A stretch of 46,349 nucleotides of DNA. It comes from Acidobacteriaceae bacterium (lineage in GTDB: Bacteria > Acidobacteriota > Terriglobia > Terriglobales > Acidobacteriaceae). The notes beneath the pieces were generated by a model that saw nothing but the letters and a program-made list of their open reading frames with translations, made no database searches and was not told where the DNA came from. The number at the start of each line of letters is the position of its first letter. Position 1 is the first letter of the stretch. The DNA is taken from positions 1 to 46,349 of the forward strand of contig JANXUC010000124.1 of the NCBI GenBank assembly GCA_025352065.1, given 5' to 3'. The translations under genes were made by a program, and so were the position numbers. Shown here piece after piece: positions 1-46,349 of the stretch.

Positions 1-108
1 CACGAAATCAAGTTAGCTTCGAGCAACCTGGCCGTTGCCGGAAGAGCGTTCTCTATCAACCCTTTACGGGATCTTTACCCCGATCTTACGGCGCGTGCCT
101 TGGAATAG
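1..108 (+). CDS. Possible C-terminal tail of a protein entering from the left
   Basis: Frame 1 is open from the first base to a TAG at 106-108 and would encode about 35 residues ending in DLTARALE. There is no start in the window, so this would be the end of a plus-strand gene lying mainly to the left and converging on the efflux operon. The tail is too short to recognise, and a 35-codon open frame at a window edge can arise by chance. Function unknown. Confidence 0.3.
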   Translation, partial: HEIKLASSNLAVAGRAFSINPLRDLYPDLTARALE

Positions 109-124
109 AAACCGCGGCGTGCTG

Positions 125-3100
125 CTACACCTGCAACACGTCGCCGTCCCGTGCCACCATCTCGTACAGCACCGGATTGACGAAGAATCCGATGAACAGC
201 CGTGAGATCAGACCGGCGACAATGACGATGGCGAATGGTTTCTGCGTATCGGAGCCAATTCCCGTTGAAAGCGCCGCTGGTAGCAAACCGAGGCACGCTA
301 CCAGCGCGGTCATCATGATTGGTCGCAGTCGCAGCAGGGAAGCTTCGCGGGTTGCCGCCCGTATGCCCATGCCTTCCTTGCGCAACTTATTGATGTAGGA
401 GACCAGAATAACGGCGGTTTCGACCGAAACGCCGAGTAGCGCGAGAAGTCCTAGGACAGACGAAACACTGAACGGAGTATGCGTGAGCTTCAGCGCGACC
501 AAAGCGCCTACCGGCTCTGTCATAATCACGCCGAGTGCAATCGTGACTGGGAACTTGAAGTTCCCGTAGAGTGCGAAGAGGATCATGAAAATCAGGCCCA
601 GCGCCAGCGGTCCAATTATGACCATTTGATCTTTGGCCTCAAGAAGTTGGCTGTACTCGCCGCCCCATTGCATCCAGTACCCTTGTGGCAGACTCACAGC
701 CTTCTTCACAGCGGCCTGGCCGTCTTGCACGGCCCGTTGCAAGTCGCGCCCCTTGATGCTGTACTGCACTCCAATGTAACGGGAGTTGTTCTCACGATAG
801 ATAAATGATGCGCCGTTTCCTTGCGTAATCGTGGCGAGCTGGCTCAGGGGAATCTGCTGGCCGTCTGGAGTGCCCACTAACAGATTCCCAATCTCGTGCG
901 CATTGCTGCGGAACTGGGGCTGCATACGGACGACGAGATCGAACAGCTTCTCTCCTTGCACGACCTGGGTTACAGCTTGCCCGCCGACTGCGGCTGAAAT
1001 TACGGCTTCCACATCCGCGACGTTGATTCCGTAGCGCGCAATCTTGTCGCGATCAACATCCAGCAGAAGGCTCGGCTGACCCAATTCGCGGACCACCGTA
1101 AGCTCGGAGAAGCCCGGTACTTGCGCTAATGTATTCTTGATCTTGATCGCCTTATCTTGAAGAACGGTGAGATCCTCGCCGTAAACTTTCACCGCCAGAG
1201 AGCTCTTGAGGCCGGTCAGTGCTTCGTCGACAGCATCTTCCGCAGGTTGAGTGTAGTTGAAAGTAATTCCAGGAAACGCAGTCAGTTTCTTGTCGATTGA
1301 CTCGATCAATTCTTTCTTGTCCTGAATTTCTCCAGCCCATGCCGGGTCTTTGTAGGGCTTCAGACCGATGTAAAACTCGCAGTTAAAAAAGCCTGTATGG
1401 TCGGTGCCGTCGTCCGGCCGTCCATGTTCGGAGCCTACAACCGTGACCTGCGGATACGACAAAAGAATGTCGCGAATTTGTGGTGAGATCTTACTCGATT
1501 CCTCAAAAGAGATTGTGTAGGGCATAGTCGCGCGAATCCATAGCGCGCCTTCGTCCAGATGGGGCATAAACTCGCCGCCAATGAACGGTATCAGCAAGAG
1601 GGCGGCTGCAAAGATCAAGCTTGCGATCAGCATCGTCAGCTTGGGACGATCCAGCGCCCAATCCAGCTGCTTCGCATATTTTTCTTTCATCCACTCGACG
1701 GCGCGATTCTTCTTTTCCCGCACACCGCTCCTAAACCAGTATGAAGCAAGCACAGGCACCAGAGTCAGAGTCAGGATGAGGGCGCCAACCAGCGCGAACG
1801 ACATGGTCTCTGCCATGGGGTGGAACAACTTCCCAGCCGGTCCTGTGAGCGCGTAAATAGGGAGATATCCAGCCAGGATGACAGCGACCGAATAGAAGAT
1901 AGGCCGGTCCACGTCCTTGGCCGCGGCGAGAATCACTTCGTTGAGTTTGTAATCTTGACCTTCGCGCAAGGCCAGTTCGCGGTAGATGTTCTCCACCATC
2001 ACGACCGTGCCGTCGATGACGATGCCGAAGTCAATAGCGCCGATGGAAAGAAGATTCGCCGCCACATCGTGCGCATGCAGAACGATGAATGCAAAAAGCA
2101 GGGAAAGCGGAATGGTTAGCGCAACGATGATGGCGGCGCGGAAGCTCACCAGAAAAAAGATCAGCACGATCAGCACGAGTAACATGCCGCGAAAAAGATT
2201 ACTCTCAACTGTTTCCGTGGTGAGCCCGACCAGCGCGCTGCGGTCGTAGAAGGGATGAATCTTGACATCTTTCGGCAGAATCTGGCGATTGATCTCCTCA
2301 GTTTTCGCTTCTACAGCTTTCAAGACGTTTTGCGTTTGCGCGCCCCGTAGCATGAGGATGATGCCTTCCACGGCATCATTGTTCTTCTGGAATCCGAACT
2401 GGCCCAGACGGGGAGCGTGCCCGATGACCACATCTCCTACATCCCGCACACGGATAGGCGTGCCTTTGTTGGCGCCAACGACGATGTTTCCAATGTCGTC
2501 CGTTGTTCGTACGAGTCCTAGTCCACGAACGTAGTAAAACTGGCCGCCCTGCGAGAAGAATCCGCCGCCAGCGTTGGAATTATTCGCCGCCAGAGCGGCG
2601 TTCACCTGTGGAACGGTCAGATGGTATCCGTAGATTTTGGCCGGATCGAGCAGAACCTGATACTGCATCGTAGTTCCGCCCAAACCGGAGTCATCCGCCA
2701 CGCCCGGTACGGATTTGTACGCCCGACTTACCACCCAATCGTTAATGGTCTTCAGCTCTTGCGGGCTGCGGTCGGGGCTCTCCAGCACATAGCGATATAC
2801 CAATCCGCTTGGACTGAATAGAGGCGCAACGCTCGGGGATACTCCCGACGGAAGGGCAGCGTTCGGGAGCCGCTCAAACGCAACTTGCCGTGCAAAGTAG
2901 CTGTCCGTGTTGTCTTCAAATGTGAGGATGACGTCGGACAGGCCGTACAGCGAAATAGATCGCATCACGACCATATGCGGGATGCCATTCATCGCCACTT
3001 CCAGGGGCAGCGTGACCTGGCGCTCCACTTCTTCCGCTGCGTGATCCGGCCATTGCGTGATGATTTCGACCCGAGGAGGCGCCAAATCGGGATAGGCGTC

Positions 3101-3208
3101 CACCGGCATCCGCTGGAACGACAAAATTCCTCCCACCGTGATAAACAAGGTCAGCATCAAGACCAGGAACTTTTGCTGCAGCGCGGCTTGTACGATTCGG
3201 TTAATCAT
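125..3208 (-). CDS. czcA: CzcA/CusA-family heavy-metal efflux RND permease
   Basis: Inner-membrane proton-driven pump of the heavy-metal efflux RND family; it would work with the adaptor and outer-membrane protein encoded just upstream to expel metal cations. About 1,027 residues, normal for the family. A first membrane segment (near VLMLTLFITVGGILSF) is followed by the periplasmic porter region with AYPDLAPPRVEI, a central membrane block, a second periplasmic half (GGEFMPHLDEGAL) and a final membrane block. The membrane motif DFGIVIDGTVVMVEN has the two acidic residues of CzcA-type pumps for divalent cations rather than the pattern of Cu/Ag CusA pumps; exact metal is inference. An ATG at 3247 exists, but the ATG at 3208 (MINRIVQAALQQKF) matches the usual family start and avoids overlapping the adaptor gene. 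Last gene of the minus-strand operon. Confidence 0.93.
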   Translation of the reverse strand: MINRIVQAALQQKFLVLMLTLFITVGGILSFQRMPVDAYPDLAPPRVEIITQWPDHAAEEVERQVTLPLEVAMNGIPHMVVMRSISLYGLSDVILTFEDNTDSYFARQVAFERLPNAALPSGVSPSVAPLFSPSGLVYRYVLESPDRSPQELKTINDWVVSRAYKSVPGVADDSGLGGTTMQYQVLLDPAKIYGYHLTVPQVNAALAANNSNAGGGFFSQGGQFYYVRGLGLVRTTDDIGNIVVGANKGTPIRVRDVGDVVIGHAPRLGQFGFQKNNDAVEGIILMLRGAQTQNVLKAVEAKTEEINRQILPKDVKIHPFYDRSALVGLTTETVESNLFRGMLLVLIVLIFFLVSFRAAIIVALTIPLSLLFAFIVLHAHDVAANLLSIGAIDFGIVIDGTVVMVENIYRELALREGQDYKLNEVILAAAKDVDRPIFYSVAVILAGYLPIYALTGPAGKLFHPMAETMSFALVGALILTLTLVPVLASYWFRSGVREKKNRAVEWMKEKYAKQLDWALDRPKLTMLIASLIFAAALLLIPFIGGEFMPHLDEGALWIRATMPYTISFEESSKISPQIRDILLSYPQVTVVGSEHGRPDDGTDHTGFFNCEFYIGLKPYKDPAWAGEIQDKKELIESIDKKLTAFPGITFNYTQPAEDAVDEALTGLKSSLAVKVYGEDLTVLQDKAIKIKNTLAQVPGFSELTVVRELGQPSLLLDVDRDKIARYGINVADVEAVISAAVGGQAVTQVVQGEKLFDLVVRMQPQFRSNAHEIGNLLVGTPDGQQIPLSQLATITQGNGASFIYRENNSRYIGVQYSIKGRDLQRAVQDGQAAVKKAVSLPQGYWMQWGGEYSQLLEAKDQMVIIGPLALGLIFMILFALYGNFKFPVTIALGVIMTEPVGALVALKLTHTPFSVSSVLGLLALLGVSVETAVILVSYINKLRKEGMGIRAATREASLLRLRPIMMTALVACLGLLPAALSTGIGSDTQKPFAIVIVAGLISRLFIGFFVNPVLYEMVARDGDVLQV

Positions 3209-3224
3209 TCTGATTTCGTGGGTA

Positions 3225-4421
3225 CTAGCGTTGCAACGAATTCGCAAACTGCAAAAAGACGCTGCCGTTTCCTATCACGCGGTCTCCAGCTTGCAGGCCG
3301 CTTGTAATCTGTGTCTGCCCGTTGATGCTGTCTCCCAGCATTACCGTGCGCCGCCCAAACTGGTTCGCGGTTCCAGCAGTTGTCGCCACATACACAAACG
3401 GCTGATTCTCCGTATCGCGCAGAACGGAGGCATCGGGTAACGCTAAGGCATTCGGGATGTTGCCCGCACTCACCGTCGCCGTCACGTACATATCCTTCTT
3501 CAGCTTTTGTCCGGGATTGTTGGTTTCAATGCGCGCCTGTAAAGTACGCGTTGCCGGGTCCAACGAGGCTGCAATGTAGGAAATCCTTCCGCTAAATGCC
3601 TGCGGATTAGTGTCGGTCTGAATGCTGACGGCGTCTCCCACGCGCACGTAGGGCAAGTCTTTTTGATAGACATTGACCAACACCCAAACTGTGCTCGTGT
3701 CCGAAATCATGAAGCATTGGGTTACGCCGGGCTGAACAAGTTGCCCCGCGGAAACGTCTTGCTCGACGACCTCGCCGCTGATAGGCGCTCTGACTGGAAC
3801 TTCAAAAGAGGGAGGACCGTTTACCAGCGCGTCGACATCCATGATGCCAATGACTTTTAACGCCGCTTGCGCGGACGCCAAATCGCCACTGGCCTGGATC
3901 TCGGCGGATTGGGCCTGTTCCAGATTCTGTTCCGCAATAGCATGGTGTTCGTACAAATCTTGCGCTCGCGCGATGGCTTTTTTTGCCAAAGCGTAAGCGT
4001 CTCGCGTCTTCAAATAGTTGGTGCGAAGCTGCGAATAGTCGGGGCTCGCCACGTACAGCATCGGCGTGCCCTTAGCGACCTTCTGACCGGGAACCACAAC
4101 AATGCGACTCACCGGCCCGCTTACCGGCGTGATCATCGGCGTGGTTCTGAAACTGTTGTAAGCCACCGCGCCTGTTAGCCGCAAAGTTCGAGTCAGCGTC
4201 GTAGGCTGCACGGTTACAACCTGTACGTGTGCCATCTGGTCCTGCGGAATGGTGAAGAGTTCGGGGTCGTTAGGATTCTTAGCGCCGCTCGCTGCCGTAC
4301 TTGGCGCTGAGCTGTCGCAGCCAGCTAGTACCAGCAGGCTTGCCGATAGTGCAAGCACCGCAATTCCCCCGAAACTCGCAGGCGGAACAAAAACTCGCCA
4401 AAGATTCTTGCGCATGGTCAT
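3225..4421 (-). CDS. czcB: RND efflux periplasmic adaptor lipoprotein (CzcB/CusB type)
   Basis: Membrane-fusion protein that would link the RND permease to the TolC-like outer-membrane channel. The N-terminus is a lipoprotein signal (hydrophobic run then LVLAGC, Cys about residue 34), so it is probably lipid-anchored. It is followed by a beta-barrel/lipoyl half (GPVSRIVVVPGQKVAKG), an alpha-hairpin (residues about 130-190, rich in Ala/Gln/Glu), the second lipoyl half (RAPISGEVVEQDVSAG) and a C-terminal barrel domain ending in VIGNGSVFLQFANSLQR. 398 residues, usual length. The start codon overlaps the stop of the upstream TolC-like gene as ATGA, implying translational coupling; a second ATG lies two codons in. 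I see no His-rich metal-binding N-terminal domain. Confidence 0.92.
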   Translation of the reverse strand: MTMRKNLWRVFVPPASFGGIAVLALSASLLVLAGCDSSAPSTAASGAKNPNDPELFTIPQDQMAHVQVVTVQPTTLTRTLRLTGAVAYNSFRTTPMITPVSGPVSRIVVVPGQKVAKGTPMLYVASPDYSQLRTNYLKTRDAYALAKKAIARAQDLYEHHAIAEQNLEQAQSAEIQASGDLASAQAALKVIGIMDVDALVNGPPSFEVPVRAPISGEVVEQDVSAGQLVQPGVTQCFMISDTSTVWVLVNVYQKDLPYVRVGDAVSIQTDTNPQAFSGRISYIAASLDPATRTLQARIETNNPGQKLKKDMYVTATVSAGNIPNALALPDASVLRDTENQPFVYVATTAGTANQFGRRTVMLGDSINGQTQITSGLQAGDRVIGNGSVFLQFANSLQR

Positions 4422-5698
4422 GGCAGGCTCCTCGTTCCCACCGCTTGTTTCAGTTGTTCCAAAGCTGTCATATACGAAGCCAGTGCCTGACGGTAAGCCA
4501 GTTGTACCGCCCGGTTGCTGCGCTCGGCATCGAGAAAGTCCAGCAGGCTGACGGCTCCCCGTTTATACGCGTACTCGCTGATGTCGCGCGATTCCTGCGC
4601 TTGCTTCAGATACCCGGACGTGTAGAGTTGCACAACTTCTTCGTTGCTCCGAAGGGTCGCGTAGGCGTTCTCGACGTCGCCAAGAACGGTGTCGCTGGTC
4701 GCTTGCTGCTGTTCCTGAGCTTGGGTAAGGGCGTAGCCGGTCCGCGCAATCTCGCCTTGATTCCGATTGAAGAACGGTAACTCAAAGCTCGTGTACAGGG
4801 AAGTCGAGGTTGATCCGGCAACGTGGGACAGCGCATACGTCGCATTGATATCAACCTTGGCGTTTGCCTTGGCCAACAGAATCTGGCTTTGCGCAGCGAC
4901 AATCCCTAAATCTGCGGCTCGGAAGTCCGGGCGTTCTTTCAGCGCTTTAACCTGTAAATCTTCAAGTCTTGCCTTGAGTGGCTCGTACGCCAGATCGCCA
5001 ACCACTTCGTAATCTGCAGGCACCGCATTGAATCCCAACGCTTCGCGCAGCGCGACCAACGCTTGCACTCTTGCCAAACGCGCTGAGGAAACGTCGGTCT
5101 CAAACTGCAGCATTTGCAGCTTGATCTTCAAATAGTCGCCTTCGCCGATGGCGCCTGCTTTAAGTTGTGCCTCGCCAATGTCGACCGTCTGCTGAAAATC
5201 TTTCAAATTCCGTATAGCGAAGTCTAGAGTAGATTCGGCTAAGAGCACGCCGATGAACTGCTGCCCTACGTTGAAGTCGAGTGTCCGTTCCGCGTCGGCA
5301 ATCTGCGCTCTGGTAGCTGCCGTCTGATCCCGTGCCGCTTGCAGCCTGCGCTGCCGCTTGCGACCGCGCTCGAACAAGTAGCCGATCCCTACATCGAACT
5401 GCTGCGTCTGATCGAGATTTTGCCCGGAAAAATCTTGCGGGCTAAAGAAGGGAAGAAACTGGCTGTCGGCGGACAACGTCGGATTCGGCCGCAGGTTCGC
5501 CGTGATCTCCTGCGCCTGGTTTTGGAGAATCTGCGTCCGCGCCGCCTTCAGCGCATGGTTGTGCTCCAGCGCCAGATGAATCGCATCCTCCAACGTGATC
5601 CGTGTCGTGTTTTGCCCGGTCGCTACTCCCGTCAAAAGTAGGGATAGCGTTGCTGCAACAGCGAAGGCCGGAATGTATCGTGAACGCATAAGATTCAA
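4418..5698 (-). CDS. czcC: TolC-family outer membrane efflux protein (CzcC type)
   Basis: Outer-membrane channel of the tripartite metal efflux system. A signal peptide (hydrophobic AVAATLSLLLTGVATGQ) precedes two repeats of the OEP fold, each beginning with a helical stretch (ITLEDAIHLALEHNHALKAA near residue 35; KALKERPDFRAADLGIVAAQ near residue 255). The protein is rich in Ala, Gln and Leu coiled-coil sequence and has no Cys-rich domain. 426 residues is normal. It precedes the adaptor with a 4-base ATGA overlap and follows the small membrane protein by 113 bp. The order outer-membrane protein, adaptor, pump is the usual czcCBA order. Confidence 0.9.
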   Translation of the reverse strand: MNLMRSRYIPAFAVAATLSLLLTGVATGQNTTRITLEDAIHLALEHNHALKAARTQILQNQAQEITANLRPNPTLSADSQFLPFFSPQDFSGQNLDQTQQFDVGIGYLFERGRKRQRRLQAARDQTAATRAQIADAERTLDFNVGQQFIGVLLAESTLDFAIRNLKDFQQTVDIGEAQLKAGAIGEGDYLKIKLQMLQFETDVSSARLARVQALVALREALGFNAVPADYEVVGDLAYEPLKARLEDLQVKALKERPDFRAADLGIVAAQSQILLAKANAKVDINATYALSHVAGSTSTSLYTSFELPFFNRNQGEIARTGYALTQAQEQQQATSDTVLGDVENAYATLRSNEEVVQLYTSGYLKQAQESRDISEYAYKRGAVSLLDFLDAERSNRAVQLAYRQALASYMTALEQLKQAVGTRSLP

Positions 5699-5811
5699 GC
5701 CATCTGGCCCAATACATGAATTGCTTCTTGCACTGCAACAAATTCAAATTATTCGAAATATGGTACGAAAAAACGGAAAATTGCGAGCGCGCAACTTCTC
5801 ACGCAGCAGAA

Positions 5812-6135
5812 TTAGAGATTGGGAGGGGGGCGGGTAAACAGACGGAGGCGATAAGCGGGGCGCACCGGTGCGGTTGGAATGAGCGCATAGGATCGAACAG
5901 GGGCCAGCGTTAAGCCGACGAACGCAAATGCCAAGGTTAGAGCGATGGCCTGCATGGCAACACAGAGCAGGCAGGGTGCGGACGAAGAGCTGCTCGGTCC
6001 GGACCCGGATGCTTCAGCCAATCCCGGGCAGACATGCACAGCGTGGGCAAACGCCACTAGGAGCAGTAAGCCCAGAATCAGCGCTCGCCAGCTCCTGACG
6101 TCGAACTTAGCCTCGAATTGAAACCGGGTAAGCAA
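5812..6135 (-). CDS. Small two-segment membrane protein with CxxC, head of efflux operon
   Basis: 107 residues from a TTG start; no ATG is available before the second hydrophobic segment. Two hydrophobic segments (about 18-35 ILGLLLLVAFAHAVHVC and about 60-80) flank a Ser-rich loop, with a CLLC pair just before the second. The tail is Pro/Arg-rich. Small proteins of this shape (DUF2946-like) often stand beside heavy-metal efflux operons in Proteobacteria and Acidobacteria; that match is my impression from architecture, not a proven homology. Its place at the head of the czc-like operon suggests a metal-related role, perhaps binding through the Cys pair. The start lies at the base of a possible hairpin (6135-6166). 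Could be a non-coding frame, but codon use and context favour a gene. Confidence 0.6.
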   Translation of the reverse strand: MLTRFQFEAKFDVRSWRALILGLLLLVAFAHAVHVCPGLAEASGSGPSSSSSAPCLLCVAMQAIALTLAFAFVGLTLAPVRSYALIPTAPVRPAYRLRLFTRPPPNL

Positions 6136-6166
6136 GGTTCTTCTTCAATGTTAGATGCAAGAACCT
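6135..6166 (-). promoter_or_regulatory. Inverted repeat over the start of the small membrane protein gene
   Basis: Two 8-base arms, AGGTTCTT and AAGAACCT, are separated by 16 bases. On the minus-strand transcript the second arm is directly beside the TTG start and covers the purine-rich GAAGAAGAA that would serve as ribosome-binding site. The hairpin could therefore control translation of the operon's first gene, or be an operator. Role is inference. Confidence 0.3.
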
Positions 6167-6263
6167 CTTAAGCCAAGAAAAGAATTTTAGCAATTACTCT
6201 TCAGTAACTAGCCGCAAGAGGAGAAACTCTTAGACTCTTGCAGCCATCCATTCTGGGGATCTC

Positions 6264-9200
6264 CTAGTGGGCCAGTTCTTGCAGCACTTTCGCGCGGTCT
6301 GCTGGCGCGAGCATGACAGGCGGGATTCCGTCTTCGACCGCCATCTTCTGGAACGCAGCCAAGTCGCTGCGCTGCAGGTCCATCCAGCCCGATAGCTGTT
6401 CGTCCACCAGCTTCTTCATCTGGTCAAACTGCTTGTAGGACGGCTCGGTCGGCGCCGAATCCGTATCCAGGCTCACACCCATGGCCAAGCCAGCCAGCCG
6501 GATGTCGATTCGTGCTGGATAGGCGAGAGAATCTTCGTTGGCGACGATTCGCTTGTCCAGCAGCTCATCGCGGACGGCTAGCAATTTCTTATCGAGATCG
6601 GTGGCAGCCTTCCGGATCGGTTCGTGCTCGGAAGCTTGGGGTAGACGTCGCGCCAGGTCGTTGACCTGGGCGCGGACGTCTTCGAGTTGGTTGACCGAGT
6701 CGGCGATGCGGCTGAGCTGTTCTCGAATCTGAATGCGAAGATCAAACTGTTTCTGCAAATCTTCCGCCGAGACTTTTACGCGCGGATCAAGGCGTAGATC
6801 GAGCGGCGCGGTTTCGGTCTGGCCGCCCGAAGTCAGGCGCACCTGATACTTACCTGGCAGCGCCATGGGGCCATGTGCTCCGGCTTGATATTCGAACAAA
6901 TAGTAGCCGGGAACACGGTGAGCTTCTTCGTACTGCATGTCCCACACGAAGCGGTTGAGGCCCGTCTTGACCTCAATTTCTTTTTCGGGCTTTTTGCTCT
7001 CGGGATCGAGAGGCTCGTTCAGTTCATTCGTCCGTGTGCTAGAGAATTTGCGCACAACCTGTCCAGCGGCATTTAGTATCTCGATCGTGGTTTCGCCTTT
7101 GGGTTTCGCTTTGAAGAAGAAGTCGATCACCGCTCCGGTGGTCGGGTTCTTGCCCGTATAGGAGGAGCGCTTCTCGTCCTCTCCGCTGCCGTGGTACCGG
7201 ATGGCGGGAGCTGGCGTGAACAAATGCATTTCCGACTGCATCAGTGCATCGGAGTACTGGCGTAGAGGTTCAATGTTGTCCAGAATCCAGAACGCGCGTC
7301 CGTGGGTTGCCACCACCAGGTCGTCGTCTTTCACGACCAGGTCATGAATCGGGGTGGTGGGAAGATTTAGTTTCAGTTGCCGCCAGTCGGCGCCGTCGTT
7401 GAAAGAGATATAAACGCCTGTTTCAGTTCCGGCGTAAAGCAAGCCCTGCTTCTTGGGATCTTCGCGAACCGCGCGTACGAAGGTTCCGTCGGGAATACCG
7501 TTGACGAGCTTGGCCCAAGTTTTGCCGAAGTCGGTTGTTCTGAAAATGTACGGGTGATAGTCGTCGTTCTGGTGACGGTCGACGGCAACGTAAGCCGTGC
7601 CTGCATCTTTTGGAGAAGCTTCAATCAAGCTGATACGGCTAAATTCCGGAATTTCTTTTGGCGTGACGTTGGCCCAGTTCTTGCCACCGTCGCGAGTGAT
7701 GTGAACGAGTCCATCGTCGGTGCCCGCCCAGATTTCATCTTTGGCGACGGGCGATTCGGCGACCGCAAAAATGGTGTCGTAGTATTCGGTTCCGGTGTCG
7801 TCCTTGTTGATGGGGCCGCCGGAAATCTGCTGCTTGGTCTTGTCGTTGCGGGTGAGGTCGGGGCTGATCGCTTCCCAATGTACGCCGCCGTCGGTGGTCT
7901 TGAATAGACGTTCGCCAGCGTGATACAGAACGTTGGGATCGTGCGGAGAGATTAGAGCGGGCGCGGTCCACTGAAAGCGGTGTTCCAGAACTGCAGCACC
8001 GCGTCCATCGGAGACTTCATGTCCGGCGGAAACGCTTCTCGTTTGTCCGGTGTGGCGGTCATAGCGTGACAACACGCCTTGATAGTCGCCAGCGTAAACA
8101 ATGTTTGGATCCAGCGGATAGGGAGCGATGTATCCGGCTTCGCCGCCGCCTACGGCGTACCAGTCGGCGCGACCGATGGAGCCATCATCACTGCGGCTGG
8201 CGATGGCAATGGTGCTGTTATCCTGCTGCGCGCCGTAAACGTAATACGGCGTGCGGTTGTCGGTAATGACGTGATAAAACTGCGCGGTTGGCTGGTTATC
8301 TTCGCGACTCCACGACTTGCCGCCGTCGAGTGTGACAGTCACGCCGCCGTCGTTGGAAGCCATCATGCGACGCGAATTCGTGGGATCAATCCACAGTCCA
8401 TGATTGTCGCCATGGGGAATCTTCATTTTGTTCATGCTGCGGCCACCGTCGGTGGATTTATACGAATCCACATTCATAAAGTAGACAGTGTCGGTGTCCT
8501 GCGGATCGGCGATGACGTGCATGTAATACCAGGCGCGCTGTTGGATGTTGCGAGTCGGGTTGACGCGATCCCAGGTTTCGCCGCCGTCGTCGGAGCGGTA
8601 GAGGCCGCCTTCGTGGGCTTCGATGAGGGCATAAACGCGCTCCGAGTTTGCCGCTACCGCTACGCCGATGCGTCCGTAGGGGCCTTTGGGGAGGCCGTGT
8701 TCTTCCAGCTTTTTCCAGGTTGCGCCCGCATCGCTGGAGCGGTAGAGGCCGCTGCCGGGGCCGCCGCTGGTGAGGCTCCACGGCGTGCGGCGCGTTTCCC
8801 AGAGAGAGGCGAAGAGAATGTTGGGGTTGTGTGGATCAAACGCGATGTCGATGCCGCCGGTGTTCTCGTCTTTGTAGAGAACCTTTTCCCAGGTTTTGCC
8901 GCCATCGATGGTGCGGAAGATGCCACGTTCTGTATTCGGACCAAACGGATGGCCGAGAGCGGCGACATAAGCGATGTCGGCATTACGCGGATGGACGATG
9001 ACGCGGCCAATTGCGCGCGTGTCTTTAAGACCGATGTTTTTCCAGGTTTTGCCGCCATCGAGCGTTGTGTAGACGCCGTCGCCGTGAGAGATGTTGCCGC
9101 GGATGCAGGCCTCGCCGGTGCCGACGTAGACGATATTGGGATCGGACGGAGCGACCGCGAGGCTTCCGATGGAGGAGGTTCCTTCATCGTCAAACATCGA

Positions 9201-9551
9201 TTGCCAGGTCAAAGCGCCGTCGGTCGATTTCCAGACGCCGCCTCCGGTGGAGCCGAAGTAGTAGACATTGGGATCGCCGGGGATGCCTGCAGCCGTCAAG
9301 GAGCGGCCACCGCGGAAGGGGCCAATGTTGCGATACTTCAAACCTTTCAAGGCGTCATCCCATTTTTTGGGTTCGGCGGGCTTGGCGGCGCTGGCGTTGG
9401 CGGGAGCTTCGGCGGGAGCACCGGCGGGCTTGGTTTCCTTGCTGTGCCTTTGAGCGAAGCCGAAAGACGAAACCGCGAGCAGAACAAACGACAACACGGC
9501 GAGCATCCGAACACTGACTGCGCGTGGGCGCACTACGTTGCAAAGCAGCAT
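6264..9551 (-). CDS. Secreted BNR-repeat beta-propeller protein (sortilin/VPS10-like fold)
   Basis: 1,095-residue exported protein. The N-terminus carries a signal peptide (MLAVLSFVLLAVSSFGFAQ; this Met is residue 16, so a start at 9506 is also possible). The body holds about eleven BNR/Asp-box motifs of the form S/T-x-D-G-G-x-T-W (STDGALTW, TLDGGKTW, TIDGGKTW, SSDAGATW, SDDGGETW, TLDGGKSW, TTDGGVHW, TRDGGKNW, TTDFGKTW and others), as in tandem seven-bladed propellers. The last 300 residues are a beta-rich linker followed by a helical region (KQFDLRIQIREQLSRIADSV). Such proteins are numerous in Acidobacteria and are often annotated as glycosyl hydrolase or sortilin-like; catalytic activity cannot be inferred from the motifs. 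It stands alone, divergent from the metalloprotease gene. A 491-codon antisense frame inside it is a codon-bias shadow. Confidence 0.9.
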   Translation of the reverse strand: MLLCNVVRPRAVSVRMLAVLSFVLLAVSSFGFAQRHSKETKPAGAPAEAPANASAAKPAEPKKWDDALKGLKYRNIGPFRGGRSLTAAGIPGDPNVYYFGSTGGGVWKSTDGALTWQSMFDDEGTSSIGSLAVAPSDPNIVYVGTGEACIRGNISHGDGVYTTLDGGKTWKNIGLKDTRAIGRVIVHPRNADIAYVAALGHPFGPNTERGIFRTIDGGKTWEKVLYKDENTGGIDIAFDPHNPNILFASLWETRRTPWSLTSGGPGSGLYRSSDAGATWKKLEEHGLPKGPYGRIGVAVAANSERVYALIEAHEGGLYRSDDGGETWDRVNPTRNIQQRAWYYMHVIADPQDTDTVYFMNVDSYKSTDGGRSMNKMKIPHGDNHGLWIDPTNSRRMMASNDGGVTVTLDGGKSWSREDNQPTAQFYHVITDNRTPYYVYGAQQDNSTIAIASRSDDGSIGRADWYAVGGGEAGYIAPYPLDPNIVYAGDYQGVLSRYDRHTGQTRSVSAGHEVSDGRGAAVLEHRFQWTAPALISPHDPNVLYHAGERLFKTTDGGVHWEAISPDLTRNDKTKQQISGGPINKDDTGTEYYDTIFAVAESPVAKDEIWAGTDDGLVHITRDGGKNWANVTPKEIPEFSRISLIEASPKDAGTAYVAVDRHQNDDYHPYIFRTTDFGKTWAKLVNGIPDGTFVRAVREDPKKQGLLYAGTETGVYISFNDGADWRQLKLNLPTTPIHDLVVKDDDLVVATHGRAFWILDNIEPLRQYSDALMQSEMHLFTPAPAIRYHGSGEDEKRSSYTGKNPTTGAVIDFFFKAKPKGETTIEILNAAGQVVRKFSSTRTNELNEPLDPESKKPEKEIEVKTGLNRFVWDMQYEEAHRVPGYYLFEYQAGAHGPMALPGKYQVRLTSGGQTETAPLDLRLDPRVKVSAEDLQKQFDLRIQIREQLSRIADSVNQLEDVRAQVNDLARRLPQASEHEPIRKAATDLDKKLLAVRDELLDKRIVANEDSLAYPARIDIRLAGLAMGVSLDTDSAPTEPSYKQFDQMKKLVDEQLSGWMDLQRSDLAAFQKMAVEDGIPPVMLAPADRAKVLQELAH

Positions 9552-9630
9552 TGAATCGATTCTCCAGAGGAAGTGTAGGACCGCCCATCCTAATCCCCCC
9601 GCGCCAAGGATGGAAGAGGCTAGTTACCCT

Positions 9631-9674
9631 TATAATCATGGGCATTCATTTTTGGTGCTCGGGGAGGAAATGCT
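9631..9674 (+). promoter_or_regulatory. Likely -10 box and ribosome-binding site of the metalloprotease gene
   Basis: A perfect TATAAT lies at 9631-9636 and a strong GGGGAGG at 9661-9667, seven bases before the ATG at 9675. I see no good -35 box at 16-18 bases upstream. Another ATG at 9670 is out of frame and too close to the ribosome-binding site. Confidence 0.4.
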
Positions 9675-10532
9675 ATGCGTTGGACGCAGGGTGGGAATAG
9701 TGAGGATTTGGAAGACCGTCGCGACGAAACTGGCGGCGGTGGAGGAGGAGGATTTGGCGGCATTCACCTCGGTCTGGGCGGAACGATTATTGTTCTGATT
9801 TTAAGTTTGCTCTTTAAGAAAGATTTCTTTGCATTGCTGGGTGGCAGCGACAGCGTGACGCCGAGTTCGGCGCACAGCCAGGTTGATCCTCAGCGGGACG
9901 CTCGGGAAGAGCCGACGGTCAAGTTCGTGTCTTTTGTGCTGGACGATACGCAGAAGACTTGGGCGGCGGCGCTGCAGGCTCGTGATGTTCCTTACCGGCA
10001 CGCGAAGCTGGTTCTGTACCGCGATCTGACTTCTTCGGGCTGCGGTGCGGCGAAGTCGGCAACGGGGCCGTTTTATTGTCCGGCGGATCAAAAGATCTAT
10101 ATCGACCTGGGCTTCTATGACGAGCTGCAGAGACGATTTGGCGCGCCGGGGCAGTTTGCGCAAGCCTATGTGCTGGCGCATGAAATGGGGCACCATATTC
10201 AGAATTTGCTTGGCATCGACCGCAAGGTGCGGTCGTTGCAGGATCGAGATCCGTCGGCAGCGAATCCGTTGTCGGTGAGGATGGAGCTGCAGGCAGACTG
10301 TTTTGCCGGTATTTGGGCAAAGTCGACCGATCAGCGAGGTTTGCTGGAGGCGGGTGACGTGCAGAGCGCGCTAGGGGCTGCAGCGGCAGTAGGAGACGAC
10401 CGGCTGCAAAAGATGGCTACAGGGCACGTCAGCCCGGATTCGTTCACCCACGGGTCCTCCCAGCAGCGTATGGAGTGGTTCCAGCGAGGCATGAGCGATG
10501 GCACGGTTGAGGCTTGTAACACTTTCCAGTAG
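9675..10532 (+). CDS. ypfJ: YpfJ/KPN_02809-family neutral zinc metallopeptidase
   Basis: Membrane-anchored putative zinc protease. The first 30 residues are the typical polar start MRWTQGGNSEDLEDRR followed by a Gly-rich run; a single membrane segment follows at about 35-47. The catalytic motif HEMGHH is at residues 169-174, and a downstream ELQADCFAG (about 205) supplies the third zinc ligand region. Two further Cys (about 123 and 135) are typical of the family. 285 residues, normal length. The start follows a GGGGAGG ribosome-binding site. The gene is a single transcription unit closed by a strong hairpin at 10558-10600. The family is common and conserved, but its physiological substrate is unknown. 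Confidence 0.93.
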   Translation: MRWTQGGNSEDLEDRRDETGGGGGGGFGGIHLGLGGTIIVLILSLLFKKDFFALLGGSDSVTPSSAHSQVDPQRDAREEPTVKFVSFVLDDTQKTWAAALQARDVPYRHAKLVLYRDLTSSGCGAAKSATGPFYCPADQKIYIDLGFYDELQRRFGAPGQFAQAYVLAHEMGHHIQNLLGIDRKVRSLQDRDPSAANPLSVRMELQADCFAGIWAKSTDQRGLLEAGDVQSALGAAAAVGDDRLQKMATGHVSPDSFTHGSSQQRMEWFQRGMSDGTVEACNTFQ

Positions 10533-10557
10533 TTACCGGAAGAGATGAGGGTTGAGA

Positions 10558-10600
10558 GCCGCCAAGTGTGCAATGTTTTGCACTTGGCGGCTGTTTCTTT
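10558..10600 (+). terminator. Rho-independent terminator after the metalloprotease gene
   Basis: An 11-bp GC-rich stem (GCCGCCAAGTG with CACTTGGCGGC) around a 12-base loop is followed by TGTTTCTTT, 26 bases after the stop codon. It would end the plus-strand transcript. Confidence 0.8.
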
Positions 10601-10724
10601 GGTGTGTTGCTGGTTGAAGTATCTAAGATATTTTATTTCAATAACTTACGGTCAATCTTAGCGCTCAAGATCGCCTTCGCCGTGCTCTACAAAGTCACCC
10701 CCTTAACAGCAAAGCCGTAAGGCA

Positions 10725-10771
10725 GGAGTTGAATATGAGAACACGGCATCGTCCAGATCGCCATTGCATTC
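10725..10771 (+). other. Frameshifted signal-peptide start of the LVIVD-repeat gene
   Basis: A GGAG box at 10725-10728 sits at proper spacing before ATG 10735 (MRTRH...), but that frame is not the frame of the long downstream gene. In the gene's own frame a TGA stands at 10736-10738, and the codons after it read GIVQIAIAFVLGVVAVQASVA, a good signal-peptide core without a start. One surplus base between 10738 and about 10770 would join the basic MRTR start to this core. This is either a real frameshift or a sequence error. Confidence 0.55.
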
Positions 10772-12691
10772 GTGCTGGGAGTGGTTGCAGTGCAGGCCAG
10801 CGTCGCGCAAGGCATACATATCTCGGTTCGCAGCCACTTGAGTCCCAGTTCGGGCCAGTACCGCTACTCGGATGTGGTGGCAGACGGCAACTACGCCTAT
10901 TTGGCTTCGTGGTTCACCAGTGGTGGGGTCCAGATTTTCGATATCTCGAATCCGGACGCACCGCGCTACGTGGCGAACTATGCGCCCGCTAACTCGAAGA
11001 ATATGCAGGGAATCGCTGTGCTCAACGGCGTTGGCTACTTTGCCAGCGATTCTGGTGGCGGCGTACACATTGTGAATTTGGCCGATCCGACGCACCCGGC
11101 GCTGATCACGCGGATCACTTCCGCCCAAGGTGGATACGATAACGTCCACGATCTTACGCTGGATGGAAATGGGCACCTATTTATTCCGGATTACCGATTT
11201 TCGTCAACCGTGCAGGTCTGGAATGTGATGAACCCGGCGGCGCCTTTTCTTGAAACAACCATGCTGGGAACGGACGCGTCTTCCGTGCATGACGTGACGA
11301 TCAAAGGGAATCGGCTCTTCATGGCGGGCTGGGGTGGCGTGGTGGATATTTGGGACATAACGAATATCGATTTGCAGACGCCGGTCCGTTTGGGGTCGTT
11401 TTTCGCGGGAGACAGCATTCAGAACATTTCGGTCACGCAGGACGGCCGATACCTGGCGTTTCCGCGCGAATTGAAGTTAAACGGTCTGGTTCAGATTTTC
11501 GATATTACGGATCCCGCCAATGCGGTGCGCGTTGCCAACCTGACGCAGCCACAGCTGGGTATTCAAGCCAGCAGCCCGTCAGAAACCAGGATCATGGGGA
11601 ATCTCCTTTTTGTTTCGTGGTATCAGCAGGGTTTGGTTGTTTTCGACATTACCGATCCGGTCCATCCCGTGATGGTGGGGAACTACGACACGTGGCCGGG
11701 AGCGAGTTTTGCTGTTTATGGCGGCGGCGACGGCAATTGGGGCGTTTGGCCATTTCAGGGGCTGGACCGAGTGCTGGTGAGCGACCGCGCCACCGGACTC
11801 TACATCATGAACGTGACGGGAGTTAGTTCGCAGCCGGCTGTTTTCAATATGACCTATGCTGCAACCAAGGTTACGGGATCAAAACAAGTTGCGGGGACAG
11901 TGTTCCTGGTAGGCGTATCGCCTTCTCCAAGTGGAATGAACGTGACGACGTCGAGTAATAGCGCTGCCGTTCCAGGAGCGACAATTTTTGTTCCAGCGGG
12001 GGCGACCAGCGCAACCTTTGTTCAGCCGACGAATCCAGTGGCCGCCAATACCACGGCGACCGTGACGGCGACCGACGGAACCTTCAACGCAACCGCAGCG
12101 CTCACAGTGGTTCCGCCGCAGTTGAGCGCTTTCACGTTTGTTCCCGCCGCCATCAACAGCGGGGGAACGACACAGGGTCGTCTCACGCTGATGGGGCCAA
12201 CTGCCATCAATACGCAAATTACGCTAGTGGTTTCCAGCGGAGCTAGCGCAGTGGCCTCGATTCCTACGGCGGTGACCATTCCCGCGGGATTCTCTTCCGC
12301 GAATTTTGCCGTGCAGGCGCAGCCGATTGCGGCAACGACGCCGGTGAAGGTGACGGCGACGGTGAACGGGACCAGCAAAACCAGCACGGTAACGGTGAAG
12401 GCCAACGTGCCCGCATCGCTTACGTTTTCGCCAACGTCTGTTGCCGGCGGGGGTTCGAGCACAGGAACAGTGACATTCCCCGTAGCGGTCGGTCAGAATA
12501 CGATAGTGACGTTAGCGGTGGTCAGCGGATCTGGAGCGGTCGCTTCGATTCCGACTACCGTTACGGTGTCGGCGGGGACTACAAGCGCGACGTTCACGGT
12601 TGGAACGAACGTTGTGGTGAGTACGACTCCAGTGCAAATTTCCGCGAGCGCGAACGGCGGCGCGAAAACGGCAACGCTGACAGTGAACTAA
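10772..12691 (+). CDS. Exported LVIVD-repeat beta-propeller protein with Ig-like C-terminal repeats
   Basis: The GTG at 10772 gives 639 residues but starts inside the signal-peptide core; the original start was probably ATG 10735 in another frame (see the entry at 10725). Residues 1-350 hold repeated LVIVD-type blades of the form xGxxAYLAxxxGxxIFDISNPxxP (GVQIFDISNPDAP, GVHIVNLADPTHP, VQIFDITDPANA, GLVVFDITDPVHP), a propeller fold of bacterial surface proteins. Residues about 360-639 are two to three repeats of about 90 residues rich in Val, Thr, Ser and Ala, with SIPTAVTIPAGFSSANF and SIPTTVTVSAGTTSATF in equivalent positions, an Ig-like stalk. No catalytic motif is seen. Likely secreted or surface-bound; function unknown. 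It stands alone between the terminator and the tRNA gene. Confidence 0.8.
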   Translation: MLGVVAVQASVAQGIHISVRSHLSPSSGQYRYSDVVADGNYAYLASWFTSGGVQIFDISNPDAPRYVANYAPANSKNMQGIAVLNGVGYFASDSGGGVHIVNLADPTHPALITRITSAQGGYDNVHDLTLDGNGHLFIPDYRFSSTVQVWNVMNPAAPFLETTMLGTDASSVHDVTIKGNRLFMAGWGGVVDIWDITNIDLQTPVRLGSFFAGDSIQNISVTQDGRYLAFPRELKLNGLVQIFDITDPANAVRVANLTQPQLGIQASSPSETRIMGNLLFVSWYQQGLVVFDITDPVHPVMVGNYDTWPGASFAVYGGGDGNWGVWPFQGLDRVLVSDRATGLYIMNVTGVSSQPAVFNMTYAATKVTGSKQVAGTVFLVGVSPSPSGMNVTTSSNSAAVPGATIFVPAGATSATFVQPTNPVAANTTATVTATDGTFNATAALTVVPPQLSAFTFVPAAINSGGTTQGRLTLMGPTAINTQITLVVSSGASAVASIPTAVTIPAGFSSANFAVQAQPIAATTPVKVTATVNGTSKTSTVTVKANVPASLTFSPTSVAGGGSSTGTVTFPVAVGQNTIVTLAVVSGSGAVASIPTTVTVSAGTTSATFTVGTNVVVSTTPVQISASANGGAKTATLTVN

Positions 12692-12706
12692 GAGTATTTC
12701 TGCGAA

Positions 12707-12794
12707 TGGTGCCGGGAGGGGGACTTGAACCCCCACGGGCCTAAGGCCCTCCGGATTTTAAGTCCGGTACGTCTGCCAGTTCCGTCATCCCGGC
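12707..12794 (-). tRNA. tRNA-Leu (anticodon UAA)
   Basis: The minus strand folds as a class II tRNA: acceptor GCCGGGA paired with TCCCGGC, an anticodon stem CCGGA/TCCGG with loop CTTAAAA (anticodon TAA at 12758-12760), a long variable arm (GGGCC/GGCCC) typical of tRNA-Leu, and a T arm GGGGG-TTCAAGT-CCCCC. The 3' CCA is encoded (12707-12709). It is convergent with the LVIVD-repeat gene, 15 bases after its stop. No integrase or other sign of insertion is seen beside it. Confidence 0.96.
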
Positions 12795-12826
12795 TGGGAA
12801 ATTGCAAGTGATTGCTGGCGAGTAAC

Positions 12827-13423
12827 TTACTGCAAGTTTAACCCAGGCGGGTGGCGGAAGAAGAACCTAAGCGCAAATACTGCGCCGAAAATTGCCAGGG
12901 TGCCCCCGATCACAGCGCCGATGGCATCCTGCCTCTGAGGAATGCCGGCCTCGTGCTGGCCCAGCATCGCGGTCGCTGGTTGCGCCGGGAGATAAACGAC
13001 TTCGACGGTCTGCCCAGCGTGGTACGAACTGCAAGTTACATCGAAGTTCTTGTACCACGGGTGTTTGCCGCTGTCTTCGAATCTCACGGTAATGCTTCGT
13101 ATACACCGCTTGCCGCCACCTGTGGATTCAATCATTCCCGTGGTTTGGATACCGTCCCGTTCTAAACGCCAGCGCTCCTGCAGGTGGGGAATATCCTTGT
13201 GGAGAAGCAAAAGCCCGAGTAAGAGGAACAACGAAAACAGTACGACCGAAGGCAGGTTCGAGGTCGGGTAGTAGTGCGAAGTTCGCCTGGTGCTGACTTT
13301 ACGGATCAAGGTAGGCTCATTGTTGGGCTGGTCTTCAGGCACCGATTCATTTCCCTTCCGCGCGGCCGCAAGACGTGACCGACTGCCGATGATACTAGCT
13401 GGAAGTCTGCAGCTTGCCGTCAC
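12827..13423 (-). CDS. DUF3592-type membrane protein
   Basis: 198 residues from a GTG at 13423; an internal GTG at 13342 (VPEDQPNNEPT) with AAGG upstream is a credible alternative giving 171 residues. One membrane segment near residue 65 (VVLFSLFLLLGLLLL), an extracytoplasmic beta-domain of about 80 residues (GIQTTGMIEST... TVRFEDSGKHPWYKNF... GQTVEVVYLPAQPATAML) and a second membrane segment at the C-terminus (AIGAVIGGTLAIFGAVFALRF) make the DUF3592 pattern. Function of the family is unknown. It lies 32 bp upstream of the tRNA-Leu gene on the same strand. Confidence 0.7.
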   Translation of the reverse strand: MTASCRLPASIIGSRSRLAAARKGNESVPEDQPNNEPTLIRKVSTRRTSHYYPTSNLPSVVLFSLFLLLGLLLLHKDIPHLQERWRLERDGIQTTGMIESTGGGKRCIRSITVRFEDSGKHPWYKNFDVTCSSYHAGQTVEVVYLPAQPATAMLGQHEAGIPQRQDAIGAVIGGTLAIFGAVFALRFFFRHPPGLNLQ

Positions 13424-13602
13424 TTCCGATGGACCTGGTGATTGCCAAGGTACGTCCCTTTGGGAACTATGGCGAGTGCTGAACTGGGCTGTATACTTCG
13501 GTTGAAATGAGGGAGCGTAGATTCAGCCAGTTGCCCCTTGTGTGAGACGGCGACGGATATTGCACAGCTTTAGTATTCGACCCACACAACTTGGAAAATC
13601 AG

Positions 13603-13764
13603 GTGAACAAACTCTGCGTTGGGGGTGCCTTGCTGGTGGCCTCTGTAGCCTGCGGGGTCGCTCGTTGGAAACTCCAGTTTGGCTATCAGTTCGAAGAAGA
13701 CAGGAATACTAGATCATGTTTCATAAACACCCCGGAAGCGCAACAATCACTCCCTCAGGGGTAA
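13603..13764 (+). pseudogene. Short signal-peptide ORF cut by the palindromic element
   Basis: A GTG-started frame of 53 codons begins MNKLCVGGALLVASVACG, which looks like a signal peptide with a possible lipobox (SVAC). From codon 38 it runs into the repeat element and stops there. Its start resembles that of the DUF4440 gene downstream (MNKLNAVCFLLLAAL). It may be the remnant of a small exported protein or a chance frame; I do not recognise the rest (WKLQFGYQFEED). Confidence 0.25.
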
Positions 13765-13836
13765 AGCCCGACTCACGGGCGGAGTTTAGCGGCACGGCTG
13801 AAGCCATGCCCTACCCAAACATTTATGAAACACGCT
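13715..13836 (+). repeat. Palindromic (MITE-like) element, copy 1
   Basis: About 122 bp bounded by inverted ends (CATGTTTCATAAA at the left, TTTATGAAACACGCT at the right) and flanked by a 6-base direct repeat CTAGAT (13709-13714 and 13837-13842) that could be a target-site duplication. The interior shares CCCTCAGGGG-TAAAGCCC and GGCACGGCTGAAGC with copy 2 at 14294. No coding capacity of its own. If it inserted here, the joined flanks put an AGGA box eight bases before the TTG at 13842, so it would have split the ribosome-binding site from the start of the DUF4440 gene. Confidence 0.7.
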
Positions 13837-14288
13837 CTAGATTGAATAAACTCAACGCAGTGTGCTTTCTATTGCTTGCGGCCTTGGTCTCCAGCGCACA
13901 AACTTCAAAACCCGGGAGCGAAGAAGCGAGGCAGGTTCTCGCTCTGGAAAATGCTTGGAATCAGGCGGAAGTAAAAGCGGACGCCAGCGGCCTGAACCTA
14001 TTGCTGGGGGATGAATTTGTCTACACCGATGTAGACGGCAGCTTTAAGAACCGAGCGCAGTGGCTCGCGGATGTGCAAAAAGAGGTTCTGCGCTACGAGC
14101 AGCTCGGGAACCAAGACCAGGCCGTGCACATCTACGGCAACGCCGCGGTTGTAACTGGGATCTACCGCGAAAGAGTCCATCTGAAAGGGAAGTCGGTAGT
14201 GCGGCGCGGGCGTTTCACCGATACCTGGGTCAAACAAAATGGCGCGTGGAAGTGTATGGCGAGTCAGGCTACCCTGGTTGCTCCCTAA
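13806..14288 (+). CDS. Exported DUF4440 (NTF2-like) protein
   Basis: A small alpha+beta cone-fold protein. From the ATG at 13806, which lies inside the repeat element, it has 160 residues; the original start was probably the TTG at 13842 (MNKLNAVCFLLLAALVSSAQ), a normal signal peptide. The mature part has the DUF4440 pattern: ALENAWNQAEVKADASGLNLLLGDEFVYTD, a central DVQKEVLRYEQL region, and the end strands GRFTDTWVKQNGAWKCMASQATL. Members are often of unknown function; some are ketosteroid-isomerase-like binding proteins. It is flanked by two copies of the element (13715 and 14294), and a decayed paralogue tail follows at 14497. Whether it is still well translated is doubtful, because the element's ATG has no good ribosome-binding site. 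Confidence 0.78.
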   Translation: MPYPNIYETRSRLNKLNAVCFLLLAALVSSAQTSKPGSEEARQVLALENAWNQAEVKADASGLNLLLGDEFVYTDVDGSFKNRAQWLADVQKEVLRYEQLGNQDQAVHIYGNAAVVTGIYRERVHLKGKSVVRRGRFTDTWVKQNGAWKCMASQATLVAP

Positions 14289-14293
14289 AGCAT

Positions 14294-14409
14294 GTTTCAT
14301 AAATACATCAAAGGCGGAATAATCAATCCCTCAGGGGCTAAAGCCCGTCTCACAGGTGGGCTTTAGTGGCACGGCTGAAGCTATCCCCACCCGAAAACAT
14401 TTATGAAAC
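14294..14409 (+). repeat. Palindromic (MITE-like) element, copy 2
   Basis: 116 bp between GTTTCATAAA (14294-14303) and TTTATGAAAC (14400-14409); the inverted ends can be extended to 15 bases with one mismatch (AGCATGTTTCATAAA against AGCGTGTTTCATAAA). The interior contains a hairpin CTAAAGCCC/GGGCTTTAG and the GGCACGGCTGAAGC block shared with copy 1. It begins directly after the DUF4440 stop codon. I see no clear target duplication at this copy. Confidence 0.7.
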
Positions 14410-14496
14410 ACGCTCCAGGAAACCAAGCCTCGAATAGAGCAGCTTTAGAACATTCAGTTTTCACAATGGCCCAGGAAAACAGGAGCTACTTGATGA

Positions 14497-14571
14497 TCAG
14501 ACTGTCTGTGGGTGAAGCAAGGCGGCGCCTGGAAATGCGTTGCCACTCAAGCTACCTTGATCAGCCAGTAG
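14497..14571 (+). pseudogene. Tail of a decayed DUF4440 paralogue
   Basis: A 24-codon frame ending in TAG reads SDCLWVKQGGAWKCVATQATLISQ. It aligns without gaps to the end of the intact DUF4440 protein at 13806 (FTDTWVKQNGAWKCMASQATLVAP), identical at WVKQ, GAWKC, A, QATL. No start or body is present upstream, where the repeat copy 2 lies. It is therefore the 3' remnant of a second, diverged copy. Confidence 0.65.
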
Positions 14572-14585
14572 CCGATAGCAGAGGC

Positions 14586-15917
14586 TTAAAATTCCTCCAG
14601 GCGCACCAGATCTTCGAAGGATTCTCTGTGGCGAATGAGTTTTGTGCGCGTGCCGTCGACCAAGACTTCTGCTGGCCGGCCCCGCGTGTTGTAGTTGGAT
14701 GCTTGTGCCGTGCCGTAAGCACCAGCGTCTAAGACGGCCAGCAGGTCGCCGCTTTCGACCTGCGGGAGTTTGCGATCCCGCGCTAGAAAATCACCCGCCT
14801 CGCAAACCGGGCCTACCACGTCAACCGTTGTTTTTTTGCGAGAATCGTCGCGCACTACGGGAACAATTTCGTGGTGCGCCTGGTATAAAGCGGGGCGCAG
14901 CAAGTCGTTCATACCAGCGTCGACGATGACAAAATCTTTGCCGCGATTGCTTTTGGTATAGATCACGGAAGTCAGCAGAACGCCTGCGGGACCAATAAGT
15001 ACGCGACCTGGCTCCAGAAGTAAATGCACATCCAGATTGCGTAGCGGCTTGAGCACGGCGCGCGCGTAATATTTTACGGATGTTCCAAAATCAGTAGACT
15101 CTCCTTCGTAAGAGATGCCAAGACCGCCGCCAGCATCGACATACCGAATACCGAAACCCGCCGCCTTGAGTTGCACCACCAGAGCCGCAACCCGCGCCAT
15201 CGCTTCCCCGAACGGGGCCACGGCGGTGATTTGCGATCCGATATGAACGCTCACTCCGGCGGCGTTAACATATTTGTGTCCGGCAACGCGGGAATAAAGA
15301 CTGTGTGCTTCTTCGAGTGGAACGCCAAATTTGTGTTGTCGCAATCCAGTGCTGATGTAGGGATGAGTGTTTGCGTCCACATCTGGGTTCACACGCACGG
15401 CCATGCGTGTCTTGATTCGCAGTTGAGACGCGGTTTCGAGTAATACATCGAGTTCGGCGGGGCTCTCGACATTGAAAAGCAGGATGCCAGAGCGCAAGGC
15501 TAGTGCGATTTCCTCGCGAGTTTTGCCCACGCCAGAAAAAACGACGCGCTTTGCGGAGCGTTTGTCAGCCCGGAGCACGCGTTCCAGTTCGCCGCCGGAG
15601 ACGACATCGAAACCGCATCCCATACGGGCAAGAAATCTCAGCAGCCTAATGTTGGAATTTGCTTTTACTGCGTAGCACAACGTGTGTGGAAAATTGCCAA
15701 ATGCGGTATCGAGCACGCGAGTGCGTTCCCGCAGGGTCTGCGCGGAATAAAGGTACAGAGGGGTGCCGTGGGTCTGCCCAAGGTCGCGCAGGTCTTTACC
15801 TTCGCAATGCAACACGGAAACTTTTCCGGAGTCGTATCCTGCGGACTTCTTGCTTGTGACGCTTTTGTAAAACAGGCCGGGTGGCCTTACGTTGTCCTGA
15901 GTGGTGGAGCGTTTCAT
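14586..15917 (-). CDS. lysA: Diaminopimelate decarboxylase
   Basis: Fold-III PLP enzyme that decarboxylates meso-diaminopimelate to L-lysine, the last step of lysine synthesis. The PLP lysine is K85 in CYAVKAN; the His-containing VSVHIGSQI, the Gly-rich phosphate loop DAGGGLGISY, LLEPGRVLIG and the active-site Cys in GPVCEAGDFLARDR are all present. 443 residues, slightly long because of about 30 N-terminal residues before the barrel. The ATG overlaps the stop of the phosphatase gene as ATGA, so the two are translationally coupled. Last gene of the hpt-phosphatase-lysA unit. Confidence 0.96.
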   Translation of the reverse strand: MKRSTTQDNVRPPGLFYKSVTSKKSAGYDSGKVSVLHCEGKDLRDLGQTHGTPLYLYSAQTLRERTRVLDTAFGNFPHTLCYAVKANSNIRLLRFLARMGCGFDVVSGGELERVLRADKRSAKRVVFSGVGKTREEIALALRSGILLFNVESPAELDVLLETASQLRIKTRMAVRVNPDVDANTHPYISTGLRQHKFGVPLEEAHSLYSRVAGHKYVNAAGVSVHIGSQITAVAPFGEAMARVAALVVQLKAAGFGIRYVDAGGGLGISYEGESTDFGTSVKYYARAVLKPLRNLDVHLLLEPGRVLIGPAGVLLTSVIYTKSNRGKDFVIVDAGMNDLLRPALYQAHHEIVPVVRDDSRKKTTVDVVGPVCEAGDFLARDRKLPQVESGDLLAVLDAGAYGTAQASNYNTRGRPAEVLVDGTRTKLIRHRESFEDLVRLEEF

Positions 15918-17758
15918 TTCTTCTTGCTCACGCCGTCTTTCGCGGTGGCATCCTTGCTTGGGGTGTCGTTCGATGGAGCATCTTTCACTCGAATCGCCAA
16001 TACGGTTTGATCGTCGAAAGCCTCGACTCCGGATGCGTGGGCGGCCACGGCTTTGAAAATAGTATTGACCACGCAGTCCGCCGATTTCTTGGCGCAGCCC
16101 GCCACAATTTCCTCGACTCGATGCCTACCGAACAAGTCGCCTTTGCTATTTGTTGCATCGAGAATTCCGTCACTGAAGAAGACAAATAGATCGCCGGGTT
16201 TCGCCTGGAAGGTAAACTCATCGTAGTCGGCTTCTTCGAACAAGCCGAGCGGCAGGCCCGTCGCTTCGATGACATGCACTTTGCCGTTACGACAAAACAC
16301 AGGGCGGGGAAGGCCCGAGTTCGCGACAAGCAGAGTGCGTCGGGCGTCGTCCCACACAGCGCAAATAATCGAAACAAATTGCGCTTCAATGCGACGCTCA
16401 CCGAGCGAGAGATTGACGGCGGCCAGCATTTCCGCTGCGCCAGGCTCCATGGGGGAATGAGAGCGCAAAATCCCACTCACCAGGGCAGCATAAATAGCGG
16501 CTGGAGCGCCCTTTCCACTGACATCGCCAACCACGAAGCCTGTGCGACCGAGCGAATAATTCAAATAGTCGTAAAAATCTCCGCCAATTTGGCGGGCAGA
16601 AATCGATTTGGCGGAGGTTTCCAGGCCGTTCAGCTTGGGTGGCGTCTGCGGCAACAATCGAAACTGCAACTCGCGCGCCAAGGCAAGGTCTCGCTCGAGG
16701 CGTTTTTCCTGGCGTGCGATTTGCTCGTAGAGGCGCGCATTCTCAATCGCAATCGCGATCTGTGCCGCCAGCGTAATGATCGTCCGCTTGTGTTCCTCGG
16801 TAAAGAAGTTCCGCTTCACGTGTTCTATGTCGAGAACGCCTATGACCCGTTCCTTGTAAACCAGCGGCACGACGAGTTCCGAGCGCGTTTCTGGATTTAA
16901 TGCAATGTAGCGAGCGTCCTTCGTTACATCGGGAACCAGGACTGCCTCATTCTTTTCCACCGCATAGCCGACCAGTCCGCGGCCCACAGGTATGTCGTGC
17001 TTAAGCTGAACGTTCTCTTGGAAGCGCAAAGAGAAGCGGTGCTGCAGTTTCTCTCCCGTCGAATCCAGAAGCATGATGCTGAACATTTGATAGTCGAGCA
17101 CCTTCTTGAGGGACTCGCCGACGCGCTTGAAGACCTCATCCAAATTCAGAATAGAAGTTAATTCGCGCGCAATTTCATTCAGGAGAAGAAGAGTCTTTGC
17201 CTGACGACTGGCGCGGGTATAGAGCCGCGCGTTCTCGACCCCGACCGCCACTCGCGACGCAATCAGGGTGAGCAGATGTTTATGTTCTTCAGTGAAGTGG
17301 TTTGGCTGTATCGATTCAATGTCGATTAATCCGATTACTTTGTTCTTAACAATCAGAGGAACCGCCAGCTCGGAGCGCACGTTCGGGAGGGCGTCAATGT
17401 AGTAGGCCTCGGTTCGAACATCATTCACGAGAACAGCTTCTCGTCTCTCGACTGCAAGTCCGGTAACGCCTTCACCCACACGAATTCGGGCCCGCTCCGC
17501 GACTTCCGGGAGGTGGCCGATGGAAAACTTGATGTAGAGTTCTTGCGTTTTATCGTTAAGAAGCATGATCGCGAAGATCTCAAAATCGATGATCTTGCGG
17601 ATCACCTCCGCCACTCGCCGCAGGGTTGTGTCAAGATCCAGCGTAGTGTTGACGACGTCGGCGACTTCCAGCAGCAGCCGGTCGACGGGTGTCGTTGTTC
17701 CTGCTTGAGTTGGTGTTGAATTCACTGAATGAATGATAGCAGCCTCCGAATGCGGCAC
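15914..17758 (-). CDS. GAF-GAF-SpoIIE (PP2C-type) serine phosphatase
   Basis: 614-residue soluble signalling phosphatase of the RsbU/SpoIIE class. Two GAF domains (about 40-180 and 205-350; each with a VPLIVKNKVIGLIDIE or VPLVYKERVIGVLDIE strand) are followed by a short coiled linker (EKRLERDLALARELQFRLLP) and the PP2C domain (about 390-590). Metal-binding aspartates are visible in GGDFYDY, GDVSGKG and FFSDGILDATN. The C-terminal 20 residues are Lys/Asp-rich. Such proteins usually dephosphorylate an anti-sigma-factor antagonist, but no partner gene is in this window. It lies 48 bp after hpt and overlaps lysA by four bases, an operon without obvious functional logic. The ligand of the GAF domains is unknown. 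Confidence 0.92.
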   Translation of the reverse strand: MPHSEAAIIHSVNSTPTQAGTTTPVDRLLLEVADVVNTTLDLDTTLRRVAEVIRKIIDFEIFAIMLLNDKTQELYIKFSIGHLPEVAERARIRVGEGVTGLAVERREAVLVNDVRTEAYYIDALPNVRSELAVPLIVKNKVIGLIDIESIQPNHFTEEHKHLLTLIASRVAVGVENARLYTRASRQAKTLLLLNEIARELTSILNLDEVFKRVGESLKKVLDYQMFSIMLLDSTGEKLQHRFSLRFQENVQLKHDIPVGRGLVGYAVEKNEAVLVPDVTKDARYIALNPETRSELVVPLVYKERVIGVLDIEHVKRNFFTEEHKRTIITLAAQIAIAIENARLYEQIARQEKRLERDLALARELQFRLLPQTPPKLNGLETSAKSISARQIGGDFYDYLNYSLGRTGFVVGDVSGKGAPAAIYAALVSGILRSHSPMEPGAAEMLAAVNLSLGERRIEAQFVSIICAVWDDARRTLLVANSGLPRPVFCRNGKVHVIEATGLPLGLFEEADYDEFTFQAKPGDLFVFFSDGILDATNSKGDLFGRHRVEEIVAGCAKKSADCVVNTIFKAVAAHASGVEAFDDQTVLAIRVKDAPSNDTPSKDATAKDGVSKKK

Positions 17759-17806
17759 TCCCTAGTTCGCCGGTTCGAGGTTGGGCACTTTGGGCCTCGC
17801 TTGTCG

Positions 17807-18358
17807 TTACCCTCTGGGCAAAGTGCAAATGTCGGCGAGGTTGCGGTAACGTTCAGCGTGGTCCAAGCCGTAGCCCACCACGAATTCGTCGGGAATCTGA
17901 AATCCCACGTAGTCGGCTTTGATCGGCATGATCCGTCGCGACGACTTGTCCAGCAAAGCGGCAATGCGAAAGGCTTTTGGCTGGTGAGCCAGGAATAGTT
18001 TTCGCAAATACGTCATCGTCAACCCTGTGTCGAGAATGTCCTCGACGACGATCACGTTTTTGTCGGCCATGGACTGATCGACATCTTTGGTTAGGCGAAC
18101 TTCGCCGGTGGAATCCCACCCGCCCTGCAACTCCTGCGCCGGGCTGGGCCGGTTGCCGTAGCTGGAGACGCCAATGAAATCAAAGGTGGCATCGAGTTGA
18201 ATCTGGCGCGCCAGATCGCTGAGAAAAATTGCGGCACCCTTGAGCACGCCAATGAGAATAATGGGTTCGCCTGAGAAATCCCGCGTGATCTGCGCTCCCA
18301 TTTCCGCGACGCGCTGCGCAATTTGTTGACGTGAAAAAAGAATCTGGGGCTCGGACAT
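17807..18358 (-). CDS. hpt: Hypoxanthine (guanine) phosphoribosyltransferase
   Basis: Purine salvage enzyme that makes IMP or GMP from the base and PRPP. 183 residues, normal. The PRPP-binding motif is VIVVEDILDTGLTM (about 99-112), with LIGVLKGAAIFLSDLAR as the first pyrophosphate loop and DYVGFQIPDEFVVGYGLD as the base-binding end. First gene of the minus-strand unit with the phosphatase and lysA; divergent from the rhodanese gene. Confidence 0.96.
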   Translation of the reverse strand: MSEPQILFSRQQIAQRVAEMGAQITRDFSGEPIILIGVLKGAAIFLSDLARQIQLDATFDFIGVSSYGNRPSPAQELQGGWDSTGEVRLTKDVDQSMADKNVIVVEDILDTGLTMTYLRKLFLAHQPKAFRIAALLDKSSRRIMPIKADYVGFQIPDEFVVGYGLDHAERYRNLADICTLPRG

Positions 18359-18430
18359 AGCGGCCTATTGTAACCCGACGCTGGTACCTCGGCGGAGAAA
18401 GTCGCGCGGTGCAGTATTCATGGTACCGTT

Positions 18431-18480
18431 TTGGTAGGTTCGTGATGAGTTCTACAATAGCTTTTCATGCATTCCAGGAG
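18431..18480 (+). promoter_or_regulatory. Sigma-70-type promoter and ribosome-binding site of the rhodanese operon
   Basis: TTGGTA (18431-18436) and TACAAT (18453-18458) are 16 bases apart; an AGGAG at 18476-18480 lies five bases before the ATG at 18486. This would drive the rhodanese, UPF0173 and O-methyltransferase genes. Confidence 0.5.
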
Positions 18481-18485
18481 AATCT

Positions 18486-18836
18486 ATGCCACTACCCGAA
18501 TTCCAACAGCTCTGTACCGAAGCGAAAAAAGAAATCCAAGAGATTGGACCGACCGATCTTCGTCAAATGCAGCAATCCGGCGAGGATTTTGCGCTGATTG
18601 ATGTACGTGAAGCGGAAGAATCAGCACGAGGCATGATTCCGAATGCGATTGCGATCTCGCGCGGTGTTTTGGAACTGAAGATCGACCAAGTCACGATCGA
18701 CAAAGACAAGAAAATTGTTCTGTACTGTGCTGGCGGCAATCGTTCGGCGCTCGCTGGGTGGATGCTGAAGAAGATGGGTTTTAAGAACGTGATCTCTCTA
18801 GCTGGCGGCTACGGCGGCTGGATGCAATCGCAATAA
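18486..18836 (+). CDS. Single-domain rhodanese-like sulfurtransferase
   Basis: 116 residues forming one rhodanese domain. The active-site loop is CAGGNRS with the catalytic Cys at residue 81, preceded by KKIVLY, and LIDVREAEESARGMIPNAI is the conserved first block. Such enzymes carry sulfur as a persulfide; the physiological partner is unknown. It is cytoplasmic (no signal peptide) and is the first of three closely spaced plus-strand genes, 22 bp before the UPF0173 gene. Confidence 0.93.
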   Translation: MPLPEFQQLCTEAKKEIQEIGPTDLRQMQQSGEDFALIDVREAEESARGMIPNAIAISRGVLELKIDQVTIDKDKKIVLYCAGGNRSALAGWMLKKMGFKNVISLAGGYGGWMQSQ

Positions 18837-18858
18837 GCAGGAGTGGGAGTTAGCCGAC

Positions 18859-19560
18859 ATGGACCTGAAAGGCATTCAACTCACATGGCTAGGTCACGCC
18901 AGTTTTCGCATTGAAACGCCTGGCGGCAAGACTATTTATGTTGACCCTTGGGTTATGGGTAACCCCATGTGTCCCGAGAAGGACAAGACCGTCAAGAAGG
19001 CAGATGCGCTCCTCTGTACCCACGGTCACGGTGACCACATCGGCGATGCAGTTGAGATTGCGATCAAGCATAACGCGGTCGCTGTAGGCATACCGGAGCT
19101 GTGCGCATGGCTTAAGAAGAAGGGCGTAGAGCAAATTGCGCAGATGAACAAAGGCGGTACGCAGACGGTGGCAGGTGTAAGAATCACGATGGTTCATGCG
19201 GATCACTCCTGTGGTATTTTTGATGGCGATCAGGTGATCTACGGCGGTGAAGCCGTGGGCTACGTGATGGAGTTCGAGAACGGGGTCAAGATTTATCACG
19301 CTGGTGATACGAACGTCTTTGGGGATATGCAGATCATCCGCGACCTTTACGCGCCGGAAATTGCCATGCTTCCCATCGGCGATCTTTATACAATGTCGCC
19401 GCGGGAAGCCGCGTATGCTTGCAAACTCCTAAAATCGAAGTACGTGATCCCAATGCATTTCGGAACCTTTCCCCTACTCACTGGTCGTCCGAGCGAGTTG
19501 CAGAAACTGGCTCCGGATGTTGAGGTGTTTGAAATGACTCCCGGCGTAACGATTTCGTAG
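18859..19560 (+). CDS. UPF0173 metal-dependent hydrolase (metallo-beta-lactamase fold)
   Basis: 233-residue cytoplasmic hydrolase of the YtkL/UPF0173 group. The dinuclear metal motif THGHGDHIGDA is at residues 54-64 (H55, H57, D59, H60); AGDTNVFGDM (about 152) and IPMHFGTFP (about 207) supply the remaining ligands. WLGHASFRIE at the N-terminus is typical. The substrate is unknown. It is 22 bp after the rhodanese gene and 23 bp before the O-methyltransferase, so co-transcription is likely. Confidence 0.94.
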   Translation: MDLKGIQLTWLGHASFRIETPGGKTIYVDPWVMGNPMCPEKDKTVKKADALLCTHGHGDHIGDAVEIAIKHNAVAVGIPELCAWLKKKGVEQIAQMNKGGTQTVAGVRITMVHADHSCGIFDGDQVIYGGEAVGYVMEFENGVKIYHAGDTNVFGDMQIIRDLYAPEIAMLPIGDLYTMSPREAAYACKLLKSKYVIPMHFGTFPLLTGRPSELQKLAPDVEVFEMTPGVTIS

Positions 19561-19583
19561 AGTTGCAGTAAAGGACGAAGCTG

Positions 19584-20279
19584 ATGCCAGAAGAAGAACG
19601 ATCAGACGGTTCAAAGCCATCGGTAAGAGGGGATTGGCGCAGCAGTCGGGGTATCACGACGGATCACGTTGATAGCTATCTCTACTCTCTGCTGCCAGCT
19701 CGCGATACCGTTCTTGGAGAGATGGAAGCGGAAGCCACAGCGCACGATATTCCTATCGTTGGCCCTGCGGTCGGACGCCTGTTTTATCAGCTGGCGACGA
19801 TGATCCAGGCGAAGACAGTTTTCGAAATGGGATCGGCCATCGGTTACTCCACCATCTGGTGGGCACGGGCGGTAGGTGAGACGGGTCGCGTGTTCTACAC
19901 CGATGGCGATCGCCGCAACGCAGACAAGGCTCGACGATACTTTGACCGCGCAGGCGTGACGTCTCGCATCAGCATCCACACCGGGGATGCGCTGGAAATC
20001 CTCTCCGAACAAAAAGACGAGTTCGACATCATTTTCAACGATGTAGATAAACACGACTACCCGCGAGTTCTGCGTCTAGCCGCGCCCAGATTGCGCAAAG
20101 GCGGGCTCTTTATTACTGACAACACTTTGTGGGGCGGGAAGGTAGCGTCGCCTGCCGCGTCGGAAGGCAAGCTAACGCAGGGCATTCAGGAGTTCAATCG
20201 CTTGTCTTACGTTGCGCAGGACTTCTACCCAGTACTCGTGCCGCTTAGAGATGGGGTTACGATGATGTTGAAGATATAA
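19584..20279 (+). CDS. Class I SAM-dependent O-methyltransferase (family 3, COMT-like)
   Basis: 231 residues with the O-methyltransferase family 3 pattern: helical N-terminus (ARDTVLGEMEAEATAHDIPIV), SAM motif I VFEMGSAIGYSTIWWA, motif II VFYTDGD, DALEILSEQKDEFDIIFNDVDKHDYPRVL with the metal-binding Asp, and LFITDNTLWGG. The substrate could be a catechol-type small molecule; it cannot be told from sequence. Third gene of the rhodanese operon, convergent with bshB1 (7-base gap). Confidence 0.92.
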   Translation: MPEEERSDGSKPSVRGDWRSSRGITTDHVDSYLYSLLPARDTVLGEMEAEATAHDIPIVGPAVGRLFYQLATMIQAKTVFEMGSAIGYSTIWWARAVGETGRVFYTDGDRRNADKARRYFDRAGVTSRISIHTGDALEILSEQKDEFDIIFNDVDKHDYPRVLRLAAPRLRKGGLFITDNTLWGGKVASPAASEGKLTQGIQEFNRLSYVAQDFYPVLVPLRDGVTMMLKI

Positions 20280-20286
20280 ATCCGAG

Positions 20287-21003
20287 CTAGATGGACTTCA
20301 CAGGGATCAGCAACAAGTCGTCCACCAATCCCACTTCCTTTTGCACGAACGGCTCACCGTATTCCACGCCGGCCAGCATTCCGTAAAACCGCGCCATCGC
20401 GCCGACTCGCGTACGAATCTCGGCATGAGCGGGGAAGTCGGCGCTACCGGCTGCCTGGTCTTCATATTGCGATTTGTAGGCGAAGAGGGATTGCGTGCGC
20501 GCTTCAAACTGCTCGCTGATGTCTACCACGAAGCTTGGGCGCACGTCGTGGTACAGAGACGCGTAGACGATTTTAAACGGACGATGCGGCTCGCCCTCGA
20601 TCTCGAGCTTCCGCAATCCCGAGAGAAAACACGCTTCATATCCCAGCGTCGAGGCTGTAGCATGATCGGGATGACGCGCTTGCCAGTAGGGAAGTATCAC
20701 GACCCGAGGCCGCGTTTCGCGAAGCACGCGCGCTACCTTAAGCCGGTTTTCCCAAGTGTTCTCGACGCGGCCATCTGGGATGTCGAGTGCCTTCCGCCAC
20801 GCAGCTTGCAAGATTCCGGCTGCGTCGCCGGCTTCCCGCGCACGGTCTTCCGCGGTGCCGCGCGTGCCCATCTCGCCTTGTGTCAAATCCAGAATACCGG
20901 TGCGATGCCCGCGCTGCGCCATCTTGAGCAGAGTACCGCCACAAGTTTGCTCCACATCGTCGCGATGCGCGGCAATGGCCAAAACGTCGAGAGGTAGAGT
21001 CAT
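20287..21003 (-). CDS. bshB1: BshB1-type bacillithiol biosynthesis deacetylase (PIG-L family)
   Basis: Zinc deacetylase that removes the acetyl group of GlcNAc-malate in bacillithiol synthesis. The ATG at 21003 begins right after the stop of the DUF190 gene (TGA-A-ATG) and gives 238 residues (MTLPLDVLAIAAHRDD); an ATG at 21027 would overlap the upstream gene. Conserved BshB1 blocks are GGTLLKMAQRGHRTGILDLTQGEMGTRG, ALDIPDGRVEN, VVILPYWQARHPDHATAS and the C-terminal SLYHDVRPSFVVDIS. The metal motif reads AHRDD where most PIG-L proteins have AHPDD; the His and both Asp are kept. Last gene of the crcB-DUF190-bshB1 unit. BshA and BshC are not in the window. Confidence 0.9.
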   Translation of the reverse strand: MTLPLDVLAIAAHRDDVEQTCGGTLLKMAQRGHRTGILDLTQGEMGTRGTAEDRAREAGDAAGILQAAWRKALDIPDGRVENTWENRLKVARVLRETRPRVVILPYWQARHPDHATASTLGYEACFLSGLRKLEIEGEPHRPFKIVYASLYHDVRPSFVVDISEQFEARTQSLFAYKSQYEDQAAGSADFPAHAEIRTRVGAMARFYGMLAGVEYGEPFVQKEVGLVDDLLLIPVKSI

Positions 21004-21004
21004 T

Positions 21005-21322
21005 TCAGTCAAGCGAGCCTTGCTCAATAACCACCTTCTCCCGCACGATCAACCGGTGTGCTGCCATTTCCTTGAGCATGGGCAGGACGCGGTTCACATG
21101 CTCGTCGGTGTCAACAAAGGTCACCACCACGGGCAGTTTTCCGCCAACGTCTACCAGATGGGTCGATTCCACCTGCTGGCGTCCCGTGAATCCCGCAACA
21201 GCGTGGAAAACTGTCGCTCCTGCCATGTTCTCTTGATGGAGAAAATTCAGGACTTCCAGATACAGCGGCTTGTGATGCCACTGATCGGCCTCGTTCAAAT
21301 AGAGTGTGACCTGGATAGCCAT
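21005..21322 (-). CDS. DUF190 protein, CrcB partner
   Basis: 105 residues from the ATG at 21322 (MAIQVTLYLNEADQWHHKPL). Longer readings of this frame run into the crcB gene and are not credible. The pattern of a ferredoxin-like, PII-like fold is visible: YLEVLNFLHQENMAGATVFHAVAGFTG, then LPVVVTFVDTDEHVNRVLPML. DUF190 genes frequently sit beside crcB and are thought to take part in fluoride or ion homeostasis, but no mechanism is established. It is 10 bp after crcB and 1 bp before bshB1. Confidence 0.88.
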   Translation of the reverse strand: MAIQVTLYLNEADQWHHKPLYLEVLNFLHQENMAGATVFHAVAGFTGRQQVESTHLVDVGGKLPVVVTFVDTDEHVNRVLPMLKEMAAHRLIVREKVVIEQGSLD

Positions 21323-21332
21323 ACCCGGAATT

Positions 21333-21707
21333 CTACAGCACCCGCGCCAGCGCCATGCCCGCCAGCGCTGCTGCCAGCGACAGCAGATTGTTGGAAACGA
21401 CATTGGCACCCACCAACAACCACTGTCCTTGCTCCATGAGCGCCATACTCTCGAAGGTGTAGCTCGAGAAGGTGGTAAAGCCGCCACAAAATCCAACCGC
21501 CACAAACAACCGCCAGCGTGGATCGACAATCACGCGCTCCATCGTCCAGATCATGAAAAATCCCAAGATGAAGCTGCCCAGCACATTGATCGTTAGCGTT
21601 CCATAAGGAAACGCCGAACCCAAAAGTCGAGCCGCCGATCGGCTCATCCAGTAACGGAGATTCGCGCCGAGGATTGCGCCGAGAGAAATTGCCAGAAAAT
21701 CGAGCAC
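21333..21707 (-). CDS. crcB: CrcB/Fluc fluoride exporter
   Basis: 124-residue four-helix membrane protein that works as a dual-topology dimer to let fluoride out of the cell. Family marks are LGAILGANLRYW at the N-terminus, GTLTINVLGSFILGF with the pore Asn (N41), and VGFCGGFTTFSSYTFE with the Phe/Thr/Ser residues of the central ion site. The start is the GTG at 21707, ten bases after a GGAG box (21718-21721). Longer readings (ATG 21743 or 21863) are excluded because their codons lie inside or upstream of the fluoride riboswitch at 21731-21787. First gene of the unit with DUF190 and bshB1. Confidence 0.93.
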   Translation of the reverse strand: MLDFLAISLGAILGANLRYWMSRSAARLLGSAFPYGTLTINVLGSFILGFFMIWTMERVIVDPRWRLFVAVGFCGGFTTFSSYTFESMALMEQGQWLLVGANVVSNNLLSLAAALAGMALARVL

Positions 21708-21730
21708 GATGGACCGTCTCCAGAAGAGAA

Positions 21731-21787
21731 TGGTAGGAGTCATCAGCCGGATGCTATTACGCGGCAGTTCTGGCGAACCCCATCGCC
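21731..21787 (-). promoter_or_regulatory. Fluoride riboswitch (crcB motif)
   Basis: On the minus strand the leader begins GGCGATGGGGTTCGCC, continues with the conserved AACTGCC, a short variable hairpin loop, then GGCTGATGACTCCTACCA. This matches the crcB-motif consensus: stem GGCGA/TCGCC, the ACTGCC/GGC stem, the invariant CTGATG and the CCTAC end. GGGGT of the first loop can pair with ACTCC near the end (one G-U), which is the pseudoknot of fluoride aptamers. The crcB ribosome-binding site follows 10 bases downstream, so control could be on translation; I see no terminator hairpin with a T run. It should turn on the downstream unit when fluoride binds. Confidence 0.93.
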
Positions 21788-21873
21788 GTCGTTTAGGTTT
21801 TATCACATTGAGGATCGGGGTGCGTACGGCCCGGAAACTCCTGTACGTCCGCCTTTGCCCCAACCCAAACTCA

Positions 21874-22785
21874 CTATTTTTTGCGCTCGACCAAATACCG
21901 CGCCAAAGCCTTCAGTGTCTCCGCCCGCTCCTTAAACGGCTCCAATGCAGTGAATGCTTGCGCCACCAGCACATCCGCCCGTCGCAATGATTCTTCAATC
22001 CCATACAGTGCGGGATACGTTACTTTCTCCGCCGCCGTGTCTTTCCCGGCGGTCTTGCCAAGCTGCTCCGACGACTGTGTCACATCCAGAACGTCGTCCA
22101 CAATTTGAAACGCCAATCCGACGCCTTGGCCAAAGGTCCGCAAACGCGCGATGGCATCCTCGTTGCCGCCCGCGTACAGGCCGCCACTCACGGTGCTGGC
22201 CGTGATTAGAGCCGCCGTTTTTGCGCGATGAATGTAGTCGAGCGTTTCCGCGTCTGGACGCGTGCGCTCCGCCTCAAGGTCCACGACCTGCCCGCCAATC
22301 ATTCCATCCACAGTCCCCGTGCCGCGAGCGATTTCCGCGATAATCCGCACCCGAGCATCGGAAGGGCAGCGCAGTCCCGCCAACACCTCATAGGCTTGGG
22401 TCTGCAAGGCATCCCCTGCCAAAATCGCAGTCGCCTCGCCAAACGCTTTGTGGCAGGTAGGGCGACCGCGCCGCAAGTCGTCATTGTCCAAAGCGGGTAG
22501 ATCGTCGTGAATCAGCGAATAGGTATGCAGCATCTCCAGCGCCGCACCCACATCCTCAATTCCGGCAGGCAGGGAACCTGCCACCATGCGTCCCGCCTCC
22601 ATGCAAAGGATAGGACGCAGTCGCTTGCCGCCTGCAAAGACGCTATGGCGCATGGCCTGGTGAATCGACGTTGGCCGCACCGTAGCCGCCGGAATCAGCC
22701 GCTCCAGCGCCGCATCCGCCAAGGCGCTGCCCTGCGCCAGGGTTTCCTTTAAGAAGCCTTGCTCCACCGCTGTCTCCTGCACCAT
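21874..22785 (-). CDS. ispA: Polyprenyl (farnesyl/geranylgeranyl) diphosphate synthase
   Basis: Trans-prenyltransferase that condenses IPP with allylic diphosphates. 303 residues. The first Asp-rich motif is HDDLPALDNDD (D94, D95, D100), preceded by GGKRLRPIL with the basic pyrophosphate-binding residues; the second Asp-rich motif is QIVDDVLDVT (about 225). KDTAAEKVTYPALYG is the usual lid segment. The motif spacing fits bacterial IspA-like enzymes, but product chain length (C15 or C20) cannot be fixed by eye. A monocistronic minus-strand gene ending 87 bp upstream of the riboswitch. Confidence 0.93.
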   Translation of the reverse strand: MVQETAVEQGFLKETLAQGSALADAALERLIPAATVRPTSIHQAMRHSVFAGGKRLRPILCMEAGRMVAGSLPAGIEDVGAALEMLHTYSLIHDDLPALDNDDLRRGRPTCHKAFGEATAILAGDALQTQAYEVLAGLRCPSDARVRIIAEIARGTGTVDGMIGGQVVDLEAERTRPDAETLDYIHRAKTAALITASTVSGGLYAGGNEDAIARLRTFGQGVGLAFQIVDDVLDVTQSSEQLGKTAGKDTAAEKVTYPALYGIEESLRRADVLVAQAFTALEPFKERAETLKALARYLVERKK

Positions 22786-23095
22786 GAATCGCTGAGTATA
22801 ACAAGTGGAGCGCGTAACGGGTATTTCACACCCGATTTAAGTGAAGTGAGCTACAATCCCGAGGACTTAAAGACTTGACTCAGGCGACAACTCGGCGAGA
22901 CTTGCGACTCAGCCTCCGTTGTCAGCCGCGTTCTTTCTTCGCCGTGGAGAAGAGTTCAGGCCTTACCCTAAAGCCTTTACCCACAGCGCGTTGCGAGTTC
23001 AGCTTTGGTTTCGAAGTGGATCGCTTTGACTCGGCATGAAATTACCGAGAAATCCCGCAATCGGCGAGAGTGCAAAATGTTGTAGAGAGGATTCA
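22786..23095. other. Intergenic stretch without a recognisable gene
   Basis: About 310 bases between the polyprenyl synthase start and the truncated ORF at 23096. A small hairpin CGGGT/ACCCG lies at 22818-22834, and a TACAAT at about 22853 could be a -10 box. Otherwise I see no coding frame, RNA fold or repeat that I can support. Confidence 0.5.
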
Positions 23096-23191
23096 ATGTC
23101 AGAAAAGCGGGACACCACAAATACGAGACGACTCTTTCTGAGATTCCTAGCGGCGAGTCCTCTGCTGCTCCGAGGCAAAGAGCTGGGCTAG
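23096..23191 (+). pseudogene. Truncated N-terminus with twin-arginine signal
   Basis: A GAGAGG ribosome-binding site precedes ATG 23096, and the frame encodes 31 residues (MSEKRDTTNTRRLFLRFLAASPLL...) before a TAG. Polar residues, an RR pair and a hydrophobic run make a Tat-type signal peptide. Signals of this kind start exported oxidoreductases in Acidobacteria (alpha-hydroxy-acid oxidase-like proteins come to mind, from memory). The body is missing: after the stop, the sequence is an MFS transporter fragment. It looks like the stump left by a deletion. Confidence 0.5.
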
Positions 23192-23205
23192 AGGCGCCGC
23201 GATAA

Positions 23206-23785
23206 GGCCGCCGCCGGCTGGGAGAGATTGGCGGCGCGGTATTCGTCACACAGGCGGTTGCCGCTTTGTTGTGTGGTCGCTACTGTGACCGCTGGCTGGC
23301 GCGAGGAGGAACTTCGACGCGCGTCCGCAAGACCTTTTTCTGACTTCCGGGATTATCGCAACAGGAACGCTACTTTGGGCGAGCACCTTTGTCGGACCTA
23401 TGTTTTGCGTTCTGCTGTTGATGTGGCAGGCGCTGGGATAGGAGTCAGCGGTTCCAACATGTGGCCCACCACGCAGACCCTGGCGGGGCCGCACGCCTCG
23501 GGGCGGTGGACGGGGTTGCAGTGCGGTTTTGCGAACTACTCGGGCGTGCTCGCTGCGACGTTGACCGGGATGATCGTCGGACGCACGGGGCATTTTGCCC
23601 CGGCGTTTGCGGTGGCGATGGGATTTGGCCTGCTGGGAGCGGCGTGTTGGGTCTTTATCGTCGGTCCGATTGAGCTAGTGGTCTGGCCAAGGCAAACCCC
23701 GCGAGAAGCCTTGCCGAAGATATCTGGAGACCTAGCGCCTGGACCTGCTGCAGTCAAAGCAATGCTTGATCGGAACAGAACCTAA
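23206..23785 (+). pseudogene. Frameshifted, 5'-truncated MFS transporter
   Basis: Three consecutive frames each carry part of one membrane transporter. Frame 1 (from 23206) reads LGEIGGAVFVTQAVAALLCGR...RVRKTFF and stops; frame 3 (23331-23441) reads DLFLTSGIIATGTLLW...VLLLMWQALG and stops; frame 2 (about 23435-23785) reads GVSGSNMWPTTQTLAGPHASG, then membrane segments such as AVAMGFGLLGAACWVFIVGPIEL. Together they make the C-terminal half of an ACS-like MFS protein, with two frameshifts and no start. The piece ends 26 bp before the start of an intact methyltransferase gene. A different, intact MFS gene lies at 25637. Confidence 0.75.
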
Positions 23786-23811
23786 GGATGAAGCAACGAG
23801 GAGAGAAAAAC

Positions 23812-24642
23812 GTGGCAACCACAACAGAAACTTCCACCCAATACGCGCTCGGCTACAGCAACTCCGAGCATGACCGCCTTATTCGGCAAGCCAACCGCAT
23901 TGCACCCACCACCGAGCGCCTGTTCCGCGAAGCGGGCATCAGGCCTGGACATCGCGTCCTCGATCTCGGCTCCGGCATGGGAGACGTCGCCATGCTGGTC
24001 GCCAAATTAGTCGGACCCTCCGGCGAAGTTGTGGGCATCGAGCGCGATGCGAACTCGATTGCACGAGCGCGTGAACGCGTCGCTGCTGCAGGACTCACCA
24101 ATGTGAGCTTTACACAGAGCGACGTAAACCAGATTGTAAGCGACAAGCCCTTTGATGCCGCTGTCGGACGCTTCATCTTGATGTTTCTTCCCGATCCTGC
24201 ATCAGTCCTTCGCTCTTTACTGAAGCTCATTCGACCGGGTGGGGCAATCGCTTTCCAGGAACCTACCTGGATTCCATTCCTCGCTTCCAGCGCGCGTTTG
24301 CCCCTTTGGTCGAAGGTTCTTGGTTCAATCCATGAAACTTTTCTGCGCTCTGGAGTCAATCCCGAGATGGGGCCCGATCTTTTCAAAATGTTTCAAGAAG
24401 TTGGACTGCCCGCGCCTTCCATGAGGATGGAAGCACTACTGGGCAGCGATGCCGAGTTTACAGGATTGATCACAGACCTCATCGGCAGCCTGCAACCACT
24501 GGCCCAGCAGCACAACGTGTCACTCGAAGCACTCGGTGACTTCGGCACGCTTGCCCAGAGGGTTCAGGCTGAAGTTACCACGTCGAAAACTGTGGTCAGT
24601 TTCGTACCAATTGTTGGTGTGTGGGCGCGGAAGGCGGAATAG
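23812..24642 (+). CDS. Class I SAM-dependent methyltransferase
   Basis: About 276 residues from the GTG at 23812, chosen because GAGGAG lies nine bases upstream; an ATG at 23788 would place that box inside the gene. A UbiE/Methyltransf_11-like domain is evident: RVLDLGSGMGDVAMLVAKLVG (motif I), VVGIERDANSIARARERV (motif II), FDAAVGRFILMFLPDPASVLRSLLKLIRPGGAIAFQEP. The C-terminal third is helical and divergent. The substrate is unknown. First gene of a three-gene unit with an ornithine cyclodeaminase-like protein (3-base gap) and an MFS transporter, lying between pseudogenes. Confidence 0.88.
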   Translation: MATTTETSTQYALGYSNSEHDRLIRQANRIAPTTERLFREAGIRPGHRVLDLGSGMGDVAMLVAKLVGPSGEVVGIERDANSIARARERVAAAGLTNVSFTQSDVNQIVSDKPFDAAVGRFILMFLPDPASVLRSLLKLIRPGGAIAFQEPTWIPFLASSARLPLWSKVLGSIHETFLRSGVNPEMGPDLFKMFQEVGLPAPSMRMEALLGSDAEFTGLITDLIGSLQPLAQQHNVSLEALGDFGTLAQRVQAEVTTSKTVVSFVPIVGVWARKAE

Positions 24643-24645
24643 AGT

Positions 24646-25623
24646 ATGCACCTCGGGAAAGAGCTGCTTTACTTGACACGAGCGGAGGTCGAAGCTGTTG
24701 GCCTTACCATGTCCGAAATCATCGCCGTGCTTGAATCAGCATTTCGAGAGAGGGGCGAAGGTAGAGCGGAGATGCCCGCTAAAACCGGGGTCCACACCCA
24801 GCCCGACGCTTTTATTCACGCCATGCCAGCGTCTATCCCCGCTCAGCGAGCCGTCGGCATCAAGTGGGTAGCGGGCTACCCCGCGAACAGCAAACGAGGC
24901 TTGCCCTATATAACCGGGTTGCTGATCCTGAATGATTATGAAACAGGATTGCCCCTCGCGGTGATGGATTGCACGTGGATCACTGCCAAACGCACGGGCG
25001 CGGCCACGGCAATCTCGGCAAAGTATCTGGCGCGACCAGAATCAGAGACGGTCGGCATCCTCGGCTGCGGGGTGCAGGGACGCAGCAATTTGGAAGCCGT
25101 AAAGGCTGCATTCTCAATTAAGAAAGCCTTCGCGTATGACACGCATCCGAGCCGCAGCGTCAACTTCGCAAGAGAGATGGGCCAGCAACTCGAAATCGAA
25201 GTTATTCCCGTCGACGATCCCAGGCAAGCTGTGGTGGATTCGGACATCGTCGTCACCGGCGGGCCCATCCTCCGCAAGCCGCATGCCACGATCCAACCGG
25301 GTTGGTTTGCCGAAGGAGCTTTCGCATCTCTCGTAGACTTCGATTCCTACTGGCATCCAGAAGCGCTTCACCAAGTCGATAAATTCTGTACCGACGACAT
25401 TGCACAATTGGAACACTATCGCCACATTGGATATTTTCAAGATATCCCTCCCGTCTACGCCGATCTCGGCGAGCTTGTGACGGGTAGAAAACCCGGCCGC
25501 CAGTCTCCCAAAGAACGAACGATCGCCTGCAATCTCGGTCTTGCGTTAGACGACATTGCAGTCGCTCCGCTCATCTCCGCCCGCGCAATCGAAAAGGGAA
25601 TCGGAAAATGGCTACCACTTTGA
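24646..25623 (+). CDS. Ornithine cyclodeaminase / mu-crystallin family protein
   Basis: 325-residue NAD(P)-binding protein. VGIKWVAGYPANSKRGLPYITG and LILNDYETGLPLAVMDCTWITAKRTGAATAISAKYL are the family's substrate-side blocks; the Rossmann motif is VGILGCGVQGRSNLEAV (about 141-157), and DIVVTGGPILRKP follows. Members act as ornithine cyclodeaminases, alanine or ketimine reductases, or opine-type enzymes; the true substrate cannot be read from sequence. It starts 3 bases after the methyltransferase stop, and the transporter ATG follows 13 bases after its own stop, so the three probably act together on one metabolite. Confidence 0.9.
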   Translation: MHLGKELLYLTRAEVEAVGLTMSEIIAVLESAFRERGEGRAEMPAKTGVHTQPDAFIHAMPASIPAQRAVGIKWVAGYPANSKRGLPYITGLLILNDYETGLPLAVMDCTWITAKRTGAATAISAKYLARPESETVGILGCGVQGRSNLEAVKAAFSIKKAFAYDTHPSRSVNFAREMGQQLEIEVIPVDDPRQAVVDSDIVVTGGPILRKPHATIQPGWFAEGAFASLVDFDSYWHPEALHQVDKFCTDDIAQLEHYRHIGYFQDIPPVYADLGELVTGRKPGRQSPKERTIACNLGLALDDIAVAPLISARAIEKGIGKWLPL

Positions 25624-25636
25624 ACCGGAGACCCTC

Positions 25637-26950
25637 ATGATTCGCGAACTCCAAACCGCCCCGAGCGCCATTGAAACCCGCACCATTCGCAAAATCCAGT
25701 GGAGAATTCTTCCATTCATCTTCCTGCTCTACGTGGTGGCCTACCTCGACCGCGTCAACATCGGCTTTGCCGCGCTGACCATGAACAAGGAACTGGGGAT
25801 CACCGGTCAGCAGTACGGGTTGCTGGTGGGGACTTTCTTTTTTGGTTACTTCCTCTTTGAAATTCCCAGCAACTTATTGCTGCATAGAATCGGCGCTCGC
25901 ATCTGGATCGCCCGCATTCTGGTGACCTGGGGAATCGTAGCCATGCTCACCGGCTTCGTCCGCAATGTGCATGACTTGTACATTGTGCGCTTCATGCTGG
26001 GGCTGGCGGAAGCGGGGTCGTATCCTGGGATTGTCTTATATCTCTCATACTGGTTTCGCCAGCGGGAAAGGGCACAGGCCATAGCGCTGGTTGTGGTGGG
26101 CATTCCTGTCACCAGCATTCTCGGTGGTCCTGTATCGGGGCTCATTATGGATCACGTGCATTGGCTCGGTCTGAGTGGTTGGCGCTGGCTGCTCATTCTG
26201 GAAGGAGTCCCGGCGGTGATCTGCGGCGTGCTCGTGTATCTCTTGCTGCCCAGCCGCCCCGCCGAGGCCAAGTTTCTAACGCCGGAGGAAAAGGAATGGA
26301 TCACAACGGAACTTGCCCGCGAGGAGGAAACAAAGCTAAAAGAGCACCAGATTTCGGTGGCACAGACCTTCGCGCATTTGCGGGTGTGGCATCTGGCGTG
26401 GATTCAGTTCACTTTCATTATCGGCTTGTACTCCCTTGGTTTCTGGATGCCGCAGGTTATCAAATCGCTTTCCAGCCATTATTCCAATACGACGGTTGGC
26501 CTCCTGGCTGTAATCCCTCAAGTGGTTGGTTTGGCAGCGATGGTTCTGGTTTCCCGTAGCTCTGACCGGAGCCTGGAGAGGCGCTATCATGCTGCCATCC
26601 CCGCTGTGATTGCAGGAATGGCTTGGCTCCTGCTCGGTGCCCCCAATTCACCCGCTGTGTCCATGCTCCTGTTGTCGACTATCGCGATAGGCGTCTACAG
26701 CATGCTTGCTCCATTCTGGGCCTTACCCGTCGAATTCTTGTCTGGATATGCCGCCGCTTCCGGAATTGCCTTGATCAACTCCATCGCAGCCCTCGGCGGA
26801 TTCGTAGGTCCCTTCGCCATCGGGTTCATCAAGGACAAGACCGGTAGCCTCTCCGGCGGCTTGGCGTTTGTCGGAATATCGATGATCGTGTCGGCTGTGT
26901 TCCTAGTGCTGCTGCCGAAAAAGGCCCGTGCCACGGAGCGGAAAACATAG
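25637..26950 (+). CDS. MFS transporter, ACS (anion:cation symporter) family
   Basis: 437 residues from the ATG at 25637, seven bases after a GGAG box; longer readings overlap the upstream gene. Twelve hydrophobic segments are visible. YLDRVNIGFAALTMNKELGI in the first helix and loop is the signature of the ACS family, which imports carboxylates such as tartrate, glucarate or phthalate. GLAEAGSYPGIVLYLSYWF and a central polar loop (LTPEEKEWITTELAREEETK) are typical. With the ornithine cyclodeaminase-like and methyltransferase genes it suggests uptake and conversion of an organic acid or amino-acid derivative. A gene remnant starts at its stop codon. Confidence 0.92.
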   Translation: MIRELQTAPSAIETRTIRKIQWRILPFIFLLYVVAYLDRVNIGFAALTMNKELGITGQQYGLLVGTFFFGYFLFEIPSNLLLHRIGARIWIARILVTWGIVAMLTGFVRNVHDLYIVRFMLGLAEAGSYPGIVLYLSYWFRQRERAQAIALVVVGIPVTSILGGPVSGLIMDHVHWLGLSGWRWLLILEGVPAVICGVLVYLLLPSRPAEAKFLTPEEKEWITTELAREEETKLKEHQISVAQTFAHLRVWHLAWIQFTFIIGLYSLGFWMPQVIKSLSSHYSNTTVGLLAVIPQVVGLAAMVLVSRSSDRSLERRYHAAIPAVIAGMAWLLLGAPNSPAVSMLLLSTIAIGVYSMLAPFWALPVEFLSGYAAASGIALINSIAALGGFVGPFAIGFIKDKTGSLSGGLAFVGISMIVSAVFLVLLPKKARATERKT

Positions 26951-27156
26951 CTCTGGGACTTTCAAATCCAGACGAACCTGGAAGTCGGCGATCCGGTTAC
27001 TGGCACGGCCTTTACCGCGACTCTGAATGGCTTCACTTACCACCCCGAAGACTTGTCTTCTTCTCGTGGTTCGCGCGCCAGACTCCTTCCATCGCCGTAA
27101 ACGGCTGGTACACCTTCCTGAACACCTTCCCGACGCAGTCGGCACCCTGCTCGTAG
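26951..27156 (+). pseudogene. Frameshifted C-terminal remnant of a secreted protein
   Basis: Directly after the transporter stop the frame reads WDFQIQTNLEVGDPVTGTAF then TATLNGFTYHPEDL, and after a one-base shift near 27050 it continues LVFFSWFARQTPSIAVNGWY then TFLNTFPTQSAPC to a TAG at 27154. Joined, this is a convincing protein end with an intact terminator 30 bases later (27186). It has no start and is cut at its 5' end exactly at the transporter's 3' end. I recognise the style of acidobacterial secreted proteins but not the family. Confidence 0.6.
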
Positions 27157-27185
27157 ACTGGGGTCAGCTTCAACAATGCGTTAAC

Positions 27186-27219
27186 AAAGGGCTGCGGTAT
27201 TCCGCAGCCCTTTCTTTTT
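27186..27219 (+). terminator. Rho-independent terminator
   Basis: A perfect 12-bp stem AAAGGGCTGCGG/CCGCAGCCCTTT with loop TATT is followed by CTTTTTA. It now ends the methyltransferase-cyclodeaminase-transporter transcript and originally belonged to the remnant gene before it. Confidence 0.88.
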
Positions 27220-27418
27220 AGGGAAGCGCTGAAGCGCACAGATTTGCCACTTAACTCAAATGATTCACTGCTGCAAGACGCGAGTGCCGGTCTTGGTGCT
27301 TTCCCTGAAACTTGCGTACATAGAAACACATAGATTGAAACACGCTCTCCCTGTAGACTGGTACCGCACTGGTCTAAACGCGCTTCCCAAGCCGTTCTTC
27401 TCCACCGGAGGTTGTCGC

Positions 27419-29359
27419 GTGGTGAGTTTAATGCGAACTTTTTTGGGGGCAGGGGCCCTTCTCTGGCTGTGTCTTAGTGGGGTTTCCGCCCACGCAGGAG
27501 ACGACTGGCTGCCCGTCGTGCCGGAAGAACTCAAGATGACCACGGAGTCGCTGGCTCCCGGCGCACCCGCCATCTACCTTTATCGCCAGGTCGACCGCGA
27601 TGACCAATCCGGGCATGAAGAGAACTATGTGCGGATCAAAATCCTCACCGAGGAGGGACGCAAGCACGCCGATCTCGAGATTCCTTTTGTCAAAAATCTA
27701 ACGAAGATTCGTGGCATCAAGGCCCGAACCGTACGCCCGGACGGAACCATCGCGAACTTTGATGGTCAAATTTTCGAAAAGACAATCATCAAGGCTAAAG
27801 GCGTTAAGCTCCTGGCTCAAACGTTGACCCTTCCTGATGTTCAGGTAGGCAGCATCATTGAATACAAGTTCACCAAAGAATGGGATGCGGGGCTGATCTA
27901 CGATTCAAATTGGACGCTGAGCGAGGAACTATTCACCAAGCGTGCCAAGTTCAGCCTGAAACCGAGTACCAGTTATGCGGTCCGATGGAGCTGGGACAAC
28001 CTGCCTCCTGGCACGGATGCTCCGAAAGATATATCGCACGTGATCCGACTCGATGTACAAAACATCCCTCCTTTTCGCACAGAAGACTATATGCCGCCGG
28101 AAGGCGAACTCAAGGCCCACGTGAATTTCGTCTACACCACGAGCGGAGAAAAGGATTCCGATAAGTTCTGGAGGGAATACGGCAAGGCCAAAAACAGCGG
28201 GATCGAATCCTTCATCAACAAACGTAAAGCAATGGAACAAGCCGTCGCGCAGATTGTCGCGCCCGGCGATTTTTCCGAAGCGAAGCTAAAAAAGATCTAC
28301 GCGCGCGTGCAGCAACTCAGAAATCTAAATTACGACAAGGAAAAGACTGGGCAGGAGCAAAAACGCGAGAAACTCAAGGATTTCAATAACGTCGAAGACC
28401 TCTGGAAACTGGGATACGGCTACGGCACTAGTCTGAATTGGCTCTTCCTGGCGCTTGTGCGTGCAGCAGGATTCGAGGTCTACCCCGTCATCATTTCAAA
28501 CCGCAGCAATCATTTCTTCCATCCCAAGCTGATGAACAGCTTTGAGCTGAATGACAACGTCGTACTGGTCAAGGTGGATGGCAAGGATGTGTATCTAGAT
28601 CCAGGCACCAAGTTTGCCCCCTATGCAGTGTTGCCCTGGTCTGAAACCGGTGTTTCCGGCCTAAGACTTGATAAAGAGGGCGGAGTCTGGGTGCAGACGC
28701 CGCTGCCCGATGGATCCGCTTCCCGTGTCGATCGCAAAGCCCTACTGAAATTGACGGATGACGGAACGCTCGAAGGGAAATTGACTGTTGCGTACTCCGG
28801 GCTGACGGCATTGTGGCGCAGAAGCGAGCAGCGCAACGAGGACGATACCAAGCGCAAGCAGTTCCTCGAAGATCAGGTTAAGGAATATGTCCCTGTTGGG
28901 GTCGAGGTCGAGTTAACCAACAAGCCTGACTGGACTAGTTCCGCACCAACCTTGGTAGCGGAGTACAAGCTCACCGTTCGTGGCTGGGCTGCTGCCGCGG
29001 GACGCCGAACTGTTCTGGCAGCGGTACTTTTCAGCAATTCGGAAAAACATACTTTTGAGCATGCTGAGCGTGTACATCCCATCTACTTCGGATATCCCTA
29101 TGAAGAGACGGATGACGTCAGCATTGACCTGCCTCCCGGCTGGAAGGTCCAGAGCACTCCAGCAGAAAAAATCCAGGACGAAAAAGTCGTCGCCTATACC
29201 CTCAAGACTGAAAACAAAGACAACCGCGTACACGTGATCCGTGATTTCAAAGTGAACTTCGTCATGCTGGAGTCGAAGTACTATGCGGCGTTGCGAAAAT
29301 TTTATGAGCTGGTGAGGACCGGAGATGAAGAGCAAATTGTTCTGCAACCTGCCTCCTGA
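27419..29359 (+). CDS. DUF3857 / transglutaminase-like protein, catalytic residues lost
   Basis: About 646 residues from the GTG at 27419, seven bases after GGAGG; an ATG at 27431 is the alternative. A signal peptide (TFLGAGALLWLCLSGVSAHAG) precedes a DUF3857 beta-domain (YLYRQVDRDD... VKNLTKIRGIKARTVRPDGT... GSIIEYKFTKEW) and a transglutaminase-like core. At the place of the catalytic Cys (GDCKDKA in the neighbour) this protein has GYGTSLNWLF, and the catalytic His region reads MNSFELNDNVV, so both Cys and His are absent. A C-terminal DUF2569-like beta-domain follows. It overlaps the next gene by 35 bases. Exported, probably not a thiol enzyme; perhaps a binding or structural partner of its active neighbour. 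Confidence 0.88.
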   Translation: MVSLMRTFLGAGALLWLCLSGVSAHAGDDWLPVVPEELKMTTESLAPGAPAIYLYRQVDRDDQSGHEENYVRIKILTEEGRKHADLEIPFVKNLTKIRGIKARTVRPDGTIANFDGQIFEKTIIKAKGVKLLAQTLTLPDVQVGSIIEYKFTKEWDAGLIYDSNWTLSEELFTKRAKFSLKPSTSYAVRWSWDNLPPGTDAPKDISHVIRLDVQNIPPFRTEDYMPPEGELKAHVNFVYTTSGEKDSDKFWREYGKAKNSGIESFINKRKAMEQAVAQIVAPGDFSEAKLKKIYARVQQLRNLNYDKEKTGQEQKREKLKDFNNVEDLWKLGYGYGTSLNWLFLALVRAAGFEVYPVIISNRSNHFFHPKLMNSFELNDNVVLVKVDGKDVYLDPGTKFAPYAVLPWSETGVSGLRLDKEGGVWVQTPLPDGSASRVDRKALLKLTDDGTLEGKLTVAYSGLTALWRRSEQRNEDDTKRKQFLEDQVKEYVPVGVEVELTNKPDWTSSAPTLVAEYKLTVRGWAAAAGRRTVLAAVLFSNSEKHTFEHAERVHPIYFGYPYEETDDVSIDLPPGWKVQSTPAEKIQDEKVVAYTLKTENKDNRVHVIRDFKVNFVMLESKYYAALRKFYELVRTGDEEQIVLQPAS

Positions 29360-31364
29360 ACCGTGGTTGTCGAAATTGCCTCACCTGCGTTTCTGTGGCT
29401 TCGTGCTCGCCGCGATGACGCTGGCGGCGCCAAACGCGCACGCAGGGGATGCCCCGCCTTGGATGCGTGCTCTTACCAGCGTGGCATTGCCCGCTCATGA
29501 CGATAAAGATAGTGTCGTGCAGCTCTATTCCGAAGAAATTCTGAACGTTAGCTCAAACGGAAAATTGAAGAGCGTGCGGCGCGTGGCCTACAAGATCTTG
29601 CGGCCGGATGGGAAAGATTTCGGCGTGGCTCGCGGTTACATCGATTCCGAAACAAAGATTACGGGCATGCGCGGCTGGTGTATCCCTGCGCAGGGCAAGG
29701 ACTACGAAGTCAAGGAGAAGGAGTCGGTCGAGAGCGCCCTTCCCGGCGTCACCAACGGCGAGCTGATGAGTGACCTGCGCGCGAAGGTACTCCAGATTCC
29801 GGCGGCGGACCCGGGCAACATCGTGGGCTACGAAATTGAACAAGAGCTTCGTCCCTATGTCTGGCAGGACGAATGGGTTTTCCAAAGTACAGTCCCGTCT
29901 TTCGAAGCACACTATACGCTGCAACTCCCCGCCGATTGGGAATACAAAAGCGCCTGGCTCAACTACCCGGAGGCTAAACCCGTCTCGATTGGGATGAACC
30001 AATGGCAGTGGGTCCTCACGGATATCAAGGCCATCAAGACCGAAGAGAGCATGCCGCCTTGGCGCGCGGTTGCCGGACAAATGTATATCTCGCTCTTTCC
30101 TCCCAGCGGCAAGGCGCAGCAGCGCGGCTTTGACAACTGGGCGGAGTTAGGCAAGTGGTACACCGGATTACTCAAAGATCGCGATAATGCATCTCCGGAA
30201 ATGAAACAGAAAGTCGCGACCCTCACTGCGTCTTCAACGGCTACTCTCGACAAGATGCGCGTGCTGGCGAAATTCGTACAGACCGATATTCGCTACGTCG
30301 CCATCGAGTTGGGCATTGGCGGCTGGCAGCCCCATCCAGCCGAGGAAGTCTTCCTGCATAGATACGGAGACTGTAAAGATAAAGCGACTCTTCTGGGCTC
30401 CATGTTGCGAGAAATTGGTGTCGAGTCCTATCACGTCGTCATTAACACAGATCGTGGCGCCATTACTCCAGCCATGCCAGCCCATCAAGGCGGGTTTAAC
30501 CACGCCATCATTGCCATTAAGTTGCCAGATAGCGTGAACGACCCGTCGCTGGTCGCGATTGTGCAGCACCCAAAACTCGGTTGGATTCTGTTCTTTGATC
30601 CAACGAATGAGTCCACTCCGTTCGGTCAGCTGAGCGGATATTTACAGGAGAACTACGGCTTACTGGTAGCTCCGGAGGGCGGCGAATTCGTCCGTCTGCC
30701 GACCCTACCCGCTGCCATGTCAGGTATTCAGCGCTCAGCGAAAATGAAAATGGATCCGACTGGGACGCTACAAGGCGAAGTCAAAGAAGTTCGCCTGGGC
30801 GACCAGGGGCGCGGGCAACGCCAGGCCCTGCATGGTGCTTCCGACAGGAAAGAATGGGTAAAGCCCGTCGAAACGCTCCTCTCCCACGCCTTCACAAACT
30901 TTCAGCTTACCAAAGCATCCGTGACGAATCTGGATCGACCCGAGCTTCCTTTTGGATACAACTACGAAATCATCGCCCAGAGCTACGGCAAACCAGCGGG
31001 GAACTTGATGCTGGTGCGCCCTCGTATTCTCGGAAGCAAGTCGAGCGAATTGTTAGAGACGAAGGAGCCGCGCAGGTATTCTGTCGAATTTGACGGGCCT
31101 TGGCGCGATACGGATACGTTCGAGATTACGCTGCCACCAGGTTTTGAAGTCGACGACTTGCCGCCTGCTGCGAATGCCGACTATCCGTTTGCCAGCTACC
31201 ACAGCAAAACTGAAGTGACTGGCAACGTTTTGCGTTACACACGGTCATTTGAAGTGAAGCAATTGACCGTGCCTTTGGACAAGGTGGAAGACCTCAAGCG
31301 CCTATACCGAATCATCGCTGGCGACGAACGCAATACTGCTGTTCTAAAGCCAGCAGCCAGGTAA
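29325..31364 (+). CDS. DUF3857 and transglutaminase-like exported protein, catalytic site intact
   Basis: 679 residues. A signal segment (FCGFVLAAMTLAAPNAHAG) is followed by DUF3857 (QLYSEEILNVSSNGKLKSVRRVAYKILRPDGKDFG), a transglutaminase-like core with the catalytic Cys in LHRYGDCKDKATLLGSML, His in GGFNHAIIAI and Asp in LFFDPTNE, and a C-terminal beta-domain (DTFEITLPPGFEVDDLP). Such proteins are thought to act as peptidases or amidases on cell-surface polypeptides; the substrate is not known. It starts inside the end of the upstream paralogue (35-base overlap), implying coupled translation and possibly a complex. Confidence 0.9.
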   Translation: MKSKLFCNLPPEPWLSKLPHLRFCGFVLAAMTLAAPNAHAGDAPPWMRALTSVALPAHDDKDSVVQLYSEEILNVSSNGKLKSVRRVAYKILRPDGKDFGVARGYIDSETKITGMRGWCIPAQGKDYEVKEKESVESALPGVTNGELMSDLRAKVLQIPAADPGNIVGYEIEQELRPYVWQDEWVFQSTVPSFEAHYTLQLPADWEYKSAWLNYPEAKPVSIGMNQWQWVLTDIKAIKTEESMPPWRAVAGQMYISLFPPSGKAQQRGFDNWAELGKWYTGLLKDRDNASPEMKQKVATLTASSTATLDKMRVLAKFVQTDIRYVAIELGIGGWQPHPAEEVFLHRYGDCKDKATLLGSMLREIGVESYHVVINTDRGAITPAMPAHQGGFNHAIIAIKLPDSVNDPSLVAIVQHPKLGWILFFDPTNESTPFGQLSGYLQENYGLLVAPEGGEFVRLPTLPAAMSGIQRSAKMKMDPTGTLQGEVKEVRLGDQGRGQRQALHGASDRKEWVKPVETLLSHAFTNFQLTKASVTNLDRPELPFGYNYEIIAQSYGKPAGNLMLVRPRILGSKSSELLETKEPRRYSVEFDGPWRDTDTFEITLPPGFEVDDLPPAANADYPFASYHSKTEVTGNVLRYTRSFEVKQLTVPLDKVEDLKRLYRIIAGDERNTAVLKPAAR

Positions 31365-31412
31365 CGCTACCTGCTCTGAGTTCAGGGCCATGCGGAAAGC
31401 CGTGCGGAAAAT

Positions 31413-31440
31413 AGAAAAGGCGAGGATTTCTCCTCGCCTC
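31413..31440 (-). terminator. Rho-independent terminator of the minus-strand unit
   Basis: Stem AGGCGAGGA/TCCTCGCCT with a four-base loop; on the minus strand it is followed by TTTTCTATTTTCC, 24 bases after the receiver gene stop. On the plus strand there is no T run, so it mainly serves the minus strand. Confidence 0.8.
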
Positions 31441-31463
31441 ATACCAGCACCTTCTACGGTTTT

Positions 31464-31835
31464 CTACGCCGCCGCGCTTTGACTTGGCGGGGCATTGCGA
31501 ATCGCCGCCAGCAATATTCCTTCGGTATCTGTGCTTTGACAATAATCGCTCGCCCCGGCATCGAGCGCCGCCGCCCACATCTGCTCATCGGCCACGCGAT
31601 GTGTACACACAATGCAGATAGACGGATACTCGCGATGCAGTTGTTCCACGATCTGCAGGTGTGCGCCTTCCATGTCGACGATCAACACTTCAGCGCGATG
31701 TTTTGCAATCATTGCGCGTACGTCGCCGAGTGATTCGGCCACATGCACGGAATGAAAATGAGAGGCTAAGCCAGAAGCCAAAGCCCGGGCAATTCTGGAG
31801 TCTTCCTGCCATACCAACACGCTCAAGGGCGTCAT
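31464..31835 (-). CDS. Stand-alone receiver-like protein, degenerate
   Basis: 123 residues with the CheY-like fold pattern: SVLVWQEDSRIARALASGL (acidic pair E11-D12), EVLIVDMEG with the phospho-acceptor D54, ICIVCTHRV with the conserved Thr near 79, and AGASDYCQSTD. The Lys expected in the last motif (normally K-P) is missing, so phosphorylation signalling may be altered. No output domain. The N-terminal VWQEDSRIARAL and loss of the Lys resemble atypical receivers. It lies downstream of xseB (97-base gap) and before the terminator. Function unknown. Confidence 0.75.
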   Translation of the reverse strand: MTPLSVLVWQEDSRIARALASGLASHFHSVHVAESLGDVRAMIAKHRAEVLIVDMEGAHLQIVEQLHREYPSICIVCTHRVADEQMWAAALDAGASDYCQSTDTEGILLAAIRNAPPSQSAAA

Positions 31836-31932
31836 AGCTCACCCCTTTCAGGATGCTCGCGCCGTTTCCGGCGGCTTAGCTGCGGCTGGCGCCGCAGATC
31901 CTGCTACTGACGAGCAACTCGAACTTGAAAGC

Positions 31933-32166
31933 TTAACGCTTCGCTTTCTCGTTCGGAAGCTCGAACGCTTCCGCTTGAAGTTTCCCATTCTGCTTGAGCA
32001 GAATTTCAACTTTACCCTCGGCCTGCTCCAGCTCTTTACGGCACTGGCCGGAAAGCTGCATGCCTTCCTCGAAGAGTACCAGCGATTTCTCCAAAGATAC
32101 ATCGCCTTTTTCCAAATCTGCAACTATCTTTTCCAGGCGCTGCAGTGACTCCTCGAATTTCAGCAA
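31933..32166 (-). CDS. xseB: Exodeoxyribonuclease VII small subunit
   Basis: 77 residues, all helical, with FEESLQRLEKIVADLEKGDV and SLEKSLVLFEEGMQLSGQCR, the family signature, and EQAEGKVEIL. It is the accessory subunit of exonuclease VII, which degrades single-stranded DNA with the large subunit XseA, not in this window. It lies 103 bp after the MTHFR gene on the same strand. Confidence 0.94.
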   Translation of the reverse strand: MLKFEESLQRLEKIVADLEKGDVSLEKSLVLFEEGMQLSGQCRKELEQAEGKVEILLKQNGKLQAEAFELPNEKAKR

Positions 32167-32269
32167 AGGGCCGCTCCTAAGCCAATTCTATTCCTAAACT
32201 TGGGGTGGCAGGGTAGTGGTTTTTGTAAAAAAGCTATACACGAAGGTTCCCCCTTGTTTCGGCACTGGC

Positions 32270-34138
32270 CTAGGAGCGTGACGCGCGCAACTGCCCCTCG
32301 CCCAAAGCCTCCAGCACGTCCACGGCAAGGGAATAGCGTCCCAGCGGCGCGCTGATTTGCGCGCCCTGCAACATGTCGCGAACTGCCAACAGCATTTCGC
32401 GTGCAATCGCCACTCCCGCGGCCCGTGCCTCTTCCGGAGACGCTGTCCGCGCCATTCTATCCATGATCGAATCGGGCACTGAGACCTTTAACTCGTCGCG
32501 CATAAATTCCGCGTTTCGCAATGAAACTAAAGGCCATATTCCGGCGATCACCGGAATCCGGCAACCCTCAATGCGTTTCAGGAAAGCTTCCAACAAGGCC
32601 AGGTCGAATACCGGCTGCGTAACCGCGTATTGTGCTCCAGCTTCGACCTTGTACTGAAATCGGCGCACCTCTTCGTCCAGGTTCGGCAAGCCGGGATTCG
32701 CACCCACCCCAATTACGAACCGGGTCGGTTCGCCAATTGGATTGCCCCCAATATCCAAGCCTCGATTCAAGTTGTGGACGATATTTACCAGCCCGATGGA
32801 GTCAACATCGAACACGGCCGTAGCGTCTGGGTAATTGCCCATTTTCGGAGGGTCGCCCGTGATGCAAATCAGGTTTCGGATCCCCAATGCGGAAGCGCCG
32901 AGCAAATCCGACTGAATCCCCAAAACGTTCCTGTCCCGGCAGGTGTAGTGGAGAATCGACTCGATACCCACCTGCTGCTGCGTGAGCAGGCACAGGGCCT
33001 GGTTGCTCATGCGCGCCGAGGCGCGAGGGCTGTCCGGAATATTGATAGCGTCGACGCCCACGGACTTCAAATACCGGCAGCCTTCAATTTCCTTGCGTGC
33101 GTCCGTTCCTTTTGGAGGAACAACTTCCACCATGGTTACGAATTCGCCGCGCACGAGCCTTCCACCCAGCCGGGAGCGTTCGCCGGTCGGAATCTCCTGT
33201 GCTGCCTTTTCCGCTGATGCAGCCTTGGCGATGTGAACGCTCGGCGCCTTCGATTTTGCCTCACCCGCCCGCAACATTGATTTCATCACGCGAATATGAT
33301 CGGGCGTGGTACCACAGCATCCGCCGATGATCTGAGCGCCCGCATTCACGAATTTCCTGGTGTAACTCGCCATGTATTCGGGCGAGCACAAATAAATATT
33401 GCGGCCTTCCACCGAACGAGGAATTCCAGCATTCGGTTGCGCTGAGAGTGGCAGGTCGGTGAAGCGGCGCATCTGTTCCACCGCATCCAACATTGCTACC
33501 GGGCCTACACTGCAATTGCAGCCGATTACGTCTGCTCCCCAATCTTCCAGTCGACGCGTAAAGATCTCCGGACTCGATCCGTCCAGGCAGTTGCCTTCTT
33601 CGTCAATCGTGACCTGAGCGATCACGGGAATCTTCGCATTCACCTCGCGCGCAGCCAGAATCGCTTGATGCAGTTCTTCCAGGTATCCAAACGTTTCCAG
33701 GATAATGACGTCCGCGCCGCCCTCAATCAGTGCAGCAATCTGCTCCCGGAATGCCGCTCGAGCCTCTTCGCGGGAGGTCTTGCCCAGCGGTTCGATGCGG
33801 ATTCCAAGCGGTCCGACCGAACCGGCTACGTAGACATCGAAGCTCTTGGCCGCTTCGCGAGCGAGTCGAGCGCCCATTCGATTGATATCGTACGTCTTAT
33901 CCTCTAACCCGTGTTTTATCAATCGGAAAGATGTGGCACCGTAAGTGTTGGTTTCAATGATGTCCGCGCCTGCCTGCAAGTACTCCTGATGGACGGCGCG
34001 AATCAAATCCGGTTGCGACAAGTTCAGCTCGTCGTAACACCGGTTGATAAACACACCTTTGCCATAAAGCACAGAACCCATCGCTCCGTCGCAAAGCAGA
34101 GGCGCTTCTCTTAACCGGGTTAGGAAATCTATGGGCAT
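32270..34138 (-). CDS. Bifunctional homocysteine S-methyltransferase / methylenetetrahydrofolate reductase
   Basis: 622-residue fusion like YitJ of Bacillus. Residues 1-290 are a homocysteine methyltransferase: LCDGAMGSVLY, ADIIETNTYGA, a zinc Cys in GCNCSVGP and the CC pair in IGGCCGTTPDHIR. After a short linker, residues about 320-610 are MTHFR (MetF): EVVPPKGTDARKEIEG, ILHYTCRDRN, LICITGDPPKMG, GGNPIGEPTRFVIGVGANPG, QYAVTQPVFD. The reductase supplies methyltetrahydrofolate; the first domain could use it or S-methylmethionine to methylate homocysteine. I see no SAM or SAH riboswitch in the 120 bases upstream. Confidence 0.93.
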   Translation of the reverse strand: MPIDFLTRLREAPLLCDGAMGSVLYGKGVFINRCYDELNLSQPDLIRAVHQEYLQAGADIIETNTYGATSFRLIKHGLEDKTYDINRMGARLAREAAKSFDVYVAGSVGPLGIRIEPLGKTSREEARAAFREQIAALIEGGADVIILETFGYLEELHQAILAAREVNAKIPVIAQVTIDEEGNCLDGSSPEIFTRRLEDWGADVIGCNCSVGPVAMLDAVEQMRRFTDLPLSAQPNAGIPRSVEGRNIYLCSPEYMASYTRKFVNAGAQIIGGCCGTTPDHIRVMKSMLRAGEAKSKAPSVHIAKAASAEKAAQEIPTGERSRLGGRLVRGEFVTMVEVVPPKGTDARKEIEGCRYLKSVGVDAINIPDSPRASARMSNQALCLLTQQQVGIESILHYTCRDRNVLGIQSDLLGASALGIRNLICITGDPPKMGNYPDATAVFDVDSIGLVNIVHNLNRGLDIGGNPIGEPTRFVIGVGANPGLPNLDEEVRRFQYKVEAGAQYAVTQPVFDLALLEAFLKRIEGCRIPVIAGIWPLVSLRNAEFMRDELKVSVPDSIMDRMARTASPEEARAAGVAIAREMLLAVRDMLQGAQISAPLGRYSLAVDVLEALGEGQLRASRS

Positions 34139-34250
34139 CTATCAGCAGAATACAAGAGGCGGTAATCTAGTGCTAGGGGTCGGGCTTGCTCGTTGCGCTG
34201 TTCGAACTTGGGCAACCGGGCGGATAACGCCAATATTTCTCCGTCCAGGT

Positions 34251-34259
34251 TGCTATAAT
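34251..34259 (+). promoter_or_regulatory. Extended -10 promoter of the lipoprotein gene
   Basis: TGCTATAAT is a perfect extended -10 element (TGnTATAAT), so a -35 box is not needed. Transcription would begin near 34266, downstream of the first possible start codon (TTG 34261), which supports the TTG at 34312 as the true start. Confidence 0.5.
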
Positions 34260-34311
34260 CTTGGTTTCCGCATCTAAACGTCTATTCTCTAGCGGTTACG
34301 GAGCTCCCAGT

Positions 34312-35574
34312 TTGAAGCAACTCTTGCAGCGTGCGGCCATTTGGACGGTAATCTTGTGCGGTATAGCGTGCGGGTTCCTTGGATGTAGCTCGAACAAAGG
34401 TTCGCCTGCGCCGCCTCCGCTGGTTCACCGCGCCCTCATCTCCAACTTTACCAACAACAACATCACAATCGCCGATACTAGACGGGATATTCTCGCAACG
34501 ATCGTGGGAAGTTTCTCGAACTCGCCAGGCTTCATGGTCCTTTCAAACGATAGGAAGCTTACCGTCGCCTACGGTCCGGTGGATAATTCTGTCACGATTA
34601 TCAACAATGCCCAGCAATCGGCTGGAGGCTCAGCGAGACTGGCTGATCCCAACGCACTGCCGAATGCTTCGGTGAGCGTTACGATCTCGCCCGATAACGG
34701 CACGATTCTTGCGGCGATCCCGAATGAGGTCGTGTTTGGTCAGGCTCCGGGAGCGGTGGATGTAGTTTCGGCAACTTCTAACGGCACGCTCACGAGACAG
34801 CCCTCGATTCCGCTGGTCAGCGTGCGCTATTTGAACGCAATTCCCAACGGCAACCGCGTAGTCGCCATGAGCGATACGGCCAACAAGGTCTGGATCATCA
34901 CGCCGAGCTTGATTGGCAGCGGAACCCAGCCCTATATCGAAGTGGTTAGCTCACTCTTCGATCACCCGGTCTTCGCCATCGGCAGCTCCGATAACACCAA
35001 GGCCTACGTCCTGAACTGCGGCCCGGAGTGCGGCGGTACCCAGGCTGGCATCGTCACCATCGACCTCACAGATGACACCGTCGTCGGCACCACCGCGATT
35101 GCAGTTCCGGGTGGCGCGACGGTTGCCTTGCTCAACGCCAACATGCTGTATGTGGTCGGCACTGTCGCGGGCATCGGAGGCAGCGTAACCCCGGTCGACA
35201 TCGTTACCTCGACGCTCTCCCCGACAATCCCGATAGCTGATGGCTACCATGATCGCATCGCATTTGGCTCCAACAACCTGCTCTTTGTTGGGGCGCGCTC
35301 CTGCGCCACTTCCGCAGGCTGTCTGTCCATCGTTGCCAACCCGAGCTCCGCTTCACCCAAGGTGACGATTGCTCCGCGAGCTCCTTTTAAGTTTCCGGCG
35401 CCAGACCCCGGCGACGACGTGACCGGCATCGCTCCTATCCCGAACCGCACCGAGGTCTATGTAATTCAGGGCGGCGAACTTATCATCTACGACACGACTA
35501 CTGCCAGGAGAAAAGTGCAGGACAAGCCGCCCGATATCGTCGGCCAGGCCGTGGACGTGGTGGCTCTCGACTAG
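34312..35574 (+). CDS. Beta-propeller lipoprotein (YVTN-like repeats)
   Basis: About 420 residues from the TTG at 34312, eight bases after a GGAG box. The N-terminus is a lipoprotein signal, MKQLLQRAAIWTVILCGIAC then GFLGC, with a lipidated Cys before SSNKGSPAPPP. The body repeats short strands typical of YVTN/NHL propellers: NNITIADTRRDILATIVG, DNSVTIINNAQQS, AGIVTIDLTDDTVVGT, LSIVANPSSASPKVTI and VYVIQGGELIIYDTTTARRK. No catalytic motif is seen. It would be a cell-surface or periplasmic protein of unknown role. Next gene on the strand is the GT87-like protein, 106 bp away. Confidence 0.8.
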   Translation: MKQLLQRAAIWTVILCGIACGFLGCSSNKGSPAPPPLVHRALISNFTNNNITIADTRRDILATIVGSFSNSPGFMVLSNDRKLTVAYGPVDNSVTIINNAQQSAGGSARLADPNALPNASVSVTISPDNGTILAAIPNEVVFGQAPGAVDVVSATSNGTLTRQPSIPLVSVRYLNAIPNGNRVVAMSDTANKVWIITPSLIGSGTQPYIEVVSSLFDHPVFAIGSSDNTKAYVLNCGPECGGTQAGIVTIDLTDDTVVGTTAIAVPGGATVALLNANMLYVVGTVAGIGGSVTPVDIVTSTLSPTIPIADGYHDRIAFGSNNLLFVGARSCATSAGCLSIVANPSSASPKVTIAPRAPFKFPAPDPGDDVTGIAPIPNRTEVYVIQGGELIIYDTTTARRKVQDKPPDIVGQAVDVVALD

Positions 35575-35601
35575 AGGCGTATCGGGAGCCCACAGTACTC
35601 T

Positions 35602-35636
35602 TGTCATTCCGAACGGCTCTATCGTGAGGAATCTGC
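35602..35636 (+). repeat. REP-like palindromic repeat (single copy here)
   Basis: GTCATTCCGAACGG...GAGGAATCTGCT carries the inverted pair ATTCC/GGAAT. From memory, repeats reading GTCATTCCGA...GAGGAATCTG are dispersed in acidobacterial genomes; only one copy is in this window. It lies in the gap before the glycosyltransferase gene, and a longer frame from 35624 begins inside it, so it argues for the later start. Confidence 0.5.
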
Positions 35637-35680
35637 TATTTTACAGTTGCAAACAGAATCGCCCAGTTATTACATCGAAC

Positions 35681-36967
35681 ATGCGGCTGTTCCAAAAAAA
35701 GTACCTGCCTGGAATCGCTCTTCTGCTAGCCACAGGCATGTGGCTCTACGTGCACCAGGTGCTGCGCCCTTATGAGCGGGAGCGCTACGCTGCGCTGGGT
35801 CAACCAGAGAATATCGGCGACCTCTATCCGCGCTGGTACGGAACCCGCGAGTTACTCCTGCACGGACGCGATCCCTACAGCGCGGCGGTCTCCGGCGAAA
35901 TCCAGATCGCCTACTACGGTCACGCGCTTGACCCTAAAGATCCAGTTGATCGCGAGAGAGATGAACAGCGTTTCGCTTATCCGCTGTATGCTGCACTTCT
36001 CCTGGCCCCGACTGCGTGGATGTCCTTTGCAGCAACCCAGACCGTGCTGCGCTGGACTCTGGTCTCCGCGACGATCCTGAGCGTACTTCTGTGGCTTCGA
36101 GCCCTGCGTTGGCGGCCCTGGCTTCCAATCGTGCTGACGGTCGTGCTCCTGACGCTGAGCAGTCCACCACTGGTACAGGGTCTCGGACTGCAACAGTTGG
36201 GCCTGCTGGTGGGATTCTTTCTGGCGTCTTGTGCCGCACTGCTGGCCAGCGGCAGCCTTCTGGCAGCGGGCTGCTTCCTTGCCTTTGCCACGATTAAGCC
36301 GCAACTCGCATTGCTGCCGGTGCTCTGGCTTCTGCTGTGGGCGACTGGCGACTGGAGAGCCCGCCAGAGACTGGTGTGGGGCTTTGCCGGAACCATGGTG
36401 ATCCTCGCAGGCGCGGCGCAGTGGCTATCTCCCGGTTGGCTGCCACGTTTTGTGCAAGGCCTTTTCGCCTACACGCACTATGCGGGCATGAGTTCGCTGC
36501 TGGATTTCTACCTCTCTCCGGCTCTTGCTAAACCTGTGGGCCTTTTCGCGCTACTGGCTTTGGGGGTTGCGTGCTTCCAATGGCGCCGCGAGAGCGTCGC
36601 TTCCGATGGCTTTTTCCTTAAGTTCGCTCTCGTGCTGGCTGTTTCGATTCTTGTACTGCCACCGCTGCTGCCTCCGTTCAACCAGGTATTGCTCCTGCCG
36701 GGATTCTTGGCTGTAATGCGCTATTGGAACACGCTGTGGAATGGAGGGCGCGGCATCCGGGCGGTTTGCGCGCTCGGAGCGGTCGTTGTGTTCTGGCCCT
36801 GGCTGGCTGCCCCGCTGCTGGTATTGCGGCATACCTTGGCACAAGGATCGTCGCTGAGTCGGATGTGGCTCTCTCCGCTCGCCATGAGTTTCGGAGTTCC
36901 ACCCTTGCTGTTGATTTTGCTGATGCAGCTGTTTAAAGAGCGCGGTGATCAGAGGCGAATTGTGTAG
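35681..36967 (+). CDS. GT87-like (DUF2029) integral membrane glycosyltransferase
   Basis: 428 residues from the ATG at 35681 (MRLFQKKYLPGIALLLATGMWL). About ten hydrophobic segments. After the first helix, the loop QPENIGDLYPRWYGTRELLL and HGRDPYS has the acidic residue and aromatic pattern of polyprenol-phosphate-mannose-dependent transferases (DUF2029/GT-C fold), and LAFATIKPQLALLPVLWLLLWA is the matching later helix pair. It would add a sugar on the outer face of the inner membrane. Acceptor unknown. Convergent with the penicillin-acylase-like gene. Confidence 0.82.
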   Translation: MRLFQKKYLPGIALLLATGMWLYVHQVLRPYERERYAALGQPENIGDLYPRWYGTRELLLHGRDPYSAAVSGEIQIAYYGHALDPKDPVDRERDEQRFAYPLYAALLLAPTAWMSFAATQTVLRWTLVSATILSVLLWLRALRWRPWLPIVLTVVLLTLSSPPLVQGLGLQQLGLLVGFFLASCAALLASGSLLAAGCFLAFATIKPQLALLPVLWLLLWATGDWRARQRLVWGFAGTMVILAGAAQWLSPGWLPRFVQGLFAYTHYAGMSSLLDFYLSPALAKPVGLFALLALGVACFQWRRESVASDGFFLKFALVLAVSILVLPPLLPPFNQVLLLPGFLAVMRYWNTLWNGGRGIRAVCALGAVVVFWPWLAAPLLVLRHTLAQGSSLSRMWLSPLAMSFGVPPLLLILLMQLFKERGDQRRIV

Positions 36968-37013
36968 GTCCAAGTTTCGCGTCTGTGTCTCCACCCATAA
37001 GATCACCGAATCG

Positions 37014-39476
37014 TTAGGGCTCCAACACCAACTCATGCGCCTTGGTCCGCTGCACGGCTTCCTTGGAGTAGGGAAGCCTAAAGGTATCCCCGTTGTACCA
37101 TGCGTCCCATTGATCCATGTAATAGGGACTTAGAAAGTTCCCCGCTTGTCCAGCGACAATATTCAGGGTTGAGTGATCAAAGTTAGAAAAATCCGCGGTG
37201 AATCTTTCCGACGGTCCGAAAGCCCTCCCGACTTGCTTCACCGTAAAGCTGCCACCGGATTGTTCGTGCAATCCCGGCCCAGTCCACTTGCCGATGAGTG
37301 GAAGTTTGCTCAAGACGGGGTGTTCAATGTTGATGGGTGAGACGCTGCCCCAGCGCCATGTTGCCAAATCTTTTGGTGCTTCTGGTTCGTTCAGTGCCGC
37401 TTCCACTGCGGCGGCGAGCAGCTCGTCGTAGGTTGCGTACCGTTCCGACAACCAGCGCTTCGGTTGCTCCGAGAGCACGTTCTCCAGCCAAACGCTGGAC
37501 ATCATCCACCGATAGCTCTGCCAGGTCAAACCCGATGCAGCACTGCTGTCGTGCGCGTGTCCGAGCTTGGGTTCCAGCAGAAGACGTGTCAATTCCCGGC
37601 GGGCGTGAACCTCAATGGTCGCAGCCGAGGAGTCCGCGCTCAATCGCCCATCCCAATCGCGCAGCAGATCGCGAGCCTGACGCGCTCGGCCCGACACCTT
37701 GGCGGCGTGGTCGAGAGCCTGCACGAATCTCTCGGCGCAAGCGTGATCAAAGGCCGACTCGACGTCGGTTTCCAGAGCGAGCATGTCGGGAGGAGTCAGT
37801 TTTTTGCCGGAGTTCAGAACACGATAAATGCGTTCCGTTCGCCAAGGCGCATCCCACTCCGTGCTGATGCTGTGCTTATAACCATCGGGAGCGATGCGTC
37901 CGTTGGCGGTCGCTAGCACGCCACTGGGCGGATCGAACACACTCGGCATTTGCTCAAATGGAATGAAGCCAGTCCACTCATGCGCATCGTCGCGACCGCT
38001 GACCGGGAGGCTGCCGTCTCCTGCCGCGCGTATCGGAATCCGGCCCGTGGCTTGGTAGCCGATATGTCCATCAACATCCGCGTAGACCACATTCTGCCCT
38101 GGCGCGCCCCAGGTCGAAAGCGCTTTCCGGAACTCGTCCCAGTTGCGGGCCGAGTTTAGGTCGAAAAATGGATCGTTAAACGAGGCGTACAAAGTCCAAC
38201 GCAGGGCCAACTTGCGCGTCTCGCCGGGCACAAGATCTGAAATCACTGGCCCATGTCGAGTCTCGACCACATTGAACACGACGTCACGCTCGCCTTTTAC
38301 GTAGACGATTTCATTGCGGCGTTCCGGTTCGCGCCACCCTTGGGGTGTTTCATACTGCCCCGCGGCATTGAAGTTCTCAATGTAGACGTCTTCCACAGTC
38401 GGCCCAACGTTCGTGAATCCCCAAGCGACGCGTCGGTTGTGTCCGACAACGACAAAGGGAACACCGGGCAGCGTGACACCCACAACGTCAAAATCTCCGC
38501 TGCGCAAATGCGCCTCATACCAAAGGTTAGGCATTTGATGTCCAAGGTGCATATCGTTCGACAAAAGCGGCCTGCCGGAAACTGTGTGAATTCCGGAGAC
38601 AACCCAGTCGTTCGAGCCCGGGCGCAGGTCGTTGCTCGAATCGTCTGCGTCAGCCCCGAAGCTTGCAACAGGGGACTGCTCCATATCGGCGCCATCGGGG
38701 TCATCGTCAGAATCCCCGGATGGCTGCGTCGCATGGGCCGCCTCCTTAGAGGCCTCCAGAACGGGTGGATGATCGTGCCGCGACGCATTTACGAACAGGT
38801 CCCCTGTCAGTTCCGGACCCAATGCCGCGAGAAACCTCTCGCGTAGCAACGCGTTACGGTAGGGGCCGTGATTTAATTCCTGCACCAGCTGTGCGCCGAC
38901 CGTGAAGGAATCTTCCACCGTCCAAGCGCGAGGCGAGTAACCAAGAATGCGGAACTCAATGGGCAGGTGCCTGCGGCTGTTCTCAATCGAGGCGTTTACT
39001 CCGCGTGCGTAAGCTTCAAAATAGCTGCGGTCGCGAGGTGAAAGCACTTGCATCGCATGCTGTGCCGCGATGCGAATTCCCAGGATGCGTTGCTCCTTGT
39101 CGTGCGCAAGCCCATCCTTGCCCACTGCTTCGGCAAGGTCCCCTGCAGCGAACCGCCGCATGATATCCATCTGCCATAGTCGATCCTGCGCGGTTACGTA
39201 TCCTTGTGCGAAAAACAAATCGGGGAGGCTAGCAGCATCGATGGCGGGAACTCCATGCGAATCTCGCACTACAACCACTTTTCCCTGTAAACCGGTCAGA
39301 CGGACCGAACCATCCAGTTGTGGCAGTGCTGAGCGGGCGATCCAGTAGGCCCACAAAACGACCGCAATGATTGCGAGAAGAACAACCAAGAGAAGGATCG
39401 CAACCCACCGCAACCACTTCTTCCGCGAGGGCTGGGCCAAGCCGATCAAATTTGCAGGGTCTGTTACCGAGGACAT
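37014..39476 (-). CDS. Penicillin acylase-family amidase (Ntn hydrolase)
   Basis: 820-residue precursor of a self-cleaving hydrolase. An N-terminal membrane segment (residues 24-46) anchors it or serves as signal. The alpha-chain part shows VVVVRDSHGVPAIDA and FFAQGYVTAQDRLWQMDIMRR. A linker rich in Asp/Glu (about 250-285) precedes the predicted nucleophile Ser288 in RPGSNDWVVSG; cleavage before Ser would release the beta-chain. PLLSNDMHLGHQMPNLWYE and GFTNVGPTVEDVYIE are typical beta-chain blocks. Members hydrolyse amides such as acyl-homoserine lactones or beta-lactam side chains; the natural substrate is unknown. Divergent from the Fur-family gene. Confidence 0.92.
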   Translation of the reverse strand: MSSVTDPANLIGLAQPSRKKWLRWVAILLLVVLLAIIAVVLWAYWIARSALPQLDGSVRLTGLQGKVVVVRDSHGVPAIDAASLPDLFFAQGYVTAQDRLWQMDIMRRFAAGDLAEAVGKDGLAHDKEQRILGIRIAAQHAMQVLSPRDRSYFEAYARGVNASIENSRRHLPIEFRILGYSPRAWTVEDSFTVGAQLVQELNHGPYRNALLRERFLAALGPELTGDLFVNASRHDHPPVLEASKEAAHATQPSGDSDDDPDGADMEQSPVASFGADADDSSNDLRPGSNDWVVSGIHTVSGRPLLSNDMHLGHQMPNLWYEAHLRSGDFDVVGVTLPGVPFVVVGHNRRVAWGFTNVGPTVEDVYIENFNAAGQYETPQGWREPERRNEIVYVKGERDVVFNVVETRHGPVISDLVPGETRKLALRWTLYASFNDPFFDLNSARNWDEFRKALSTWGAPGQNVVYADVDGHIGYQATGRIPIRAAGDGSLPVSGRDDAHEWTGFIPFEQMPSVFDPPSGVLATANGRIAPDGYKHSISTEWDAPWRTERIYRVLNSGKKLTPPDMLALETDVESAFDHACAERFVQALDHAAKVSGRARQARDLLRDWDGRLSADSSAATIEVHARRELTRLLLEPKLGHAHDSSAASGLTWQSYRWMMSSVWLENVLSEQPKRWLSERYATYDELLAAAVEAALNEPEAPKDLATWRWGSVSPINIEHPVLSKLPLIGKWTGPGLHEQSGGSFTVKQVGRAFGPSERFTADFSNFDHSTLNIVAGQAGNFLSPYYMDQWDAWYNGDTFRLPYSKEAVQRTKAHELVLEP

Positions 39477-39512
39477 GATGCGTAGATTCTAAGCGATTTG
39501 GAGGGCGAGGAT

Positions 39513-39552
39513 TTGTAATTTGCAGAGTTGTAATTTGTAATGTGGTGTTACA
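39513..39552 (+). promoter_or_regulatory. Tandem and inverted repeats upstream of the Fur-family gene
   Basis: TTGTAATTTG occurs twice 15 bases apart (39513-39522 and 39528-39537), and overlapping the second is a perfect 5-7-5 inverted repeat TGTAA-N7-TTACA (39536-39552), 43 bases before the ATG. AT-rich repeats of this size are suitable operators for a Fur/PerR/Zur-type repressor controlling its own gene or the divergent amidase. Identity of the bound regulator is inference. Confidence 0.45.
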
Positions 39553-39595
39553 GAAATCAACGCTTACAAGATTGCAAGTAGCTCTGGCTTAACCC

Positions 39596-40090
39596 ATGCC
39601 GCACAAACGCATCGACGACCATTCCGTCATCTCTCCCAAAATGCTGCGCGAGGCTCAAGATATCCTCCGCCAGCACTTGAAACGCGTAGGATTGAAGCAG
39701 ACCGACCAGCGCAATACCATCCTGAAGACCTTTCTGGAGACCCGGGACCATCTTTCTACCGACGAACTTCACCGCCTGGTCAAGACCCGGGACGCGCGGA
39801 TTGGCATGACTACCGTCTACCGCACGCTGAAGCTCTTCGCCGAATGTGGCTTGGCCAGTGAAGTCGAATTCCATGACGGCAAGGCCCGTTTTGAACACCA
39901 GTACAATCGCCGCAGCCACCACCACATGGTATGCACCGGATGCGGCAGTTCCGTTGAGTTCTTTTCCCCGGAAATCGACCGGCTGGAGCAGGAAATTGGG
40001 GGTAAATTCAACTATCGAACCACCCGCCACACCTTCCAGATCTATGGGCTCTGCGTGGACTGTCATAAGAAAAATGGCGCAGGGCGATAG
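39596..40090 (+). CDS. Fur-family metalloregulator
   Basis: 164 residues. The winged-helix part carries GLKQTDQRNTILKTFLETRD, HLSTDELHRLV and IGMTTVYRTLKLFAECGLA, the recognition helix of the family. The hinge has the HHHMVC metal-site motif, and two CxxC pairs (CTGC, about 120; CVDC near the end) form the structural zinc site. Iron (Fur), zinc (Zur) or peroxide (PerR) type cannot be assigned with confidence by eye. A repeat region that may be its operator lies upstream. The next gene follows 133 bp later. Confidence 0.92.
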   Translation: MPHKRIDDHSVISPKMLREAQDILRQHLKRVGLKQTDQRNTILKTFLETRDHLSTDELHRLVKTRDARIGMTTVYRTLKLFAECGLASEVEFHDGKARFEHQYNRRSHHHMVCTGCGSSVEFFSPEIDRLEQEIGGKFNYRTTRHTFQIYGLCVDCHKKNGAGR

Positions 40091-40223
40091 GTCTTGGTAT
40101 ATTCGGAGATTGCCTTTTCGCCCTCAATTCTGATAACGTCCGCCGTTGGCCGCAGCTAGGGTTGCGACCTGCGCCTGAGGTTACGGTTGTCTGGAGTTCA
40201 TGATTTTAGCCCAAGGAGGATAT

Positions 40224-40646
40224 ATGGCTTTTTGCACAGGTTGTGGCAATGAGGTTCCTGCAGGAGCAGCCGCTTGTCCTGGCTGTGGAAAGTCCACTGC
40301 CGGCGTCGCGGTGCCGAGTTCCGCCTCCACCGGCGGACTTACCGATAACGTCGCCGCCGCGCTGGCGTATTTGTTTATTCCTGCGATCATTTTCCTCGTG
40401 ATCGAGCCTTACAACAAGAATCGCTTCGTCCGCTTCCACAGCTTCCAGTCGCTGTTTTACACTGTGGCGTGCATTGTGGTGCACTTTGTACTTGCCTTGA
40501 TACCCCTCATTAACCTCATCGCCGTGCCGCTGTTCGCGCTGGGCACGTTTGTCCTTTGGATCGTCCTCGTATTAAAGGCCTTCCAAGGGCAGAAGTTTAA
40601 GCTCCCCGTCATCGGTGATATCGCGGAGCAGCAGGCAGGCGCGTAA
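40224..40646 (+). CDS. Zinc-ribbon plus DUF4870 membrane protein
   Basis: 140 residues from the ATG at 40224, preceded by a very strong AAGGAGG; a longer frame from 40200 would put that box inside the gene. The N-terminus is a zinc ribbon (FCTGCGNEVPAGAAACPGCG: two CxxC pairs). A short linker leads into the DUF4870-like part with three hydrophobic segments, including YLFIPAIIFLVIEPYNKNRF and VRFHSFQSLF. The family is widespread and uncharacterised. Confidence 0.88.
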   Translation: MAFCTGCGNEVPAGAAACPGCGKSTAGVAVPSSASTGGLTDNVAAALAYLFIPAIIFLVIEPYNKNRFVRFHSFQSLFYTVACIVVHFVLALIPLINLIAVPLFALGTFVLWIVLVLKAFQGQKFKLPVIGDIAEQQAGA

Positions 40647-40694
40647 GGCCTTGACCAATAAAAGTATGATCGAAGAGACGACCAAGGATTCCTA

Positions 40695-41660
40695 GTGAAC
40701 GTTCGTGTCTTCTACCACGACAGATGTTTTGACGGTGCCTGTTCGGCCGCCCTATTTTCGCGCTTTTACAGTGAGCGCATCCGCGACGATGTGCGTTTTG
40801 AATACGGCGGCCTTCTCCACCGCGCCGGAGCTCTCTTCAACGAGGATGACTTTACCGGTGACGAAAATGCGATCGTCGACTTCAAGTACTCGTCTTCCAA
40901 GAAGATTACCTGGTGGTTCGACCATCACGAAAGTGCGTTCCTGACTCCCGAAGACGCCAGCCATTTCGAGCGCGACAGCAGTAATCGGAAATTCTACGAT
41001 CCAAGTTTCAAGTCTTGCACACGCTTTCTGGCCGTGATCGCCGAACAGCGCTTTGGCTTCAATCCTGCATCCATGGCCGAAGTCATCCACTGGGCCGAGA
41101 TTGTTGACGGTGCTCTCTATCCGGATGCCAAGACGGCCGTTGAAATGCGTGAACCCGCCATGAAGCTCACCATGGTGATTGAGTCCAATCAGGAAGCCGA
41201 CTTTGGATCGCGTCTCATTCCAATGCTAGCCAGCAAACCACTCGCGGAGATTCTGGAAGATCCGTTGGTCGCGCCACGTTTGCAACCGCTGCTTGATCGC
41301 CACCAGCGCTCGATTGAGATCATTCGTGAGCGCGTGGAGTGCAAAGACCGCACTGTATTTTTCGATGTCACAGACCAGCCACTCGAAGGCTACAACAAGT
41401 TTATCCCCTACTACCTATATCCCGATTGCGATTACAATGTCGGCCTCAGCCGCAGCAGTTTTCGGAACAAAGTTTCGGTAGGATCGAATCCCTGGACGAA
41501 ATCCACAAACCTGGTCAATCTTGCCAAGATTTGCGAGCGCTACGGTGGAGGAGGCCACGCCCGCGTGGGAGCCATCTCTTTCGATGTATCGAAGCCTGAC
41601 GAAGCCCGCAACGCCGCTCGAGAGATTGTCGAAGAGTTGCGCGCGAGCGTGCGAGGCTGA
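40695..41660 (+). CDS. DHH-family phosphoesterase
   Basis: 321 residues from a GTG start. Metal-site motifs: FYHDRCFDGACSAALF (variant of the DHD block), WWFDHHESAF (the DHH block), and GGGGHARVGAISFDVS at the C-terminus (DHHA1 GGGH). The family includes nanoRNases, pAp phosphatases and cyclic-dinucleotide phosphodiesterases; substrate is not determined here. Motif I has HD with Asp nine residues apart from the usual arrangement, so divergence in the first site should be noted. It is followed by a methyltransferase-like membrane protein 21 bp later. Confidence 0.85.
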   Translation: MNVRVFYHDRCFDGACSAALFSRFYSERIRDDVRFEYGGLLHRAGALFNEDDFTGDENAIVDFKYSSSKKITWWFDHHESAFLTPEDASHFERDSSNRKFYDPSFKSCTRFLAVIAEQRFGFNPASMAEVIHWAEIVDGALYPDAKTAVEMREPAMKLTMVIESNQEADFGSRLIPMLASKPLAEILEDPLVAPRLQPLLDRHQRSIEIIRERVECKDRTVFFDVTDQPLEGYNKFIPYYLYPDCDYNVGLSRSSFRNKVSVGSNPWTKSTNLVNLAKICERYGGGGHARVGAISFDVSKPDEARNAAREIVEELRASVRG

Positions 41661-41681
41661 TCGCTAGACGGGCCCCTCACT

Positions 41682-42413
41682 ATGAGCTTTGCTGCTGGCG
41701 ACACCGAATTCCGCAACCGCTTCTGGATCATCGGCGCCGCCTATGGCGTGGGTTTCTTCCTTTACGTGATCGATCACGTCTACGTTGCCTTCGCCTTAGC
41801 GCATCGGATTCTCGGTCCAGGCGTTAGCGAGGACTCCTCGCAGTTCGGCCACGCGGTCCGCGCGATCTTTGCTTTTGGAACACTGCTCGTTTTCTTAGCC
41901 GCGTTCGTGCGTTCCTGGGCCACGGCGTATCTCCACGCCAACGTTGTCCACGACGCCGATCTCCATTCCGAGCGCCTGCTGGCAGATGGGCCCTATCGGC
42001 ATCTGCGCAACCCGCTGTACCTGGGCAACATTCTGATGGCTGTCGGGATTGGTTTTCTGGCCAGCCGAATCGGCTTCGTCGTAATCGTAGTCGTGAATAT
42101 CCTGATTGTTCTGCGCCTCATCGCCCGCGAAGAGTCAGGACTTCTGGCATCGCAGGGCGAGAGCTACCGTCGCTACTATGCAGCCGTCCCGAGTTTGCTG
42201 CCGTCGATTTGCGCACGCGTGCCAGCCGGAACGGGCCAGCCGAACTGGAGCGATGGATTCTTCGGAGAGAGTTTTGTCTGGGGATTCGCATTCGGAATGC
42301 TAGCGTTCACAATCACCCTGAAGGTTGGCTACTATTGGATTTGTATGGGCGTGGGTTTTGCCATTTATTTTCTGCAAAGCTATCTGCGCAGTCGCGACAA
42401 AGCGAAGGCCTGA
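41682..42413 (+). CDS. Isoprenylcysteine carboxyl methyltransferase-like membrane protein
   Basis: 243 residues with about five membrane segments. The C-terminal signature LLADGPYRHLRNPLYLGNIL and LIAREESGLLASQGESYRRY holds the RNPxY and EE residues that bind SAM in ICMT/PEMT-type enzymes. Bacterial members methylate diverse lipids or small molecules; substrate unknown. After the signature there is an unusual extra segment of about 60 residues with two more hydrophobic stretches. It lies 21 bp after the DHH gene. Confidence 0.85.
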   Translation: MSFAAGDTEFRNRFWIIGAAYGVGFFLYVIDHVYVAFALAHRILGPGVSEDSSQFGHAVRAIFAFGTLLVFLAAFVRSWATAYLHANVVHDADLHSERLLADGPYRHLRNPLYLGNILMAVGIGFLASRIGFVVIVVVNILIVLRLIAREESGLLASQGESYRRYYAAVPSLLPSICARVPAGTGQPNWSDGFFGESFVWGFAFGMLAFTITLKVGYYWICMGVGFAIYFLQSYLRSRDKAKA

Positions 42414-42435
42414 AGCCGGGAAGTTTAATCCTGCA

Positions 42436-42490
42436 TTGGCTTCTTCGACAGCTCCACGCTAGAATAATCCTTGGTAAATCAATGGTTTAC
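42436..42490 (+). promoter_or_regulatory. Possible promoter and 5-7-5 inverted repeat before the SAM-hydrolase-like gene
   Basis: TTGGCT (42436-42441) and TAGAAT (42460-42465) are 18 bases apart. Just downstream lies a perfect inverted repeat GTAAA-N7-TTTAC (42474-42490), where a repressor could block transcription. It has the same 5-7-5 geometry as the repeat before the Fur-family gene. Confidence 0.35.
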
Positions 42491-42509
42491 ACAAGGGACT
42501 TCCAGCACA

Positions 42510-43427
42510 ATGTATAGACGCTTGTTCGCAATCGTACTAGCCGCTTTTGCGGGTGTACTGTTTCAAGTTGCCTCCGCCCAGACGACCATCGCAACCAGCC
42601 CGGCTTCGCCTCCAACCGTCGTATTTATGACCGACTTCGGTGTCATCGACGATTCCGTCGCCCTCTGCAAAGGCGTAATGTATGGCATCGAGCCGAACCT
42701 CCGCATTGTCGACTTGACCCACCAAGTCACGCCCTTTTCGATCATCGACGGAGCCCGTTTTCTTTTCGGAGCGTCCCCCTACTTTCCCGCCGGTACGGTT
42801 TTCGTCACGGTGGTCGACCCCGGAGTTGGCAGCGCGCGGAAAGCGATTGTGGTTAAGACCAAGCGCGGGCAATATTTCGTCTTCCCCGATAACGGCCTGA
42901 TGACGCTGGTGGAAAACCGAGACGGCGTCGAATCCGCGCGAGAGATCACCAATCGCAACTGGATGGTTGGCGCAAAGTTATCCTCAACTTTTCATGGGCG
43001 CGATATTTTTTCTTCCGTAGGCGCCCACATCGCTCATGGAGAGGACTGGACCCTGGTGGGTCCGGAACTCGATCTTCAAACTACAAAGTTGGTGCGCCTT
43101 GACCTCAAAGCTCCGCTGCTGGACGCAGATGGGATTAAAGCAGAAATCATCGCTACCGACGGCCCCTTCGGGAATTTGGTCTCGAATATAGATGCAGAGC
43201 TGTTCGGCCAGCTGGGCTACAAACTCGGAGAGGATGTTCATTTCAAAATCGGCGAGCACAGCATCAGCGCCCCGTTTGTGAAGACCTTCAGTGATGTCGC
43301 GGTAGGGAAGCCGTTGCTCTATATCGATTCTCGCGGGCATCTCGGATTTTCCGTTAATCAAAAGTCCGCAGCGAAGACCTATGACATCGCGCCGCCGGCA
43401 AAATTCGAAATTCCGCGCAAGAAGTAG
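42510..43427 (+). CDS. SAM hydroxide adenosyltransferase (DUF62) family protein with signal peptide
   Basis: 305 residues from the ATG at 42510 (MYRRLFAIVLAAFAGVLFQVASAQ), a clear Sec signal peptide. The DUF62 domain follows: VVFMTDFGVIDDSVALCKGVM with the substrate Asp residues, DLTHQVTPFSIIDGARFL, VTVVDPGVGSARKAIVVKT, YFVFPDNGLMTLV, TFHGRDIFSSVGAHIA. Cytoplasmic relatives split S-adenosylmethionine into adenosine and methionine or halogenate it. An exported version is odd because SAM is cytoplasmic. The start at 42471 (TTG) would only add 13 residues upstream of the basic MYRR. It stands alone before the TonB receptor gene. Confidence 0.88.
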   Translation: MYRRLFAIVLAAFAGVLFQVASAQTTIATSPASPPTVVFMTDFGVIDDSVALCKGVMYGIEPNLRIVDLTHQVTPFSIIDGARFLFGASPYFPAGTVFVTVVDPGVGSARKAIVVKTKRGQYFVFPDNGLMTLVENRDGVESAREITNRNWMVGAKLSSTFHGRDIFSSVGAHIAHGEDWTLVGPELDLQTTKLVRLDLKAPLLDADGIKAEIIATDGPFGNLVSNIDAELFGQLGYKLGEDVHFKIGEHSISAPFVKTFSDVAVGKPLLYIDSRGHLGFSVNQKSAAKTYDIAPPAKFEIPRKK

Positions 43428-43529
43428 AGGTCTCGCAGATGCAGGCACGAGCGTCCTCGCCCGTGCGCCAACAAGAAGTCCCGATGCGCAAGCGGTCGAC
43501 CCGGCAAGTTTGAAGTACAGGAGCCCAGA

Positions 43530-46349
43530 ATGAAGAGCCTTCATAACATCCGTCGAATATTCAAGTCCGCAGCAGGAGGCAACACTCGTAGCCTCAGCAC
43601 TCTTGCCGTTGTCCTCTTCCTTACTTGTGCACTTTCCGCCCAAACCTACCGCGGCTCAATCCGCGGGATGGTAACGGATCCCAGCGGCGCGGTTGTACCG
43701 AACGCGAAGATTACGGCCAAGAATCAAGCCACAGGAATCACTCGTGAAGCGACCACAAACGGCGAAGGTGCGTACGTCTTAGCTGAGCTTCCGGCGGGGA
43801 GCTATGAAGTTGCGGCTGAAGCTCAAGGATTTCAACGCGTGGTCCAGAATGTGACGGTGAGCGTTGGGACTTATGCCACAGTCGATTTACGGCTGATCGT
43901 CCACGGAGTAGATGTGGTTGATGTTTCTGCGGCAACCCCGTTGGTTGAGACAACTCGTGACGTTCTTGGCCAGGTGGTCGACGAAGTACTCGTCAATGAA
44001 CTCCCTCTGAATGGCCGCGACTTCACTAAACTGGTCGCTTTGAGCCCTGGCGCGACGGTAGAGCCCTCTGGCGTTGCGGGCACACAGTTTGGGTTTGGCC
44101 AATTCAATATAAATGGCAATCGTGACCGCTCCAACAACTACACTCTGGACGGCACAGACAACAACGATCCCTACTTTAATAACTCCGCCCTAAATCAGGT
44201 CGGTATCACCGGAGCGCCAGCGTCCCTTCTTCCCATCGACGCGATCGCAGAATTTAATCTGCAATCGCACTTTGGCGCGGAATACGGACGGAATAGCGGG
44301 TCGGTTGTAAACATTGTTACGCGCTCCGGCACCAACCAGCTTCACGGGTCGCTGTTTTATTTTCTGAGGAATCAAAAGCTCGACGCGCGCAACTATTTCA
44401 ACACTGAACCACGAAAAACGGGATTCCAGAACAACCAGTTTGGCGCATCCCTCGGCGGCCCTATCGTAAAGGACAAGACGTTCTTCTTCGGTGCCTACGA
44501 AGGGCAACGGGAGCGGGTTGGCTCGGATTTCTCCTTGAACGTTCCGACCATTACCCAGCGTGCCAACGCACGCCAGATTGCACTCGGCTCAGGCTTGCTC
44601 CCGAACGGCATCAATCCCGCTTTGGACAAGATTCTTGATTTTTATCCCGCAAGCGACACGTCGACTATCGCTGGCGTCGTGCGGGACAAGAATGACATGG
44701 ATAGCTTCATCGCTAAAGTGGATCACAACTTTTCCGATAAAGAGCAGTTGACCGGGCGCTACGCTTTTGCTCGGAGTCAGCAAGTGTTCCCGCTTGGTTC
44801 CGCGGGAGGGTTTGGAAAAGGTTCGCGTCTTCCACAATTTGCGCAGACATCCCCAGCTCGCGTCCACGTGGCGTCCTTCAGCCTGTTTTCGGTGCTGAGC
44901 GGCGCACGCATCAATGAGATTCGCTTTGGCTACAGCCGCTATAAGACCTCGTTCAGCTCGCTCGATGCCAATCTTGATCCAGCAAGCCTTGGTATTGATT
45001 TCGGCACAGGCAAGCTTGGCCTGCCCGAATTCGATTTTGGAGGCATCGAGAATCTGGGTGCGGCTGGCTTCTCCGTGCCGCGTGGCCGCACAAGTCAGAG
45101 CTACCAAATTCTTGACAACTTTACGTGGACTCGCGGTCGACACACTTTCAAATTTGGCGGAGAATTCCGCCGCGCCGCCATCGAGAATTTTAATGACAAC
45201 CTCGAGCGCAGCATCATCAACTTTTTCCCGGTTGGCTTGGATCCAGATCCCGTCACAGATACCTTGGCCAACTTCTATTTGGGTGGAGCGCCGGACGGCA
45301 ACTTCTTTACCCTTGCCCTTACCGGCGATACTCACCGCACCACCTACAATAACGGCGCCAGCTTCTTCGTTCAAGACGACTTCCGCCTGAAGTCGAACGT
45401 AACTCTGAACCTCGGCGTTCGTTGGGAATACTTCGGCCCAATTAGCGAGAAGAATAAGTTGCTCTCCAACTTAGGGAAAGACGGACAACTCGCCATGGTC
45501 GGCACCGATGGCTTGAACGGAGCCTACGAAAGGGACCTCAACAACTTCGCGCCGCGAATCGGCATTGCCTGGAGTGTGTCCAGCAAGACCACTCTCCGTG
45601 CTGGCTATGGCGTGTATCACGACTACGTGCCGCAGCACTTGATGCTTGCCAGCTTTACGCCCTCCGCCGGTATTGCCACCAACCCGATTGGCGCCAAGCC
45701 GGTTACAGCTCTCAATTTCGACGGTAGCATTTTCAATGGGACGAACAGCGGCCCGATCTATAGTCTGTCCGCGTCCGCGCCAAATATCTTCGTTACACCC
45801 AGGAAATTTGCCACGCCATACACGCAAAACTGGAATTTCAATCTGCAGGAACAGCTGACAAAGGCTGCCGCGCTCGAAATTGGTTATGTGGGTAGTAAAG
45901 GTACTAAACTGGTGCGATTGTTCGACGCCAATCAGTCAGATTCCAATGGGAATCACACAGTCTTTCCAAAATACGGGAATGTGCATACGTTAGCACCGAT
46001 CTCCTCCTCCACTTACCATGCCTTCCAGAGTACGTTGCGACTGCAAGGCTGGGCGGGGGTCTCCGGCTTCGCGACCTACACTTGGTCGAAATCAATCGAC
46101 GACGCCTCGGATGGCATTGATTTCACAGCGGGTGCCGCCTTTCCGCAGGATTCCACAAACCTTAGAGCGGAGCGCGCGCCTTCCACGTTCGATACCCGCC
46201 ACCGGTTTACAGCAGCCGTCAACTACCGTGTTCCGACTGTGAAGGCCCTTCCCAAGAAGTTAGGCTCGGGTTGGGAAGCAAACTGGATATGGAGCGCTCA
46301 GTCGGGTCGGCCCATCAATATCATCACGTCGAATGACACCAGCAATCGC
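43530..46349 (+). CDS. TonB-dependent receptor with carboxypeptidase-like domain (Oar-like), incomplete
   Basis: The frame is open from ATG 43530 to the window end, 940 codons. Signal peptide (LSTLAVVLFLTCALSAQ) at about 22-38, a carboxypeptidase regulatory-like Ig domain (YRGSIRGMVTDPSGAVVPNA to about residue 130), a plug domain with NELPLNGRDFTKLVALSPGA, INGNRDRSNNYTLDGTDNND and AEYGRNSGSVVNIVTRSGTN, then the start of a large beta-barrel (FGASLGGPIVKDKTFFFGAY, FKFGGEFRRAAIENF, NFAPRIGIAWSVSSKTTLRA). This is the typical acidobacterial outer-membrane receptor, usually 1,000-1,200 residues. Ligand unknown; likely a sugar or peptide. The C-terminus lies outside the window. Confidence 0.92.
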   Translation, partial: MKSLHNIRRIFKSAAGGNTRSLSTLAVVLFLTCALSAQTYRGSIRGMVTDPSGAVVPNAKITAKNQATGITREATTNGEGAYVLAELPAGSYEVAAEAQGFQRVVQNVTVSVGTYATVDLRLIVHGVDVVDVSAATPLVETTRDVLGQVVDEVLVNELPLNGRDFTKLVALSPGATVEPSGVAGTQFGFGQFNINGNRDRSNNYTLDGTDNNDPYFNNSALNQVGITGAPASLLPIDAIAEFNLQSHFGAEYGRNSGSVVNIVTRSGTNQLHGSLFYFLRNQKLDARNYFNTEPRKTGFQNNQFGASLGGPIVKDKTFFFGAYEGQRERVGSDFSLNVPTITQRANARQIALGSGLLPNGINPALDKILDFYPASDTSTIAGVVRDKNDMDSFIAKVDHNFSDKEQLTGRYAFARSQQVFPLGSAGGFGKGSRLPQFAQTSPARVHVASFSLFSVLSGARINEIRFGYSRYKTSFSSLDANLDPASLGIDFGTGKLGLPEFDFGGIENLGAAGFSVPRGRTSQSYQILDNFTWTRGRHTFKFGGEFRRAAIENFNDNLERSIINFFPVGLDPDPVTDTLANFYLGGAPDGNFFTLALTGDTHRTTYNNGASFFVQDDFRLKSNVTLNLGVRWEYFGPISEKNKLLSNLGKDGQLAMVGTDGLNGAYERDLNNFAPRIGIAWSVSSKTTLRAGYGVYHDYVPQHLMLASFTPSAGIATNPIGAKPVTALNFDGSIFNGTNSGPIYSLSASAPNIFVTPRKFATPYTQNWNFNLQEQLTKAAALEIGYVGSKGTKLVRLFDANQSDSNGNHTVFPKYGNVHTLAPISSSTYHAFQSTLRLQGWAGVSGFATYTWSKSIDDASDGIDFTAGAAFPQDSTNLRAERAPSTFDTRHRFTAAVNYRVPTVKALPKKLGSGWEANWIWSAQSGRPINIITSNDTSNR

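Follow-up and report, generated by a model that had tools for sequence, protein, structure and literature searches.

How can a fluoride riboswitch control its gene when only 25 nt separate the core of its aptamer from the start codon? This question is raised by the minus-strand leader of crcB in an Acidobacteriaceae bacterium (GCA_025352065.1; genome of 4.25 Mb). We analyzed a stretch of 46,349 nt, positions 1 to 46,349 of contig JANXUC010000124.1, which we call the window. A previous interpretation made from the letters alone (the sequence-only reading) had recognized in this leader all conserved blocks of the crcB-motif aptamer, with a possible GGGGT/ACTCC pseudoknot, directly upstream of a CrcB/Fluc exporter. 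It had also argued that longer readings of crcB would translate the aptamer and that a GTG at 21707, with its GGAG box, was the start.

The window carries a full-length fluoride riboswitch aptamer

In a covariance search, the leader matched RF01734 over its full length (model positions 1 to 64, not truncated) with a cmscan score far above the gathering score of 34, and P1, P3, and the pseudoknot were all readable in it (Table 1). The blocks described earlier are thus all present, and the suspected pseudoknot was right; it contains one G.U in its middle, as it does in several relatives. The end coordinate given by the sequence-only reading, 21787, marks where P1 begins; the Rfam match extends 9 flanking bases beyond it. 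This copy was the sole RF01734 match in the genome, and RF01734 was present in 45 of 61 relatives. The sensor is an ordinary member of the family, and from this membership we infer that fluoride is its ligand and that it regulates the gene downstream.

Table 1. Features of the crcB leader and operon in the window
Feature	Position	Strand	Basis
Extended -10-like element TGTGATAAA, ending 11 nt upstream of P1	21799..21807	-	Comparative inference
Fluoride riboswitch aptamer RF01734	21727..21796	-	cmscan 58.5 bits, E 8.3e-14
Aptamer core, P1 to ACTCCTAC	21787-21733	-	
P1, GGCG / CGCC	21787-21784 / 21775-21772	-	Read from sequence
P3, GCCG / CGGC	21765-21762 / 21749-21746	-	Read from sequence
Pseudoknot 5' strand GGGGT, in P1 loop	21777..21781	-	Pairs with ACTCC, sequence
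Pseudoknot 3' strand ACTCC	21736..21740	-	Sequence
Proposed anti-aptamer over ribosome-binding site, TTCTGGAGACGGTCCATCGT	21706..21725	-	MFE and centroid folds
Shine-Dalgarno GGAG, 10 nt before GTG	21718..21721	-	Sequence
crcB, 124-aa Fluc-type fluoride channel, GTG start	21333..21707	-	PF02537 100.3 bits
DUF190 (COG1993/UPF0166) protein gene, 10 nt after crcB	21005..21322	-	PF02641 99.5 bits

The target gene, its start codon, and its operon

The Rfam match ends 20 nt before the crcB start on the same strand, which bears out the proposed arrangement of aptamer and exporter. The encoded protein also matched solved Fluc channel structures (PDB 5a43, E 4.4e-15), and a PF02537 gene occurs in a single copy in the genome, so that this crcB is its only fluoride-export gene.

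As the sequence-only reading had noted, a longer open reading of crcB, from a TTG at 21863, runs through the aptamer. In 27 of the 32 relatives with the same compact layout, an in-frame stop lies inside the aptamer or leader, which argues that the open frame upstream of GTG 21707 is accidental. Moreover, the open reading frame from the equivalent start codon encoded CrcB in all 31 named Acidobacteriota genomes found by the sequence pattern described below. This comparison with relatives, whose GGAG is located 9 nt before the crcB start, settles the annotation, with GTG 21707 as the credible start.

Of the 32 compact relatives, 24 also have a DUF190 gene after crcB, at a distance of no more than 1.7 kb. 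Given this conservation and the 10-nt gap in the window, the two genes probably form one operon and are probably both controlled by the riboswitch. The DUF190 protein, which UPF0166 structures match (PDB 2dcl and 1o51), is perhaps a partner of CrcB.

A generic sigma-70 scan found no promoter in positions 20000-23000. When 56 leaders were aligned on P1, an A-rich -10-like signal was enriched approximately 9 to 16 nt upstream of P1, being strongest at 9 to 13 nt. In the relatives, TGTGGTAAAAA, TGTGATAAAAC, or CTATACT stands at roughly this position, and the window has TGTGATAAAAC. This comparative signal is better promoter evidence than the generic scan, and its position just upstream of the aptamer suggests that the transcript most likely starts at the aptamer or immediately ahead of it, which speaks against a start downstream of 21740.

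The ribosome-binding site of the relatives complements the aptamer 5' strand

In most compact crcB leaders of the lineage, the ribosome-binding site reads GGAGAACTCCATCGTG. Here, GAACTCCATCG exactly complements CGATGGAGTTC of the aptamer itself (P1 plus the pseudoknot strand), so that the aptamer fold and the ribosome-binding site fold are mutually exclusive. The proposed capturing segment of the relatives is an extended, near-exact copy of the aptamer 3' pseudoknot strand (AACTCCATCG).

Selection for this aptamer-ribosome-binding site pairing in the lineage finds support in three comparative tests. Among 32 compact crcB leaders, chosen only for RF01734 and not for the platform, the longest stretches complementary to the aptamer 5' strand summed to 212, compared with 130 in shuffles. 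With the register fixed relative to the start codon, 5 or more of 6 pairs formed in 18 of these 32 leaders; of 350 control leaders from other genes, drawn from the window and the relatives' loci, 22 reached this level. We also scanned 84,980 species with a pattern consisting of the aptamer 3' strand followed by GGAG, 2 to 4 free bases, and TCCATCRTG. All 31 matches were in Acidobacteriota, and all were at the start codon of CrcB. The free bases before TCCATC were AAC in 18 of the 26 three-base cases, AAT in 3, AGC in 2, GAC in 2, and TAC in 1; all but the TAC could pair (25 of the 26), whereas a random triplet fits in 1 of 8, a comparison that is not a formal P value since the genomes are related. 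The complementarity is thus conserved across the lineage.

An RNAalifold consensus of 16 leaders, a descriptive test because they were selected for having the motif, contained an 11-bp helix between the aptamer 5' strand and the ribosome-binding site, with P3 kept. By hand count, 14 substitution cells in this helix keep the pair by wobble versus 5 that break it; the aptamer side hardly varies, and the helix is without double compensatory changes. In energy models, which contain no pseudoknot, Mg2+, or fluoride, the mean unpaired probability of the ribosome-binding site in consensus relatives rose from approximately 0.1 to approximately 0.5 with the aptamer forced into its docked state, and the effect of docking exceeded that in at least 59 of 60 shuffles in each of five relatives (L006, L017, L019, L034, and L036). 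These compact leaders are likely translational ON switches, and at the level of the lineage a translational mechanism is well supported.

One relative, L023 (G035:C198), has a largely intact aptamer and GGAGAACCTCATC, with GGG at the position of the start codon. The region downstream scored no CrcB match, possibly reflecting a decayed crcB or an assembly error.

The window has an imperfect copy of the proposed capturing segment

The copy in the window keeps TCCATCG in register, its upstream part being GGAGACGG; placed relative to the start codon as in the relatives, the segment complementary to CGATGG forms 7 of 7 pairs with the window's own aptamer when wobbles are counted. Both the minimum-free-energy fold and the centroid fold of the leader use the anti-aptamer pairing, in which TCCATCGT pairs with GCGATGGG (21786-21779) and TTCTGG with CCAGAA (21773-21768), this extra helix taking the place of the upstream part. 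The 22-nt duplex, of a length picked after the fold was seen, had an energy of -22.5 kcal/mol. Of the controls, 8 of the 3000 shuffles and 2 of the 180 leaders from other genes were as strong, so that it beats approximately 99% of them. A 16-nt duplex was weaker, being equalled in 189 of 3000 shuffles and 24 of 180 other-gene leaders (P of approximately 0.06 to 0.13, not significant). Docking raised the modeled accessibility of the ribosome-binding site from 0.25 to 0.34, an increase equalled in 33 of 60 shuffles and not significant, and the docked model pairs the Shine-Dalgarno sequence locally. The folding energy of the whole leader was no better than that of shuffles (z -0.56). For the window copy, a translational mechanism is moderately supported, and it may work as the relatives' copies do.

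A model for the switch and its alternatives

We consider it likely that the window holds a riboswitch that turns on translation of CrcB by means of an anti-aptamer over the ribosome-binding site, and it would probably also control the cotranscribed DUF190 gene. The transcript would start at or just before the aptamer. Because the OFF helix has the greater stability in the fold models of consensus relatives, switching probably requires that the aptamer fold first during transcription and then be held by fluoride. In the absence of fluoride, the complementary segment, which covers the Shine-Dalgarno region, the spacer, and the start codon, would capture the 5' half of the aptamer (P1 strand plus the pseudoknot strand, CGATGGGG...), with P3 staying folded and the ribosome blocked. 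With fluoride and Mg2+, the docked pseudoknot would hold the 5' strand, the ribosome-binding site would be freed, and CrcB would be made. In the relatives, two copies of one strand would compete for the same partner. If this is true, the ribosome and the pseudoknot compete for one RNA strand. The predicted ON direction fits the expectation for a resistance gene.

Transcription termination, by an intrinsic terminator or by Rho, would make the pairing at the ribosome-binding site incidental. The best-studied fluoride riboswitches do terminate transcription (PMC8752731, PMC11077080), and members of the same class (L048, L053, L110, and L124) have CTCCTGG...CAGGAGTTTTTT terminators after the aptamer. 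However, no terminator-like stem was found in the 25 nt between the window aptamer and crcB, nor from 21800 to the crcB start; the distance from aptamer to start is only 22 to 39 nt among the compact relatives; and in all 31 named relatives the complement coincides exactly with the ribosome-binding site and the start codon. Termination is hence an improbable explanation, although Rho could still contribute a secondary effect in the window.

Still less probable is a degenerate or decaying switch, in which the aptamer binds fluoride and the altered ribosome-binding site no longer regulates strongly. Such decay would account for the window spacer ACGG, which departs from AAC, and for the modeled switching that was not significant. 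The aptamer, however, still scores 58.5 bits with its conserved residues largely intact, TCCATCG is kept in register, and a lower stability of the OFF state could tune rather than break the switch. Masking of the Shine-Dalgarno sequence by the aptamer 3' strand (ACTCCTAC pairing with GTAGGAGT), as seen in other relatives whose GTAGGAG Shine-Dalgarno sequences are complementary to ACTCCTAC (L004, L008, L010, and L018), is just as doubtful and was rejected for the window, which has only GGAG/CTCC and a duplex (dG -7.1) no better than shuffles (P 0.73).

Within the class, the same aptamer thus appears to be coupled to capture of its 5' strand, to masking of the Shine-Dalgarno sequence by its 3' strand, and to terminators. 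Somewhat less firmly than the model for the window, we favor the view that Acidobacteriota evolved a fluoride platform of their own, in which the aptamer 3' pseudoknot strand is duplicated, in extended form, as the spacer between the Shine-Dalgarno sequence and the start codon, giving three platforms for one aptamer in one class. The result is a natural series of variants around one aptamer: exact, wobble, degenerate, and terminator.

Further fluoride riboswitches in the relatives

In several relatives, fluoride riboswitches are numerous (13 copies in G272, 11 in G212, 10 in G227, 9 each in G164 and G280, and 6 in G032). As read from open reading frames, those on G032:C6 precede genes for a MutS-like protein, a NuoH/HycD-like membrane subunit, and an enolase, all of gene types with a known link to this riboswitch class. 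At L169 (G272:C117), five fluoride riboswitches lie on one strand within 10.8 kb (at 849, 3523, 4512, 6215, and 9822), apparently forming a dense fluoride-responsive island. Tandem aptamers on the same strand, approximately 25 nt apart, occur at L035/L117 (G064:C82:45217-45276 and 45301-45363), where a terminator-like sequence, CTGGGGGTTTTTCTTT, comes after the second, and a similar pair occurs in G092:C131. Divergent pairs facing away from each other, approximately 100 nt apart, were found at L025 (G043:C12:251250-251314(-) and 251411-251477(+)) and in G254:C1 (4565951(-)/4566101(+)).

Comparison with known fluoride riboswitches

The window resembles the crcB motif of RF01734 in P1, P3, the pseudoknot, the conserved sequence, and the crcB target; it differs in that one of its pseudoknot pairs is a G.U. 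The novelty is in the expression platform, a lineage-specific variant, and not in the sensor. No description of a copy of an aptamer strand in the spacer of a ribosome-binding site was found in the open-access papers that we searched, and an earlier account in a subscription journal is possible.

The fluoride riboswitches of Bacillus cereus and Thermotoga petrophila are transcriptional (PMC8752731, PMC11077080, PMC13273304) and act by strand exchange with the pseudoknot (PMC13273304, PMC11077080). There, as in the model proposed here, one of the pseudoknot strands is contested by a segment further downstream, and the ligand-stabilized aptamer excludes the OFF fold. In contrast to those systems, the competitor in the window would lie on the ribosome-binding site and start codon instead of in a terminator, and it would take the 5' strand, with P3 retained.

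Those of Burkholderia pseudomallei and Pseudomonas syringae have been called translational (PMC13273304), and fluoride riboswitches sometimes act presumably through translation (PMC8814607). They are alike to the window in that control of translation is presumed where a terminator is lacking; no description of their OFF helix was found in the open-access literature, and the GGAGAACTCCATCGTG arrangement was confined to Acidobacteriota when 84,980 species were scanned for that sequence pattern. Since the mechanistic work that we found on fluoride riboswitches was mostly on terminator-based ones, with the translational ones only "presumably" so (PMC8814607), this compact and conserved platform supplies translational fluoride switching with a concrete model that can be tested.
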